This document shows positions 1 through 64,000 of a stretch of DNA of 64,000 bases, piece after piece (position 1 is the stretch's first letter; each line of letters starts with the position of its first letter). Position numbers and translations under genes: made by a program. This stretch comes from Prevotella sp. (GTDB lineage: Bacteria; Bacteroidota; Bacteroidia; Bacteroidales; Bacteroidaceae). The notes beneath the pieces were generated by a model that had not been told where the DNA came from, made no database searches, and saw nothing but the letters and a program-made list of their open reading frames with translations. The stretch covers positions 1 to 64,000 of the forward strand of contig JAEEQB010000023.1 in the NCBI GenBank assembly GCA_016285075.1. The letters are read 5' to 3'.

Positions 1-2
1 GC

Positions 3-905
3 CATTATATCAATGAGGATATGGGCTACAAGCAGTATTCTGCTTATGGCAGCAAAATTCTTGCGACACTGTCGCAAAGATTGACTGCACGTTATGGCAA
101 GGGATATACCTATACTGCTGTCACAAGGATGATGAAAGTTGCTCGTTTTTATAGCGACGAAGAAATGTTTGCGACACTGTCGCAAACATTAACGTGGAGT
201 CATTTTTTGGAACTCGTTACCATAGAAGATAATAACAAGCGATTGTTTTATCAACAGATGGGCATTGTTGAGCATTGGAGTGTCAGGCAGTTACGAGATA
301 AACAGGATGAGATGGCATACGAACGCTCTTTGATAGCTGTAAAACCCGAAGATGAGATAATGAAGACTCTTGAGAAAGTGACTCCAACCCACATGGAGCC
401 AGATGTAGTGCTACGCAACTCATACGTGCTGGATTTCTTGGGGCTAAACGGCTACTATTCCGAAGAAGAACTGGAAGATGCTATCGCCAAACAGTTAGAG
501 GCTTTTATCCTTGAGCTTGGACAAGGTTTCGCATTCTTGGAGCGTCAGAAACGTTTCACAATTGATGGCACAGACTATTATCTTGATTTGCTTTTCTATC
601 ATCGAAAGTTGAAGTGCCTGATTGCTATTGACCTCAAACTTGGAAAATTCAAGCCTCAATATAAGGGGCAGATGGAATTATATCTCAAATACCTGCAGAA
701 ATATGATATGCAACCAGATGAGAATTCTCCTATCGGTCTTCTGCTATGCAGCGAAGGTAATACAGAACATATTGAACTGATGATGCTGAATGAGGATCAC
801 ATTAAAGTGGCTCAATACCTTACCTGCCTACCAGATAAACAGTGGTTTATTGACAAACTCAATCGTTCAATACTCATTGCTAAGGAATATAATGACAATC
901 GCTAA
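3..905 (+). CDS. PDDEXK nuclease domain protein, YhcG/DUF1016 family; 5' end outside window
   Basis: Open frame runs upstream of the listed ATG to the window edge (HYINEDMGYKQYSAYG...); C-terminal FTIDGTDYYLDLLFYHRKLKCLIAIDLKLGKFKPQYKGQMELYLKYL is characteristic of the DUF1016 nuclease domain. Confidence 0.85.
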   Translation, partial: HYINEDMGYKQYSAYGSKILATLSQRLTARYGKGYTYTAVTRMMKVARFYSDEEMFATLSQTLTWSHFLELVTIEDNNKRLFYQQMGIVEHWSVRQLRDKQDEMAYERSLIAVKPEDEIMKTLEKVTPTHMEPDVVLRNSYVLDFLGLNGYYSEEELEDAIAKQLEAFILELGQGFAFLERQKRFTIDGTDYYLDLLFYHRKLKCLIAIDLKLGKFKPQYKGQMELYLKYLQKYDMQPDENSPIGLLLCSEGNTEHIELMMLNEDHIKVAQYLTCLPDKQWFIDKLNRSILIAKEYNDNR

Positions 906-1035
906 GGAATATCCGCACAGTCGTTGGGTAATAGGACGTAGCCTAATACGCACTTTTCTAGCAGGTGCCACAAAAGATGTCGCAATCTGCTTAGTGAGCG
1001 AGGAGCAAGCTCAGAATGAAAAAGTTGATCCCTGA

Positions 1036-1068
1036 TTTGTTCAGTTCGAAGAAATTATGTACCTTTGC
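1036..1068 (+). promoter_or_regulatory. Bacteroidota-type promoter (TTTG ... TACCTTTGC) with no ORF directly downstream
   Basis: TTTG at about 1036-1039 and TACCTTTGC at about 1060-1068, roughly 20 bp apart; matches the Bacteroidota -33/-7 pattern. Confidence 0.5.
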
Positions 1069-1114
1069 ACCCGATGATGAGTCATAAAAACGGCTGGTGA
1101 CACATCATCGGGTG
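1068..1114. repeat. 12-bp perfect inverted repeat (hairpin)
   Basis: CACCCGATGATG (1068-1079) and CATCATCGGGTG (1103-1114) are exact reverse complements. Confidence 0.7.
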
Positions 1115-1589
1115 TTCATTGAGTGCATTTCATAGCAAAATGTGGAATTCAGAACGGTTTCCAATTCGTAACCCAGATTTTCCTCAATCCCCCAGACTGC
1201 CTTTATACGAAGAAAAGTTGAGAATTCTTGCAAAGTTACGAAAAAACGAGAGCAGAACAAAGAAACTCATTTCTTTTTTTGCCGAGACAGAGTAATTTCG
1301 CCATCTTTTGATGGCAAAGTTACGAAAAAACGAAGGAAATAGTATAGGGAAAACCTCTTTCCTATATTGAAGTTCGGCATCTTTGAGGGAATTCTATTAA
1401 ATTTTGTGTAAAATATGATGATAACTCTCATATTCTCGAATTTCTTATGTAAATTTGCAGGCAATTGGTGCACATGGTAAAAAAAAAAGGATCTTTTTTC
1501 TCCCACATGTCCCATGTTTTGAGATAACATGCGACTAATTATGAAGCCAAACAAAAAGACAACGAAGTAGAACGAATAAATTGATAGTT

Positions 1590-2044
1590 ATGAAACTCGC
1601 AGAAGCATTAAGCATCCGTAAGGATTTGAGAAACGCATCCAACAGATTGGGAAGCGCTTGGAGGATAACGTGAAGGTTCAGGAGGGTGATGAGCCGGCCG
1701 AGGACCCAAATGAGCTGATGAAAGAGCTGGACGAATGCTTGAACAGGCTGGAAGAACTGATTTGGCGCATTAACTTGACCAACGTGAAAACCGTTAATGA
1801 GGCTGGAAAGACCGTTACGCAACTGATGGCCGAGAAAGATGTATTGACATTGCGCATATCCACACTACGTAACACTTTCGACAGAGCTTCGTCACAACGC
1901 GAGCGCTACTCTCATTCAGAAATAAAGATGGTGACAATCGTAGATGTCAAGCAACTGAGCAAGCAGATTGATGACTACTCGGCCCAATTGCGCAAACTTG
2001 ACATTGAGATTCAGGCGCTAAATTTCCAAACTGAACTCATCTGA
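1590..2044 (+). pseudogene. DIP1984-like family protein, interrupted by an apparent 1-bp deletion
   Basis: ATG at 1590 reads MKLAEALSIRKDL, then shifts frame at about 1628-1630; the continuing frame reads (Q)KRIQQIGKRLEDNVKVQEGDEPAEDP... to 2044. Total length 455 nt is one short of a codon multiple. Confidence 0.65.
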
Positions 2045-2440
2045 TTTTTTGGGAGGCATCCACATTCGTAGGGTGAACTGAACTTTTATTGATACATTGA
2101 TTGGAATGTAACAGGATGCTTGGAGCGGGCATTTTTCTCTTGGAGAATTCACGGAGCAAGCTCAGCACAACTGCATACGAATGCATCGATCATGTAGCAC
2201 ATTGCACTACCTCCAGTTGACTATGACTGTTGGATGTCTCCTTTTGTCAGTTCACCAAAAGTGTAAGAGAAGCAAGAAGAGACTGTAATGGAGTTATTCG
2301 CCTAACTTGGACAAAGCAATTAGGCACCTGCGGAACGTAAGAATCATTACAAAGAAACAAAAAAAACGTAAAACGCTTGCACGTTTCATGGAAAAGTCCT
2401 ACTTTTGTAGGCTGAAAACATGAACAAAACTGTGATTATT

Positions 2441-3001
2441 ATGATAGACGTAAAAGAAACCCTGAAGAAGAGTGAGGAGAGAATGGAAATGGCAGCGATG
2501 TTCCTGGAGGACGAGCTGAACCGCATCCGTGCCGGACGTGCCAATGTGGCCATTCTCGACGGAGTAAGAGTGATGAACTACGGCGCAAAGGTGCCATTGA
2601 ACCAAGTGGCTTCTGTGAACTGCCCCGATGCGCGTACCATAGCCATCAAGCCTTGGGACCGCAAGCAGATCAAGGACATAGAGAAAGCCATCATGGACAG
2701 CGATGTAGGCATCACCCCAGAGAACAATGGAGAGATGATCCGCCTGACCATCCCCCAGCCCACCGAAGAGCGCCGTCGTGACTTGGTGAAGCAGTGTAAC
2801 AAGATAGCCGAGAAAGCCAAGGTGGAGGTGCGCAACGTGCGCAGCGACATCAAGGACAAACTGAAGAAGGCCATCAAGGACGGACTGTCTGAGGACAACG
2901 AGAAAGACGCCGAACTGGAGTTGCAGAAGATTCACGACAAGTACATCAAGAAACTCGATGCACTGATTGAGGCTAAGAACAAGGAAATCATGACTGTATA
3001 G
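2441..3001 (+). CDS. frr: Ribosome recycling factor
   Basis: MIDVKETLKKSEERMEMA..LNRIRAGRANVAILDGVRVMNYG..PLNQVASVNCPDARTIAIKPWD; start taken at 2441 inside the listed ORF. Confidence 0.97.
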   Translation: MIDVKETLKKSEERMEMAAMFLEDELNRIRAGRANVAILDGVRVMNYGAKVPLNQVASVNCPDARTIAIKPWDRKQIKDIEKAIMDSDVGITPENNGEMIRLTIPQPTEERRRDLVKQCNKIAEKAKVEVRNVRSDIKDKLKKAIKDGLSEDNEKDAELELQKIHDKYIKKLDALIEAKNKEIMTV

Positions 3002-3029
3002 AATATAGTTCGCAGTCCATGGTTCACTG

Positions 3030-3066
3030 TCAACTACACACTATGAACCATGAACTATGAATTATG
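3030..3066. repeat. Short heptamer-type repeat (ATGAACT-like) abutting the rsgA start
   Basis: actatgaaccatgaactatgaattatgaac; same heptamer family (reverse complement) as the array at 22445-22556. Confidence 0.5.
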
Positions 3067-3993
3067 AACTGGATGAAGGGACTTGTTGTAAAGAATACAG
3101 GAAGCTGGTACACCGTCCGCACAGACGATGGCCAGCTTGTTGATTGTAAGGTAAAAGGGAATTTCCGGTTGCGAGGCATACGGAGCACCAATCCTGTTGC
3201 TGTGGGCGACCGTGTCACGGTGAATGACGAATGCTGGATAACAGGCATTGAGGACCGACGTAACTACATCATCCGCAAGAGTATCAACCTGTCCAAGCAA
3301 AGCCATATCCTGGCTGCCAATGTAGACCAGGCTTTCCTGACAATCACCGTCTTCCGTCCTGAGACATCCACCACTTTTATCGACCGGTTCCTGGCCTCGG
3401 CCGAGGCCTATAGGGTGCCAGTGGTCCTGGTCTTCAATAAGACGGACCTGCTGGACGAAGAAGAGAGACGCTATCAGCAGATGATGGTCAACCTCTATGA
3501 GACCGTTGGCTACGAGTGTCGCCAGATTTCAGCACAGACAGGACAAGGTGTGGAAGAACTGCGTCCTCTGCTGGAAGGAAAAATCACCCTGCTCAGCGGT
3601 AATAGCGGCGTAGGGAAATCCACCCTCATCAACAGACTGGTGCCAGGCCTCAACCTGCGTACGGCGGAAATCAGCGATGCACACAATACAGGCATGCACA
3701 CCACCACGTTCTCAGAGATGATTCCATTATCAGCAAACACCTGGCTCATTGATACCCCAGGTATCAAGGGCTTCGGCACTTTCGACATGGAACCAGAGGA
3801 ACTGACCGGCTACTTCAAGGAGATATTCCGGTTCTCGAAGGACTGCCGTTTCTCCAACTGTACTCATACCCACGAGCCAGGGTGTGCAGTGCTCAAAGCC
3901 TTGGAAGACCATTACATTGCCTCCAGCAGATACCAGTCATACCTCTCCATGCTCAACGACAAGGATGAAAGCAAGTACCGTGAAGCTTATTAA
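3064..3993 (+). CDS. rsgA: Ribosome small subunit-dependent GTPase A
   Basis: [29 protein letters not shown] and C-terminal [14 protein letters not shown] zinc motif. Confidence 0.96.
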
Positions 3994-4032
3994 GAACAGA
4001 CAGTTATTCAGGCAGTTAAACAGGAAGTTAAA

Positions 4033-6471
4033 ATGAGACACATAGCATTCGTGGCCTTACTGACTATTGGTATGTCGGCCACGGCACAAGTAAAGACAGA
4101 AATAAAGCAGTTCAATCAGGCAGGGCCTTTTGCCGTGAGCAAGCCCTTTGCCATAGATACCGTCGACGTAAAAGGCAAGAAGTTCGATGACAATGTCCTA
4201 TTGGGTGGAATCAACCAGCTAGCCCCCACTACACAGACATTCTCGGGAGCCGTGCTTCCTTCGCTGGAAGACAGCCGCTCTGTGGGTATGCTGACGTTCT
4301 ATGTGAACAACAGCGACTACCTGAAAGGAAAGATCGAGGTGAAGGGACCCAAGCACTACAAGCTGTTCATCGACGGTCAGGAGGGTGGCGGCGAGCTGAA
4401 ACTGGCTCCAGAGCACCATACTTTCTGCATCAAATACTTGGCTGAGCCCAAGGACACCGACAGTATCAGCGTCATCATTGATGCGCCTAAGACAGTGGAC
4501 TATACGCTGGACAAACAGCACCCTTACATGGTGCATGACCTCACCGACGGACGCCGTGTACGGGGGGTGAGCCTGTCGGCCGACGGTAAATATATATGTG
4601 TGAGTTACCAGGTGACCGAACGGGGTGGCAACAGCCGCTGGCAGTACGAATTGCGTGACACGAAGAAAGGCACGCTGATAGCCACACCTAACCGGAACCT
4701 GCGTTGGATGCCCCGTTCCATTGCCTGCCTCGAAGAAGAAAAAGAGCAAGGATGCCGTGTGCTATACAAGGTGGATCCACTGACAGGTGAACGTACCCGA
4801 TGGGCAGCAGGTGTGCCCGATGGCAGCTATACCGTAAGCCCCACTGAGGACTATCTGATCATCTCCGTTCAGGAAGAAGGGCCGAAGGAAGACAAGGATG
4901 TTTTCGAAGTGCTGGAAATGGATGACCGTCAGCCTGGTTGGCGCACCCGTAGCTATCTGATGAAATACGACGTGCAGACGGGTATATCCCAGCGCATTAC
5001 CTTGGGCACGAAAGGCGAATACCTGTCGGACATCTCTCAAGACGGCCGAAAGTTGCTGATCACGTCATCTTACTCGCGTCTGGCAAAACGCCCTACGGAA
5101 GTGGAGGATGTGTTCATCATGGATGCACAGACCCTGAAGGTGGACACATTGTTGCAGTGTGAGGGATTCCTTGGCGGTGGATGCTTCTCGCCCGACGGTT
5201 CCCAAATACTGTTTACGGGAACTCCCGAAGCCTTCAACCGCATAGGCTGTCAGCTGCCTGCCAACGTCACACCGAGTATGACGGAAAACGAGTTGTTCCT
5301 GTATGACATTGCCACGAAAAAAGTGACACCACTTACCAAGGACTTCGACCCTAGCCTTGACGGCAGTCCTGACTGGTCATGGGCCGACGGACAGATCTAT
5401 TTCCGTGCCGAGTGCCGCGACTACATCTACCTCTATCAGCTCAACCCCAAGACGGGAAAGATTCAGAAGCTGCCCTGCGCTGGCGATGACGTATATCGGT
5501 TCGACATGGCTTCCTGCGCCAATACCCTGGCATGGCTCTCCTATAACACGCTGGAGCCGGCATCTGCCTATGTCGCCATCCAGCCGTGGTCAAAGTCATG
5601 CCTCACACTCTTCAAAGGTAGTGATGCCCTGGGCGACGCCGAAGTAGGCACCTGCGAGGATTGGAACTTCACCAATTCACGTGGCGACACCGTTTACGGC
5701 CGTCTGTACTTGCCTAAGGACTTTGACAAGACCAAGAAATACCCGATGATTGTCTACTACTACGGAGGTTGCTCGCCCGTATCCCGTTACTTCGAGTCGC
5801 CATACGCTCCGCAGTACTGGAACTCACTGGGCTACGTGGCTTATATCCTCCAGCCCAGCGGTGCTACCGGATTTGGTCAGGAGTGGGCTTCACGTCATGT
5901 GAATACCGCTGGCCGAGGCCCTGCCGAGGATATCATCGAGGGAACAAAGAAGATCTGTGAAGAGCATCCCTTCATCAATCCGAAGAAGATAGGTTGCATG
6001 GGTGCTTCGTACGGAGGCTTCATGACCCAGTATCTGCAAACACAGACCGACATCTTCGCCGCTGCCGTCAGTCATGCCGGCATCGCCAACCATACCAGCT
6101 ACTGGGGCGAAGGCTACTGGGGCTATAACTATAGCGAGGTGTCGATGGCAAACAGCTACCCCTGGAGCCATCGTCAACTCTATGTAGACCAGTCGCCACT
6201 GTTCAATGCCGACAAGATCCATACACCACTGCTGCTGCTTCACGGCAATGCCGACACGAACGTTCCACTGATTGAGAGTCTCCAGATGTTCACTGCTCTG
6301 AAACTCCTGGGACGTGACGTGGCGCTGGTAGAGGTGGAAGGCGAAAACCACCATATCCTCGAATACGGGAAAAAGGAGAAATGGCTCGCCACCCAGATGG
6401 CATGGTTCGCACGTTGGCTCAAGGATGACCCAACCTGGTGGAATGAACTCTATCCTAAGAAGAACCTATAG
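4033..6471 (+). CDS. S9 family serine peptidase (prolyl oligopeptidase/DPP-like), secreted
   Basis: Signal peptide; GASYGGFMT nucleophile motif; C-terminal HGNADTNVP and ENHH. Confidence 0.92.
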   Translation: MRHIAFVALLTIGMSATAQVKTEIKQFNQAGPFAVSKPFAIDTVDVKGKKFDDNVLLGGINQLAPTTQTFSGAVLPSLEDSRSVGMLTFYVNNSDYLKGKIEVKGPKHYKLFIDGQEGGGELKLAPEHHTFCIKYLAEPKDTDSISVIIDAPKTVDYTLDKQHPYMVHDLTDGRRVRGVSLSADGKYICVSYQVTERGGNSRWQYELRDTKKGTLIATPNRNLRWMPRSIACLEEEKEQGCRVLYKVDPLTGERTRWAAGVPDGSYTVSPTEDYLIISVQEEGPKEDKDVFEVLEMDDRQPGWRTRSYLMKYDVQTGISQRITLGTKGEYLSDISQDGRKLLITSSYSRLAKRPTEVEDVFIMDAQTLKVDTLLQCEGFLGGGCFSPDGSQILFTGTPEAFNRIGCQLPANVTPSMTENELFLYDIATKKVTPLTKDFDPSLDGSPDWSWADGQIYFRAECRDYIYLYQLNPKTGKIQKLPCAGDDVYRFDMASCANTLAWLSYNTLEPASAYVAIQPWSKSCLTLFKGSDALGDAEVGTCEDWNFTNSRGDTVYGRLYLPKDFDKTKKYPMIVYYYGGCSPVSRYFESPYAPQYWNSLGYVAYILQPSGATGFGQEWASRHVNTAGRGPAEDIIEGTKKICEEHPFINPKKIGCMGASYGGFMTQYLQTQTDIFAAAVSHAGIANHTSYWGEGYWGYNYSEVSMANSYPWSHRQLYVDQSPLFNADKIHTPLLLLHGNADTNVPLIESLQMFTALKLLGRDVALVEVEGENHHILEYGKKEKWLATQMAWFARWLKDDPTWWNELYPKKNL

Positions 6472-6494
6472 ATGTGTGGAATAAGGACTGTGGA

Positions 6495-7265
6495 ATGGAT
6501 AGAAAACTGATACTGATATCCAACGACGACGGCTATCAAGCTAAAGGCATCAACTGTCTCGTAGAAATGCTGCGCGACCTTGCCGACATTATCGTCTGTG
6601 CACCAGAGGACGCCCGATCAGGGTTCTCCTGTGCCTTTTCTGCCACTATGCCTTTGCGGCTTTGCAAACGGCATGAGGAGCCTGGCGTACAGATATGGTC
6701 TTCGAACGGCACACCAACAGACTGCGTGAAACTGGCACTGTCACAGATTGTGCCTCGCAGACCCGACATGGTCATCGGAGGCATCAACCATGGCGACAAT
6801 GCCTCTGTCAATACACACTACTCTGGCACCATGGGCGTAACGCTTGAAGGATGCATGAAATACATCCCCTCCGTGGCTTACTCGCTGTGTGACCACCGCG
6901 ACGATGCCGACTTTGAACCTCTGCGGCCTTATATCCGGCAGATGACCCAGCGCGTACTGCATGAAGGGCTGCCCATTGGGGTCTGTCTGAACATCAACTT
7001 CCCGCTGGTGGAGTCTTTCCAGGGCGTCAAGGTGTGCCGCATGTCCCTTGGCACATGGGATCACGAGATCACCGTCTGCCACCACCCACGCGGCTACGAC
7101 TACTACTGGATGGTAGGACACTATCAGAACGATGAGCCCGACGCCGTTGATACAGACCGCTGGGCCTTGGACAATGGCTATGTGGCCATCACCCCCACCC
7201 GCATCGATGTCACCGCCCATGAAGCGATGGAGTGCCTGAAGCCATTTGAACATATAGATCTATAG
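6495..7265 (+). CDS. surE: 5'/3'-nucleotidase SurE
   Basis: ILISNDDGYQAKGI..L, SGTMGVTLEG, NINFP; start taken at 6495. Confidence 0.95.
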   Translation: MDRKLILISNDDGYQAKGINCLVEMLRDLADIIVCAPEDARSGFSCAFSATMPLRLCKRHEEPGVQIWSSNGTPTDCVKLALSQIVPRRPDMVIGGINHGDNASVNTHYSGTMGVTLEGCMKYIPSVAYSLCDHRDDADFEPLRPYIRQMTQRVLHEGLPIGVCLNINFPLVESFQGVKVCRMSLGTWDHEITVCHHPRGYDYYWMVGHYQNDEPDAVDTDRWALDNGYVAITPTRIDVTAHEAMECLKPFEHIDL

Positions 7266-7313
7266 CCTCATCGTATCAGAAGGCAAATTATTCACTCTTG
7301 ACTATTCACTTTC

Positions 7314-8459
7314 ATGAAGTACTATCTGATTGTAGGAGAAACATCTGGCGACCTTCACGCCTCGCGTCTGATGCAGTCGCTGAAAGAAGTAGACCCCCAG
7401 GCCGACTTCCGTTTCTTCGGCGGCGATTTCATGGCTGCTGTCGGCGGCACACGGATAAAGCATTACCGTGACCTGGCCTATATGGGGTTCATACCGGTAT
7501 TCCTCCATCTTCCCACCATCCTGCGCAACTTGCGTTTGTGCAAGCACGACATCAGTCAGTGGCAACCCGACGTGGTCATACTTGTCGACTATCCCGGATT
7601 CAATATGAAGATAGCCAAATACGTACATGACCACCGTCAGAACCAGTCACCCAAGGTGTTCTACTATATTTCCCCGAAGATATGGGCATGGAAGGAGTAC
7701 CGCATCAAGACCATCAAGAACTGCGTGGACGAACTGTTCTCCATCCTTCCTTTTGAAGTGCCCTTCTATGAAGAGAAGCACCACTACCCCATTCACTACG
7801 TAGGCAACCCCACCGCCGATGAAGTCAGGGAGTTCCGTGCTTCGGCAGAAAACCCTGTACCACCCTCTCAACACCCCAAACAAATTCTCCTCCTTCCCGG
7901 CAGCCGATACCAGGAGATTAAAGGCAATCTCCCTCCTATGCTCCAAGCTGTCAGCGACCTGTCAGACGACTATCAGATTGTTATCGCCGGTGCACCTTCC
8001 ATTGAGCCGGAGTACTATCAGCAGTTCCTCACCAACGAGGGGACGAAGGCTGGTCTTTTCTTCGGCCAGACCTACGAACTGCTGTCCCGTGCCCATGCCG
8101 CCATCGTTACCAGCGGCACAGCCACGCTGGAGACAGCCCTGTTCAGGGTTCCCCAAGTAGTATGTTACTATACTCCCATACCTTGGTTCTATAGCTGGCT
8201 GCGCAAACGCCTCCTAAAAGTCCCCTACATCTCACTTGTCAACCTTGTGGCAGAACGTGAAGTGGTCAAGGAGCTGGTGGCCGACACCTTCAGCGTTGAT
8301 GGCATCCGTTGCGAGCTTCACCGCCTACTCGACGGAACCGTCCGCCAGCAGATGCTCGCCGACTACGATGAGGTATGGCAGCGCCTGGGTGACCAGAAAG
8401 CCCCCGACTGTGCTGCCCAACTCATGTACAAAATATTAACAGAAAAGGGGAAAGACTAA
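7314..8459 (+). CDS. lpxB: Lipid-A-disaccharide synthase
   Basis: MKYYLIVGETSGDLHASRLM, FFGGDFMAAVGG, LPGSRYQEI, TSGTATLETAL. Confidence 0.95.
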   Translation: MKYYLIVGETSGDLHASRLMQSLKEVDPQADFRFFGGDFMAAVGGTRIKHYRDLAYMGFIPVFLHLPTILRNLRLCKHDISQWQPDVVILVDYPGFNMKIAKYVHDHRQNQSPKVFYYISPKIWAWKEYRIKTIKNCVDELFSILPFEVPFYEEKHHYPIHYVGNPTADEVREFRASAENPVPPSQHPKQILLLPGSRYQEIKGNLPPMLQAVSDLSDDYQIVIAGAPSIEPEYYQQFLTNEGTKAGLFFGQTYELLSRAHAAIVTSGTATLETALFRVPQVVCYYTPIPWFYSWLRKRLLKVPYISLVNLVAEREVVKELVADTFSVDGIRCELHRLLDGTVRQQMLADYDEVWQRLGDQKAPDCAAQLMYKILTEKGKD

Positions 8460-8766
8460 GGTTTTTATCCGCAAGGGTGGCAACAATCGTGAGGGCAACT
8501 GTAAGAGTCAGCCCCCCCTGTAGGCAACAGTCAGATGTACGCCCTCCAGGAAATGGACAAAGCTTTGGAACGCTGTCTGAGATTTGGTCACGTAACAGTC
8601 CCTGTCTTTATGGCGTATAGCGAACTGAAACGCAATTCTGCCAGGAGCTATCTCGACAGCATCTGCAAAGGCGACCATCCGCGTCTGTAGTAAATAGAGG
8701 AAAGCCACCGCTGGTTCTACTATCCAAGAAAAGAGACTCCATAGGTGTAAAAAACGGAACAAGGCA

Positions 8767-8844
8767 CCCGCCCGCAGACATGTGGGCGGGCGCCAGCGTT
8801 GATAAGGCCTCCCGCCCGCATTCATACGGACGGGAGGTCTTTTC
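8767..8844 (+). terminator. Two GC-rich hairpins, the second followed by a T tract
   Basis: CCCGCCCGCA/TGTGGGCGGG (8767-8790) and CTCCCGCCCG/CGGACGGGAGG (8809-8837) followed by tcttttctt. Confidence 0.6.
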
Positions 8845-9290
8845 TTGTTACCCGGCACCTTTCTCCCGTTTCCCCCGCACCTTTCTCCCGCTTTACTACC
8901 GAGGTACTCCCTCTCGCCCCGCCGCTCTGACTCTTCCAGTGCGAAGATTCAATTCTCTCAGCCCGCTGCTCTGATTCTGTCAGTCCGTAACTCCCTTTCT
9001 GTCAGTCCGCAACCCTTATCCTTTTGCGCCGTGGCTCCCCTTTTGACTGCCAAAAGAAACTCTGGTATCATACTAAAGGTGCTCTGTTATGACACCATAG
9101 GCGCTGTAGTATGACACCAAAGCACCTTGACTGTCAGACTCTCTTCCCTCGTCTGTTAATAAGAGGAACGCCTCTTGCCGGTCAATGCAACTCCGTCAAG
9201 CAATGAACACCGACCATTCAAGCAAGGAAGCACCAGCATTTAAGCAAGAAACCGCCGAGATTCAGACAAGGTGAAAGATCCTTTTTTTAT

Positions 9291-9557
9291 TATTGGTGTC
9301 CGCTAAATGCCACAAAGCACCTCTTTTATTAGGAAATTCACTTGTATAAGCCCTATATACAACAAGTTACAACGGCTGTCCGCTAAAGTTTTGCTGTGTG
9401 GAATGCAAACACCATTCACAATATGGCGTTATTGCTTGATTTCACTTTGTTTGGTATCATATTACCACTTTGACGTACAGATGTACATGAACATAGGCGG
9501 CTGTCCGTTAAAAAAGAGAAACTAAAAGTCTGATCAAAAGTTTAGCGGACACCAATA
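9291..9557. mobile_element. MITE-like non-autonomous element, 267 bp
   Basis: Perfect 17-bp terminal inverted repeats TATTGGTGTCCGCTAAA (9291-9307) and TTTAGCGGACACCAATA (9541-9557); flanking 9-bp direct repeats TTTTTTTAT (9282-9290 and 9558-9566); internal TGTCCGCTAAA and TGTCCGTTAAA copies. Confidence 0.75.
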
Positions 9558-9675
9558 TTTTTTTATTGGTCTTTCATGGCCGTAAGGTGCGCCCTGACGT
9601 AACTTAAAGGATTATATTTATACAGGCAAGGCGAAAAAACCTTGTCTTTTTCTTGGATGTTTCGGAAATAATGTC

Positions 9676-9684
9676 TATCTTTGC
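9676..9684 (+). promoter_or_regulatory. Putative -7 box (TATCTTTGC) for the Rpn-family gene
   Basis: TATCTTTGC 82 bp upstream of the ATG at 9766. Confidence 0.45.
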
Positions 9685-9765
9685 CAACAGAACGGCAATC
9701 GTCCCCATAGGACTCTTCGATAGTAGAAGAAAGGATCCGTTCAGCATTGGATAATAAAAGGAAAC

Positions 9766-10779
9766 ATGACAGAGAAGAGCCGATATGTGCGTTTTGACTG
9801 GGCCATCAAGCGTATCCTTCGTGATAAGGCGAACAAGGAGGTGCTTGAAGGTTTGATTACAGTGCTCCTCGGTGAGCCGGTGACAATAACCGAGATTCTT
9901 GAGAGTGAGGGTAATCAGGATTCTCGTGAAGACAAGACCAACCGTGTGGATGTAAAGGCTAAAACTGCTGGTGGCGAGTATATCATCGTGGAGGTGCAGC
10001 TGACCAAGGAGCGTGACTTCTTCCAACGCATCCTCTTCGGCACGGCCAAGAGCATCACCGACCAGATAAGCATAGGCATAGACTATAGCGTCATCAAGAA
10101 AATATACTCAATCAATATTCTCTACTTCGACTTCGGCTATGGCGATGATTACGCTTATCATGGTGTCACCACGTTCCGGGGCATGACGAAGAAGGACTCC
10201 GTATTGCGCTATAACAACGAGAAGGAGAAACGCTACATCAGTGAGAGCACGAAGCGTATGATGATGCCCGAAGAAGTGTTCCCCGAATTCTTCATGTTGC
10301 TGGTCAGCCATTTCAATGAGGTGGCCAAGACGCCCATCGAGGAGTGGATGGAGTATCTGAAGGACGGTGCCATTCGCGAGGATACGCAGGTGCCAGGTCT
10401 TCAGGCTGCCCGCGAGAAACTTGCCTTTATGAGTATGACGGAGAAGGAGCGCCGCGCCTACGAGGACTATATGATCAGTGTTCATGCCGCCAAGGATGCC
10501 TGGGACACCATGCGAGATGAAGCCCAGGCCGAAGGTCGTGCTGAAGGTCGTGCCGAAGGCCGTGCCGAAGGTCGTGCCGAAGGTCGTGCTGAAGGTCGTG
10601 CCGAAGGCCGTGCCGAAGGTCGTGCCGAAGGTCGTGCTGAAGGTCGTGCCGAAGGCCGTGCCGAAGGTATTGAAGAAGCTAAGCGTGAGAATGCCCTTAA
10701 GATGAAGGCTGATGGTATGCCAGTAGAGCTAATAGAAAAATACACAGGTCTTACAATTGAACAAATCGCCAGTCTGTAG
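9766..10779 (+). CDS. Rpn family recombination-promoting nuclease/putative transposase (PD-(D/E)XK)
   Basis: RYVRFDWAIKRILRDKANKEVLEGLITVLLGEPVTI; D..(I)IVEVQ nuclease core; typical C-terminal EGRAEGRA repeats. Confidence 0.9.
   Translation: MTEKSRYVRFDWAIKRILRDKANKEVLEGLITVLLGEPVTITEILESEGNQDSREDKTNRVDVKAKTAGGEYIIVEVQLTKERDFFQRILFGTAKSITDQISIGIDYSVIKKIYSINILYFDFGYGDDYAYHGVTTFRGMTKKDSVLRYNNEKEKRYISESTKRMMMPEEVFPEFFMLLVSHFNEVAKTPIEEWMEYLKDGAIREDTQVPGLQAAREKLAFMSMTEKERRAYEDYMISVHAAKDAWDTMRDEAQAEGRAEGRAEGRAEGRAEGRAEGRAEGRAEGRAEGRAEGRAEGRAEGIEEAKRENALKMKADGMPVELIEKYTGLTIEQIASL
10531..10662 (+). repeat. In-frame 12-bp tandem repeat, 11 copies (EGRA)n, with a 48-bp higher-order unit
   Basis: GAAGGTCGTGC[C/T]/GAAGGCCGTGCC read directly; variant order 1-2-3-4 repeats about 2.75 times. 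Confidence 0.9.
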
Positions 10780-10930
10780 GCAATCAGATATTATCAGTTT
10801 TTGAATGATATATAAAAGAAAAAACCTATTAATAGGATTGCGTATGACATAGACAACAAACAAAAGAACATAAAGACATATAGAAGGCAAATGGCTTTTA
10901 ATCCACTTATAACAATTCCTAAAGAAATAG

Positions 10931-11257
10931 ATGAATACTTCAACAATAAGAACAGAAACAGATGTTATAAATGCATATTGGGATATGCTACGCACGCAAA
11001 GTAGACATGTTAGGCTTAGCTTGGCTTCTTTGCTAACATCTTCTGTACTGGAAGAGGAAAGCGCTCTTGCCAACCATTTGGAGTCTCAACCGAGCCGTAA
11101 AGTAAAAGCCCGATATGCCAATGCACCTTCCGATGAAGAGTTGGAAGAGAGATTTGCGGGAAAGCCAATTCCCCAGCTGCCTGAGGATGCTCCATGGAGT
11201 GAAATAATCAGTGCCAACATTGGCAAAACCATCAAACCGATAGAAAAATGGCTGTAA
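10931..11257 (+). CDS. Hypothetical protein, possible antitoxin partner of the downstream MazF/PemK-like ORF
   Basis: 108 aa; overlaps the downstream ORF start by 10 bp; no recognised fold. Confidence 0.45.
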   Translation: MNTSTIRTETDVINAYWDMLRTQSRHVRLSLASLLTSSVLEEESALANHLESQPSRKVKARYANAPSDEELEERFAGKPIPQLPEDAPWSEIISANIGKTIKPIEKWL

Positions 11258-11610
11258 GCAAAGTGTCGCAAAGGGAAATTATAGAAGTTCCCTACCAACT
11301 GCCTGACGGAACCATCAAACCACACATGGCTCTTGTGCTTTCCACCGAAAAATTGCTATCAGCTGAAGATGGTATGTTCTATGCGGTTTTTATATCATCG
11401 AAGAATCTGAATCCCGAGTTTACAATGGAGATTCGGAATGAATGGTTAAGTAAGCCCCTTTCTAAACAATCACATTTTGTGACACACATTGTCAGTTATT
11501 ATAGAACTGATGAGGTGATCCAGTCATTTAATAACTATGTGAAAAAAGCATTTTTTGATCCGATATTGAATAAGGTCATCCTAAGTATGTTTGATATTGA
11601 GATTGAATAA
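11248..11610 (+). CDS. PemK/MazF-like toxin candidate
   Basis: REIIEVPYQLPDGTIKPHMALVLST... and SHFVTHIV resemble the PemK/MazF layout (growth-inhibitor beta barrel). Confidence 0.45.
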   Translation: MAVSKVSQREIIEVPYQLPDGTIKPHMALVLSTEKLLSAEDGMFYAVFISSKNLNPEFTMEIRNEWLSKPLSKQSHFVTHIVSYYRTDEVIQSFNNYVKKAFFDPILNKVILSMFDIEIE

Positions 11611-11711
11611 TAAGGAAATAATCAATAATTGTCTCTCCCTAAAACCCTACTGCGTATGGTGACATAACAAAAACATCTACAGACATATTGTGAAGCGTCC
11701 GCTTGAATCTT

Positions 11712-11827
11712 GTTTCTGAAATTCGCCAAAATAAAGTACAATCCAAGAGTAAAGCAAGGATGCTCACGCTGCTGGCGTGGGCTTTACTCGTTTAGGATTG
11801 TTGGGTGTTTGGCGATACCTCAGAAAC
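11712..11827. ncRNA. Candidate structured RNA element (long multi-helix imperfect hairpin)
   Basis: Five nested complementary pairs: GTTTCTGA/TCAGAAAC, ATTCGCCAAA/TTTGGCGAT, ACAATCC/GGATTGT, GAGTAAAGC/GCTTTACTC, CACGC/GCGTG. Confidence 0.5.
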
Positions 11828-11980
11828 GTAAGCGAAGTAATTGCTCACGTTTTTTGTGCACATACCAAGCAAGTAATTATGGATATATATAAACACTGTG
11901 CTGTAATGCAGACACCTTTTAAATGCTTCGTTGTAGATATTCTGTTGAAACGACTAAAAATTGTATAAAAGACCATAAAA

Positions 11981-12169
11981 ATGAAAACAACTATAGTAAA
12001 CAAATTGAGCGGCGCAAGAATCCTTGCACTATTATTGATTTTGGTGCCACAGATGTTGAAGGCACAGGAAAAACCGCAGATGAAGGTAGACATCAGCATC
12101 ACCAACCGTAACAATCCTGACGAGACTCAGGAACCAGGCTGCGTCGTTGATCGTTCTCGTCGATCATGA
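11981..12169 (+). pseudogene. Truncated secreted protein (signal peptide plus N-terminal stub)
   Basis: MKTTIVNKLSGARILALLLILVPQMLKAQEKPQMKVDISITNRNNPDETQEPG then unrelated sequence and a stop; looks like a deletion junction near 12140. Confidence 0.4.
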
Positions 12170-12475
12170 TGCCATCGTTACGGAGACAGTCGAGGAGATA
12201 GAAATCATAGATTTCCTGAAAAGCAGCTTTGGCAATGCGCTCGTGCAGTTATGGGGCATCATTCAACAGGATTGGCATCAGACCGGCACCCTTGAGTCAC
12301 CCTGTGCTAGCCTTTCAAAAGTTGAATCCCTAGCATTTATTGGCTTGTGTTGGCGTGTCACCCTTTTCTTACTTTTTCCATGTATACTATATATATCGGC
12401 TCTTAAAAGTTTTTGATTATTTTACTTGATTACAAAATTATTCGCCTAAAATTTTGCTTTAACGTTTTTATTTAC

Positions 12476-12484
12476 TATTTTTGC
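12476..12484 (+). promoter_or_regulatory. Putative -7 box (TATTTTTGC) giving a roughly 250-nt leader for the BspA-like gene
   Basis: TATTTTTGC at 12476-12484; the next convincing gene start is 12742. Confidence 0.4.
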
Positions 12485-12741
12485 ATCCGAAGCGAGAAGG
12501 ACTCGCTTGGCAGAAGAAGCGTTATGCGCTAACCATGCGAATGGAAACGTAAGAAACTTTCATTCTAATGTGCAAAAGGGCACCGCTGCTCCACGCTATA
12601 TATGCGTGGGCTATGGATTCAATTTCACATTAATGTTATTCCTACGACCTCAAATCGGAACTGGTAAAGCAGTCTCACGCTTCTGCTGTATCGAGAAATG
12701 AAGTGAATAAGTGCAATAATTAAAAATCAAAAGATATCACT

Positions 12742-15700
12742 ATGCAGAAGTTTTATTTGTTACAACTTGTATTGTTTTTTTCTTTTTTAGATGCTGATGC
12801 CTTTTCTTTTTACTATGTAAAGGATGGTGTGCACTATCTATGTAGTTCAAATAAAATGCAGGCTGAGGTTATTGGATATCATGGTAAAAAGACACCAGAC
12901 TTGGTAGATAGTGAATACAAATTCAATTTTATTTGCGATGATGATTTTGACTATGAGTCATATATAAAAAAATACAATGAAAGGAATCATGACAGTAATA
13001 ATCCTCCTTCTTCTATTTATCGAGAAGAGGGATATACTATTCTTGATGAACTAACTATACCCTCCTCTATCCACGCTTATACAATAGTTCAAAGTGATAA
13101 TAAAAAGACGGTGTCCCGAAAATACGCAGGAACCTACAAAGTTATTGGAATTGCAAGTCATGCATATTATCTAGGAGTAAAAATCCGTTCATTATCAATA
13201 TCTGATGGTATAGAATATATTGGTGATTATGCTTTCCACAGGTGTTCGCATATAGAAAAGTTAACCCTACCCACAAAGGCTTTAAAAAGCATTGGAAACG
13301 AAGCATTTTCAAACTGCGATAATCTAAAAAGTGTGACTATTCCACAATCCGTAAAAGAATGTGGTAGTGGTATTTTCGCTAGCTGTGACAAATTGTCGAT
13401 GGCAGACATTCAGTGTGACTATGTACCCTCTGCCATTTTTTACGAATGCGATTCTCTTGAAAAGGTAACTCTTTCAGACAAAATGACAACTATTGGTTCG
13501 GATGCTTTTTATGGTTGTGAAAACTTAAAATTTATCAATCCTGTTTTGCGACAAGATAACGGAGAGAAATATTGGGAAAATGTACTACCTTCAGGTATTA
13601 AATCAATAGAATATGCTGCTTTTATGGAATGTCACAGCTTGAATACAATAGACTTGCCATTATACCTTGACTCACTAGGTCATAGGAGTGGTGATAATAA
13701 TGAACATTATTTTAGAGGTCGAGTATTTGAGTATTGTAAAAGCTTAGAAAGAGTTACCTTCCACAAAAATCTTAAGTACATAGGACACGATTCTTTCGAA
13801 GGTTGCATAGCGCTAGAGAAAGTCATCGTCGACTGGGATGAGCCAATTGAATGTGAGAAGAGCATATTTGGGTATGTTAAATCTCGAAACGATACTACAG
13901 ATTACATTTATGATAATGCGACTTTATTTATTAGGAATACAAATCATAAGAGATACAGGGAAGTATCTCCTTGGAAGTATTTCAAAACACATAGCCATCC
14001 GGGAGGCATAGATTATGGCGATGCTTTGACACTGACAGCCAAAAGTTATACCCGAGTCTATGGTGATTCAAATCCGACATTCGAATTTGAGGTAACGAAT
14101 GGTTCTATCACCTCAGGTACTCCTACGATTACTTGTTCTGCTACTGCGTCATCACCTGTGGGTACTTATGACATCATAATAACCAAAGGCACAGTAAGCA
14201 ACAACTCTGTAGAGTTAGTAAATGGCAAGTTGACCATCACCAACGCACCTTTGACGATCTCAGCAGGTGACTATACGAAAAAGCAAGGAGAGGATAATCC
14301 TATTTTTACGCCGACATTTAGTGGATTCAAGAATAATGAAACTGAAAAAGTACTTATTAAACAGCCTACCATCACAACAGTAGCCACAAAGACTTCACCT
14401 GCAGGAAGCTATCTTGTAACAGTCAATGGTGCAGAGGCTCAGAACTATAACATATCGTATCAGAATGGAACGTTAACTGTGACAGCTACAGTTCCAGGAA
14501 AAGAGCCTTATGCAGTGCTGAGCGACAATAATACTGTGGTGACATTCTATTACGATACTCAGAAATCAACCCGAGGAGGCATTGACATCAATAACAAATG
14601 GATTCCACAGTCTGGAAATTCACCATATGGGACTGCTACGAAAGCAGTATTCGATATATCGTTTGCATCTTATAGACCAGTTAGCACATCCCACTGGTTC
14701 CATAAATGCAAATTGTTGACCGCCATCATTGGTATCGAGAACCTCAAGACGAATAACGTGACGGACATGAGCGGCATGTTCGCCAGTTGTTCCAGCTTGA
14801 CGAATATTGATGTGAGTAGCTTCAAGACTGACAAAGTAGAGTTTATGTATGATATGTTCTCTGGTTGTTCTAGCCTGACGAGTCTTGACTTAAGTGGATT
14901 TATTACGTCCAACGTAACTCTTATGAGTTCAATGTTCTATGGTTGTACAAGTCTAACTGATCTTGACGTAAGCAGCTTCAACACATCCAACGTAACAAGT
15001 ATGAGGGGTATGTTTTATAATCTTTGTGCTTTGACGAACCTTGATTTGAGTAGTTTCGAGACGGACAAAGTTGAAGATATGGCTTATATGTTTCATTGGA
15101 GTTCCAAATTAGAGACCATCTTTGTCAGTAACGGTTGGAGCACAGCTGCTGTGACAGAAAGCATTGGAATGTTCGAAGATTGTATAAAAATATTCGGCGG
15201 GCAAGGAACAGCATACAGCTACTCTCACACGGACCACACCTTCGCACATATAGACGGTGGTTTGTCTTATCCTGGATACCTCACTGATATCAAAGATAAA
15301 AACAAGATTGTGACACTGACGGCCAAGAGCTATACCAGGGCCTACGGAGAAGACAACCCGTTTTTCGAATATGCTGTAACAGGGGGTACCATCATATCAG
15401 GAATGCCAAAAATCACCTGTTCTGCTACAAAAAAATCACCGGTAGGTAATTACGATATTGTGATTGCCAAAGGCACGGTGATTAATAAAAATGTTGAATT
15501 AGTAAAAGGTACATTAACCATCACGAAAGCTCCGCTGGCAGTGACTGCCAACAGCTACACCATCAAGCAGGGAGAGGCCCTTCCTACATTTGAGGCAACG
15601 TACTCTGGCTTTAAGAATGGGGAGACTAAAAGAGTGCTGATTAAGCAGCCGACATTCAGTTGCAGTGCGAGTCCCTCTTCCGAGCCAGGAACGTATGACA

Positions 15701-17340
15701 TTGACGTTTCAGGTGCGGAAGCAGAAAACTATGACATCTCATTTATTAAAGGTACTCTTACCATAGAAGCAGGTTCTTTCACGCTGACTTACATAGTGGA
15801 TGGTAAGGTTTATAAGACGGTTAGCTATACTTATGGCGAAAGCATTATCCCTGAATCAGAGCCAACAGAAGAGGGGTATTCGTTCTCTGGCTGGGATAAT
15901 ATCCCCAGCACCATGCCAGGTGAGGATGTAACCGTTACGGGTTCATTCACCATCAATGACTATACGCTGACGTATTTGGTGGATGGTGAAGTCTACAAGA
16001 CTGTCACTTATTCCTATAACTGCAGTATATCGTCTGAGGATGAACCTACGAAGGAAGGCTACACGTTCTCTGGCTGGAGTGAGATACCTGACAAGATGCC
16101 AGATCACGATGTGACGGTAATGGGAACATTCAGAAAAGGAACATACACGCTGACTTACGTCTTAGACGGCGAGGTCTACAAGACTGTTAACTATGCGTAT
16201 GGTGAAAGCATTATCCCCGAATCAGAGCCGACAGAAAAAGGTTATACGTTCTCTGGCTGGGATAATATCCCCAGTACCATGCCAGGTGAGGATGTAACCG
16301 TTACAGGTTCTTTCACCATCAATAATTACACACTAACATATATGGTAGATGGTGAAGTCTACAAAACTATCAGTTACGACTTTGGGGATTGTATTACGCC
16401 AGAAACAGACCCTACAAAGGATGGCTACACCTTCTCTGGCTGGAGTGAAATACCTCAAACAATGCCTTCAGAAGATATGACAGTATCAGGCACTTTTACT
16501 GTGAACAAGTACAAGCTGACCTATCTGGTTGACGGTGAGGTGTTAAAGACAGTTTTTTATGACTATGACCAATTAATTATTCCAGAGAAAGAACCCACGA
16601 AGGATGGATACACCTTCTCAGGGTGGAACGGGATTCCTGAACGTATGCCTTCGGAAGATATTACGGTGACAGGCATATTCAAACAACTTGACTACAATAT
16701 TGGTGATATGACTTATGAGATAACAAGTGAAGGAACTGTTACTATTAAGGGCGGTAATCAGAAGGGAAGTGTAGAGATTGCTGCCGTCATTGAAATCAAT
16801 GGTCAGACTTATCGTGTGACGGCTATCGCAGAAAATGCCTTTAAGGACAATCAGGATATAACATCAGTGATTATAGCTGATGGTATCACCGCCATAGGTG
16901 AAAATGCGTTCAATGGCTGTATTAAACTTGTTGTGATAAACATAGGAAAAGATGTTCAGTCAATTGGCAATAAGGCCTTTGCAAATATTGGGACATCATC
17001 AGGTGCTCGTACGAGGAGTAAACAGAGTTCAATTGCCGTTAACTGCTATGCGGAAATAATTCCTCAGACCGCAACGGATGCTTTTGAGAACACATCAATA
17101 GAAACAGGAAAACTACTAGTCATAGATGAACTTGTCAATTATTACAAGACAACATCACCTTGGAGCCGTTTTGGAACAATCATGGGCTTCAATGAAGCTG
17201 TTGGTATCAATGGCATTTATACCAACTCTGCGGATTCAAGGGTGTATAATTTGAATGGTAACCGAGTTAATCAACCGAAGAAGGGTGTGAACATCCACCG
17301 CGACAGCAACGGACGTACACACAAGGTCGTGATGAAGTGA
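12742..17340 (+). CDS. Giant BspA-like cell-surface protein (LRR_5, MBG, DUF285-type repeats, InlB/Flg_new repeats)
   Basis: BspA LRRs (IGNEAFSNCDNLKSVTIPQSV), MBG domains (LTAKSYTRVYGDSNPTFEF), DUF285-type (TDMSGMFASCSSLTNIDVSSF), five Flg_new-type repeats (YTLTYxVDGEVYKTVxY..EPTKEGYTFSGW), C-terminal VYNLNGNRVNQPKKGVNI. Confidence 0.93.
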   Translation: MQKFYLLQLVLFFSFLDADAFSFYYVKDGVHYLCSSNKMQAEVIGYHGKKTPDLVDSEYKFNFICDDDFDYESYIKKYNERNHDSNNPPSSIYREEGYTILDELTIPSSIHAYTIVQSDNKKTVSRKYAGTYKVIGIASHAYYLGVKIRSLSISDGIEYIGDYAFHRCSHIEKLTLPTKALKSIGNEAFSNCDNLKSVTIPQSVKECGSGIFASCDKLSMADIQCDYVPSAIFYECDSLEKVTLSDKMTTIGSDAFYGCENLKFINPVLRQDNGEKYWENVLPSGIKSIEYAAFMECHSLNTIDLPLYLDSLGHRSGDNNEHYFRGRVFEYCKSLERVTFHKNLKYIGHDSFEGCIALEKVIVDWDEPIECEKSIFGYVKSRNDTTDYIYDNATLFIRNTNHKRYREVSPWKYFKTHSHPGGIDYGDALTLTAKSYTRVYGDSNPTFEFEVTNGSITSGTPTITCSATASSPVGTYDIIITKGTVSNNSVELVNGKLTITNAPLTISAGDYTKKQGEDNPIFTPTFSGFKNNETEKVLIKQPTITTVATKTSPAGSYLVTVNGAEAQNYNISYQNGTLTVTATVPGKEPYAVLSDNNTVVTFYYDTQKSTRGGIDINNKWIPQSGNSPYGTATKAVFDISFASYRPVSTSHWFHKCKLLTAIIGIENLKTNNVTDMSGMFASCSSLTNIDVSSFKTDKVEFMYDMFSGCSSLTSLDLSGFITSNVTLMSSMFYGCTSLTDLDVSSFNTSNVTSMRGMFYNLCALTNLDLSSFETDKVEDMAYMFHWSSKLETIFVSNGWSTAAVTESIGMFEDCIKIFGGQGTAYSYSHTDHTFAHIDGGLSYPGYLTDIKDKNKIVTLTAKSYTRAYGEDNPFFEYAVTGGTIISGMPKITCSATKKSPVGNYDIVIAKGTVINKNVELVKGTLTITKAPLAVTANSYTIKQGEALPTFEATYSGFKNGETKRVLIKQPTFSCSASPSSEPGTYDIDVSGAEAENYDISFIKGTLTIEAGSFTLTYIVDGKVYKTVSYTYGESIIPESEPTEEGYSFSGWDNIPSTMPGEDVTVTGSFTINDYTLTYLVDGEVYKTVTYSYNCSISSEDEPTKEGYTFSGWSEIPDKMPDHDVTVMGTFRKGTYTLTYVLDGEVYKTVNYAYGESIIPESEPTEKGYTFSGWDNIPSTMPGEDVTVTGSFTINNYTLTYMVDGEVYKTISYDFGDCITPETDPTKDGYTFSGWSEIPQTMPSEDMTVSGTFTVNKYKLTYLVDGEVLKTVFYDYDQLIIPEKEPTKDGYTFSGWNGIPERMPSEDITVTGIFKQLDYNIGDMTYEITSEGTVTIKGGNQKGSVEIAAVIEINGQTYRVTAIAENAFKDNQDITSVIIADGITAIGENAFNGCIKLVVINIGKDVQSIGNKAFANIGTSSGARTRSKQSSIAVNCYAEIIPQTATDAFENTSIETGKLLVIDELVNYYKTTSPWSRFGTIMGFNEAVGINGIYTNSADSRVYNLNGNRVNQPKKGVNIHRDSNGRTHKVVMK
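15772..16686 (+). repeat. Five tandem InlB B-/Flg_new-type repeats; copies 1 and 3 nearly identical in DNA
   Basis: Five in-frame units of about 180 bp; 'gataatatccccag[c/t]accatgccaggtgaggatgtaaccgttac' occurs in copies 1 and 3. Confidence 0.85.
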
Positions 17341-17495
17341 GAGAAGAGCCAAGCTTGCTTGAGCTCTTCCGAACGTGAGCGAGCTCGAGCAGAATGCTCA
17401 GGGTCGTGATGAAGTGAGGGAAGAGCCAAGCTTGCTTGAGCTCTTCCGGACGTAAACGAGCTGGGAATGAAAGCCCAGGGGCGTGATGAAGTGAG
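17325..17495 (+). repeat. 77-bp tandem repeat (about 2.2 copies) beginning in the last codons of the BspA-like gene
   Basis: GGTCGTGATGAAGTGA recurs at 17325, 17402 and (partial) 17480; each full copy has GAAGAGCCAAGCTTGCTTGAGCTCTTCC. Confidence 0.8.
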
Positions 17496-17548
17496 CTACC
17501 CTGTCACCTTTGGGTTGTTCGGATAATTGGAACAACCTGCTCCAATAA

Positions 17549-17612
17549 TCTATACGAGTTGTCCAAATAATCCCTTGGGGAGTAAAGGGATTATCTGGAC
17601 AACTCGTATAGA
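17549..17612. terminator. 28-bp near-perfect inverted repeat between convergent genes
   Basis: TCTATACGAGTTGTCCAAATAATCCCTT (17549-17576), loop GGGGAGTA, AAGGGATTATCTGGACAACTCGTATAGA (17585-17612); one mismatch (G-U in RNA). Confidence 0.7.
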
Positions 17613-17646
17613 CTATCTCAATGAAGCATAGATAACGTCTGCATGC

Positions 17647-17710
17647 TACGATGCCAGGGGTGACCAGAAAGCCCCCGACTGCGCTGCCCGCATCATGCAC
17701 GATCTTATTT
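17647..17710 (+). pseudogene. Remnant of an lpxB-like 3' end
   Basis: GGTGACCAGAAAGCCCCCGACTG[C]GCTGCCC matches lpxB 8388-8418 except one base; reads GDQKAPDCAARIMHDLI* versus LpxB GDQKAPDCAAQLMYKIL. Confidence 0.8.
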
Positions 17711-17712
17711 GA

Positions 17713-19368
17713 TTATTTCTCTCCTGTATCCGCAGCACAATAGATATATCCCTGTTGCCGATAAATTCCGAGGAGCGGAGACAGACGACGGCGAAAGTCA
17801 GCGAAGTCCTTCTTTGCGGGACTGACCCACTGTACCTCGGAAAGAGCTGCAGCACGTGGCAGCATCTGATACAGCAAAAGGGAACGCCAGGCTATGTATT
17901 CAGTCCAGATATTGGCCTGCACACCGATGATATGCCGGCGTGTGGCCTCATCAAGGCTGTCGGGAGCAGGCTCGTAGCTGTAGATCTTCTCCAACGGCAC
18001 ATAGCCACCGATAAGGAGGGGTTTGTTCCAGTGCTTGTCCTCTGCCAGCTGATAATAGTCGAAGTAACAGTAGGCGGTGGGAGCCATGATGACATCGTGT
18101 CCCTCGTGGGCAGCCTTGATGCCGTGTTCTATGCCACGCCAGCACAGGACGGTGGCACTTTGGGAAATGTCACCTTCCATGATTTCGTCCCACCCGATGA
18201 TACTGCGTCCTAACGAGTTGATGTATTTCTCCATGCGATTGGTGAAATATCCCTGCAGCTTGGCTTCGGCCGAGAGTCCCCCTCCACCCTTGATACCTTG
18301 TTCGCGGATGCGGCGCTGACACTTGGGGCACTGCTTCCAGCGTGTCTTGGGGGCTTCGTCGCCCCCGATGTTAATGTAGTGGGAAGGGAAGATGGCAGCC
18401 ACTTCGTCCATGACGCCGCTAAGCAGCTCGAATACCTTGTCGTTACCCGCACAGAGTATATCATCAAAGACGCCCCACGTAGGCTCGACCTCATAGGGGC
18501 CACCGATACACCCCAGTTCCGGATAGGCAGCGAGGATGGCCAGCGCATGACCGGGCAATTCCACTTCAGGTATGACGGTGATGCAGCGTTCGGCGGCATA
18601 GCTTACCACATCGCGCAGCTGCTGTTGGGTATAATACCCGCCATGAGGGGTGTCATCGAAGAGTCCGGAATTGCGTCCGATAACGGTGTGGCGTCGCTGC
18701 GAGCCAATCATGTGCAGTCGTGGGTACTTCTTACTTTCTATACGCCACCCCTGGTCGTCGGTGAGGTGCCAGTGGAAGGTGTTCATGCCATGAAGCGCAA
18801 GGATATCGATGTATTCCTTCACCTGATCAACAGAGAAGAAGTGGCGGCACACGTCGAGGTGCATGGCACGGTAGCCGAAGCGAGGCTCGTCAGTAATAGT
18901 CACAGCAGGAAGGGAAACCGGTAAAGTCTGAGCTTCCATTGTCGAAACGCCAGCCAGCGACTTGCGCAGGGTCTGCACACCATAGAACACGCCACGGGGA
19001 CTTCCCCCTTCGATGGTCACTCCCCGCTTGGGATGAACGGTAAGCCGATAGCCTTCGGCATTAGTGATTTTGGGGTTGACCTGCAGCGTGATTACTTTAG
19101 GGCCTTTCTTGGTGATTTTAGGCATCTTGTCCGTAAGGGGAAGGCTGAACCCTGTCTGCTCCTGGATATAGGTCTGGAGGAAGCGTACATTCTGCTGCAT
19201 CTGTTCATCGGTGCTGGTACAGACAACAAGGCAGGAGGCGTCGAGCAGGAAAGGGTCATCCTTGGCCATGTGTATATCCTTGGGCAGAGGTACTACCTGA
19301 TAGTCAACCCCAGCCACTGCTGGGCTGAAGAACAGACAGGAAAGAATCAACAAGCAATAATTCTTCAT
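17713..19368 (-). CDS. GH20 beta-N-acetylhexosaminidase, secreted
   Basis: HLDVCRHFFSVDQVKEYID, FHWHLTDDQGWRIE, YINIGGDEAPKTRW (catalytic DE). Confidence 0.95.
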   Translation of the reverse strand: MKNYCLLILSCLFFSPAVAGVDYQVVPLPKDIHMAKDDPFLLDASCLVVCTSTDEQMQQNVRFLQTYIQEQTGFSLPLTDKMPKITKKGPKVITLQVNPKITNAEGYRLTVHPKRGVTIEGGSPRGVFYGVQTLRKSLAGVSTMEAQTLPVSLPAVTITDEPRFGYRAMHLDVCRHFFSVDQVKEYIDILALHGMNTFHWHLTDDQGWRIESKKYPRLHMIGSQRRHTVIGRNSGLFDDTPHGGYYTQQQLRDVVSYAAERCITVIPEVELPGHALAILAAYPELGCIGGPYEVEPTWGVFDDILCAGNDKVFELLSGVMDEVAAIFPSHYINIGGDEAPKTRWKQCPKCQRRIREQGIKGGGGLSAEAKLQGYFTNRMEKYINSLGRSIIGWDEIMEGDISQSATVLCWRGIEHGIKAAHEGHDVIMAPTAYCYFDYYQLAEDKHWNKPLLIGGYVPLEKIYSYEPAPDSLDEATRRHIIGVQANIWTEYIAWRSLLLYQMLPRAAALSEVQWVSPAKKDFADFRRRLSPLLGIYRQQGYIYCAADTGEK

Positions 19369-19390
19369 AAGTTATTATGGTTTTTAAAGG

Positions 19391-21946
19391 TTAATAATCA
19401 ATCACGGCCTTGAATTTCTGCTGTCCGCTGAACTCGCAGCGTACTTCGCAGGAACTGTTGGGTTCCAGGCTGATATAGTTGTCGCTGAAGGTGACACCGT
19501 CAATGAGCCTGCCCTTTGGTGTGCGAAGTGACAGGTGGAGCAAATAGGCCACTTGATCGGTGGGGTTTGTGACGGTGAGCGTGACATAGGTTTTTCCGTC
19601 TGCCGTCTGGTGGGTCTCGCTGATGCGACAGTCCTTCGTGCGGCTTGCCCCAATGGCCTTGTGATCGGCCTGATGGAGCAACGGGGTGTCGTACCAGGTA
19701 GAATGGTTCCAGTCGAATCTGTCGCTGTCGGCCGAAAGAGCATAGACGTTTGAAGAGTGGGTTCCTTCTATCTCCAGGAACAAATAGCCGTTAGTTTCGC
19801 TAAGGGGCTTCAGCTGGAACACATCAGCATGACCGTTGGCGGGAATGGTCAGTTGTTTCTCCTGCTTTTCCAGCAGCTGTCCGCTGATGCCGTAGACTTT
19901 CATCCTTGCCCTCACGGTGACAGAATCGAGCCGGCTGTTCACTGCCCGCACGTGGCGATCGAGGTAGTTATAGACCAACTGCAGAGGCTCGCAGGCTTTC
20001 TTCACCGCATAGAAAGCAGCCGTGGGACGCAGGTAGTAATCGTAAAGTTGCCAATAGAGGGCTGGACGGGCACTGTTGAGCATCCATTGTATGAGTCCAG
20101 TGGCCTTGGGCGAATTGTAGCGAAAGGCTTCGAACATGGCGCGTGTGCCATCGTAGCCTACCATGGAAGCTTTGCGCAGATAGTCATCGAAGCTTACGGC
20201 CTCGCCATAACGGGCTGCTATGGTCTGGCTAAGCACGTTCAGATTGTTGAATGCCGAGGTTGAGGACGTGCAATGGTAGTTCCACACAGAATCCATGGGC
20301 CAACAGTCACGGCCAATCATCTGCTCTATAGACTCCCTGACAGGCAACTGTGCGCCTGTACAGGTTTCCGTGTTAAAGCCAAAGGCTCCACCGGGGGCCT
20401 CGGCATAATACCAGTAGGCAGGTGCCACATATTCATAGGGTCCTTCCATCTTGGCTCCAGACGCACCCGTGAGGTCGCTCTCCAGTCCTTTGGCTGAGAT
20501 GATCTGCGGACGGTCGTCAATGGTTCGTTGTATCTTCAGGTACTCATGTTCCAAGTCGGGCACAGGCAGGCGGTCGCTGCCTGTGAACCAGGCAATGATG
20601 GAAGGGTGATGACGCAGATAGCGCAGCTGGTCGGCAAACTGCCGGGACACGAGCTTGATGTCATCGGCGGAAGTGATGCCACCGAAGTGCGGGTCCACAG
20701 GTTTGCCTAAGTACTCCTCCCACTCCCACTGACAGCTCCAACCGGCCAGGAGCATGATGCCCTTCTCGTCACACAGGTCGTAGAGTGCCTGGGAATTGCC
20801 CCAGAAACCTTCCAGACGTACCGTATTGAGGTTCATCTGACGCACCAGCTCCAGCTGTTGTGCATAGCGTTGAGGAGTGTCACGAAGGAAGATGTCGTCA
20901 GTCCATCCTGCTCCCAACAGCTGTATACGTTTTCCGTTGAGGGTAAAGGCACGGTAGCCGTCGTTAGTGATGAAGCTGCCGACCTCGCGGATGCCAAACC
21001 TGACAGACGCCTCATCTGACAGCGAATGGTCCTGGCTTGCCTCTAAGCGAAGGGTATAGAGTTCGGGCTTACCCAAGGTGTAGCACCACCATAGCCTTGG
21101 GTTCCTAACATGAAGTGCAGGATGATTACCAGCATCGATGTGGAGCGTTTTCGCCTCATAAGGTTTCAGCGAATAAGGCACCGAGAAGCGTTTCCCCTCC
21201 AGCTCACCTGTCAGCTGTCCACTGGATGGTTGTGCGCTGAGGTTCCTGATGCCGGTCTCTACTGTGAGCCAAGCCTCGTCCAAGGTCTGTAGGTTCAAGC
21301 GCGTCTTGACGGTGGGATGGCTGATCACGACAGCACCCGTACGCTTCACGCTGACAGGTCGCCAGATGCCCATATTCTGATCGGCAGGCCACGGATTCCA
21401 GTCTACAAAACCAATATTCGGATCGCCAGGCTGTGCGGCAAACACCTCCACCGTCAGCGTGTTCTGCTCACGGGCCTGCCGGGTGACATCTATCTCATAG
21501 GTACGGAAAGGGCCTCTCACGGTGTCGCGTGATGCCACGAGCGTTCCGTTCAGACGGATGTTCGCACTATAGCCTATTCCCTCAAAAACTATTGAGACAT
21601 GCTCCTGGGCACTCAGCCCTTCAAGGGCGAAATCGCGTTCGTAGATCCAAGGTACACGGAAACGTGAGGCATCAACGTGCTTGTAGTTCATTCCCTCCAG
21701 AATATCAGGATATTCGCAGCGGGATCCTCGCTGGGTGGTAAGCACGCCCATCACGGTAGAAGGGACAGTGGCTTCATACCATGTGCCATCGGTAACAACC
21801 GACGACCGGCAGCGCCAATTGTCGGCGAGTGGGATGATTCGGCTTTGGGCTTTCAGTGGCTGATGCATCAGCAGCATGGACATAAAGAGCAAATGCTGGA
21901 ACAGCATCAGCTGGACGGTTGATGTAGTCGGTCTTTTCAATAGCAT
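19391..21946 (-). CDS. GH2 protein, exo-beta-D-glucosaminidase (CsxA)-like
   Basis: GH2 sugar-binding/TIM-barrel layout; HHPSIIAWFTGSD with Asp at the acid position as in CsxA-type enzymes; GFNTETCTG nucleophile region. Confidence 0.8.
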   Translation of the reverse strand: MLLKRPTTSTVQLMLFQHLLFMSMLLMHQPLKAQSRIIPLADNWRCRSSVVTDGTWYEATVPSTVMGVLTTQRGSRCEYPDILEGMNYKHVDASRFRVPWIYERDFALEGLSAQEHVSIVFEGIGYSANIRLNGTLVASRDTVRGPFRTYEIDVTRQAREQNTLTVEVFAAQPGDPNIGFVDWNPWPADQNMGIWRPVSVKRTGAVVISHPTVKTRLNLQTLDEAWLTVETGIRNLSAQPSSGQLTGELEGKRFSVPYSLKPYEAKTLHIDAGNHPALHVRNPRLWWCYTLGKPELYTLRLEASQDHSLSDEASVRFGIREVGSFITNDGYRAFTLNGKRIQLLGAGWTDDIFLRDTPQRYAQQLELVRQMNLNTVRLEGFWGNSQALYDLCDEKGIMLLAGWSCQWEWEEYLGKPVDPHFGGITSADDIKLVSRQFADQLRYLRHHPSIIAWFTGSDRLPVPDLEHEYLKIQRTIDDRPQIISAKGLESDLTGASGAKMEGPYEYVAPAYWYYAEAPGGAFGFNTETCTGAQLPVRESIEQMIGRDCWPMDSVWNYHCTSSTSAFNNLNVLSQTIAARYGEAVSFDDYLRKASMVGYDGTRAMFEAFRYNSPKATGLIQWMLNSARPALYWQLYDYYLRPTAAFYAVKKACEPLQLVYNYLDRHVRAVNSRLDSVTVRARMKVYGISGQLLEKQEKQLTIPANGHADVFQLKPLSETNGYLFLEIEGTHSSNVYALSADSDRFDWNHSTWYDTPLLHQADHKAIGASRTKDCRISETHQTADGKTYVTLTVTNPTDQVAYLLHLSLRTPKGRLIDGVTFSDNYISLEPNSSCEVRCEFSGQQKFKAVIDY

Positions 21947-21980
21947 AGTCAGTATGTTTTGGAGGGGGGTGCCCCTGGGA

Positions 21981-22331
21981 CTATTGCAGATAGTCCAGCT
22001 GCTTCTTCAGGGCCTGCAGCTCATCGCGTACTCCAATAAGACGAGACAACACTTCGGCTGTGCGTTCAGATCCGTCAGGGTTGGCATTGATCATCTTCTT
22101 GGCGGCAGCCAGCTTGAAGCCGCGTACCTTCACCAAGTTGTGAATCAGCCTGATGGTGTCAATATCTTTCTCCTGATACTGGCGCACCTTGGCTGGGCCG
22201 CTGGTTTTGGGCTTCAGCATCGGGAACTCCGTCTCCCAGTAACGCAGCGTACTCTCGTTGAGTTCGAACATTTTTGCAACTTCCTTGATGGAGTAGTAAA
22301 GCTTTTGAGGTTTGTATTCATTCAGTGCCAT
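21981..22331 (-). CDS. MerR family transcriptional regulator
   Basis: YYSIKEVAKMFELNESTLRYWETEFPMLKPKTSGPAKVRQYQEKDIDTI; start taken at 22331. Confidence 0.92.
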   Translation of the reverse strand: MALNEYKPQKLYYSIKEVAKMFELNESTLRYWETEFPMLKPKTSGPAKVRQYQEKDIDTIRLIHNLVKVRGFKLAAAKKMINANPDGSERTAEVLSRLIGVRDELQALKKQLDYLQ

Positions 22332-22444
22332 GGCATATCGTTTATCGTTTCGTCTGCAAAGGTACGAATAAGTCAGAACAATACAAAACAAAAAAGATGT
22401 TTTTTTGGTTTTATTGTCAAACGGAAGCAACGGCAAAGGGAGTG

Positions 22445-22556
22445 CATAGTTCATAGTTCATAGTTCATAGTTCATAGTGCTTAGTTCATAGTGCATAGTT
22501 CATAGTGCATAGTTCATAGTTCATAGTTCATAGTTCATAGTGCATAGTTCATAGTT
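22445..22556. repeat. Heptanucleotide tandem array (CATAGTT/CATAGTG), 16 copies
   Basis: Counted directly from the sequence. Confidence 0.92.
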
Positions 22557-22773
22557 CTTGCAAGCGACCAGAGGTCGAGCGCATAGTTTATCCTTATTTG
22601 CCCTCGAAGGCAATAGAATGGTATTAAATCCGTTATTCTTATATGGAAAAGACACCCGACAACAGCCAACAATGCCATATCAGGGAGAAAACTGAAAAAA
22701 TATTTGCCTTTTTTGTGAACGGTTTGCCTTTTGCGGTGTATGCAGTAATGTAAAACCCATAAGCGACAAAACG

Positions 22774-23613
22774 ATGAGAACGACATTCATGGCAATCCTA
22801 CTCCTGGCCGCTGCACTCCTGAACACGAGTGCGCAAGACCTGCCTACCAGTGCTGCCGAATACGAGATGCAAATAGTCAGCTCGTATGCTGACAGGGACT
22901 TGAAGAAGCTCGACAAACTGCTGAGTGGGTACTATAAAAGCGGACTATACCCCGTGGATGTGCTGATGTACAACTACAACGAACTGCAGGGCATGGAGGA
23001 TTGGGGAGTCATCGTCATGTCATCGGCAGAAAGCCTGATTGGAAAGCTCATGCTCCAGCGGGTGCTCAACGTGCATCGTGACAAGGTGGTTGTATGCACA
23101 GAACTGGGAGGCCTTGACTCGCTTACCTGCGAGAGACTTGACATTCCTATGCCCCCGACGACGTGGAAGCCCGAAGAGACGTATGAGCAGACAATCAGAT
23201 GGGTGGCCGGACACGCAGGGCGAAACGTCTATTTCCCCTTCACCGACTCCCCGCTCTTCAAAGAGTTTCCCGACGCCATGAAGGAACGCATCTATAACGA
23301 AGGACTGACCATGCGCTACTCGGCCACGCCCTACGACAATATAGCCGTCAAGATACGCAACCTTGAAGAACGTTACCTGACAGACTACCTGAAGCTGTCG
23401 CTCCAGCCCTACAACGAGAAAAAAGACCATCGGCTATACAGGCGATTCACACCAGGTATGCTCGCACTCAACTACTCAGCCATCTACATGGACATGCTGC
23501 CATATTACCGTGAGCACAGACCCGACAGGGTGGAATGGCTGCAAGGGCTCAATAGCGCCTGCCAACACCACTACAGCAACATCTCGATGAACAGGTTATT
23601 TAACACCGAGTAA
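22774..23613 (+). CDS. Hypothetical secreted protein, first gene of the ECF sigma operon
   Basis: Signal peptide MRTTFMAILLLAAALLNTSAQ; 3 bp before the sigma gene. Confidence 0.7.
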   Translation: MRTTFMAILLLAAALLNTSAQDLPTSAAEYEMQIVSSYADRDLKKLDKLLSGYYKSGLYPVDVLMYNYNELQGMEDWGVIVMSSAESLIGKLMLQRVLNVHRDKVVVCTELGGLDSLTCERLDIPMPPTTWKPEETYEQTIRWVAGHAGRNVYFPFTDSPLFKEFPDAMKERIYNEGLTMRYSATPYDNIAVKIRNLEERYLTDYLKLSLQPYNEKKDHRLYRRFTPGMLALNYSAIYMDMLPYYREHRPDRVEWLQGLNSACQHHYSNISMNRLFNTE

Positions 23614-23615
23614 TC

Positions 23616-24188
23616 ATGGCACTGTTCCACCTACATAAAAGAAACAGGACCGACGAGGAGTTGATGGCGCAGGTGAAAGGCGGCAGCAGCAGCGCTTTCG
23701 ATGAACTCTACCGGCGCTATGCCCGAAAGCTCAACGGATTCTTCTTCTGCCAGCTGGGAGGCGACCCCGAACAGGCTGCAGATGCCGTGCAAGACGTGAT
23801 GCTTCACCTCTATGAGGCACGCTCACGCTACAAGACGGGAGAAAACGTCGCCACCTGGATCTTCACCATGGCATACAACCTCTGCAAGAACCAATACCGC
23901 CATCTGGCACACGAACAGAACTATCTGGCACAACTCGATGCGGAACCCGTCACAGAGAGCCAGGTGGAAGTGCAGATAGACAGACAGCGACTCGAGGAAG
24001 CCCTCGGAGAAGTGCTCGCCTCGCTCTCACCACCTCTGCGCATGCTCTTCTCGCTGAGATATGAGGAAGACCTCACAGTGCCACAAATCGCGAAAATCCA
24101 GGAGCTGCCCGAGGGAACGGTCAAGAGCCGGTTGCACAAGACAATGAACATCATCCGAAATAAATTAAAAGAATATGAAAATAAGTAA
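23616..24188 (+). CDS. ECF-type RNA polymerase sigma factor
   Basis: FDELYRRYARKLNGFFFCQLGGDPEQAADAVQDVMLHLYEA; LSLRYEEDLTVPQIAKIQELPEGTVKSRLHKT. Confidence 0.93.
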   Translation: MALFHLHKRNRTDEELMAQVKGGSSSAFDELYRRYARKLNGFFFCQLGGDPEQAADAVQDVMLHLYEARSRYKTGENVATWIFTMAYNLCKNQYRHLAHEQNYLAQLDAEPVTESQVEVQIDRQRLEEALGEVLASLSPPLRMLFSLRYEEDLTVPQIAKIQELPEGTVKSRLHKTMNIIRNKLKEYENK

Positions 24189-24648
24189 TGAAGATATCAT
24201 CTCGGCAGCCAAGACGCTGAGGACAAGACAGGAGAATGAACTCAGGACTCCTGAGAACCCGCTGAAAGCCAAGCGCAGCAAGACGGGGTGGATAGCGGCA
24301 GCCGCCTGTACGGCAGGATTCATTCTCGGCTTCGGCGTTCATCCCTCAACAGTACCCTCCACCGATAGCGATGCACAACGGGCTCAGCTCGACTCACTTA
24401 GGCAAGAGGTGCTTCTGGTCAGGAATACGCAGCCGCAGGTGGTGAAAGAAACAATCCACGACACCATCTTCACGACAAAGGTCCTCACCCGCGAAATAGT
24501 CAGGGAAGTTCCCGTCGTGGCAAAGAACGAACAGGCAACAGACAACAATTCAAACAGCATTATTAACGAACAGGGCCAGTCAGCGACAGTAGGATGTTCC
24601 ATGATGTGCGACAACATCAGCTACGACCTGATTGCCTCAAAAAACTAA
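24175..24648 (+). CDS. Small single-TM protein, possible anti-sigma-like partner
   Basis: Overlaps the sigma gene by 14 bp; one hydrophobic segment (TGWIAAAACTAGFILGFG). Confidence 0.6.
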   Translation: MKISNEDIISAAKTLRTRQENELRTPENPLKAKRSKTGWIAAAACTAGFILGFGVHPSTVPSTDSDAQRAQLDSLRQEVLLVRNTQPQVVKETIHDTIFTTKVLTREIVREVPVVAKNEQATDNNSNSIINEQGQSATVGCSMMCDNISYDLIASKN

Positions 24649-24657
24649 AGAAAAAAA

Positions 24658-25596
24658 ATGAAAAGAACATTATTGACAGCAGCCATCCTGCTCACCGCAC
24701 TGATGGCACAGGCACAGAACAGCGTGAAAATCAGCCCCGTCCTGAAAGTGGGAATGCAGAAAACCTATAGCATAAAGAGTGAAGCCATGAGTCCTGGCAC
24801 AGCTGCAGCAGACGTTTCGGGAGAGTTAACCTGCAAGGTGGTTGGAAAGACTGCCAACGGCTATCAGATTGACATGAAGTCGAAGGCAGACAAGATTGAT
24901 GCCACCCAGATGTTACAGAATCTGACATCGGCTGACATCATGCAACTGCTCAACTCGATGAACGTTGAGATGCTCACCGACAAGGATGGTGCGCTTACCG
25001 GTATCAAGAACGCAAAGGAGCTGATGGGAAAATGCAACGCTCTCATCGATTCCACGTTCAATGTCATCCTCAACCAGAGCCCTGAAATGAAAGACAACGA
25101 AATGATGAAGAGCACCATGCAGAAAGCCACTGAAACCTTGAAAGAAATGTTCAACGACAACTATCTGCTTGAGTCGTTCACCCAGACACCCGGCGTCACC
25201 AGCCTCAACGGAAAGACCATCACTGACGGAATGGTGGAAGACGGCAACTTCGGTCAAATCTTCAATACGAAGACCACCTATTCAGTTCTAAACGGCGGCA
25301 AGACCATCGCACTGGACACCAAAGCCGACGTTGACATGAAAACCATGAAAGACTACGTGCTCAAGATGATGAAAAGCATGATGCCGGAGTCGGTGGCCAA
25401 GGAGACCAATCCAGAACAGCTGAGCGCCATGATTGACACCATGATCTCTTCTGGGAACTTCAAGATGGACATGAACAGGAAGGCTACCTATGACATCGGC
25501 GATGACGGCTGGGTGAAGAAACTCATTATGGAGATGGAGTTCAATTCGCCCACCCAGGCAACAAAGATGCGCCAGGTGACCACGTTGAAAGACTGA
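24658..25596 (+). CDS. Secreted hypothetical protein (DUF6263-like)
   Basis: Signal peptide; same operon; general resemblance only. Confidence 0.55.
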   Translation: MKRTLLTAAILLTALMAQAQNSVKISPVLKVGMQKTYSIKSEAMSPGTAAADVSGELTCKVVGKTANGYQIDMKSKADKIDATQMLQNLTSADIMQLLNSMNVEMLTDKDGALTGIKNAKELMGKCNALIDSTFNVILNQSPEMKDNEMMKSTMQKATETLKEMFNDNYLLESFTQTPGVTSLNGKTITDGMVEDGNFGQIFNTKTTYSVLNGGKTIALDTKADVDMKTMKDYVLKMMKSMMPESVAKETNPEQLSAMIDTMISSGNFKMDMNRKATYDIGDDGWVKKLIMEMEFNSPTQATKMRQVTTLKD

Positions 25597-25624
25597 TGAG
25601 AATGAAACCCTTTTTGACCTCGAT

Positions 25625-28585
25625 ATGCCCATGATACTCATTCTGCGCCCACTGGAATGGTTCGGTATCGTGGGAGCAGAACTAAAGCGAGTGAGTTCCC
25701 TCAGCCAGTATATGATGGTGGAGGGAACTGTCATCAGCGATCATATAGGTGCCGATCAGAAGGACTTGCACGAGCTGGCCATGCTCTGCGAACAGCTGCG
25801 TCCTGCCAGCCTCTATGCCAAATATGCCAATCAGAAGGTATTCCGGCACGAGAAAGACTTCTGGGCAACGAAAGACACGACTGTCAGGTCGCATGTGAAA
25901 CGGATGGCAGACAAGTCTGTCATCAAGGCTGTCGGTCTGGCCGACCTGCTGGACATACCTATTCTCTACTGCGATGACAAGAAAACGCCCTTACGCATTT
26001 CCGAACAATTGAAGCTGGAAAGTGGCAGAGAGGTGACACCCGTCATGAACTTCCACCGCCACAGCGAGGGCACTACCTACCAGCTACAGCTCCGTATTGA
26101 CGGGAGTCTGGTGGAAAAGCCCTCTGAGCATCATCTCATTGTGCTTACCCACGAACCCGGTATGTTCGTGATTGACAGGTGTATCTGTTTCCTATGCAAC
26201 GGCTTCAGCGGAAAGCTGCTGTTGCCTTTTACAGGAAAACAGCAAGTAGAGATTCCCAGGAAGATGGAAAACGACTACTTCCACCGCTTCATCATGAAAC
26301 ATGTGGCACAGGCGGAGGTCAACGCCGAAGGGTTCGACATCACGGACATCAGCATCCAGCCACGTGCTTGCCTGACGGCAGAGACTGCCATCAACGGAAG
26401 TCACTTACTGATACTACGGTTCAGATATGGCAACTTGGAATACACACCTGATGCCATGTCCAGCGGTAAGGTCATGCTGACTGAGGAGCAGGGCAGCTTC
26501 AGATTTGTACGGCAACTGCGCAACAAGGACATAGAACGTCAACTGACTGAATGCTTGAAAGAGTTCCTGCCCAAGCAACCAAGCAGTTCCAACCTGACGG
26601 AGGGAACAAATATGATCAAATTCCCGTCACTTGGAAAGATGATAGAATGGTTGCGCGAATATGCCCCAAGACTGAAAGAACTGGGATTCGACGTTGTGCA
26701 GCCCTCTGAACACATCTATTATATAGGTCCGCTGAACGTAGAGCAGAGCGACACCTGGAACGGAGACTGGTTACAGACCGACGTAACGGTGATTGTAGAA
26801 GGCGACGGCAAGAACCAGCCGTCCGGGCAGTTGCGCATTCCCTTCCTCGACCTTCGCGACACCATATTAAGAGGTGAACAGGAGTATATGTTGCCTACTG
26901 GCGAGTTGCTGTTGATTCCACAAGAGTGGCTGAAACGCTACTCTGACCTGCTGCTGATAGGGATGAAGAAAGGCCAGGGTTTTCAACGACATAGAAGTCA
27001 GCTGCAAAAAGAAGAAGCTATTGACACACTTCAGGACAAGGGAGACACACTGCATGACTATTCTGCACCGCCCCCTCCCTCCTTACTCCGTGCCTCTCTA
27101 CGCCCCTATCAGCAGACGGGGTTCCAATGGCTATGGAAGAACTTCGTGGCGCAGACAGGCTGCTGTCTGTCGGACGAGATGGGACTTGGCAAGACCCTGC
27201 AAACCATCGCACTCCTGTTACGTTACAAGGAGGTGGCCAAGCCTGGGCCGACAGCCCTCCAGCCTCTGCCGGGAATGCTCTTCTCTGACGACGAGATGCG
27301 GGGAAGCACCCAGGAGGCATGTACAGAAGGATCATTCCATCTGCCCTATTACACCTCGCTTGTAGTAGCGCCTGCCTCAGTAGTTCATAACTGGCGTAAT
27401 GAATTGTCACGCTTCGCCCCCTCGCTTACGGTACTGACCTATACCGGCAACACCGCCCAAAGGAAGGACAAACGACTGGCAATCATGCGATGGGACATAG
27501 TGATCACTACCTACCGCACCTTGCTCAACGACATCGAACAGCTATCCAAGAATGAGTTCGGCATCATTGTGTTCGACGAGAGCCAAGCATTCAAGACCCC
27601 CACGTCGCTGATTCACCAGGCTGTCTGCCGGCTTCGTTCCTTACACTGTCTGGCACTCAGTGGTACGCCTGTAGAAAACAACCTGCAAGAGCTGTGGAGT
27701 CTGATGAACGTACTGAGTCCTCATCTGCTGGGTAGTGCACGGTCATTCCAGAACACCTTCATCAACCCTATAGCCAAACAGATGGAAGACAGCCGACGCG
27801 AACTGCTACGCCGTCTGATAGCCCCCTACTTCCTGAAACGTACCAAGGAAGAAGTGCTTGAAGACCTGCCAGAACGTCAGGATGAAATCATCGTCTGTCC
27901 GATGACCCATGAACAGGCAAGCCGCTATTCCGAGGAACTGTCGAAGGCCAGGAACGAATGGCTCGACCCACATGCCAATAGCAACAACAAGCAGATCCAT
28001 ATACTCGCTGCGCTGCAGCGACTGCGCCAAATAGCTAACGGTGAAGGAAAGCTCAACGTGGTCTTCGACCATTTGGAGAACCTGCGGCAAACCCAGCACA
28101 AAGTGCTCATCTTCAGTGAATATGTCACACTGCTGCAGCGTGTGGCCACCGGGATGACAAGCAGGGGCTGGACGTACGCCATGTTAACCGGACAGACCAA
28201 GCAACGTGAAGAGGTGATAGCACGTTTCCAAGTCCTGTCGCAGCGAGAGCAGACGCAAACGAGCTTCATCGCTGCCGAGTCGCCACAGGACTCGACCCAA
28301 GGTCAACAGTCGGCCGACTGCCAGTTCTTTCTCATCTCGCTGAAGGCGGGAGGAGTGGGACTGAATCTGACGGCTGCCGACTATGTGTTCCTGCTCGACC
28401 CATGGTGGAACCATGCTGCCGAAGAGCAGGCTATTGCCCGTGCCCACCGCATCGGTCAGAAACGCTCTATATTCGTCTATCGCTTCGTCTCATCCGGTAC
28501 ACTTGAAGAGCAGATTCTCACACTTCAAGACCGCAAGCAGTCGCTCATTGACAGTGTCATGCCATTTATATGCAACCCCAGCTGA
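25625..28585 (+). CDS. SNF2-family DEAD/DEAH-box helicase
   Basis: LRPYQQTGFQWLWKN, DEMGLGKTLQTIALL, DESQAFK, LSGTPVENNLQELWSL, GGVGLNLTAADYVFLLDPWWNHAAEEQAIARAHRIGQ. Confidence 0.95.
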   Translation: MPMILILRPLEWFGIVGAELKRVSSLSQYMMVEGTVISDHIGADQKDLHELAMLCEQLRPASLYAKYANQKVFRHEKDFWATKDTTVRSHVKRMADKSVIKAVGLADLLDIPILYCDDKKTPLRISEQLKLESGREVTPVMNFHRHSEGTTYQLQLRIDGSLVEKPSEHHLIVLTHEPGMFVIDRCICFLCNGFSGKLLLPFTGKQQVEIPRKMENDYFHRFIMKHVAQAEVNAEGFDITDISIQPRACLTAETAINGSHLLILRFRYGNLEYTPDAMSSGKVMLTEEQGSFRFVRQLRNKDIERQLTECLKEFLPKQPSSSNLTEGTNMIKFPSLGKMIEWLREYAPRLKELGFDVVQPSEHIYYIGPLNVEQSDTWNGDWLQTDVTVIVEGDGKNQPSGQLRIPFLDLRDTILRGEQEYMLPTGELLLIPQEWLKRYSDLLLIGMKKGQGFQRHRSQLQKEEAIDTLQDKGDTLHDYSAPPPPSLLRASLRPYQQTGFQWLWKNFVAQTGCCLSDEMGLGKTLQTIALLLRYKEVAKPGPTALQPLPGMLFSDDEMRGSTQEACTEGSFHLPYYTSLVVAPASVVHNWRNELSRFAPSLTVLTYTGNTAQRKDKRLAIMRWDIVITTYRTLLNDIEQLSKNEFGIIVFDESQAFKTPTSLIHQAVCRLRSLHCLALSGTPVENNLQELWSLMNVLSPHLLGSARSFQNTFINPIAKQMEDSRRELLRRLIAPYFLKRTKEEVLEDLPERQDEIIVCPMTHEQASRYSEELSKARNEWLDPHANSNNKQIHILAALQRLRQIANGEGKLNVVFDHLENLRQTQHKVLIFSEYVTLLQRVATGMTSRGWTYAMLTGQTKQREEVIARFQVLSQREQTQTSFIAAESPQDSTQGQQSADCQFFLISLKAGGVGLNLTAADYVFLLDPWWNHAAEEQAIARAHRIGQKRSIFVYRFVSSGTLEEQILTLQDRKQSLIDSVMPFICNPS

Positions 28586-28641
28586 TGCTCATGGTATATC
28601 CATAAGCAGGACACACTATCAGTACCCCCCCCCCGACATGC

Positions 28642-30960
28642 CTACAATGGCATGCTGGGTTTCATCACGTCATGACCCTTCACGGTCTTCTGCCTGGAGA
28701 GGCTGAAAGGTGCTGTGACGCGGATATCCTCTACACTGGCTCCGAAGCCGATGGTATATTTGCCGGCAGCGGTCTCCCAGGCCTGAGTGGTCTCGTTATA
28801 GGAAGCCATATCGCGGAGCGATAGTCTCATGGTAAGTGTCTCACTCTGTTTGGGCTGGAGTTCACGCGTCTTGGCAAACGCCTTCAGCTCGCGGGCAGGC
28901 TTCTCCAGTCCGCCAGCGGGAGCACTGACATAAAGTTCTACGACCTCTTTTCCTGCACGGTTGCCTGTATTGGTGACGGTGACAGACGCTGTAAGGCCAT
29001 CCTTGGTGGCTTTCACCACTGGCCTGCTATAAGAGAACGTGGTATAACTCAGACCGAAACCGAATGGATAAGACACCGGTTCATTGGCGGTGGTGAAGTG
29101 ACGATAACCCACATTGATGCCTTCTATGTGCTTGGTGTAATCTTGAAATTCCACCTTGTCGTTACCACGTCTTCGACCAAACGTATTAGCGGCAGGACGG
29201 ACATTGGGATAACTGGCACTCGACGGGAGGTCGATGAGATTGTTGGGCCATGTCATAGTGAGTTTGCCGGAAGGATAAGCCTTGCCAGTCAGTACATCGG
29301 CCACCGAATAGCCGCCCTCTTGTCCTGGCTGCCAGGCAAGGAGGATGGCATCGGGCATCGACTTCCATGAGGCAGTCTCAATGACATTACCCATATTGAG
29401 CACTACGACAACAGGCTTGCCGGCCAAGTGAAAGGCGTTGCAAACGTCCGTGATGAGCTGGCGTTCAACGTCATTGAGGGTGAAGTCACCGTCCTCCTTA
29501 CGGTCAGAGCCTTCGCCAGCCTGACGACCCAAGGTAATGATGGCAAGGTCGGACTCCTGAGCCTGGGCATTGATGATGGCACGGCTGACGGCCATCTCCG
29601 GCAACAGAGGCTTGCCCCAGAACCAGCCGCCCCGGGCAGAAGCCGCGGCTGTGAGGTTCTGCTGGTAAGTCTGATAACTCCTGTAGACGTCGGCAAGTTT
29701 CTTGTTCACCTTCAGTCCCGATTCAGTGAGCCCTTGCATCAGGTCAATGGTATAGGCTTTGTTCACATCGCCAGAGCCGGTGCCGCCGGCAATGAAGTCG
29801 TATGACGTGACACCGAAGACCGAGATGGTCTTCGAGCCATCCATCGGCAACGTCTGCCCTTCGTTCTTCAGAAGTACCATTCCCTCAGTAGCGCTGCGGC
29901 GTGTTACGTCAGCATGGGCCTTCAGGTCTGGCTTGTTAGAGTATTTGTAGGCACGGAAAGCGGGTGTCTTGACGAGATACTGCAAAATGCGCTTGACGCA
30001 GATGTCAAGGTCGGACTCTTTCAAGACACCGCTCTTCACCTTGTCAATAATATCCTTGATCTGAGACTCGTTGCCTGGTTCCATCAGGTCGTTGCCTGCC
30101 TGAATCTGAGCAGCAGTATTGCGCAGGCCTGTCCAGTCGGTCATGACGATGCCGTTGAACCCCCATTCATCGCGCAGAATGGTGGTGAGCAGTTCACCGT
30201 TCTCCTGAGTGAAGGGTCCGTTGAGGCGGTTATAGGACGACATCACCGTCCAGGGAGCAGCCTCACGCACGGCAATCTCAAAGCCTTTCAGGTAAATCTC
30301 GCGCAGGGCACGCTGTGACATCACCTCGTCAACGCCCATGCGATTGGTCTCCTGAGAGTTACCGGCAAAATGCTTGACAGAGGTTCCCACACCCTGACTC
30401 TGCACTCCACGGACGTAGGCCGCAGCAATCTTTCCCGTCACAAGTGGGTCTTCGGAATAATACTCGAAGTTACGGCCGCAAAGCGGTGAACGGTGAATGT
30501 TCATGCCGGGAGCGAGCAATACGTCGCAACCATATTCCAAAACCTCGTTACCTATGCACTTTCCCACCTCCTCAACGAGTTGGGTGTTCCAAGTACAGGC
30601 GAGCGCAGTACCCACTGGGAACCCTGTGCAGAAATAGGTATTGGTGTCGTTGTCGCGTCTGGGACTGATTCTTACACCTGCAGGACCGTCAGTGAGAACC
30701 GTAGAGGGAATGCCAAGCCGGGGAATGGCCTGAGTGGCACCGGCAGCACCAGGCACACGTTGAGCATGCCCGCCAATCATACCATTGTCGCCTGCAGTTG
30801 ATATCTGGCGGTTACCGCCTACGACGAGCATGGCTTTCTCCTCAAGCGTCATGGCTTTGAGAACTTCATCCACATTGTTTGCTTGTAGTTTCACTTGCGC
30901 AGTGATGGTACTGACACTCATAAAGAATAGAGCACAGATGTTTAGAATCGTTTTTTTCAT
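28642..30960 (-). CDS. GH3 beta-glucosidase-like, secreted
   Basis: GFNGIVMTDWTGL nucleophile motif; GH3_C and fibronectin III-like C-terminus; signal peptide with start at 30960. Confidence 0.94.
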   Translation of the reverse strand: MKKTILNICALFFMSVSTITAQVKLQANNVDEVLKAMTLEEKAMLVVGGNRQISTAGDNGMIGGHAQRVPGAAGATQAIPRLGIPSTVLTDGPAGVRISPRRDNDTNTYFCTGFPVGTALACTWNTQLVEEVGKCIGNEVLEYGCDVLLAPGMNIHRSPLCGRNFEYYSEDPLVTGKIAAAYVRGVQSQGVGTSVKHFAGNSQETNRMGVDEVMSQRALREIYLKGFEIAVREAAPWTVMSSYNRLNGPFTQENGELLTTILRDEWGFNGIVMTDWTGLRNTAAQIQAGNDLMEPGNESQIKDIIDKVKSGVLKESDLDICVKRILQYLVKTPAFRAYKYSNKPDLKAHADVTRRSATEGMVLLKNEGQTLPMDGSKTISVFGVTSYDFIAGGTGSGDVNKAYTIDLMQGLTESGLKVNKKLADVYRSYQTYQQNLTAAASARGGWFWGKPLLPEMAVSRAIINAQAQESDLAIITLGRQAGEGSDRKEDGDFTLNDVERQLITDVCNAFHLAGKPVVVVLNMGNVIETASWKSMPDAILLAWQPGQEGGYSVADVLTGKAYPSGKLTMTWPNNLIDLPSSASYPNVRPAANTFGRRRGNDKVEFQDYTKHIEGINVGYRHFTTANEPVSYPFGFGLSYTTFSYSRPVVKATKDGLTASVTVTNTGNRAGKEVVELYVSAPAGGLEKPARELKAFAKTRELQPKQSETLTMRLSLRDMASYNETTQAWETAAGKYTIGFGASVEDIRVTAPFSLSRQKTVKGHDVMKPSMPL

Positions 30961-31266
30961 AATAATGACATTTTGTTGGCAGTGCAAAGATATAAAAAGG
31001 TGTGCTATCCGCAAAGAAATACATACCTTTTTTATATAAGTTTAGTAGTTTCCTGTTAACCACACACGAATCTGCATTGATGATCATGACTCGACTTTCA
31101 CAAATAAGAAACGGACTGAAAGGTCAAAAGCTTACAGCAGCTACCCCTTCAGGACGCACTTGCAAAAGTTGAATGATCATGACTGATTCTGGTGCTTTTT
31201 ACACATTTCCCAGACTAGTACAAAAAAAAATCTCACAGAAAATGATGTTATTTCGATTCATTTCCT

Positions 31267-31275
31267 TACCTTTGC
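31267..31275 (+). promoter_or_regulatory. Putative -7 box (TACCTTTGC) for the SpoIIE-type phosphatase gene
   Basis: TACCTTTGC about 91 bp upstream of the ATG at 31366. Confidence 0.5.
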
Positions 31276-31365
31276 ACATTGAAAAGTAGGTGACTATCGT
31301 GAAAGCTCCCCAATAGCTATAATGAACCTTACCTCGAGATATTTGTGTAACTTTTTTGCATCGGT

Positions 31366-33210
31366 ATGAAAAAGATTGTCTATCGGATTGTATTGTTGTT
31401 CCTGCTGCTGGCAACAGGTGGTGTTGGCAGTTGGGCTAAAGAACAGTTGCCCCGGAAGCTCCAGGACCTTAGTGACGAAGTCTATCGTTACTATAGCTTG
31501 CGCAACACGGAATCCTTCTTTGACGCCGCAAGTCGGTTGAAGGATGCCACAGAGTTTTCCGACTTTAAAGAGACCTATTATCGTACCTGCAGCTACGAGG
31601 CCATCTATATGTTCGAGTATGTCGACCGCAAGAAGGGCGTACAACTGGCACATGACATTTATCATCATGCCAAATCGAACAACAGTAATGTCGGCACGTA
31701 TTTCGCCACCTTCACCCTAGGCACCATCCGCGAACAGTCAGGCAATATGGGACTGGCTGAAAAGAGTTTCCTTCAGGCGCTGAAACTGAAGGAAAAGTAC
31801 CTGCCCGAAGAGAGTGCTGCCCCTTGCTACTTAGGACTCTGCGAGGTTACGCTTCACAGGAAGGATTACGAGGAGGTGAAGGAGTATGCCCGCAAGGCGC
31901 TGAATGAGCCTGGCATCATGCCGATGAACCAGATTACTGCCTGGAGCTATAAGTGCCTGGCCCGTTACAACGAGGGTGACAGCCTCGGGTTTGAAAATGC
32001 CTATAAGGAACGTGCTCAGCTGATAGCCGAATATGGTGGCCAGGGAGGCTTGTTCGGAGAGCTCATCAACGTCTATCTGGCCAAGAACCGCAAGCAGTGG
32101 CAGCTGGCCCTTGAACGTACGGAAAAACTAGTACACATGCAGAACAAATGTGCACAGAAGGCTTCCATCTACGAACACATGGGAAACTGGAAAGAGGCTC
32201 TCTATTGGCAGAAACAAACGCGTGCGGTCATTGACTCCATCCAGTCATCAGAGGCGCGCTCCCAGATGAACGAGTTCGACACCGAACTGTCCATTACATA
32301 CGCTGAAAACGAGGTAAAGGAACAAGAGCTGGCCAAAGAGCATCTGCTGCTTTACGGAGGTGGTGTCATCGCACTAATCGTCATCGGATTCATGGCCATT
32401 ATAGGTATTCGCAGATCCAAGCACATAAAACGCCTGCAGAGCATACACCGCAAGCTGCAGGATGCCTACGACCAGCTGGAGGTGACCACCCAGGCCAAGG
32501 AGCGCATAGAGAGCGAGCTGCGCATAGCACGCGAGATACAGAAACGCATGCTGCCGCATGTATTCCCCAAACGCAGGGATGTCGACATCTATGCCATGAT
32601 GACCCCTGCCAAAGAGGTCGGTGGCGACCTTTACGGCTATGCCCTGATTGGCGACCTGCTCTATTTCTGTGTGGGCGATGTGAGTGGCAAGGGTGTGCCC
32701 GCAGCCCTCTACATGGCCGAGGTGACACGTATGTTCCGCACATTGGTGGACGGCCGTCTGGCACCCAACGACATTGCCACGCGACTCAATCATGCACTGG
32801 TGGAGGACAACGACCAGGGCATGTTTGTCACCATGTTCATCGGACTCATCGACCTCAAGACGGCCGAGATGAACTTCTGTAATGCCGGTCACAATCCCCC
32901 CCTGCTCAATGGCGAGTTCATGAAGATAGAGTCCAACGCTCCTCTTGGACTGTGGTCGGAAATAAAGTTTGAAGGCGAGAAGGTGGACAACATGCACGGA
33001 AAGACGCTTTTCGTCTATACCGATGGCATCAACGAAGCAGAGAACATCCATAAGGAACAGTTTGGTGACGAGCGTCTGAAATCCTTGTTACAGAAAGACT
33101 GGGGCGATGCCCGCCAGACATCAGAGACCATTCACAAGGCCGTAGAAGACTTCGTTGGCGAAGCAGAACCCAGCGATGACCTTACGAAGATGTGTATCAA
33201 GATGAAGTAG
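31366..33210 (+). CDS. TPR-membrane-SpoIIE family protein phosphatase
   Basis: TPR-like N-terminus, TM VIALIVIGFMAIIGI, coiled coil, EIQKRMLPHVFP.. EVGGDLYGY..CVGDVSGKGVPAALYMA..NAGHNPPLL..VYTDGINEAEN. Confidence 0.93.
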   Translation: MKKIVYRIVLLFLLLATGGVGSWAKEQLPRKLQDLSDEVYRYYSLRNTESFFDAASRLKDATEFSDFKETYYRTCSYEAIYMFEYVDRKKGVQLAHDIYHHAKSNNSNVGTYFATFTLGTIREQSGNMGLAEKSFLQALKLKEKYLPEESAAPCYLGLCEVTLHRKDYEEVKEYARKALNEPGIMPMNQITAWSYKCLARYNEGDSLGFENAYKERAQLIAEYGGQGGLFGELINVYLAKNRKQWQLALERTEKLVHMQNKCAQKASIYEHMGNWKEALYWQKQTRAVIDSIQSSEARSQMNEFDTELSITYAENEVKEQELAKEHLLLYGGGVIALIVIGFMAIIGIRRSKHIKRLQSIHRKLQDAYDQLEVTTQAKERIESELRIAREIQKRMLPHVFPKRRDVDIYAMMTPAKEVGGDLYGYALIGDLLYFCVGDVSGKGVPAALYMAEVTRMFRTLVDGRLAPNDIATRLNHALVEDNDQGMFVTMFIGLIDLKTAEMNFCNAGHNPPLLNGEFMKIESNAPLGLWSEIKFEGEKVDNMHGKTLFVYTDGINEAENIHKEQFGDERLKSLLQKDWGDARQTSETIHKAVEDFVGEAEPSDDLTKMCIKMK

Positions 33211-33243
33211 CACCCTGAAACGGGGCTTGGCATTTTTTTAATC

Positions 33244-34509
33244 CTATCTGAGTAATTCGTCGTACAGTTCGGCCAACTGCCTTGCGGCAGCCATGTCATC
33301 ATAACGTTCATAGGCTAATGCCAATGCATGTCTTTGACATTGTTTATATCGCTGTTCGTCTGTCAGCATCTCTTCCAAAGCATCAGCCAGGTGTTGAGCG
33401 TCATTAGGCTCATAAATCAGACCGCCATCCCCGACTATCTCGGCAAACGAGCCTGTATTGGGTTCAACGGCAGGCCTTCCTGCAGCAAAGGCCTCGCAAA
33501 GATACAGCCCTACCCCCTCCTGAAAACGCAGCGGCACGGAAAGAACCGTTATCTTGCGGTAGAAACCGGCATGTTCGTCCATGTCGTAAGTATCTTCTAT
33601 GACTACATCATCGGCGTATGGTTTCAAGGTGCGTTTCACCTGCTTCACAAGTTTCCTGTCAGGGCTCATGTATCCCCCGCCAATGCGTAGCTTGAGGTTG
33701 GGAACCGTGCCACGTTGTTTCAGCAGCACGAAGGCATCAGCCAGGATGTCCAGCCCGTCGAGTTCATTCATGCGGTAGAAGAAGCCGATGGTTGGGTCAG
33801 CAGGATATTCTTCGGACTGGTACTTGGTCACATCGACGCCAGGATATATCACATTCACATGTCCTAACTGCGGCAGTCTGACATTTACAATCTGCTGATA
33901 GTAATAACTGGTGGTGATGAACCGATCCACATACTTGGCATTTGCCAAAACGCCTTGCCAGGCTTTTTCCGCAAACTCGCTCTTCAGACTGTCAATCCAC
34001 ACCTCTTCGTCTTGCAAGGAGCAGACAATGGGAATATTCGTTTCTTTCTTTAGCTCTTTAGCGATGCCAAGCAACAACGACGAGGATAGCTGTATCACAT
34101 CGGGCTTCTCAGCCTGTCTCACCCATTCAGTCAATTGCCTTACATTCTCCTCAAATGCCACCCCCTCGCCTTCTATCATGCTGAGTGTCATACCCTCCAT
34201 GCCCTCAGCAGAGGTTGTGCCAGACAACGAGGAGGCCATATCGAGCAAAACGTCAGACCCCAACATGCGTTTCATCCACGATGGCATCCTGCGATTACAG
34301 AATATTTTCTGTTCCAAAAAGTAAGTGGTGGCAGGGAAGAACAACGGCACATCGCCTTGAAACGAGGCTTGTTTCAGAGGCAGATACAGGGGCATGATGA
34401 CCACGTCGTGACCAGCCTTCCGCAGCGCCGATGCCTGCAGGCTGTCACGGAAACAGTTGCCGCAATAGAACGAATCCCCCGATCCTGGTAGTATAAAAAG
34501 TATTTTCAT
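33244..34509 (-). CDS. Glycosyltransferase family 4 protein
   Basis: MKILFILPGSGDSFYCGNCFRDS.. and GT-B C-terminal half with VPLRFQEGVGLYLCEAFAAGRPAVEPNTGSFAEIV. Confidence 0.87.
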   Translation of the reverse strand: MKILFILPGSGDSFYCGNCFRDSLQASALRKAGHDVVIMPLYLPLKQASFQGDVPLFFPATTYFLEQKIFCNRRMPSWMKRMLGSDVLLDMASSLSGTTSAEGMEGMTLSMIEGEGVAFEENVRQLTEWVRQAEKPDVIQLSSSLLLGIAKELKKETNIPIVCSLQDEEVWIDSLKSEFAEKAWQGVLANAKYVDRFITTSYYYQQIVNVRLPQLGHVNVIYPGVDVTKYQSEEYPADPTIGFFYRMNELDGLDILADAFVLLKQRGTVPNLKLRIGGGYMSPDRKLVKQVKRTLKPYADDVVIEDTYDMDEHAGFYRKITVLSVPLRFQEGVGLYLCEAFAAGRPAVEPNTGSFAEIVGDGGLIYEPNDAQHLADALEEMLTDEQRYKQCQRHALALAYERYDDMAAARQLAELYDELLR

Positions 34510-34565
34510 TCCGTCTGTCTTTCTTTATTCCTACATTTAGTAATCGTCAAATGTAATCTCAGCTA

Positions 34566-36605
34566 CTATATTCCTCTATATTCCGACGGTAGCACACCGA
34601 ACATCTTCTTGAACTGGCTGGAGAAGTTGCGGGGAGTAGAGAAGCCGACGCGGACGGAAACTTCATTGATGGAGAGGCTCGGATTGTCGGCGAGCAGTTG
34701 GGCAGCACGCTTCAGCCGTACGTTACGAATGAAGTCGGCGGGCGAGATGCCAAGCATGTTGCGCAGTTTGCCATAGAGGTTGGTACGACTCAGGGCCACG
34801 TCTGTGGCCAGCTGATCCACGCAATAGTCCTCGTCGGAGATATGCGCTTCGATGGCTTTCAGCAGTTTGGCAACCAACGCTTCCTCCTCGGGGTTCACAC
34901 CAATCTTCTTCGGGTCAATGTTTGTGTTGTCGGCAAACTGGTGGCGGGCATCTTCGCGCATCTCAAAAAGTTCGTTCACACGGTTGTCGTTTTCACGCAC
35001 CAAGGCCGCCTTCTTTTTCTTTAGATATAGTGTAAGGGAAAAAACGACAAAAGCACAAAGCAAAAGAGCATACAGGGTTTTCGCCCACCACGTCAGCCAG
35101 AACGGGGGACGGACGGATAGTTGCACGCTCAGGGATTCACTCCACTCGCCATCTGCTGAGGCGGCCTGTGCTTCAAAGATATACTCCCCTGGCGGAAGGG
35201 CTTTGTAATCGGCTTCGGCAAGACCGATGGTTTCGCCGACAACGTGCCATTCATCCTCAAGTCCACACAAGCGGTAGCGGTAGCGGGTGTGCGAGGGATA
35301 GGCATAGTCGAGGGAAGAGAACTGGAAGGTAAGATAGTTTTTGTTATATGGGAGTGTTAATCCTACGTCTTGTGCACATATCTCATCGTGACCGTTTACT
35401 TGTAGAAGAGTGAGTACGGGAGCTTGCGGATTAGCATCGTCTCTCAACCATTCCGGACGGAACACCGTTGCTGCTGAGCTGTGATGAACAAACACCAGAC
35501 GACCGTCATCCGTCAGACAGGCAGCACGATCCATCATGGAAACAGCCGGGATGCCGTCGTTCTCTCCATAATTGACTACAGTGGGTGTAATCCTTGAAAT
35601 GCCGCAAGCTGTACCTGCCCAGATATTTCCTTGGGCATCCATCACCAAACTACGGATACAGTTGTTGGCAAGTCCTGTGACACGTTCTGTTTCTTCCATG
35701 TGGCTCTTAAACAGTCCATTCTGTGTTCCCACCCATAAGTTTCCTTTTGTATCACGCAAGATACAGTTATACTTGTCGGAGTATTCCCCAATGAATTCTA
35801 CGGGTTTGAAAGCAGCCAGCGTGTCGGCTTTGGTGTCAAGCAGACAAGCACCGTTCTGTGTATAGAGTAACACCCACGGTTCATCCAATGCACAGGCTCC
35901 TACGATGTTTCGATAGCCATTTAACTGGGGCAGACGCTCGTTGAGAGGGTCGAAGCGGTTTACGTCAGGCAGGAAATAGCCTATCCTGTTAAGGCCACGC
36001 TTCTGCAACAGCCGTCCGTCACCAAGCCTGACGTTTAATGCTGCTGCCCCTCGGGCAATTCCTATCAAGGGATTATCTTCAAGTATTTCCGCCATCTGCC
36101 GTTGAGGCGGTGTGTATATAATGCCGTTTCCCAGCGTCCCCGTCCAAGTGCCGCCTTGCCAGTCGCAGACGGTTTCTGGTGAAAACTTAAGCTCGGCTAT
36201 GCCGCTTGGATCGTCCATGAATGCCCCTAAAGAGCGAAGCCGTCCTTCTATGTCATAGCGGAATGACCGTGAGCGCATGTCGAAGAGGTAAATGCGGTAG
36301 AAGTCGCGCAACCACAGCAGCGAGTCGCCCTGCCACTGATGGCCATAGCCCGCCGAGTCGGCATAGTGCTCCAGCATGTACGTCTTCCGTCGGTCGCAGG
36401 GTACAACGGTAAAGCCCGCCCCATTGCTGATGCAGAACACTCCCTCGCAGTTCACCAGCATCTGGTGGTTGGGTAGCGCGATGATCTGCCGCACCTCGCC
36501 CGTGGGCAATCCGTCCAGAACGCCCCATTGCCGTTTCTGGGCGTCCATTGTCGCCCAGCAAAGCACCATACTTATTGCCAACAGTACCTTTATTCTCCTA
36601 TCCAT
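34566..36605 (-). CDS. Two-component-regulator-propeller/Y_Y_Y protein with AraC-type HTH and no kinase or receiver domain
   Basis: Propeller repeats (GNLWVGTQNGLFK, GNIWAGTACGISRI), Y_Y_Y domain, TM, C-terminal AraC HTH (SINEVSVRVGFSTPRNFSSQFKKMFGVLPSEYR); start at 36605. Confidence 0.85.
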   Translation of the reverse strand: MDRRIKVLLAISMVLCWATMDAQKRQWGVLDGLPTGEVRQIIALPNHQMLVNCEGVFCISNGAGFTVVPCDRRKTYMLEHYADSAGYGHQWQGDSLLWLRDFYRIYLFDMRSRSFRYDIEGRLRSLGAFMDDPSGIAELKFSPETVCDWQGGTWTGTLGNGIIYTPPQRQMAEILEDNPLIGIARGAAALNVRLGDGRLLQKRGLNRIGYFLPDVNRFDPLNERLPQLNGYRNIVGACALDEPWVLLYTQNGACLLDTKADTLAAFKPVEFIGEYSDKYNCILRDTKGNLWVGTQNGLFKSHMEETERVTGLANNCIRSLVMDAQGNIWAGTACGISRITPTVVNYGENDGIPAVSMMDRAACLTDDGRLVFVHHSSAATVFRPEWLRDDANPQAPVLTLLQVNGHDEICAQDVGLTLPYNKNYLTFQFSSLDYAYPSHTRYRYRLCGLEDEWHVVGETIGLAEADYKALPPGEYIFEAQAASADGEWSESLSVQLSVRPPFWLTWWAKTLYALLLCAFVVFSLTLYLKKKKAALVRENDNRVNELFEMREDARHQFADNTNIDPKKIGVNPEEEALVAKLLKAIEAHISDEDYCVDQLATDVALSRTNLYGKLRNMLGISPADFIRNVRLKRAAQLLADNPSLSINEVSVRVGFSTPRNFSSQFKKMFGVLPSEYRGI

Positions 36606-36932
36606 TACATCTTTTGACGATTCTTCTATAGCTAACCTCTGCAAGGTGTTATAAAACGTCTCTGCCTTCGGTCTGCCGATGTCTGCTGCAAAGGTACAGT
36701 TTTTTATCAAGAAAACTACCTGGAACGTGCAAATTATATGTCTGAAACGTGCTTTTTCAGTCATTTGTACGCCAGCGACAGCGTGATTAGGACGAAAGAG
36801 ACATGTGTGTATGCGCTAAAATGTCTAATTTTGCAACAGCACTCCCGCCACAGGTCTCTCTTCCTTTCACCATAAACCCAAGCAAACTGGATGGACGTTG
36901 ACTGTTCGGAATCATCAAAATAACAATATCCA

Positions 36933-39900
36933 ATGAAATATTTACTAACTTTACTCTTTTCGGTTTTCGTGTGCGCCGTTCAAGCACAGATGACATATAA
37001 GATGGCTGGCCCCTACGAGGTAGTGGCACGTGATGGACAATACGCCTACACAAAAGGAGGCAGCGAACGTGACATGTGGACGGCGTGGCAGTTGGCACAG
37101 AAGGGCGACAGCCAGTCGGCAGTGGAAATCGTCAATGCCTACGCCAAGACGCTCCAGCGGTTTGACGGACACGATGCGCCACTGTGCGCTATTCAAGCCT
37201 ACTGGCTGGTGAGGGCAATGATACTTGCAAAGGAACATCAAACTCCAGAATGGGTAGCAATGATTCGTCGGGCTGTTCTGCCAGTATTGGAGCAGTTCGA
37301 GGCCGACAGCCCGTTTGCCAACGGCAACTGGGGAGCCATCGTAAACCGTTGCAGGATGGCGTGCGCCATCTTCTTGGAGGACAGCGCGCTCTGTCAAGCC
37401 AGCATTGACTATTACCTGAATGCCCGTGACAACGGAGCCTTGCCACGATATGTGGGCGAGACGGGCCAGTGTCAGGAGACGGGACGTGACCAGGCACATG
37501 TGCAATTAGGACTAGGAGCACTGTGCGACATCTGCGAAATGGCATGGACAAAGGGTAAAGACCTTTGGGGTGCACTCGACAATCGACTGATGAAAGGTCT
37601 TGAATATACCGCTCGCTACAACTTGGGCTACGACGTGCCTTTTGAGACGTGGCAGGACTGCACAGGTCTCTACTGCCAATGGACGGAGCCAGGAGCTATG
37701 CAGCGCGGACACATCCGCTGTATCTATGATGCGGCCTACGAGCACTATACGACGGTGAAAGGCCAGAAGATGCCATATACGAAGAAGCTCCTCGACCTGC
37801 AACAAAAGGCGAAGCGGCGAGGAGAGATCATTCAGAACATGGAGGCTGACCAGTTTGTTGTGAAAGGCTCCCTCTCTATAGAGGAGAACGGGGGGAGAGG
37901 CTTGCATCAAGTCTTTACTTTTCCCGCTCCTGAAGGTGCACCTCTGAAGCACGACTACGATGTGTTCGTTCGTCCGCGAAGTAGTCAGGAATGGACAAGG
38001 GTGGATACGTATATGGCGAGAGTAAACGCATCTGTGGGGAACAACAGACACAGGGTCTCGGAAATCAGCTATAGCATGTTTGACTTTACGGGCGATGTTG
38101 ATGTGCGGGTGGTCAGCAAGCACAAGAAGTTCAAGGCTGCGAGCATAAGACCAGACTTTCGGGGTGTGACAGCCAACGTGCAAAATGACAGCACCGTTCA
38201 GTTCATGCTCTTCCAGCCAGAGAACGTGAGCGTGGAGTTCGACGGCAACATCACCAACAACCTGCTGCTCTTCACCTCAAAGCCTGTTGTCGCCAAAGAT
38301 GATGCCGAGCGGCAGGCAAAGGCCAACGGGTGCGAGTTCTTGTACTTTGCTCCAGGCTTTTACAGCCAAGACACCATCAAGGTGGCTTCAAACACAACTG
38401 TCTATCTTGCACCCGGCTCCTACTTCACAGGTACCTTCGCCATCGAGGATGCCCACAATGTCAATATCTTTGGGCGCGGCATAGCTCGGCCGAAGAGCGG
38501 CTACGAAGGCTGTCATGTGCATCGCTCGAAGAATGTGCTCATCGACGGGCTGACGGTGAACACATGTCCCGTGGGCGGTTCAGACGGCGTGACCCTGCGC
38601 AATGTGAAGAGCATCTCCCATCCCGGTTGGGGCGATGGCTTGAACGTCTTCGCCTCTCAGAATGTGCTCTACGACCGCGTGTTCTGCCGCAACTCCGATG
38701 ACTGCACCACTGCCTACGCCTCGCGCAAGGGTTTCTTCGGCGACTGCCGCAACGTGACCATGCGCAACTCCACACTCTGGGCCGACGTGGCACACCCCAT
38801 TTTCATCGGAATCCACGGCAATGCAGAGCGTGGCGACACCATCGAGAACCTGCACTACGAAAACATCGACATACTCGGACAGGCAGAGCCGCAGGTGGAT
38901 TATCAGGGCTGCCTGGCCATCAATTGTGGAGACAACAACCTCGTACGCAACGTCACCTTCGAGAACATCCGCATCGAGCAGATTGAACAAGGAAGCATAG
39001 CGCAGGTGAAGGTGGGCTACAATCAGAAATACTGCACAGCCCCTGGACGTGGCGTAGAAAATGTCACTTTCAGGAATATCCGCTATAAGGGCGAGCGGCC
39101 TTATCTTTCCATCATCAACGGCTACAACGATGAGCGCAAGGTGAAAGGTGTCACCTTCGAGAGCATCAAGATCAACGGCCGGCTGCTACACGACAAGATG
39201 GAAGGCAAGCCTGCATGGTATGCCACTGCCGACTATATCCCTATGTACGTGGGCAACCATGTGGAAAACGTTGTCTTCAGCAAGGACGGCCGAAGCACGC
39301 TCGTCAACCAGTCGCTGGCCTATTGTTCATCACAGGTAGATCGTGCCTTGGAACGCCTTCGACCCTACGACTTCACAATGATACCGAGAAACATCCTGAA
39401 TGACGAACAGACATGGAACCTGCGCAAGGCCTCACCACAAGAATGGTGCTCGGGTTTCTGGCCAGGCATCTTGTGGATGGACTTTGCTTATAATAAGAGT
39501 GAGGCCATAGAAAAAGCAGCAAAAAGTTACACCGATGCCCTGCTGCCCGTAGTCGCTCAGCCCGTCTATGACCATGACCTCGGCTTTATCACCATCAATG
39601 CCCTGCTCAAAGGCTATGAAGTAAGTAAGGATAAACGCTACCGTGATGCTGCTCTCCTTGCCGCCGACTCCCTTGCCACACTCTTCAACCCTGCCGTGGG
39701 GACTTTCCTCAGTTGGCCCCGCCATATAAAGGATTATGGTGGTCATAACACCATCATAGACAACATGATGAACCTCGAGTTGCTCTTTTGGGCAGCTGAA
39801 CACGGTGGTTCTCCACATCTGAAGGATATAGCCATCCGCCATGCCGAAACTACTATGAAGCACCATTTCCGTCCTGACGGATCCTGCTATCATGTGGCGG

Positions 39901-40415
39901 TATATGACCAGCAGACGGGCAAATTCCTACGCGGCCAGACCCATCAAGGTTATTCGGACAATTCCATGTGGAGCCGCGGACAGGCATGGGCCATCTATGG
40001 CTACACTATGGTCTATCGCTTCACAAAAGACAAACGTTTCCTCAATCATGCCCGGAAAGTTACTGACATCTATTTGAAACGCTTGAAAGAGAAAAGTGAT
40101 GACTGCATACCTCGCTGGGATATGGACGCGACCGACAGCATAAAGGATGTTTCAGCAGCTTGCATCATAGCGTCCGCCTTGCTCGAACTGTCTGATTACA
40201 TTTCAGCCGACCGGGCTACCACCTACCGCGACTTTGCCATCAAGACGATCAGCCAACTCAGCAGCAACCGCTATCAAAGCCGTGACAAGAACGTCTCTTT
40301 CCTTCTTCACTCCACTGGACATCATCCTGCCGGCACAGAAATCGATGCCAGCATCATCTACGCTGACTATTATTATTTGGAAGCTCTGTCAAGAATACAT
40401 GGCAGTCTTCGTTAA
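36933..40415 (+). CDS. Three-domain polysaccharide-degrading enzyme: alginate-lyase-fold domain (PL38-like) + beta-helix (GH28-like) + GH88-like hydrolase
   Basis: N-term WGAIVNRCRMACAIF..GQCQETGRDQAHVQLGL; middle beta-helix GIARPKSGYEGCHVHRSKNVLIDGL..SDDCTTAYASRKG; C-term WCSGFWPGILWMDFAY..DHDLGFITI..DNMMNLELLFWAAEHGG..SDNSMWSRGQAWAIYGYTMVYRFTKD. Confidence 0.82.
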   Translation: MKYLLTLLFSVFVCAVQAQMTYKMAGPYEVVARDGQYAYTKGGSERDMWTAWQLAQKGDSQSAVEIVNAYAKTLQRFDGHDAPLCAIQAYWLVRAMILAKEHQTPEWVAMIRRAVLPVLEQFEADSPFANGNWGAIVNRCRMACAIFLEDSALCQASIDYYLNARDNGALPRYVGETGQCQETGRDQAHVQLGLGALCDICEMAWTKGKDLWGALDNRLMKGLEYTARYNLGYDVPFETWQDCTGLYCQWTEPGAMQRGHIRCIYDAAYEHYTTVKGQKMPYTKKLLDLQQKAKRRGEIIQNMEADQFVVKGSLSIEENGGRGLHQVFTFPAPEGAPLKHDYDVFVRPRSSQEWTRVDTYMARVNASVGNNRHRVSEISYSMFDFTGDVDVRVVSKHKKFKAASIRPDFRGVTANVQNDSTVQFMLFQPENVSVEFDGNITNNLLLFTSKPVVAKDDAERQAKANGCEFLYFAPGFYSQDTIKVASNTTVYLAPGSYFTGTFAIEDAHNVNIFGRGIARPKSGYEGCHVHRSKNVLIDGLTVNTCPVGGSDGVTLRNVKSISHPGWGDGLNVFASQNVLYDRVFCRNSDDCTTAYASRKGFFGDCRNVTMRNSTLWADVAHPIFIGIHGNAERGDTIENLHYENIDILGQAEPQVDYQGCLAINCGDNNLVRNVTFENIRIEQIEQGSIAQVKVGYNQKYCTAPGRGVENVTFRNIRYKGERPYLSIINGYNDERKVKGVTFESIKINGRLLHDKMEGKPAWYATADYIPMYVGNHVENVVFSKDGRSTLVNQSLAYCSSQVDRALERLRPYDFTMIPRNILNDEQTWNLRKASPQEWCSGFWPGILWMDFAYNKSEAIEKAAKSYTDALLPVVAQPVYDHDLGFITINALLKGYEVSKDKRYRDAALLAADSLATLFNPAVGTFLSWPRHIKDYGGHNTIIDNMMNLELLFWAAEHGGSPHLKDIAIRHAETTMKHHFRPDGSCYHVAVYDQQTGKFLRGQTHQGYSDNSMWSRGQAWAIYGYTMVYRFTKDKRFLNHARKVTDIYLKRLKEKSDDCIPRWDMDATDSIKDVSAACIIASALLELSDYISADRATTYRDFAIKTISQLSSNRYQSRDKNVSFLLHSTGHHPAGTEIDASIIYADYYYLEALSRIHGSLR

Positions 40416-40482
40416 CTTATGAAATATACTCACAAAGGCGTCCATTTCATCACCGGCTGGCAGCCCTGGGGATAAGCAGTCA

Positions 40483-41835
40483 TCATTGGCATTTCCCTTT
40501 CAAGCATTTCAACTCATGGATCACATTCAAATCGGCAGGCAACCATCTAACGTTATCAAGTTCATCCTCCGTCAGCCATTTCGCGGCTTCGTGCTCGTTC
40601 AGATGCAGCGACTCTGTCAGTAGCGAACAGATATAACAATGCATGGTCAGATGGAACTTGGGGTAGTCGTATTCCACCGTACAAAGGTACTCATCCACAC
40701 TGATTTCTGTCGACAGTTCCTCACGTATCTCCCGTTTCAGCGCTTCCTCCGGTGTTTCACCTGCCTCCATTTTCCCGCCGGGGAATTCCCACCAATCTTT
40801 CCATTCACCGTATCCTCGCTGGGTTGCAAATATCTTATCGCTTTTGCGGATAACGGCTGCTACTACTTCTATCCTTTTCATGATATACCCTTCCTGGTCA
40901 TATCCTTTGTGGTGCAGGTGGATGCAGTCTAGTAGAGGTTGTACTCTTTTGTCTTCAACCTTCATCTTGCCGTATTGGGGCAACTGTGCATTATAGCGGT
41001 CAGTGCTCCCGTTTGAAATCCTTTGCTCAAAATCATCTGGCACGAAAAACGAGGATCTGGTTCCCAAGTGGCAGTAATATTCACGCTCATAAATGGCGAC
41101 GCCTGCCAAGTCCAAGTCTCCGAAATGGACGTATTGATTGGGTATGGACTGTAGCCATTTGATGAAATCTTTGTTTTGGTCTTGAGGATAACGGGACACG
41201 AAAAGTACGCGTCCAAACCTTGCAAAAAGATATTCCTGCAACGCAGCATAACGGAAGTTCTCTGCGTTCTCCACACCAACTACGACAACATCTCGAGGAA
41301 TGGTGAAATGCTGATAGTCGGCAATAAACATGAAACTGCCTTCTGAGGGGAAAATCGTTATCTCTTGACCATTGAGTACAGCTGCAACAGGCTGGTAGCT
41401 ATTCACAAGAAACCCCTGGAAAGTTCTACGAGAAAGGAACTTACTGTTGCCTGTGGCAGCGACCAAAGAGGCTCTGCTGACATCTTCGTCAGCAAAGGCA
41501 CTCCGTGCTTGTTCCAGATTGCGGATGTCGAACTGACTGGCAACATACTCACGAAGAAGCGCTCCATCTGATGCTCTCAGGCTCTTGCGGCTACCGTGGG
41601 CTGTAGCCAGAAGGATGCCGTCTTCCTGCATCTGCTCAAACCATTTGCCCTTCAGACTGCTGGCAGGCAGAGCATCGCCATTGGCAAGGCGAATCAATTT
41701 TTCTATGAGTGCGACAGAATGCTTGGTGTTCAGTTCGGCAGCAAATTCCGTGTAGTCGGCATCGGTATTGAACTCCGTCCTGAAAAAGAACGTGTTCTGG
41801 GGTGTCAGTTCTTTTATCGACCTAAATGTTGCCAT
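40483..41835 (-). CDS. TOPRIM (JetD/DUF2220-like) domain fused to NUDIX hydrolase
   Basis: N-terminal part has VVVVGVENAENF and YVHFGDLDLAGVAIYEREYY (TOPRIM-like E and DxD); C-terminal part begins MKRIEVVAAVIRK and has Nudix box GGKMEAGETPEEALKREIREELSTEI. Confidence 0.75.
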   Translation of the reverse strand: MATFRSIKELTPQNTFFFRTEFNTDADYTEFAAELNTKHSVALIEKLIRLANGDALPASSLKGKWFEQMQEDGILLATAHGSRKSLRASDGALLREYVASQFDIRNLEQARSAFADEDVSRASLVAATGNSKFLSRRTFQGFLVNSYQPVAAVLNGQEITIFPSEGSFMFIADYQHFTIPRDVVVVGVENAENFRYAALQEYLFARFGRVLFVSRYPQDQNKDFIKWLQSIPNQYVHFGDLDLAGVAIYEREYYCHLGTRSSFFVPDDFEQRISNGSTDRYNAQLPQYGKMKVEDKRVQPLLDCIHLHHKGYDQEGYIMKRIEVVAAVIRKSDKIFATQRGYGEWKDWWEFPGGKMEAGETPEEALKREIREELSTEISVDEYLCTVEYDYPKFHLTMHCYICSLLTESLHLNEHEAAKWLTEDELDNVRWLPADLNVIHELKCLKGKCQ

Positions 41836-41838
41836 AGA

Positions 41839-42978
41839 CTATTCTTGGTTTACGATCTCCCAATGGCCGGTTTTGTCAGATCCAACCCATAGTATGAGAT
41901 TCCTCTCTAACAGTTGTGCTATATCTCGCTGAATGGTTTTTCTGTTTACATTCAGTTTTTCCGAAAGATATTTTGTGTTTACTGCGACATTTTGTGCTGC
42001 ATCATCTGCGACACCTTTTTCTATCAGCGTCACGATAATTCGCTGTCTATCAGTTAGTTTTTCTGCGACATTATCTGCGACATTTTCCTGGGCAGTTTCT
42101 TTTCTCCCTTCACGATCTCTCTCTTCTGTCGTCTTAAGGAATTTGTCAATATCATTACGCAAGTGCTCAATATGCAACCGCGTCATGCTTTCAACAAAGA
42201 TGCTGATATCTTCATTATTTCTTGAATCAACAAGTGCCTGAATATAATCCATCTTGTCCCCTTTGAGCACTCTCACGGGCAATAGATCATATTCCATTTG
42301 CAGCAAGTTCATCAACAAGCGACTGGTACGTCCATTGCCATCTGCCCATGGATGAATGGTCACCAATTCGTAGTGAGCCCAAAAACTGAGCTCGTAGAGT
42401 GCATAGGGGTCTGTCTTGTCGACCGATATGCGACGTTTGTTCAGTTCTTCGCAAAAAGCGGCAAGACGTGAAGGCACTTTCTGGTACGATATATACGAAG
42501 GGCCTCCAGGTCCAGCACTTACATTCAATTTGCGCAACTCACCTCGTGCAGCAGAGAAACTACCGGTCATGGTATTATATTCGCTGCCAGTATGTTTCAT
42601 TACTTTTGCAGCCAACGAGATAAGCCAATCTACAGTGACAGGCTCGTGTCGTTGAATCCATTTCATCCCATATTCGTATGCAGTTTTAAGATCGAGGTTC
42701 ATCATCTGCTCCTGTATCGTACGTTTACTACTGGTGATACCCTCGTCGAAGAGCAGTTGTGCCTCCACCTCAGTCACGGTGCTGCCTTCGATGGCTGTAG
42801 AATGAGCAATAATGGAGTAGAGATAGTATTTTGGGAAGTCTATCTGTTCCGAAATGCCTAAATCTTTATACTGATTCAACTGTTCAATCAGTTCTTCCTT
42901 GTCTTGCCGCGTCATAATCCTTCCTTCTTTCTGATATATGTCATAACCCGTCCCTAGGTCTATTTTTCTATCAGCCAA
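41839..42978 (-). CDS. Fic family protein with C-terminal HTH
   Basis: HPWADGNGRTSRLLMN; inhibitory motif STAIEG; C-terminal HTH NVNRKTIQRDIAQL. True start may be 42915. Confidence 0.92.
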   Translation of the reverse strand: MADRKIDLGTGYDIYQKEGRIMTRQDKEELIEQLNQYKDLGISEQIDFPKYYLYSIIAHSTAIEGSTVTEVEAQLLFDEGITSSKRTIQEQMMNLDLKTAYEYGMKWIQRHEPVTVDWLISLAAKVMKHTGSEYNTMTGSFSAARGELRKLNVSAGPGGPSYISYQKVPSRLAAFCEELNKRRISVDKTDPYALYELSFWAHYELVTIHPWADGNGRTSRLLMNLLQMEYDLLPVRVLKGDKMDYIQALVDSRNNEDISIFVESMTRLHIEHLRNDIDKFLKTTEERDREGRKETAQENVADNVAEKLTDRQRIIVTLIEKGVADDAAQNVAVNTKYLSEKLNVNRKTIQRDIAQLLERNLILWVGSDKTGHWEIVNQE

Positions 42979-45074
42979 TATTCCATGTGCTTCATGGTGC
43001 GCTTGCTCTTGAAGTTGAACTGGACGTCGTTCAGGGCATTGCCGATTTTACGGAAGGGGGTCTCAGGGTCGAAGTTCGCATAGCGCTGTGATAGCAGGGT
43101 GCTGATGTCACCCAGGCTCCACCACTTGCCCTGCTCTGTGTCCTTGGGGCGACGGAAGGTCTCGCCGATCATCTCCACCAGATCGTTCAGCTTCTGGAAA
43201 GGCTCGTTCTCGGCTATCAGCGTCTGTATCTCATCGTCTTCCAGCCAGAAGCGTTCCTTCTGGTTGAACAGGTGGAGCGCCTGGGCGTAAAGCTGCTCAT
43301 GGTTGAGGGTGTCCTCAAAATTGATGTTACCCGTTACGCCTACACACACAAAACGGCGTGAGCCCGTAGGATCGACCAGCGGTTTCAGCTGGTTGGTGGT
43401 GCCAATGAAGGAGGTGTAGCGGCGATAGAACTTGATGGTCTTGCCATAAGGCGGACGGAATTTCACGTCGCTCGACGACAAGAGGTATTTCAGCACTATC
43501 TGCTGCGAGTTGGTGGTCTTGTCAAACTCGTCGATGTTGATCAGCGCAAAGCTCGTCAGGGCGATGTTCAGGTCAAACTCGTTCTTGAAGTTCAGCTTGT
43601 CGTTGTAATAGTCACGCAGTTCCTGAGGCAGCAGGATTTTGCAGAACCGTGTCTTTCCGCAGCCCTGCCTGCCTATCAGCAGCGGTGTCAATGCGTTGCC
43701 TGTCAGCTGTTTGTCACTCTCACGCCATTGTGCTACCATTCCCACAAGCCACATCCTGAGATACTTCTCCCAATGGGGCTGGTCTGTTGGCACCCTCTTG
43801 GCCAGTTCCTTGATGTAGTCATGCCCGTCCCACTTCGGCAGCTTGTCAAGCCAGGTGTTCACGGGGTCGTATTGCTCGATGCGTGTGGAGTCGATGAAGC
43901 GGTTCACATCCCTGTCCCACGATTTCAGCCCTAACTCCGTGGCCCTCATCGTCATGTCGTTGCGCACCTCGTCTGTCAGCGGTTGGAAACGCTGGTCGTC
44001 GCTGAACTTCTCGCGGTATTCGGCCACACCCGTCAGAAGATTCTTGCGCATGTCATAGTTCGAGTTCAGGAAAATCTCCGTCTTCATCATCTGGATTGTT
44101 TCCTCCGGCACACTCTTCAGCGGATGAATCTTGTGTTTCTTTCTGTACTCCTCCTGCTCTGCCACGCTGTAGACCGTCTGGAAAATCTTCTCCACCAGCA
44201 ACTTGTCGTTTTTAAACACTGGATGGAGCATGGTCAATCCCTGAGCATGAGCCTTGGGAATGCCCTCGTCCAGGCACATCGAGGCAATCTGCATCAGCAG
44301 CGTCGCTTCCTGGTCCTCATCGGGCAGGTCAAAGTAATGTCCCATCACCGTCTCCACAACGAACGTCCAGTTCAGATGATACGTGCGGGTGACGGTGCGT
44401 CCAGGCATCAGATGGTCTTCCTCGCGGCTGATTGCTACGGGCTGAGGCTGCTCGTGGCTTTCTGTGTCGGCATAGAAAGGACGAGCCTCTGCATTAAATT
44501 CCATCTCGGGATCGGCGCTCATATACACCGTCCTGTCGAGACGAGGTTCCAGGAACTCGATGTCGAAGCCAAACTGATTTTGGTATGCCCTTCGTGCCGT
44601 GTTATACAGATTGAGGTGGAACTGCTGGATGTCAGCCTCTTTCTCTGGCAGGCCTCCACCAAACAGTTCACCACGGCACACAATCTTCACGCTCCTGCCC
44701 GATCCGCCCAGGAAACAAAGCATCGTCTCAGGCAGTTTCTTGGCTAGTTCCCTTATTTCAACAGCCTCCTCATAGGTCTGCAAGTTATTCACCTCCAGCA
44801 CTATGAGACCATTGTAGGCCATCATCTTCCATTCGCCCTTCCGTTTTATGTAGTCAGCGGCAAAGCAGATACGCGGCAGCTTGATGCCACCCTCCCAGTC
44901 AGTGGTCACTTCTCCGTTCTCCAGTCGATGAATCTTCATCAGATGATACACCAATCTGGTGTTCTGGACCGTTGTCTTGATCAGTCCTTTTTTGATGGCA
45001 TTCGCCAAGTCAGCAAGCTTCACGCGGTTGATGACTTCTTTCCTGCCATCTTTTTTCAGTAATGTTACGTTCAT
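42960..45074 (-). CDS. VapE/VirE-like primase-ATPase (BT4734/BF3469-type N-terminus, DUF3874-type C-terminus)
   Basis: PLLIGRQGCGKTRFCKILLPQELRDYYNDKL, FALINIDEFDKTTNSQQIVLKYLLSSSDVKFRPPYGK. Confidence 0.85.
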   Translation of the reverse strand: MNVTLLKKDGRKEVINRVKLADLANAIKKGLIKTTVQNTRLVYHLMKIHRLENGEVTTDWEGGIKLPRICFAADYIKRKGEWKMMAYNGLIVLEVNNLQTYEEAVEIRELAKKLPETMLCFLGGSGRSVKIVCRGELFGGGLPEKEADIQQFHLNLYNTARRAYQNQFGFDIEFLEPRLDRTVYMSADPEMEFNAEARPFYADTESHEQPQPVAISREEDHLMPGRTVTRTYHLNWTFVVETVMGHYFDLPDEDQEATLLMQIASMCLDEGIPKAHAQGLTMLHPVFKNDKLLVEKIFQTVYSVAEQEEYRKKHKIHPLKSVPEETIQMMKTEIFLNSNYDMRKNLLTGVAEYREKFSDDQRFQPLTDEVRNDMTMRATELGLKSWDRDVNRFIDSTRIEQYDPVNTWLDKLPKWDGHDYIKELAKRVPTDQPHWEKYLRMWLVGMVAQWRESDKQLTGNALTPLLIGRQGCGKTRFCKILLPQELRDYYNDKLNFKNEFDLNIALTSFALINIDEFDKTTNSQQIVLKYLLSSSDVKFRPPYGKTIKFYRRYTSFIGTTNQLKPLVDPTGSRRFVCVGVTGNINFEDTLNHEQLYAQALHLFNQKERFWLEDDEIQTLIAENEPFQKLNDLVEMIGETFRRPKDTEQGKWWSLGDISTLLSQRYANFDPETPFRKIGNALNDVQFNFKSKRTMKHMEYWLIEK

Positions 45075-45360
45075 GATTTGCTCGTTATTGATTTTTTAGC
45101 TCAAACAATTCTTATCTATCTTATTTTCCCGGCAAAATTACAAAAAAATCATCAAATACAATAGTTTTTCTATCACTATTTTTTCTAATTTTACCTACAT
45201 AACTACATAAATATGATGTACCTCGCTCTATTTCAATAGGTTATTATGATTGCCGACCTACATATTATATACATATTACCTACATAGGAACTACATACAT
45301 CAAGCAGGCAGTAAGCAAATGGTTTAACCCCATTCCGCTCCAATCGCAACTGGCATTTAA

Positions 45361-45421
45361 ATCGGCTTACCCTTAATGCAAGCACAATTTTCTCTAGAGA
45401 ATTTTGTGCTTTAATGCCGAT
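45361..45421. repeat. Interrupted palindrome centred on TTCTCTAGAGAA
   Basis: ATCGGC..TTAATGCAAGCACAATTTTCTCT|AGAGAATTTTGTGCTTTAATGCCGAT; second TCTCTAGAGAATT at about 45459. Confidence 0.6.
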
Positions 45422-46140
45422 TAAACAAGCGCAACTACCTGTTGCATCGGAAAAATCTCTAGAGAATTCATTAACCACTCACCTCTTCAATTGTTACGAA
45501 GTAGTATCTTTCATCGTGCCAGAGCCCATTAAAACCATAAGAAGCTGCTGTTCTGTCAAGAATCTCATGAATGGAAGTCCTGCTTCCAAAAGGAGCGTTT
45601 CTCTGCAAGCAGTCGTACGTGACAATCCAAGCAAGAGAGCCGCAACATCCAAGCAAGAGAAACATCGGTGCCAAAGAGAGTATTCACTTCATGGTCTTTC
45701 AGACTCAGACTGGCGTTCCCAGAGTGTTCAGGCTCTTTGCTGGGAATTTTCGAAACCTCAATCATTAATTCTGTATAGTTTTATGTAGACGTCAATGTAG
45801 TTTTATGTAGTTAATATGTAGTTATTATGTAGGTGGAACTGATTGCCAAATAGCTAAATATCAGGACGTTATTATCAAACTATGTAGATATGTAGGTGAC
45901 TTTATGATTTTTCTCTGTCATTATTTTGAACGATTCAAACAAACAGAGTAACAAATTCTCAAATTCTTGATTGAAAAGTGACGAATTGGCTTGATGATTA
46001 CTCCCAATTATTTCGCCAATTCAACTCATTGGCCATTACGGTTCATCATGGCTGATTTTACGATTGCCTATGAATAATTCCTTGATTTGTTTGGATGTTT
46101 GCTCACAAAATCGTACCTTTGTTCCCAAATCAGCAAACGT

Positions 46141-46539
46141 ATGAAATACAGAATCAAGAAAGAGACCAAGCCCACCCTGAAGAACTATGGTAAGTACAAG
46201 GCGGTAGCCGTTCATAACCAGACAATAGACAGCCGCAGCCTCTTTGAAGAGGCAGCCAGAGGGACGAGCCTCAGCGGAGGCGTACTCGAAGGCTTGATGA
46301 TGAGCGTGTCTAACACCGTATGGCGTCATCTTCGTCGTGGTGACAAGGTGCGACTGAAGGGGTTTGGCCTGATGAAACTCGAAATCGAGAGCGACAAGGT
46401 CGACGACCCCAAGTCCTTCCGTTCCAGGAAGCACATCCGTGGTGTCCGCCTCCACTTCCTGCCCGAGAGCTACGAAGGCACCCAGGCCCTCTACGATGGC
46501 ATCACCTTCGAAAAGGACAAGAACTTCAATGATGAATAA
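46141..46539 (+). CDS. HU-family/HU-related DNA-binding protein
   Basis: MKYRIKKETKPTLKNYGKYKAVAVHNQTIDSRSLFEEAARGTSLSGGVLEGLMMSV..FGLMKLEI; TACCTTTG promoter box just upstream. Confidence 0.85.
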   Translation: MKYRIKKETKPTLKNYGKYKAVAVHNQTIDSRSLFEEAARGTSLSGGVLEGLMMSVSNTVWRHLRRGDKVRLKGFGLMKLEIESDKVDDPKSFRSRKHIRGVRLHFLPESYEGTQALYDGITFEKDKNFNDE

Positions 46540-46558
46540 CGTGGTGGGACGAGGCTTG

Positions 46559-47365
46559 TCATTTCTCGCAGTAAACTATCCCATATTCGCGTTTTAACCA
46601 AAGCTCAAACAACGGATCCACGAAAGAGAATGCATCTCTGGTTTTCTCAACCAAATCCTTTTCGACAAGAGTCTTTTTGTTCCTCGTGATGGTCTGAGAT
46701 TGGCCAAGACGATATTTTTCCACTACATCTTTCGCATTAAAATGCGTTTCCCCTGACGCAATTGCCTTCAGCAAGGCAATCTGTGAGGGAACCATTTCAT
46801 CGAGTTCATTTTGGAATGTTTCCGCATTGGTATCGATCACCATATCCAGCTGCCGATCAAGATCCTCATCAGAAACGATACTTTCTGTATGCGACCAAAC
46901 AAAGAAACAATATTGCTGGACATACCATGAATTATATTTCACCTTTTCGCACAACTTCTCTGCCTGCTCTTCGGTGATATGTTTACCTGTAGCTTCGAAG
47001 TTGTTGATTATGTAGGGCAACCAGTATTCTTTGGATATTCGCTTCAATTGCATCATCTGACCGAACTTATAAAAGGGACTCCTGGAATTGTTGAAGATTT
47101 TCTTCATCATGTGCATCTTACTCCCATACAGACAATAGGTCGTATGGTGCTGCAACTGCCATTCTGAACGCAACATTGACTCCAGTCTTTCCCAATGAGG
47201 AATAATGGCCAATTGCTGAAACTCGTCAATACATACTATGACACGGATTCCTTTCTCTATTGCAATCTTCTCAGGGAGCTGAAGAATCGTTTCCGGATTC
47301 TCTTTCACAGGGTTTATCCTCAAGTCCACCTCAATAGAGTTCATTGGATAAGCAATTATACGCAT
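46559..47365 (-). pseudogene. AAA ATPase, apparently 5'-truncated (no Walker A)
   Basis: Walker B-like RVIVCIDEFQQL and C-terminal DUF-type winged helix (QSQTITRNKKTLVEKDLVEK) present; P-loop region absent. Confidence 0.55.
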
Positions 47366-47525
47366 GCGTATAATACAACTGCGTATATTTTTATTCTTTT
47401 TTAAGATAAATCTTGATTTTCACCTGATTCTGAACCACAGCAAAGAGCACATGGGGCTGCAAAACAGGAAGAATGCACTTGAGGGAAAGTGTTGCTTAGT
47501 GACACCACAGAGGCCAAGAACTAGC

Positions 47526-47606
47526 AGCCCGAGAGCTACGAAGGCACCCAGGCCCTCTACAATGGCATCACCTTCGAAAAGGACAAGAATTTCAATGATG
47601 AATGAC
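47526..47606 (+). pseudogene. Duplicated 3' end of the HU-like gene
   Basis: GCCCGAGAGCTACGAAGGCACCCAGGCCCTCTAC[A]ATGGCATCACCTTCGAAAAGGACAAGAA[T]TTCAATGATGAATGA matches 46461-46539 with about three substitutions. Confidence 0.85.
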
Positions 47607-47722
47607 GGGGTGAGAATTCAAACGAAGCGACAGCAGCCTCTGAAGGGGTTGGTCTGACGGCCTCAAAATCATCAAATAAAATGATTCAAAAATAATGTAA
47701 GACACGCAGAGTATTATTGGTA

Positions 47723-49681
47723 TTATTCTTCAAACACATATCCGAAGCCTGTGCGGCTGACAATGTTCTGAGCGTAGGGACCCAGCTTCTTTCTCAGGCG
47801 GGTGATGTTGACATTCACGGTCCGGTCTGTCACGATGACATCAGACCATACGCTATCCATCAGATGCTGGCGTGACAGCACCTTCCCGCGGTTGGCCAGA
47901 AGTTGGTGAAGCAGTTCAAACTCTGTAGGGGTTAGGTTTGCGGGATTACCGTCAACAGTTGCCACCTTCTTGTCGAGGTTCAGGCACAGACCATTGTAGC
48001 TGAGCAGATGCTTACCCAGACGGGCTTCAACAATGTTCATGACATAGTCGCCTATTTTCTCGCAGTCAGCCACTATGTCGTTATAGAGCGTGCCGAGCAC
48101 ATGGGAATACTGATGAGAGTTGACACCCGTAACGGTCTCTCCCCTGAGCTGGTTGCGCAGTTCATTGATGTCTTTTTCAATGGAGAGGGAGTCAGCCAGC
48201 GAGAGGTCTTTGCGACGGCCGCTCACCACGACAATCATCTGAACCACAGCCTCGTTCACCAATCGAAGCATGTCATGCAGACTGGCGTATTGCTCGGCAG
48301 AGAACTCCTCTTTGTTCTCACGCAGATGGTTGACAGTACGTGCCATCTTGTAGCAGGCATCACCGATGGACTCCAGCTCGCCAATCTGTCGGAGCATCAC
48401 ACGTGTCTTCTCCTTCGTGTCGTCCGACAGGTGTTCGTTGCCTACCTGTTCCAGATAGTTCGCTATCTCAATCTCCATGTTGTCGGCAATGGTCTCATAG
48501 CGTTCAATGCGGGCAAACTGGCTTTCAAACTCTTTCTTGTCCCTCTCATCGATCAGCACGCACACCATTCCAAACATACGGTGCATACGTTCAGCAAAGT
48601 GCACCACTTCCTTCTGCGCCTGCAGCACAGCTATTTCCGGAGTCTGTATCACACCGCTGCTGATGAAGTGCAGCGTATTGGGATGCATGGCCTCCTCAGT
48701 GCTTTCAGGCAGAATCCGGCAAACTATCCGTTCCATCTGTGGAATCAGCCCTATGAGCAAGGCAGTGTTCAGCACATTGAAACAGGTGTGGAACATGGCA
48801 AGTACAACGGGGATCCGCTCTGCCTGCCCCGACATAGTAGGGTCATAGCCAATGAGGCTGCACACCATATTGACAAAGGGATAGAACACCACGAGCACCC
48901 AGATGACGCCAAACACGTTGAACAGCAGGTGAGCCAGTGCGGCACGTCGCGCCTCAGTGCCAGCACCAAGAGCCGCCAGGTTGGCCGTTGCCGTCGTGCC
49001 GATATTCTCGCCCATCACCAATGCAATACCCATATAGATAGGTAGCACCCCAGTGGAGCAGAGCAAAATGGTGATGGCCATCACTGCAGCCGACGACTGC
49101 ACCACACAGGTAATGACAGTTCCGGCTGCCAGGAAGGCCAGAATGGTGAGATAGCTGCCCGTGTCGAACGAGGCAAAGAAACTGACCACATCGGCATTAT
49201 GAGCCAGGTCCATATCGCGCCCCACGCTGCTCAGCATGACCAGCGACCAGAACAGGAATGCCATTCCAAACAGGAAATCTCCAGCTACCCGATGACGTTT
49301 CTTGTAGATGAGCACCATGCCGATGAGGAAGGCAGGAAACACCACAACGGTCAAGTCGAGGTTATAGCCCAGCGACATGATCCAAGCAGTAAGTGTTGTG
49401 CCGATGTTCGCCCCCATGATGACCGAGATGGCTTGTGCCAGCGTGAGCAGTCCAGCAGAGACGAACGAGACGGTCATGACCGTTGTTGCCGACGATGACT
49501 GTACGGCACAGGTCACCATCGTGCCTGTCAGCATGCCGCTCAGCCTGTTGCCGGTCATCCGTGCCAATATGTGTCGCAGACTTGGTCCTGCCATCTTCTG
49601 CAGGGCATCGCTCATCGTCTTCATGCCGTAGATGAGCAATGCCAGCGAGCCGAGCAGTCTTAGGAATAATTCAATTGTCAT
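47723..49681 (-). CDS. Na/Pi cotransporter + PhoU-like domain fused to OmpR/PhoB-type winged-helix DNA-binding domain
   Basis: QSSSATTVMTVSFVSAG..GANIGTT and second QSSAAVMAITI..GENIGTTATANL; PhoU-like helices; C-term LTPTEFELLHQLLANRGKVLSRQHLMDSVWSDVIVTDRTVNVNITRLRKKLGPYAQNIVSRTGFGYVFEE. Confidence 0.9.
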   Translation of the reverse strand: MTIELFLRLLGSLALLIYGMKTMSDALQKMAGPSLRHILARMTGNRLSGMLTGTMVTCAVQSSSATTVMTVSFVSAGLLTLAQAISVIMGANIGTTLTAWIMSLGYNLDLTVVVFPAFLIGMVLIYKKRHRVAGDFLFGMAFLFWSLVMLSSVGRDMDLAHNADVVSFFASFDTGSYLTILAFLAAGTVITCVVQSSAAVMAITILLCSTGVLPIYMGIALVMGENIGTTATANLAALGAGTEARRAALAHLLFNVFGVIWVLVVFYPFVNMVCSLIGYDPTMSGQAERIPVVLAMFHTCFNVLNTALLIGLIPQMERIVCRILPESTEEAMHPNTLHFISSGVIQTPEIAVLQAQKEVVHFAERMHRMFGMVCVLIDERDKKEFESQFARIERYETIADNMEIEIANYLEQVGNEHLSDDTKEKTRVMLRQIGELESIGDACYKMARTVNHLRENKEEFSAEQYASLHDMLRLVNEAVVQMIVVVSGRRKDLSLADSLSIEKDINELRNQLRGETVTGVNSHQYSHVLGTLYNDIVADCEKIGDYVMNIVEARLGKHLLSYNGLCLNLDKKVATVDGNPANLTPTEFELLHQLLANRGKVLSRQHLMDSVWSDVIVTDRTVNVNITRLRKKLGPYAQNIVSRTGFGYVFEE

Positions 49682-49707
49682 ATCTATGTTTGCTTTCAAT
49701 TTCAGGT

Positions 49708-49716
49708 GCAAAGTTA
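49708..49716 (-). promoter_or_regulatory. Putative -7 box (TAACTTTGC, minus strand) of the transporter-wHTH gene
   Basis: GCAAAGTTA on + strand, 27 bp upstream of the start at 49681. Confidence 0.45.
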
Positions 49717-49746
49717 CAGAAAAATGAGCAAAACCAGTAGAAAAAG

Positions 49747-49768
49747 TCGGTTACAATTCGGTTACAAT
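49747..49768. promoter_or_regulatory. Perfect 11-bp tandem direct repeat, candidate OmpR-family operator
   Basis: TCGGTTACAAT TCGGTTACAAT read directly, about 66 bp upstream of the transporter-wHTH start. Confidence 0.6.
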
Positions 49769-49847
49769 TGATAATTGAACCTATTCTGAGCGTAATGCGA
49801 CAGAAAGGCTTTTCTTCATAGAGTGGGTTCTTTGGAGCCTTCAAACG

Positions 49848-50270
49848 TTGGGCTATGTCAATATGTTCAATCGGGGTGTAGGACATGTCCAGACTGTCTT
49901 GAAGAAGAATGGCAACCTACCCGCAGAGTTCAACGTTAATCTTATCACGGCATTCAAGGTTGAGGGGTATGTTGCCCCAAGCTATGCAACAGATAATGGC
50001 GGTAAAATTGGCGGTAATGTTGGCGGTAAAAATGGCGGTGATGTCCCCAGCTTGTCCCTAGCTTGTCCCCAGTTTGTCCCCAGTTTATCCCCAGCTTTGT
50101 CACAAGTCTTGTCACAAGACGAAGAAAAGGATGCAAGTATTGATGCAAAAGATGCAACCTCCAGTTCAAAGGTTGCAACCTTGGATGAAAAGGCTGCAAG
50201 TTTGGCGGACAGTAGACGAAATAGCGCAATTCGCAAACAGAGACAAGAACTATATAAGGAACCCCATTGA
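49848..50270 (+). pseudogene. C-terminal fragment of an AlbA_2/divergent-AAA_4 (RecG-like) ATP-binding protein
   Basis: MGYVNMFNRGVGHVQTVLKKNGNLPAEFNVNLITAFKV is a typical C-terminal AAA_4 segment; the N-terminal AlbA_2 half is missing. Confidence 0.6.
49998..50098 (+). repeat. Adjacent short tandem repeats: 12 bp x4 (GGCGGTAAAATT-like), then 11 bp x5 (TCCCCAGCTTG-like)
   Basis: Counted directly: 12-bp units 49998-50045, 11-bp units 50044-50098. Confidence 0.85.
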
Positions 50271-50474
50271 TAGTCAAAAGGACTTCAATAGTTACGTATA
50301 ATTGCTCATTTATGGATGCAAAAGTGAAGAAAAAGGCATAAAAGTGATTGAATTTTGCAAAAAAGATGATTTTTCTTCGTTATTTTGTAGGAATTTGGCT
50401 AATTTTGTACGCGTATATAATTATAATAAGGTACAACCTCGTCAAAATAGAAAGTATATTAAAGAATCGGCATT

Positions 50475-51200
50475 ATGTCATACTCAAAGATTAAGGAAAT
50501 TAAGACCCGTCTCTGGGACAAGTACGATGTGAGTATTATCGCCAACAAAGACGTAAATATCATCGTTGGTATCAATGGCAGTGGCAAAACCACCTTGCTG
50601 AATGAGATTTATAAGCTTGCACTGGGAAATCTTGAAGATAAAAATCAAGTTATATATGTGCCGTCTATCGATAATATAGCCATGCGTGACAAGCGCAAAA
50701 CATCCAATGCGCTGACGCAGGATTTAGAGTTCTATATGTTCGATATGAAAACAGGGCCATCTATGATGTACTATCGTATGTCAATGATAGATGCTTCCGC
50801 TGAGAAACAGGCTGAGATGAAAGCACGAATTGAGGATTTCCGCTCTGTCATCAATGGGCTGTTTCAAGAGACAGAAAAACATATTGAAATTGAAGGGAAC
50901 AAATTCAATATTGTTTCCAAGGGTCAGATACTACCTTTAGACGCCCTGTCTTCTGGCGAAAAACAGATTCTGCTGATTATGCTTCGTGTGTTTCTTCTGG
51001 AAGGAAAGGAGTCTTATGTATTACTTGATGAGCCCGAGAACTCCCTCGACATCAGTTGGCAGTATAAACTGATTGATACGCTTACCAAACTCAATCCCAA
51101 TGCCCAGTTCTTTATCACCACACATTCCCCAAGTATATTTGGTGCAGGATGGGGTGACAAGATTATATATATGGAAGATGTTACAACCCCAGTTAAGTAA
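50475..51200 (+). CDS. AAA/ABC-type ATPase (defence-associated type)
   Basis: GINGSGKTTLL, LSSGEKQILLIML, YVLLDEPENSLDISWQ, FITTHSP. Confidence 0.85.
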   Translation: MSYSKIKEIKTRLWDKYDVSIIANKDVNIIVGINGSGKTTLLNEIYKLALGNLEDKNQVIYVPSIDNIAMRDKRKTSNALTQDLEFYMFDMKTGPSMMYYRMSMIDASAEKQAEMKARIEDFRSVINGLFQETEKHIEIEGNKFNIVSKGQILPLDALSSGEKQILLIMLRVFLLEGKESYVLLDEPENSLDISWQYKLIDTLTKLNPNAQFFITTHSPSIFGAGWGDKIIYMEDVTTPVK

Positions 51201-51412
51201 TGGATATGAATAGAATCGAAGAACAAGCACGATACTATCAAAATCTTCCATTGCGTGACAGGAGTGTAAAGGCAGTTGTGCATCTGGAGGATGCTGAAGA
51301 TGAACTTTTTTGGAATCATCAACTCCAAAAAGCATCACCTGCTGCCTACCATTTTCTGGTACAGAAGGATATGCCGAAATTGATAATGTACAATCAGATC
51401 TCGTTAAAATAA
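51200..51412 (+). pseudogene. Truncated DUF4435/TOPRIM-like protein
   Basis: TAATG coupling to the ATPase; KAVVHLEDAEDELFWNHQLQKASPAAYHFL resembles a DUF4435 N-terminus; only 70 aa. Confidence 0.4.
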
Positions 51413-51428
51413 CCTCAGCATAATAAGA

Positions 51429-51626
51429 ATGGAAAATAGAATCAAAGTAGTTCTCGCGGATAAGAAGAGAACAAACAAGTGGCTATCCGAGCAGTTGGAG
51501 TGTGCACCGACTACCGTGAGTAAATGGTGTACCAATGCCAGCCAGCCACCTATGGAGACATTCGTCAAGATTGCAGAACTCCTCGATGTCGATATAAACG
51601 AATTGTTGAGGATAGAAAAGAAGTAA
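51429..51626 (+). CDS. XRE-family small HTH regulator
   Basis: NRIKVVLADKKRTNKWLSEQLECAPTTVSKWCTNASQPPMETFVKIAELLDVDINELL. Confidence 0.88.
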   Translation: MENRIKVVLADKKRTNKWLSEQLECAPTTVSKWCTNASQPPMETFVKIAELLDVDINELLRIEKK

Positions 51627-51754
51627 CTGTCTTAGAAGCTACGTTTTAACTTATAACAATCATCCCCGGCAGAGATACAGAACCATAGCAAAGGAGTAGC
51701 GTAGGCCGAGGATAGAGGTGGCTGAGAGCAGAACGAAATAAATGTTTAGTCCTT

Positions 51755-51887
51755 CAGCAAGTTACCAGCAAGTTACCGGCAAGTTAAACTTATTTATAAT
51801 TATTGCTGATTATCAGCATGTTAGCAAGACGTGGTTCTATTATTTTGTTCGTCTCAGCAAGTTACCAGCAAATTACCAGCAAATTAA
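51755..51887. repeat. Two triplets of 11-bp direct repeats (CAGCAAGTTAC-like), exactly 100 bp apart
   Basis: 51755-51787 and 51855-51887 read directly. Confidence 0.75.
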
Positions 51888-51888
51888 A

Positions 51889-52243
51889 CTAGGCCCATAT
51901 CGGTATATACCTCATGTAACGCTTTGCCGTTTCTGAATCCAATGCTGTAATCCTTCCCTGAGATACTGCCTCCTTTATCAATCGTGATATACTTCCAGCG
52001 GATGTTTCACCCACATTGAACCTATCTCTCAGCGACTTGTTTGTCAAGGCATCACCTTATATATATATTAGGCAGGCATGAAGATAGCATGACCAGAGTT
52101 TATCCATTTTCTCCAGATCCTTACGGTTTATCCTTGTGAGTCTGGCCCCAATGTTGATACTTGGTATCTTACCCCGGCGAACCATCAGATACAGCGTATC
52201 ACGTTCAACACCATAGATGGCTACAGCTTCCCTAATGGAGATT
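51889..52243 (-). pseudogene. Degraded minus-strand gene: excisionase-type HTH segment then an AlbA_2/AAA_4-type C-terminal winged helix, with an in-frame TAA
   Basis: Minus strand reads ISIREAVAIYGVERDTLYLMVRRGKIPSINIGARLTRINRKDLEKMDKLWSCYLHACLIYI*GDALTNKSLRDRFNVGETSAGSISRLIKEAVSQGRITALDSETAKRYMRYIPIWA*; absent from the ORF track. Confidence 0.65.
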
Positions 52244-52675
52244 TACACTTCCTTTTGATTTCTAATCCTAACTTTGGCATCTTTTTGTTACTTTTTTAGT
52301 TAATATGAGTATGCATCCTAAATGTTATACTTGCATTTTGTCAGTAAACCATCCTGTACCTCATCTACTTTTAAGTAGGAATAAGTATGGGGATAAGTCG
52401 TAATTAGTCGAACTTTGTCGACATTTTTGTCGTGCTACACACATGTAACAAAAAAGCCGTAAAAAAAGGGGGAATAAGCACATAGAAAACATGAGCCCAT
52501 AAAAAGCAAATGGCGTGTAACTCTTTGAGCTACACGCCATTTGATAGTGTTTTGTTATGTCTTTACTTATGCGTCTCATTTGACCTCCTCGAAGCTAACA
52601 TGTACTGATAATCAGTAAGTCTTGGTACAAATTTGGAACACCATAAGCATCTTGGATGTTGTCCCTCAATAACTA

Positions 52676-53929
52676 TTATAAATCCAGACTGTTCTCTTTG
52701 AGTAAGAAGTCGAAAAGACCGATTGTGAGTATTCCCTCCTCGTTTCGACGAGGCATAATGTGGTCTTTCACAATGATCACCTTCTTGAAAGAATCATTGA
52801 TGTTTGTAAATGGGCGAGATTCCTGTATCTCTTTCTCCCTGTCTGGGATGGACAAGGCTGACTGCACATAATATTTCTTACTTCCGAGGCTGGCAATAAA
52901 GTCCACTTCAAGTTGGATACGAACCCACTTGCCATTCTTGTCCTGCTTCTTAATCTCCACCATTCCAACGTCTACGCTATAGCCGCGTGTGATCAGTTCG
53001 TTGTAAATGATGTTCTCCATGATGTGCGTTTCCTCTTGTTGGCGCATATCTAAGATGGCATTTCTCAGACCTATATCAGAGAAATAGTATTTGGATAGCG
53101 TGTTGATGTATTTCTTACCTTTTATATCGTAACGTATAGCTCTGTTCAGCAGGAACGATTCGGACAGGAAGGTGAGGTAATTAGAAATGGTCTGACTGCC
53201 AATACTCACATTCTTAACGCTCTTGAAAGTATTCGATAATTTTGTAGGATTGCATGGAGCACCTATAGATGATGCCAAAATAAGCACCAACTCACGCAGT
53301 TCATTGTCATTCTTGATTTTATGCCTCTCAATAATGTCTGCGAGATATACAGTTTCAAACAAGTCCTTCAGATAGTTTATCTTTTTTTCTTCGGTCTCAA
53401 AAGATTGGATGAGCGGCAGACCACCATAGGTGTAATATTCACGCCATGCATCTAATTTGTCACCGCCTTTGGCAGAATAAAACTCTGCGAATGAGAGTGG
53501 ATTTATATGGATGGTCTCTCCTCGACCACGAAACTCCGTTGGAATATCTGATGACAGGAAGTGAGAGTTGCTGCCTGTTACGTAAGTGTCGGCATTATCA
53601 ATATGCCGGAAACTATTCAGTACATCAACAAATTCATCCATCAACTGAACTTCGTCTATAATGATGTAGTATAGCTCCTTGTCCTTGATTTTGTCATGAA
53701 CATAATGGAGCATCGTGTCTGGATTTCTCAGTTCTTTGTTCATGCGGTCTTCAAGGTCAATGCGGATGATGTGGTCATCAGCCACCCCATTATCTAATAA
53801 GTAGTGATAGAACAAGACGTTCAGCAGATACGACTTGCCACATCTACGAATTCCTGTTACCACTTTGATAAAGCCATTTTGACGGCTTTCAATTAATTGT
53901 TTTAGATATCGATCTCTGTTAATCTCCAT
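52676..53929 (-). CDS. ATP-binding protein, AAA_14 + DUF4143
   Basis: VVTGIRRCGKSYLLNVLF, YIIIDEVQLMDEFVDVLNSF, YVTGSNSHFLSSDIPTEFRGRGETIHINPLSFAEF. Confidence 0.93.
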   Translation of the reverse strand: MEINRDRYLKQLIESRQNGFIKVVTGIRRCGKSYLLNVLFYHYLLDNGVADDHIIRIDLEDRMNKELRNPDTMLHYVHDKIKDKELYYIIIDEVQLMDEFVDVLNSFRHIDNADTYVTGSNSHFLSSDIPTEFRGRGETIHINPLSFAEFYSAKGGDKLDAWREYYTYGGLPLIQSFETEEKKINYLKDLFETVYLADIIERHKIKNDNELRELVLILASSIGAPCNPTKLSNTFKSVKNVSIGSQTISNYLTFLSESFLLNRAIRYDIKGKKYINTLSKYYFSDIGLRNAILDMRQQEETHIMENIIYNELITRGYSVDVGMVEIKKQDKNGKWVRIQLEVDFIASLGSKKYYVQSALSIPDREKEIQESRPFTNINDSFKKVIIVKDHIMPRRNEEGILTIGLFDFLLKENSLDL

Positions 53930-54139
53930 ACCTATGTTAAATTTTTGCCAATCTTGGCAACTTTTTTCGGTGCAAAGGTAATGATTTAAATCCTATTGCA
54001 CAAGGTTTACATTAAAAATCTGCCAATTATGGCATTTTTTTAATAAGCCAACACGAATTTTGGCTTGCTATCACATATGTAAGATTAAGCTATAAGTCAA
54101 AAGAATTGAGTTACAGCTCAATTTTGCCATGCACCTAAT

Positions 54140-54392
54140 CCTTTATAACCCATATACCTTCTTTTTCGACCACCTTCACGAGAAAGAATACTCATCTTCT
54201 TTATTTAAGCCAAATCACCTTCTATTGTTCTATCTGTCATTTTAACCTTTTCCGACATCTTTTCCGACATTGCATTTGCAAAAAGTGCGAATTCTCAGCA
54301 ATAAAAATCCAATATAATCCTCTGACGTTCTGACATTTCTTTTACGACACCTTTTACGACATCTTTTACGACATCTTTTGGGGCATTTATCT
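54140..54392 (-). pseudogene. Degraded C-terminal tail plus HTH of an AlbA_2- or Fic-like protein
   Basis: Minus strand: NAPKDVVKDVVKGVVKEMSERQRIILDFYC*, then in another frame ANAMSEKMSEKVKMTDRTIEGDLA*IKKMSILSREGGRKRRYMG. Confidence 0.6.
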
Positions 54393-54680
54393 TTTTAAGA
54401 GTGTATTACTCATATTACTGGTATTACTTATATTGATAAAATCTGAGCTAAAAGTCTAAAAAATCATGAATTATAGCCCAGCATTTGCCACTCATCTACC
54501 ATAAGTGTATAAAGAGATAATTGAGAACCTTTGTGCTTGACCGAGTTCACGCCACATTTGTAAACGAATATGGTATCGAAACGGCACTCCCTTTCGGACG
54601 AAAGTCACTGCATTTACGTAAAAAGTGCTAAAAAGTAGAATGATTTCTACATAATGTTGGGATGTTTAACAAATTATGTT

Positions 54681-54689
54681 TATCTTTGC
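54681..54689 (+). promoter_or_regulatory. Putative -7 box (TATCTTTGC) of the defence operon
   Basis: TATCTTTGC about 30 bp upstream of the XRE start. Confidence 0.5.
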
Positions 54690-54717
54690 GCATGAAAAGC
54701 AGTTAATAACAATATAG

Positions 54718-54933
54718 ATGATGAAGAAAGATTGTCAAAACAGAATCAGAGTGGTGTTGGCTGACAAGCAAATCACTAATCGATGGCTTGCTGAGCAGAT
54801 GGGAGTGACCGACATGACTGTCTCTCGATGGAAGACGAACAAGATACAACCATCTATGGCGCAATTTGTGGAGATTGCCCGTTTGCTTCAGGTTGACATA
54901 AAGGATTTGCTGGAAGTGAAGTTTGACAGATGA
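54718..54933 (+). CDS. XRE-family small HTH regulator (C-protein-like), first gene of the defence operon
   Basis: NRIRVVLADKQITNRWLAEQMGVTDMTVSRWKTNKIQPSMAQFVEIARLLQVDIKDLL. Confidence 0.9.
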   Translation: MMKKDCQNRIRVVLADKQITNRWLAEQMGVTDMTVSRWKTNKIQPSMAQFVEIARLLQVDIKDLLEVKFDR

Positions 54934-55027
54934 TCATATTCTTGCCCCCAAAGGGTGCTTGAATTCTATATCAAATAAAATCGACTCGGTTACAACAGGT
55001 CAAGTAAAAAAAATAAACAAAGAATTA

Positions 55028-55927
55028 ATGGCAGACATAAATACAACAGATGACATACAATATGATAAGATTTACTATGGCAATTGTGAAGAGGTAATGA
55101 GGGGATTTCCCGACAAGAGCATAGATCTTATCGTGACTTCTCCTCCCTACGCTAATCAAAGGTCATATGGCGAAGAAGTTAATATTTCCACGCCTAGCAA
55201 CTATGTAGATTGGTTCAAACCTATGGCCAAGCAGATAAGAAGGGTTCTTAAAGACACGGGTAGCTTCGTTCTCAACATTAATGACAAGGTTGTTGATGGT
55301 GAACAATCTTTATATGTGTTCAAACTCGTCATCTATTTGTGTGAGGAATTGGGATTCAGGTTTGTTCGTGATTATATTTGGTATAACCCGGCAACAGCTC
55401 CTAATATTTATTCAACAGGCAAATATGGGCGTACAAAGAAGTCTCACGAATATTGCTTTTGGTTTAGTGTGGGAGAAGAGTGGACTTTCAACCTTGACCC
55501 AATAAGGAGACCTTACGGGCATGACATGCTGAAATATCTTGAAGGAAAAGGAAAGGGAAACCGCAGAACAAACACAAGACCAAGTACACACAATTTCAAT
55601 TGTGAAAAGGTTTGGAATGATAATGGTGGTTCTGATCCTGGAAGTGTTATAGAATTAGCAAATACAAACAGCAATGATACATTCTTCAAGCAGTGCAGGG
55701 AATTGGGGATAACTCATCCAGCACGTTTCCCCATAAAATTGGCCGAATTCTTTATCAAAGCTGGTTCTAACGAAGGTGATGTCGTATTAGACCCTTTTTC
55801 AGGATCGGGTACTACTTGTGTGGCCGCCGATGGGTTAGGGAGACACTGGATAGGGATTGATGCAAATAAAGACTATTGCCAATTATCTCGTTTAAGAATC
55901 GAGGCAGAGAGGAAAGACAGAGAATAA
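55028..55927 (+). CDS. DNA methyltransferase (N4-C/N6-A type)
   Basis: LIVTSPPYANQRSYG (motif IV) before DPFSGSGTTCVAA (motif I), beta-type order; start taken at 55028. Confidence 0.93.
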   Translation: MADINTTDDIQYDKIYYGNCEEVMRGFPDKSIDLIVTSPPYANQRSYGEEVNISTPSNYVDWFKPMAKQIRRVLKDTGSFVLNINDKVVDGEQSLYVFKLVIYLCEELGFRFVRDYIWYNPATAPNIYSTGKYGRTKKSHEYCFWFSVGEEWTFNLDPIRRPYGHDMLKYLEGKGKGNRRTNTRPSTHNFNCEKVWNDNGGSDPGSVIELANTNSNDTFFKQCRELGITHPARFPIKLAEFFIKAGSNEGDVVLDPFSGSGTTCVAADGLGRHWIGIDANKDYCQLSRLRIEAERKDRE

Positions 55928-55928
55928 T

Positions 55929-56774
55929 ATGAGAAAGAATCTTCCATATAGCTTACGACACATGGATGGTGCCAAAGGTCTGATGAGTCTCCCTGACAAG
56001 TCAGTGAAGCTTATCTACGGCTCACCCCCGTACCCCAATGCAACTCGCAACTATGGGACGTGGAACTCTTCAGAATACATCGAGAAAATATCACCATTCA
56101 TTAACGCTGCCAGGAAGAAGCTTCGCGATGATGGTTTTTTGGTTATTAACGTTAAAGCAAACAGGGAGAAGCCGTCAGACGGGACGAACTCTCGCAGGTC
56201 GCTTGTAATAGAGAAATTAGCGGTAATGCTCGAAGAGAAGTGGCATCTGTACTGTGTTGACATCGAAATCTGGATAAAGGACAATCCTGTTCCGACAGGA
56301 CTTCGAGTTGCTTGCCAGGATGCATATGAGCAGAACCTTTGGTTCGCCGTTAGCCCAAACTGGACTATAAACATTGATGACATCAGAAGGGAGTATGAGC
56401 AAACATCATTAAAACATTATGCCAATAACGAGTATCATCCAAGACAAAACGGTGTTGGTTATGTCAAGAAGAGCAAGAAAATAGACCCAAATCCGATGGG
56501 AGCATTGCCGCTGAATGTAATAAAAGGAGCGGTTTCGGCGAAAATAGGCAAACATCAAGCCGTCCAACCGAACTACCTCCCTAATAAGTATATTAAGGCT
56601 ACCACTCAGGAAGGAGATTTGGTTGTTGATCCTTGGATGGGTACTGGTACGACTGGTGTAGAATGTATGCGACTGGGACGCAGATTCATCGGCTTCGACA
56701 TTATGTCAGAATATGTTGCACAAGCAAGAGAGAATATAAAAAGAGCTTACAAAGAAAAAGATGAAAATGGTTAA
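55929..56774 (+). CDS. Second DNA methyltransferase (N4-C/N6-A type)
   Basis: LIYGSPPYPNATRNYG and DPWMGTGTTGVECMRLGRRFIGFD. Confidence 0.92.
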   Translation: MRKNLPYSLRHMDGAKGLMSLPDKSVKLIYGSPPYPNATRNYGTWNSSEYIEKISPFINAARKKLRDDGFLVINVKANREKPSDGTNSRRSLVIEKLAVMLEEKWHLYCVDIEIWIKDNPVPTGLRVACQDAYEQNLWFAVSPNWTINIDDIRREYEQTSLKHYANNEYHPRQNGVGYVKKSKKIDPNPMGALPLNVIKGAVSAKIGKHQAVQPNYLPNKYIKATTQEGDLVVDPWMGTGTTGVECMRLGRRFIGFDIMSEYVAQARENIKRAYKEKDENG

Positions 56775-57264
56775 TGTTGCTGCACGAAAAACAAAGCTGT
56801 ACGAAAAGATGATAAGGTCTTTAGGCGATGCTTTGTGGACTTGCTCAGACATGAGCAAGAGACCGCTTGTGCTGCAACTAATCAAACCATATAAAATTGA
56901 GGTAACTGTTTACTTGTTCCTCGGAACAAACCCTCCTGGAGGCAGGCGTGATGGAGAATATAAGATAACGCTCACTTCCCCCGGACAGCAACGACGGACA
57001 CGAGGAAATTTTGAGAGCGGTTCTGGAATACCTCTCATATTAGCATATATAGAGGATTATGATGTCTATGTATTCTTCAACAACCGCTTTCACACTAATT
57101 TTGGATACAACACTAACGTACAATTCAAACAGGAACTCGTCTTCAATGCTGTTCGTGATGGTGTGTCAAGAATGACAAAAGAAAATGGTGAAACCATTAT
57201 TGGTGCGAGAGGGAGAAATATTGTTGACGGCTTTAAAGAATGGTTCAAGGTCCTATGCAGCTAA
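56761..57264 (+). CDS. Methylase-associated protein; candidate restriction/recognition subunit
   Basis: Overlaps both neighbours; RRDGEYKITLTSPGQ.., LILAYIEDYDVYVFFNNRFH, VQF resemble methylase-associated restriction-component families; not confirmed. Confidence 0.5.
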   Translation: MKMVNVAARKTKLYEKMIRSLGDALWTCSDMSKRPLVLQLIKPYKIEVTVYLFLGTNPPGGRRDGEYKITLTSPGQQRRTRGNFESGSGIPLILAYIEDYDVYVFFNNRFHTNFGYNTNVQFKQELVFNAVRDGVSRMTKENGETIIGARGRNIVDGFKEWFKVLCS

Positions 57265-59369
57265 ACGAATTGGTTATAAAATCCTCATATAGGAAAATCT
57301 CCGACGACATTGCCGAAGATTTTTACATTCCTTGCATGAAGGCCTCTTCACGCTACGATCGTATCTCCGGCTATTTCGGGAGCACTATATACATCGTGGC
57401 ATGGAAGGGGTTGAAGTCGTTTGTCTGTAATAATCACGGAGTGATGCGAATCATCTGTTCACCCTATTTGTCACCAGAAGATTATGATGCTATCCGACGA
57501 GGGACAATTGCCAAAGAGGACCCAACTTTGGCCAACATCTTATTCAGTGAGACGAAGGCCATGTTTGCGAAAGAAACGTTATCCAACCCAGAAAAGGTTT
57601 TAGCCAGCCTCATCTGCAATGGCAATCTTGAAATAAAAATTGCCGTTGGTAGCGACTCTAACCGATTATTTCACGACAAAGTTGGCGTTTTCCATGATAA
57701 TGCAGGCAACTCCATAGCTTTCAGGGGAACTATAAACGAGACGTTCAAAGGTCTTTCCAACGATGGTAATTTTGAATCTCTCGATGCGTTTACGAGTTGG
57801 GAGGAAGGAAAAGACCGGTCACGTTTGTGTGACATTGAAAATGATTTTGAATTGTTGTGGCATAACAAGATTGAGAGCATAAGGGTCTATAGTGTTCCCG
57901 AATCAATAAAAGAGGAGATCAGAAAGCATTACAAACAAGAGTCGCATCATTGGCTTGAACTTATTGACCAGATAGAAGTGACAATTGATAAGTCCACTCA
58001 ATGGTCAGCAGACAAGGATAAAGGTGGACGCAAACCTAGAAAGCACCAGCTTGATGCTTTGGAAAAATGGGTCTCTAACGGGAAAAGAGGCATCTTTGAG
58101 CATGCCACAGGAAGTGGGAAAACTTTTACTGCCATGTGTGCAATTAGGAAAGAACTTGAAGAGGGCAATCCTGTAATAGTGCTTGTTCCCTCCATCGGGT
58201 TACTTGAACAATGGCGTGACGAGTTGAAAGCAACACTAAAGGGGATGGATATTCAATATCTCCTCTGTGGCAGCAATTATTCCAACTGGAAGCATGGTAC
58301 AAATCTCAATAGTTGGACTAAAACTGGATTGCCACAAAAAAGAGTGACTATTGCTGTCATGGATACCGCTTGTAACGGAGAATTCCTTTCAAAAGTTGCA
58401 TGGTCTGACAAATTATTTGTAGTTGCTGATGAAGTTCATCGTATGGGTAGCCCCAGCAGAAGACAGTTTATGACTACAGCCGTATGCGGCGCCCGTTTAG
58501 GCCTTTCAGCAACACCAAAAAGATTTGGGGATTCTATTGGAACACAGGCTATCATTACTTTCTTCGGGGAAATCATCCAGCCCCCATATACCTTGAAGAA
58601 TGCCATTGATGATGGAGTTTTGACCCGATATTTCTATCACCCCCGTGAGGTTAACTTGACAGAGACCGAGCAGCAGGAATGGGATGAAATCACGAAGCAA
58701 ATAAAAATACAATACATCCGCATGTCAGCAAATGAACGCGAAAACTCCATGTCGAACACCCGCTTCAAGATGCTTCTTCTTAGAAGAGCACGCATTATGA
58801 AGCAAGCAACTAATAAAATACAAATAGCCAAAGACATCATAGCCAATCATTATGAAAACGGCCAGAGATGGATTGTCTATTGTGAAGACAAGACACAGCT
58901 TGACCAAGTGGCATTGGCCATTCAGTCGGCTGGTGTTTCGAATGTAATCCGTTATTATTCCGATATGCCTGGCGACAGGATCAAAGCCCTTGAATATTTC
59001 GACTCGATCGGAGGTATCGTTGTGTCTATCAAGTGTTTGGATGAGGGTATTGATATCCCCTCAACGACACATGCTTTGATATTGGCCTCATCAAAAAATC
59101 CACGTGAGTTTATTCAGAGACGAGGGCGCATCCTGCGACGGCACTACGGTAAGAACTATGCGTCACTTTACGATACTATAGTTGTGCCAGAGAATATCAA
59201 TTCAAATATTGCCCATGACACGATAGTTGAAGGCGAACTAGCAAGAGCCATTCAGTTTGGCGATTGGGCAGAAAACAAGACTGGAACGGCCATTCTTAAA
59301 ATGATTGCTCAAGAAAACGACATAAATTATAATTCACTCGTAGAAGAAGGAGGCGAATATGATGAATAA
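57240..59369 (+). CDS. PLD-like nuclease domain fused to SF2 DEAD/DEAH helicase
   Basis: N-terminal RLFHDKVGVFHDNAGNSIAFRGTINETF (PLD-like); helicase HQLDALEKWVSNGKRGIFEHATGSGKTFTAM, VVADEVHRMGS, LGLSATPKR, QRRGRILRRH. Confidence 0.88.
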   Translation: MVQGPMQLNELVIKSSYRKISDDIAEDFYIPCMKASSRYDRISGYFGSTIYIVAWKGLKSFVCNNHGVMRIICSPYLSPEDYDAIRRGTIAKEDPTLANILFSETKAMFAKETLSNPEKVLASLICNGNLEIKIAVGSDSNRLFHDKVGVFHDNAGNSIAFRGTINETFKGLSNDGNFESLDAFTSWEEGKDRSRLCDIENDFELLWHNKIESIRVYSVPESIKEEIRKHYKQESHHWLELIDQIEVTIDKSTQWSADKDKGGRKPRKHQLDALEKWVSNGKRGIFEHATGSGKTFTAMCAIRKELEEGNPVIVLVPSIGLLEQWRDELKATLKGMDIQYLLCGSNYSNWKHGTNLNSWTKTGLPQKRVTIAVMDTACNGEFLSKVAWSDKLFVVADEVHRMGSPSRRQFMTTAVCGARLGLSATPKRFGDSIGTQAIITFFGEIIQPPYTLKNAIDDGVLTRYFYHPREVNLTETEQQEWDEITKQIKIQYIRMSANERENSMSNTRFKMLLLRRARIMKQATNKIQIAKDIIANHYENGQRWIVYCEDKTQLDQVALAIQSAGVSNVIRYYSDMPGDRIKALEYFDSIGGIVVSIKCLDEGIDIPSTTHALILASSKNPREFIQRRGRILRRHYGKNYASLYDTIVVPENINSNIAHDTIVEGELARAIQFGDWAENKTGTAILKMIAQENDINYNSLVEEGGEYDE

Positions 59370-59568
59370 TAACAACAAAATTGACGAGATTAAGAAAGTG
59401 CTGGAACGAATAAGAGCCGAGAAATACTCAGCTGTTCCTGCCAGCATCGTTGAGAAAATCGTAGATGTTCAGGTGAACCACAATGAGGACTCTGAACATA
59501 CAGAAGCTTATAATGAGATTAAAAGTATAGTCAACAACCACCTAAGCAAGATAGACGAAGATGCTTAA
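59359..59568 (+). CDS. Small hypothetical protein of the defence operon
   Basis: 69 aa; overlaps the gene before (11 bp) and after (8 bp). Confidence 0.65.
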   Translation: MMNNNNKIDEIKKVLERIRAEKYSAVPASIVEKIVDVQVNHNEDSEHTEAYNEIKSIVNNHLSKIDEDA

Positions 59569-61546
59569 ATTCAAACAACTGGAAATAACCAACTATGGCC
59601 CGTATTATGGAAGCCATAAGCTTACTTTCTCCCAAAAGAATGGTGTAACAATTGTATGGGGAGACAACGGATTTGGCAAGACCTCTTTGCTCAATTGCTT
59701 CCGTTATGTGATGTGGGGAACTATTATGGGACGTGAAGGCACCATTAGTTCTGACATCTGCAGCCATGTGAATGATAAAGCTGTTAGCGAAGGTAATGGT
59801 ATGCAGATAAGTCTTGACATGGAGTATGACAACAAAACTTATACACTAACGAGAAAGTACGAAAGGAAGGGAGGTGACGGAAAGTTAGACAAGGATTACG
59901 AAGAGCATATTTTCTTAAAGTGCGGATTTGATATCCTTACCGACGACCAACGTATTCACTTTCTCAACACTACATTCCCAGAAAGAATTTCCCGTTTCTA
60001 CCTTTTTGATGCGGAACTTCTGAGTGAATATGAGAACCTACTAATTGTGGATGACGCGAACAACAAGATAAAGAAATCCATTGAGGATATTTTAGGTTTG
60101 CCCGTTCTTGAGCGAGGGGCTAACATGCTGAATGCCATCCAAAAGGGATTAGTTGAGGATGCTGTAAAGAATTCCAAAACTGAAGAAAAGACCAAGCAGG
60201 ATGCTATTCTCTTAGAGTCACTTAGCGACAAAGTAGATGAATTGAATAAGAGTCTTCTGGAACTGCAAGACAAGGTTGATGCTGATGAGAAAAAACTCGG
60301 AGAAATCAAGGAGAAACAAAAGCAAAATGAATCTCTTCAAAGCATCAACACCCAGCAAGATAACATTCGGACTGAATTAAAGGGAAAGGAAGATAACTTG
60401 GATGAAACAAAGCTTGATATAAACCGCAGCATGGAATCGTTATGGAAAACGGTAATAAGTCCTGTAGTTTCACGTCAAGTGGAAGAAGCACGTAAAAGAA
60501 TAAAGGATCTTGACACCAAGAACACTATAGCTAGCGTAGGGCAAAACACATATGAACATATTGATGACATTTTCAGTACGCCTCTGTCTTGCCCTGATTG
60601 CGGTCATATCATAACAAAATTTGTCAAAGATACTGTGTTGGAAAACATTCAAAAGTTATCTTCATCCCCACTGACAGAGGAAGAGATTTCAGAACGTAGT
60701 TCTCTTAATGCAATCGTGTCAAGGTTCACTAATTTCAAAGAAGGTGACACAAAAGAACGCATCTCCGATTTACTAAAACGCAAATCAGAAATACAAGGAA
60801 GTATTGATTTACTCAACGTAAAGCTAACAGAACTGGACAAACAAAGAAAATCTTTGAAGACAACGATTACAGACGAGGAACTTCGTGGACTCATAGATGA
60901 TCAAGTTAAACTGGTTGCGGCTATTGATATTGGAAAGAAGTCAATTGAAGATGCAAAAAATGAAATTGATGAGATCGAAGGCCAGATTGATTCTCTGAAA
61001 CTTAAGATTGCTCAAAACTCCAGTAAAATCAACAAGAAAGTATTTAAGGATGCGGAGTTTGCCAAAAATCTGCACAGCCTCTTTGTTGATGCTATGGCTG
61101 AATATAGTCTGAAAATGAAGGACGCTGTTGAAAAAGATGCAACAGACTTGTTTGTTCGAATAGCTCACAACTCAAACTATAAAGAACTTGAAATCAACGA
61201 AAATTATGGATTGAGAATTGTAAGGAAAGATGGAACATACGTTCCCCATCGCTCCACTGGCTATGAACAAGTTGTTGCTATTTCTCTTATTGGAGCTCTG
61301 CATAAGAACACGCCTATCTCTGGCCCAATCGTTATGGACTCCACATTCCAGAAAATAGACCTGCGTCACAAGAGTAAAGTGATTGACGCACTACCTTCAC
61401 TTAGTGACCAAGTAATAGTGCTTGCTTATGACGGCGAACTTGATAGGAAGTACGCGAAGCAATCTCTGGGAGAAAAACTCATAAATGAAAAACGTATCAA
61501 TAATGATGACGTGAAATCATGGATTGACAATACTGATACTAAATAA
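59561..61546 (+). CDS. SMC-like AAA ATPase, DndD-like, with zinc hook
   Basis: LEITNYGPYYGSHKLTF, WGDNGFGKTSLLNCFRYVMWG, FYLFDAELLSEYENL..IKKSIEDILGLPVLERG, coiled coil, CPDCGH hook, IVMDSTFQKID. Confidence 0.88.
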   Translation: MLKFKQLEITNYGPYYGSHKLTFSQKNGVTIVWGDNGFGKTSLLNCFRYVMWGTIMGREGTISSDICSHVNDKAVSEGNGMQISLDMEYDNKTYTLTRKYERKGGDGKLDKDYEEHIFLKCGFDILTDDQRIHFLNTTFPERISRFYLFDAELLSEYENLLIVDDANNKIKKSIEDILGLPVLERGANMLNAIQKGLVEDAVKNSKTEEKTKQDAILLESLSDKVDELNKSLLELQDKVDADEKKLGEIKEKQKQNESLQSINTQQDNIRTELKGKEDNLDETKLDINRSMESLWKTVISPVVSRQVEEARKRIKDLDTKNTIASVGQNTYEHIDDIFSTPLSCPDCGHIITKFVKDTVLENIQKLSSSPLTEEEISERSSLNAIVSRFTNFKEGDTKERISDLLKRKSEIQGSIDLLNVKLTELDKQRKSLKTTITDEELRGLIDDQVKLVAAIDIGKKSIEDAKNEIDEIEGQIDSLKLKIAQNSSKINKKVFKDAEFAKNLHSLFVDAMAEYSLKMKDAVEKDATDLFVRIAHNSNYKELEINENYGLRIVRKDGTYVPHRSTGYEQVVAISLIGALHKNTPISGPIVMDSTFQKIDLRHKSKVIDALPSLSDQVIVLAYDGELDRKYAKQSLGEKLINEKRINNDDVKSWIDNTDTK

Positions 61547-61557
61547 CAACGTAAGAT

Positions 61558-61941
61558 ATGGAAGATTTACAACAGATTAGATTTCCCCTGGAAGTCATCA
61601 ATATAGCCGAAAGATTCAAGGAGGAGTATGGCCTGACACAAAACTTGCCAATACTAAAATTTGCTTTTGCGTATGCTATAAATCAATTCAAAGATCAAAT
61701 CAACTTTGAAACAGATGATCCACTATACAAAAAAAACGATGGAAGTAATTATGGTATAAACTCTTTTGAGAATGATAGTAATCTGCGAGTAGCTGATTTG
61801 ATAAAAGCCCTTTATCCTCAGTGCGAAACACCTTATCGTTATATGCGTATTGCCATAATCTATGGTATCCTAAAACTTGACAAAGCTAAAAAATACGACC
61901 CTGATTTTCGTATTATTGATGTGATGCAAGATGTACAATAA
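61558..61941 (+). CDS. Small hypothetical protein, DndE-like placement and N-terminus
   Basis: IRFPLEVINIAERFKEEYGLTQNLPILKFAFAYAINQ vaguely resembles DndE-type proteins; 11 bp after the DndD-like gene. Confidence 0.45.
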   Translation: MEDLQQIRFPLEVINIAERFKEEYGLTQNLPILKFAFAYAINQFKDQINFETDDPLYKKNDGSNYGINSFENDSNLRVADLIKALYPQCETPYRYMRIAIIYGILKLDKAKKYDPDFRIIDVMQDVQ

Positions 61942-62161
61942 AAACTGAAACCGTTTATATAGAGGTGTGGAGGCTGCTCTGCCATAAACATATTATCCCG
62001 ATGGGAACTAACAGTTATAAGATTCATCCCCAAATTGCGTAACTTGGTCATCATTAGCAAACAAATATTTTCTCTGAAAGAGATGTTAACGGAATAATAT
62101 GATAAGCCGATTGATATTACGGAGAGGTTTCAAGGATACTCAGAGCCCCGAGACGATAATA

Positions 62162-62260
62162 ACAGGATGGCATAGTATCACCATTTGGGAATGTGAGTTG
62201 AAGCCAGCCCAAAGAGAAATCGCTTGCCATCACACTCAACAAGATATTTCTGATAGACTA
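62162..62260 (+). pseudogene. Possible C-terminal remnant of a Vsr-type mismatch endonuclease
   Basis: GWHSITIWECELKPAQREIACHHTQQDI resembles Vsr C-termini (GWxVxxxWECEL). Confidence 0.4.
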
Positions 62261-62357
62261 CTGTCAAACAATATAAGATACCTGAGGATAAGACAATGAT
62301 AGTTGCAGAGCATAGTTTTGGTAGGTGAACCCCGTTTAATCGATTAACGCAAACCTT

Positions 62358-63470
62358 ATGAATAGACTCGTTATCATAGGAAATGGTTTTGACATGGCAC
62401 ACGGCCTAAAAACCAGTTATAAGGACTTCATTAACTGGTATTGGTCGTATAAAGTAAAAGAATTGCATGGCATCAATGGAAAGCTTTCAGAAGATCCTTT
62501 GTGTAAAATAGAATTAGTTAATGGGGATTCATGGGTAGAATCCCTACGCAAAGATATTATATTCTCTAAAGAAGAATGGTGGCCTTCCATTTATAAGGAT
62601 AGGAAAAAATTTGAACAGGGTTACAGAATAGTACCAACGCCTTTCTTTGACTCAATTCTACAGTCCATTGAAACGCGAGGCTGGGTTGATATAGAGAATG
62701 ACTACTATCAACTATTGAAAAGGAGTACAGAAAATCCAAACTGTGGCTATACAGTCAAAGAACTGAATGACCAGTTAGCGTTTCTGCAAGACAAGCTCAT
62801 AGAATATCTCCGTACAATCAGCACAAACCGACACAAAAAAAATCTGCATAATGCCATGATTGAGTTCTTTGACCCTGCTGATTTCTCAACAGAAGGGAAA
62901 AAGAAGGCATTAGAAAATATGGGGCTTGAGAATACAAACCTTGAAGAAATACAAAATAATTTTGAGGAGCAAAAAAAACTGAGGCCTGAACGTATATTGT
63001 TGTTGAGCTTCAATTACACAGCGACGGCCAAGATGTACAATATTTTTAACCTTGAACACAACTATATCCATGGTGAGTTGGAGCATCCTGAAAATATAAT
63101 ATTTGGCTATGGTGATGATCTTGACAAGGATTACAAGGACATTCTTGACAAAAATGACAAGGAACTATTGAAGAACAACAAGTCTTCAAAATATCTGGAA
63201 ACGAGGCATTACCACGAAATGCTGGAGTTCCTGATGTCAGCACCTTTTCAAGCACTGATAATGGGGCATTCCTGTGGGAATTCCGACAGGACTCTGCTCA
63301 ACACCGTCTTTGAGCATGAGAACTGCGTTTCAATAAAACCCTTCTATCATAAATGGGAAGGCGGTGGTGACAACTATTTGGAACTTGTGCAGAATATTTC
63401 ACGCAACTTCACCAACATGAAGTTATTCAGAGATAGAGTCGTGAACAAAGAGCAATGTAAAACAATGTAA
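62358..63470 (+). CDS. AbiH-family abortive infection protein
   Basis: MNRLVIIGNGFDMAHGLKTSYKDFINWYW start is typical of AbiH; RILLLSFNYTATAKMYN, YIHGELEHPENIIFGYGDD. Confidence 0.88.
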   Translation: MNRLVIIGNGFDMAHGLKTSYKDFINWYWSYKVKELHGINGKLSEDPLCKIELVNGDSWVESLRKDIIFSKEEWWPSIYKDRKKFEQGYRIVPTPFFDSILQSIETRGWVDIENDYYQLLKRSTENPNCGYTVKELNDQLAFLQDKLIEYLRTISTNRHKKNLHNAMIEFFDPADFSTEGKKKALENMGLENTNLEEIQNNFEEQKKLRPERILLLSFNYTATAKMYNIFNLEHNYIHGELEHPENIIFGYGDDLDKDYKDILDKNDKELLKNNKSSKYLETRHYHEMLEFLMSAPFQALIMGHSCGNSDRTLLNTVFEHENCVSIKPFYHKWEGGGDNYLELVQNISRNFTNMKLFRDRVVNKEQCKTM

Positions 63471-63559
63471 CAGACATTAAACTCAAACTATGATGCTCGC
63501 ATCGTGAAAACAGACAAACTGAAATAGAAATAAAGTAACAGATAATTCGTTATAAATAT

Positions 63560-63970
63560 ATGGCACTTACAATAGATGATCTGAAAAAAATGATTCAGAG
63601 TGATGAGCATCGTCAGCTGGAGTTGAAGAAGACTACAGGTGAGCTGAAGGATGGTATGCATACAGCCTGTGCTTTCTTGAATACCGAAGGTGGATGGCTT
63701 ATCTTTGGCGTTGCTCCAACATCGCTGAAGATTCTGGGCCAGCAGGTTACTGACAATACCCAACGAGAGATTGCCCAGGCTCTGAGTTACATGGAGCCGC
63801 AGGTTGATGTACGGGTAGAGTATATTGACATTCCTGGTCGGCCAGACCACAAAGTGATTGCCATGCACTTTGAAGGATGGGCGTGGGGGATGGTGCCTTA
63901 TACTTATCATGGTTGTCCTTACTTTGATTCACGGGACGGTTCTTTGATCCGCAGAAGATGGGTGATGTGA
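63560..63970 (+). pseudogene. AlbA_2 (divergent AAA_4) N-terminal domain, apparently truncated
   Basis: ESxxxELKKTTGELKDGMHTACAFLNTEGGWLIFGVAP and PYTYHGCPYF, then diverges and stops; the AAA_4 half is absent. Confidence 0.55.
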
Positions 63971-64000
63971 TAATAATGACAGAATAAAAACGCTAAAGAA

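Follow-up and report, generated by a model that had tools for sequence, protein, structure and literature searches.

Gene content of the locus

The window, i.e., the whole 64,000-nucleotide stretch that was analysed, carries a block of seven genes on the forward strand (55028-61941, ~7 kb) in the order MT1, MT2, MTaX1, PbeA, PbeB, PbeC and PbeD. MT1 (55028..55927, with an ATG at 55028) encodes a beta-class (permuted) DNA methyltransferase with a TSPPYA motif (Pfam N6_N4_Mtase, 1.6e-51), and MT2 (55929..56774) a second beta-class DNA methyltransferase with an SPPY motif (same family, 1.2e-37). They are followed by MTaX1 (methylase-associated X1; 56761..57264; Pfam PF20296, 9e-15), a protein of 167 aa predicted to read a site or its methylation; PbeA (57240..59369), with an N-terminal PLD/HKD-type nuclease domain and an SF2 helicase; PbeB (59359..59568), a small, fast-evolving protein of 69 aa in the slot between pbeA and pbeC; PbeC (59561..61546), an ABC ATPase of the CxC/DndD clade with a CPDC zinc hook; and PbeD (61558..61941), a double ribbon-helix-helix (RHH) protein of 127 aa with a DndE fold (AF2 model and Foldseek). 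MT1 and MT2 are separated by 1 bp and PbeC and PbeD by 11 bp; the remaining neighbours overlap by 14 bp (MT2/MTaX1), 25 bp (MTaX1/PbeA), 11 bp (PbeA/PbeB) and 8 bp (PbeB/PbeC). No RNA families or tRNAs were found in the window.

A preliminary description of this DNA had listed the same ORFs and coordinates, with neighbours 1 or 11 bp apart or overlapping by 8-25 bp, and all of these are present. It had proposed a defence operon, an assignment with which the sequence analysis agrees. PADLOC profiles name its PLD-SF2 helicase as PbeA (1.9e-209) and its DndD-like zinc-hook ATPase as PbeC (6.4e-148). Its two beta-type MTases are those that match N6_N4_Mtase, and its DndE-sized last gene is PbeD, which folds as DndE according to Foldseek.

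Upstream of the block, TATCTTTGC (54681..54689, forward strand) is a candidate Bacteroidota-type -7 element, defined by position and with a putative function. TANNTTTGC motifs are enriched in the window (24 vs. 9.45 expected; 0 of 100 shuffles as high), which as expected fits a Bacteroidota-type promoter, the single TATCTTTGC site being a candidate and not proof. The gene that follows this site (54718..54933, forward strand) encodes a small XRE/HTH_26 regulator (Pfam HTH_26, 1.9e-10), which had been counted in the operon. The genome holds ten matches of this gene, the window copy included; the downstream DNA was read for six other copies, and all six precede unrelated genes, a cytosine-5 MTase operon among them. 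An XRE gene is missing from the matching position in every orthologous locus. We therefore place it outside the defining set, as a local regulator, and reject it as a component of the system. Also rejected as a component is the AbiH-family gene that starts 416 bp downstream of PbeD (62358..63470, forward strand; Pfam AbiH, 4.4e-30), since the orthologous loci lack AbiH; it represents a separate neighbouring defence gene.

No DndA/B/C/D/E genes lie beside the locus, none were found in the dual-MTase loci with long flanks, and no DndC was detected in the genome by TIGR03183. The genome contains a second Pbe-like locus (G000:C64), which holds a weak PP-loop, DndC-like protein. The earlier statement that DndA/B/C-like genes are missing and that phosphorothioation (PT) is not expected thus holds for this locus, but is unproven for the cell.

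Conservation and co-divergence of the seven genes

Scanning of GTDB genomes with a PbeA alignment yielded 80 loci. Both MTases are in register at nine loci besides the window, from Clostridia and Bacteroidales (L032, L033, L034, L036, L038, L040, L042, L075 and L111). The exact order MT1-MT2-MTaX1-PbeA-PbeB-PbeC(-PbeD) is found in seven of them (L032, L033, L034, L036, L038, L040 and L075), with identities of 30-70%; contigs end within PbeA in L111 and within PbeC in L036 and L040. Two truncated contigs, L035 (Synergistales) and L037 (Bacteroidales), contain the part from MTaX1 to PbeD. In L042, MT2 and MTaX1 are fused in one protein, the C-terminal part of which is 41% identical to the window MTaX1. 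MT1 and MT2 are the best kept of the genes (54-70% identity to the window, vs. 26-41% for MTaX1, PbeB, PbeC and PbeD). This suggests that the methylation target is conserved, with an interface that evolves faster.

The seven genes are all correlated in pairwise divergence (r 0.75-0.96, a level reached in at most 9 of 2000 label permutations). Part of this correlation may stem from species relatedness besides joint inheritance of the operon. This co-divergence, together with the MT2-MTaX1 fusion in one relative, indicates that the MTase and SMC blocks make up one system. The preliminary description had named a lack of co-conservation between the two blocks as grounds against its proposal; the gene neighbourhoods show strong co-conservation.

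A quick maximum-likelihood tree was constructed from the 80 PbeA proteins without bootstraps, in which the long branches L103 and L106 are unreliable. The 19 MTaX1-linked loci form a single clade (starred), the two-MTase loci lie inside a starred sub-clade of 13 rows, and partner labels are clustered on the tree (0 of 500 shuffles as strong). A new finding is that the two MTases occur as a pair in a single PbeA sub-clade only. Most PbeA relatives are without MTaX1, and the Dnd-linked loci fall mostly elsewhere in the tree. A locus in a neighbouring PbeA group (L061) encodes a long MTaX1-containing protein that is not in the usual place, and one Pbe group is linked to a radical-SAM enzyme.

Predicted functions of the encoded proteins

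The top PDB match of MT1 is the N4-cytosine methyltransferase M.PvuII (2.7e-50), collinear over residues 15-291, i.e., nearly the whole protein, and the PDB matches of MT2 are CcrM, MboIIA and PvuII. Based on the SPPY motif and the similarity to M.PvuII, both enzymes are predicted to be N4-cytosine methyltransferases, N6-adenine being not strictly excluded by SPPY.

All 18 MTaX1 relatives match PF20296. The AF2 model of MTaX1 (pLDDT 91.6) has as its first Foldseek PDB match the PD-(D/E)XK homing endonuclease I-Ssp6803I, which is weak (E 2.8e-3, probability 1.00), and a SPARDA DREN chain is also among the matches (0.82); TM values for the PDB matches reach only 0.42-0.50. Viral matches include annotated PD(D/E)XK proteins with weak scores, a sequence profile of MTaX1 retrieved nothing above chance from PDB sequences, and NCBIfam gave no match for MTaX1, PbeB or PbeD. 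The catalytic set of DREN is D..QxK (PMC12205087). The window MTaX1 has D101, Q121 and K123, with Q121 invariant and D and K each kept in 11 of 18 relatives.

Few genomes of the phylum have MTaX1 (5 of 396). At three Bacteroidota loci without Pbe genes (L135, L136 and L137) it lies directly 3' of an MT1-like MTase, which shares 37-38% identity with MT1 in L135 and L136 and is a partial match in L137. The nuclease fused to MTaX1 is HNH_2 in L135 and GmrSD_N in L136, the frame in L137 being broken up, and in L138 an MTaX1-HNH_2 protein adjoins an Eco57I-type MTase. Judged by eye from the sequence, a small XRE-looking gene lies 5' of the MTase in L135 and L137. Since the MTaX1 domain stays while the fused nuclease changes (HNH, GmrSD_N), the simplest reading is that MTaX1 recognizes the target or its methylation. 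From sequence and model we favor a reader derived from a nuclease fold, which may have nuclease activity of its own. It is also possible, with the balance tipped against it, that MTaX1 (PD-(D/E)XK fold, I-Ssp6803I/DREN-like) and an MT1-like N4-cytosine MTase constitute a portable modification-and-recognition unit serving varied effectors (HNH, GmrSD_N, the whole of PbeABCD), and that in the two-MTase branch MTaX1 licenses PbeABCD on hemi- or unmethylated sites. If so, one restriction engine would be re-aimed by the chemistry of the mark: sulfur, methyl or perhaps a radical-SAM product.

The helicase part of PbeA matches TIGR04095 (1.8e-104) and PbeC matches TIGR03185 DndD (4.2e-40), both below the NCBI cut-off. 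The PLD/HKD residues of PbeA (H145, K147, G163, N166 and E179) and its main SF2 helicase motifs are invariant in all 80 relatives, a feature common to the MTaX1 clade and the Dnd-linked sequences. Selection has thus preserved the nuclease site in every branch. As a consideration rather than a test, this favors the view of Rakesh 2024 (PMC10853773), in which the system acts in part by cleaving nucleic acid, over that of Xiong 2019 (PMC6459918), in which there is no cleavage. PbeB has 26-33% identity to its same-slot orthologues. PbeC has a Walker A motif at residue 34 and the zinc-hook CPDC at residue 344, and found no match among PDB sequences. For the PbeD model (pLDDT 93.1), the top 16 Foldseek PDB matches are all DndE (probability 0.99-1.00, TM 0.56-0.75); its sequence profile gave chance-level matches only to PDB sequences, the match to DndE coming from the fold search. 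The features that define PbeABCD are present, i.e., a PbeA with HKD/PLD and SF2 parts, a small PbeB in its slot, a zinc-hook CxC PbeC and a PbeD of the DndE-type double RHH.

Proposed mode of action and relation to known systems

PbeABCD was named by Xiong 2019 as the phosphorothioation-dependent partner of DndCDEA, and defence by the PT-linked form was demonstrated experimentally, as a PT-dependent block of viral DNA replication that left viral DNA intact, with no cleavage seen (PMC6459918). Of 320 solitary PbeAC pairs in the same study, 155 had MTase genes within 10 kb; the study also raised, and left open, a pairing of PbeABCD with methylation rather than phosphorothioation (PMC6459918). 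Rakesh 2024 (PMC10853773) assigns PbeC to the CxC ABC ATPases, equates PbeD with DndE and classes PbeA as HKD-SF2. Some such operons are reported there to encode methylases (cytosine-5 and/or permuted cytosine-N4), which an MTaX1 gene often accompanies, giving a gene set of CxC-ABC, DndE, HKD-SF2, a small protein, N4-cytosine methylases and MTaX1. The operon had been put forward as undescribed; this claim fails because Xiong 2019 described PbeABCD and Rakesh 2024 this gene set. A search of the openly licensed full-text literature turned up no experiments on the methylase-linked branch.

The operon is very probably a methylation-linked PbeABCD (CxC-DndE) system that uses base methylation instead of phosphorothioation, and its defence activity in this strain is predicted from sequence. 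MT1 and MT2 would methylate cytosine N4 at host sites as a self mark, probably with each enzyme acting on its own strand or half-site of an asymmetric sequence, and MTaX1 would read the site and its methylation state. PbeC (the zinc-hook ABC ATPase) with PbeD (the DndE-type double RHH) would bind and scan DNA, with PbeB as a putative small regulator or linker. When invading DNA is unmethylated, the complex would engage PbeA, the helicase of which would translocate while the HKD domain would cut or nick the DNA and so bring phage replication to a stop. If the mark were lost, the host should, by analogy with the PT-linked system, become open to attack by its own PbeABCD, unless a phage trigger is needed. 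We infer each of these steps, and direct restriction of unmethylated DNA by cutting has about an even chance of being correct in detail; cutting by PbeA is disputed because of the intact viral DNA in Xiong 2019.

The locus might instead comprise two separate systems, a type II-like R-M system (MT1, MT2 and MTaX1 as R) followed by a solitary PbeABCD that acts by itself or draws on PT from another part of the genome. We regard this as very improbable, although M-MTaX1 pairs exist without Pbe genes, PbeA occurs mostly without MTaX1, and the second Pbe-like locus has its DndC-like PP-loop protein: the reading frames overlap, the order is identical across phyla, MTaX1 co-diverges with PbeA/B/C/D (r 0.92-0.94) and is carried by one starred PbeA clade, and the window MTaX1 is free-standing without a fused nuclease, unlike simple R-M. 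It is quite unlikely that MTaX1 itself is a site-specific endonuclease (PD-(D/E)XK fold) with PbeABCD as an added translocase or replication-blocking unit. The I-Ssp6803I and DREN matches and the D101, Q121 and K123 residues point to such an enzyme, but the low TM values, the profile search, and the partial conservation of D and K argue against it, and the fusions to HNH and GmrSD_N suggest a role in recognition. Rakesh 2024 (PMC10853773) proposed abortive infection for CxC systems; disturbed methylation or inactivation of PbeB would turn PbeABCD against host DNA, so that the infected cell dies. The small size and fast evolution of PbeB are in line with this, but the replication block in Xiong 2019 left viral DNA intact (PMC6459918), and we consider abortive infection rather unlikely. 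As a methylation-linked PbeABCD system, this compact operon, with no Dnd genes beside it and conserved in Clostridia and Bacteroidales, offers a clean test case for whether PbeABCD can run on methylation, and it bears on the dispute over whether Pbe modules cleave DNA at all.

The PbeABCD of DndCDEA-PbeABCD in Haloterrigena jeotgali A29 (PMC6459918) matches the window in its four genes and their order, but its partner is DndCDEA, where the window has two MTases and MTaX1. The window PbeA belongs to a clade other than that of most Dnd-linked copies, and PbeD to a sequence cluster other than that of most Dnd-linked loci. PT-dependent Dnd-Pbe (Xiong 2019) has DndC/DndD/DndE/DndA beside pbeABCD, whereas the window locus is without them, and the DndC sulfurtransferase of classical DndABCDE was not found in the genome by TIGR03183. 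The methylase-linked CxC-DndE system of Rakesh 2024 (PMC10853773, Fig. 4A iv, where earlier work is cited for it) shares its gene set with the window, N4-cytosine methylases and MTaX1 included, and methylation is proposed there to replace PT; the text of that paper does not single out a two-MTase sub-clade, an MT2-MTaX1 fusion or co-divergence with the MTases. In the type II-like R-M loci L135, L136 and L137, which resemble the window, the gene for the MT1-like MTase (~38% identity in L135 and L136) overlaps that for MTaX1, but there is a single MTase, no Pbe genes are present, and MTaX1 is fused to its own nuclease (L135 and L136; broken frame in L137). Type I/III ATP-dependent restriction resembles the system predicted for the window in that an SF2 translocase is coupled to a nuclease and methylation marks self; it has PD-(D/E)XK, whereas the window has an HKD nuclease, free-standing MTases and an extra, putative ABC-DndE scanner.

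Proteins adjoining Pbe genes in related loci

In archaeal and bacterial Pbe operons without Dnd genes (the phosphorothioation partners of other Pbe loci), a radical-SAM protein of ~420-480 aa with a CX3CX2C motif is encoded adjoining or near PbeD (DndE-fold protein) or PbeA (HKD nuclease and SF2 helicase). The gene directly follows PbeD/PbeA in six loci, and elsewhere lies near them; it was located at L080:8275-9606, L081:13665-14939, L088:8940-10379, L094:12463-13722, L109:6194-7615 and L110:8502-9758, with additional loci at L084:16360-17751 and L099:1493-2770. In the radical-SAM protein, PbeABCD may have a third type of DNA-modifying partner. A Pbe-linked radical-SAM enzyme is not mentioned in the text of Rakesh 2024 (PMC10853773).

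Many Pbe loci lacking MTaX1 (methylase-associated X1) encode a large protein (about 600-1300 aa) with a sigma-70 region 4 motif, adjoining PbeA or PbeD (L045-L059, L062-L064, L069, L071, L079, L083, L087, L098 and others); some families are also RNA polymerase alpha-CTD-like.

Related genes in the source genome

The window's own genome (G000) carries a second Pbe-like locus on C64, at about 75400-86600 (L112:1419-12602), encoding DUF4007, an AAA/STAND-like ATPase (1099 aa), a PP-loop/DndC-like protein (weak match), PbeA (739 aa) and an ABC ATPase, together with a weak PbeD match of 381 aa. Small, similar XRE genes (41-60% identity) head diverse operons in this genome, several of them defence-like, with copies in the window (54718-54933 and 51429-51626) and on C8, C59, C100, C11, C61 and C36. 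This family may be a shared regulator or the mark of an insertion hotspot. Upstream of the PbeABCD operon, an AAA ATPase gene (52676-53929, minus strand) matches PADLOC candidate PDC-S01 (3.3e-116).

MTaX1-nuclease fusions

At L135, L136, L137 and L138, next to MTases, MTaX1 forms fusions with nucleases of the HNH_2 or GmrSD_N type; these loci are candidate type II-like R-M systems with an exchangeable nuclease.
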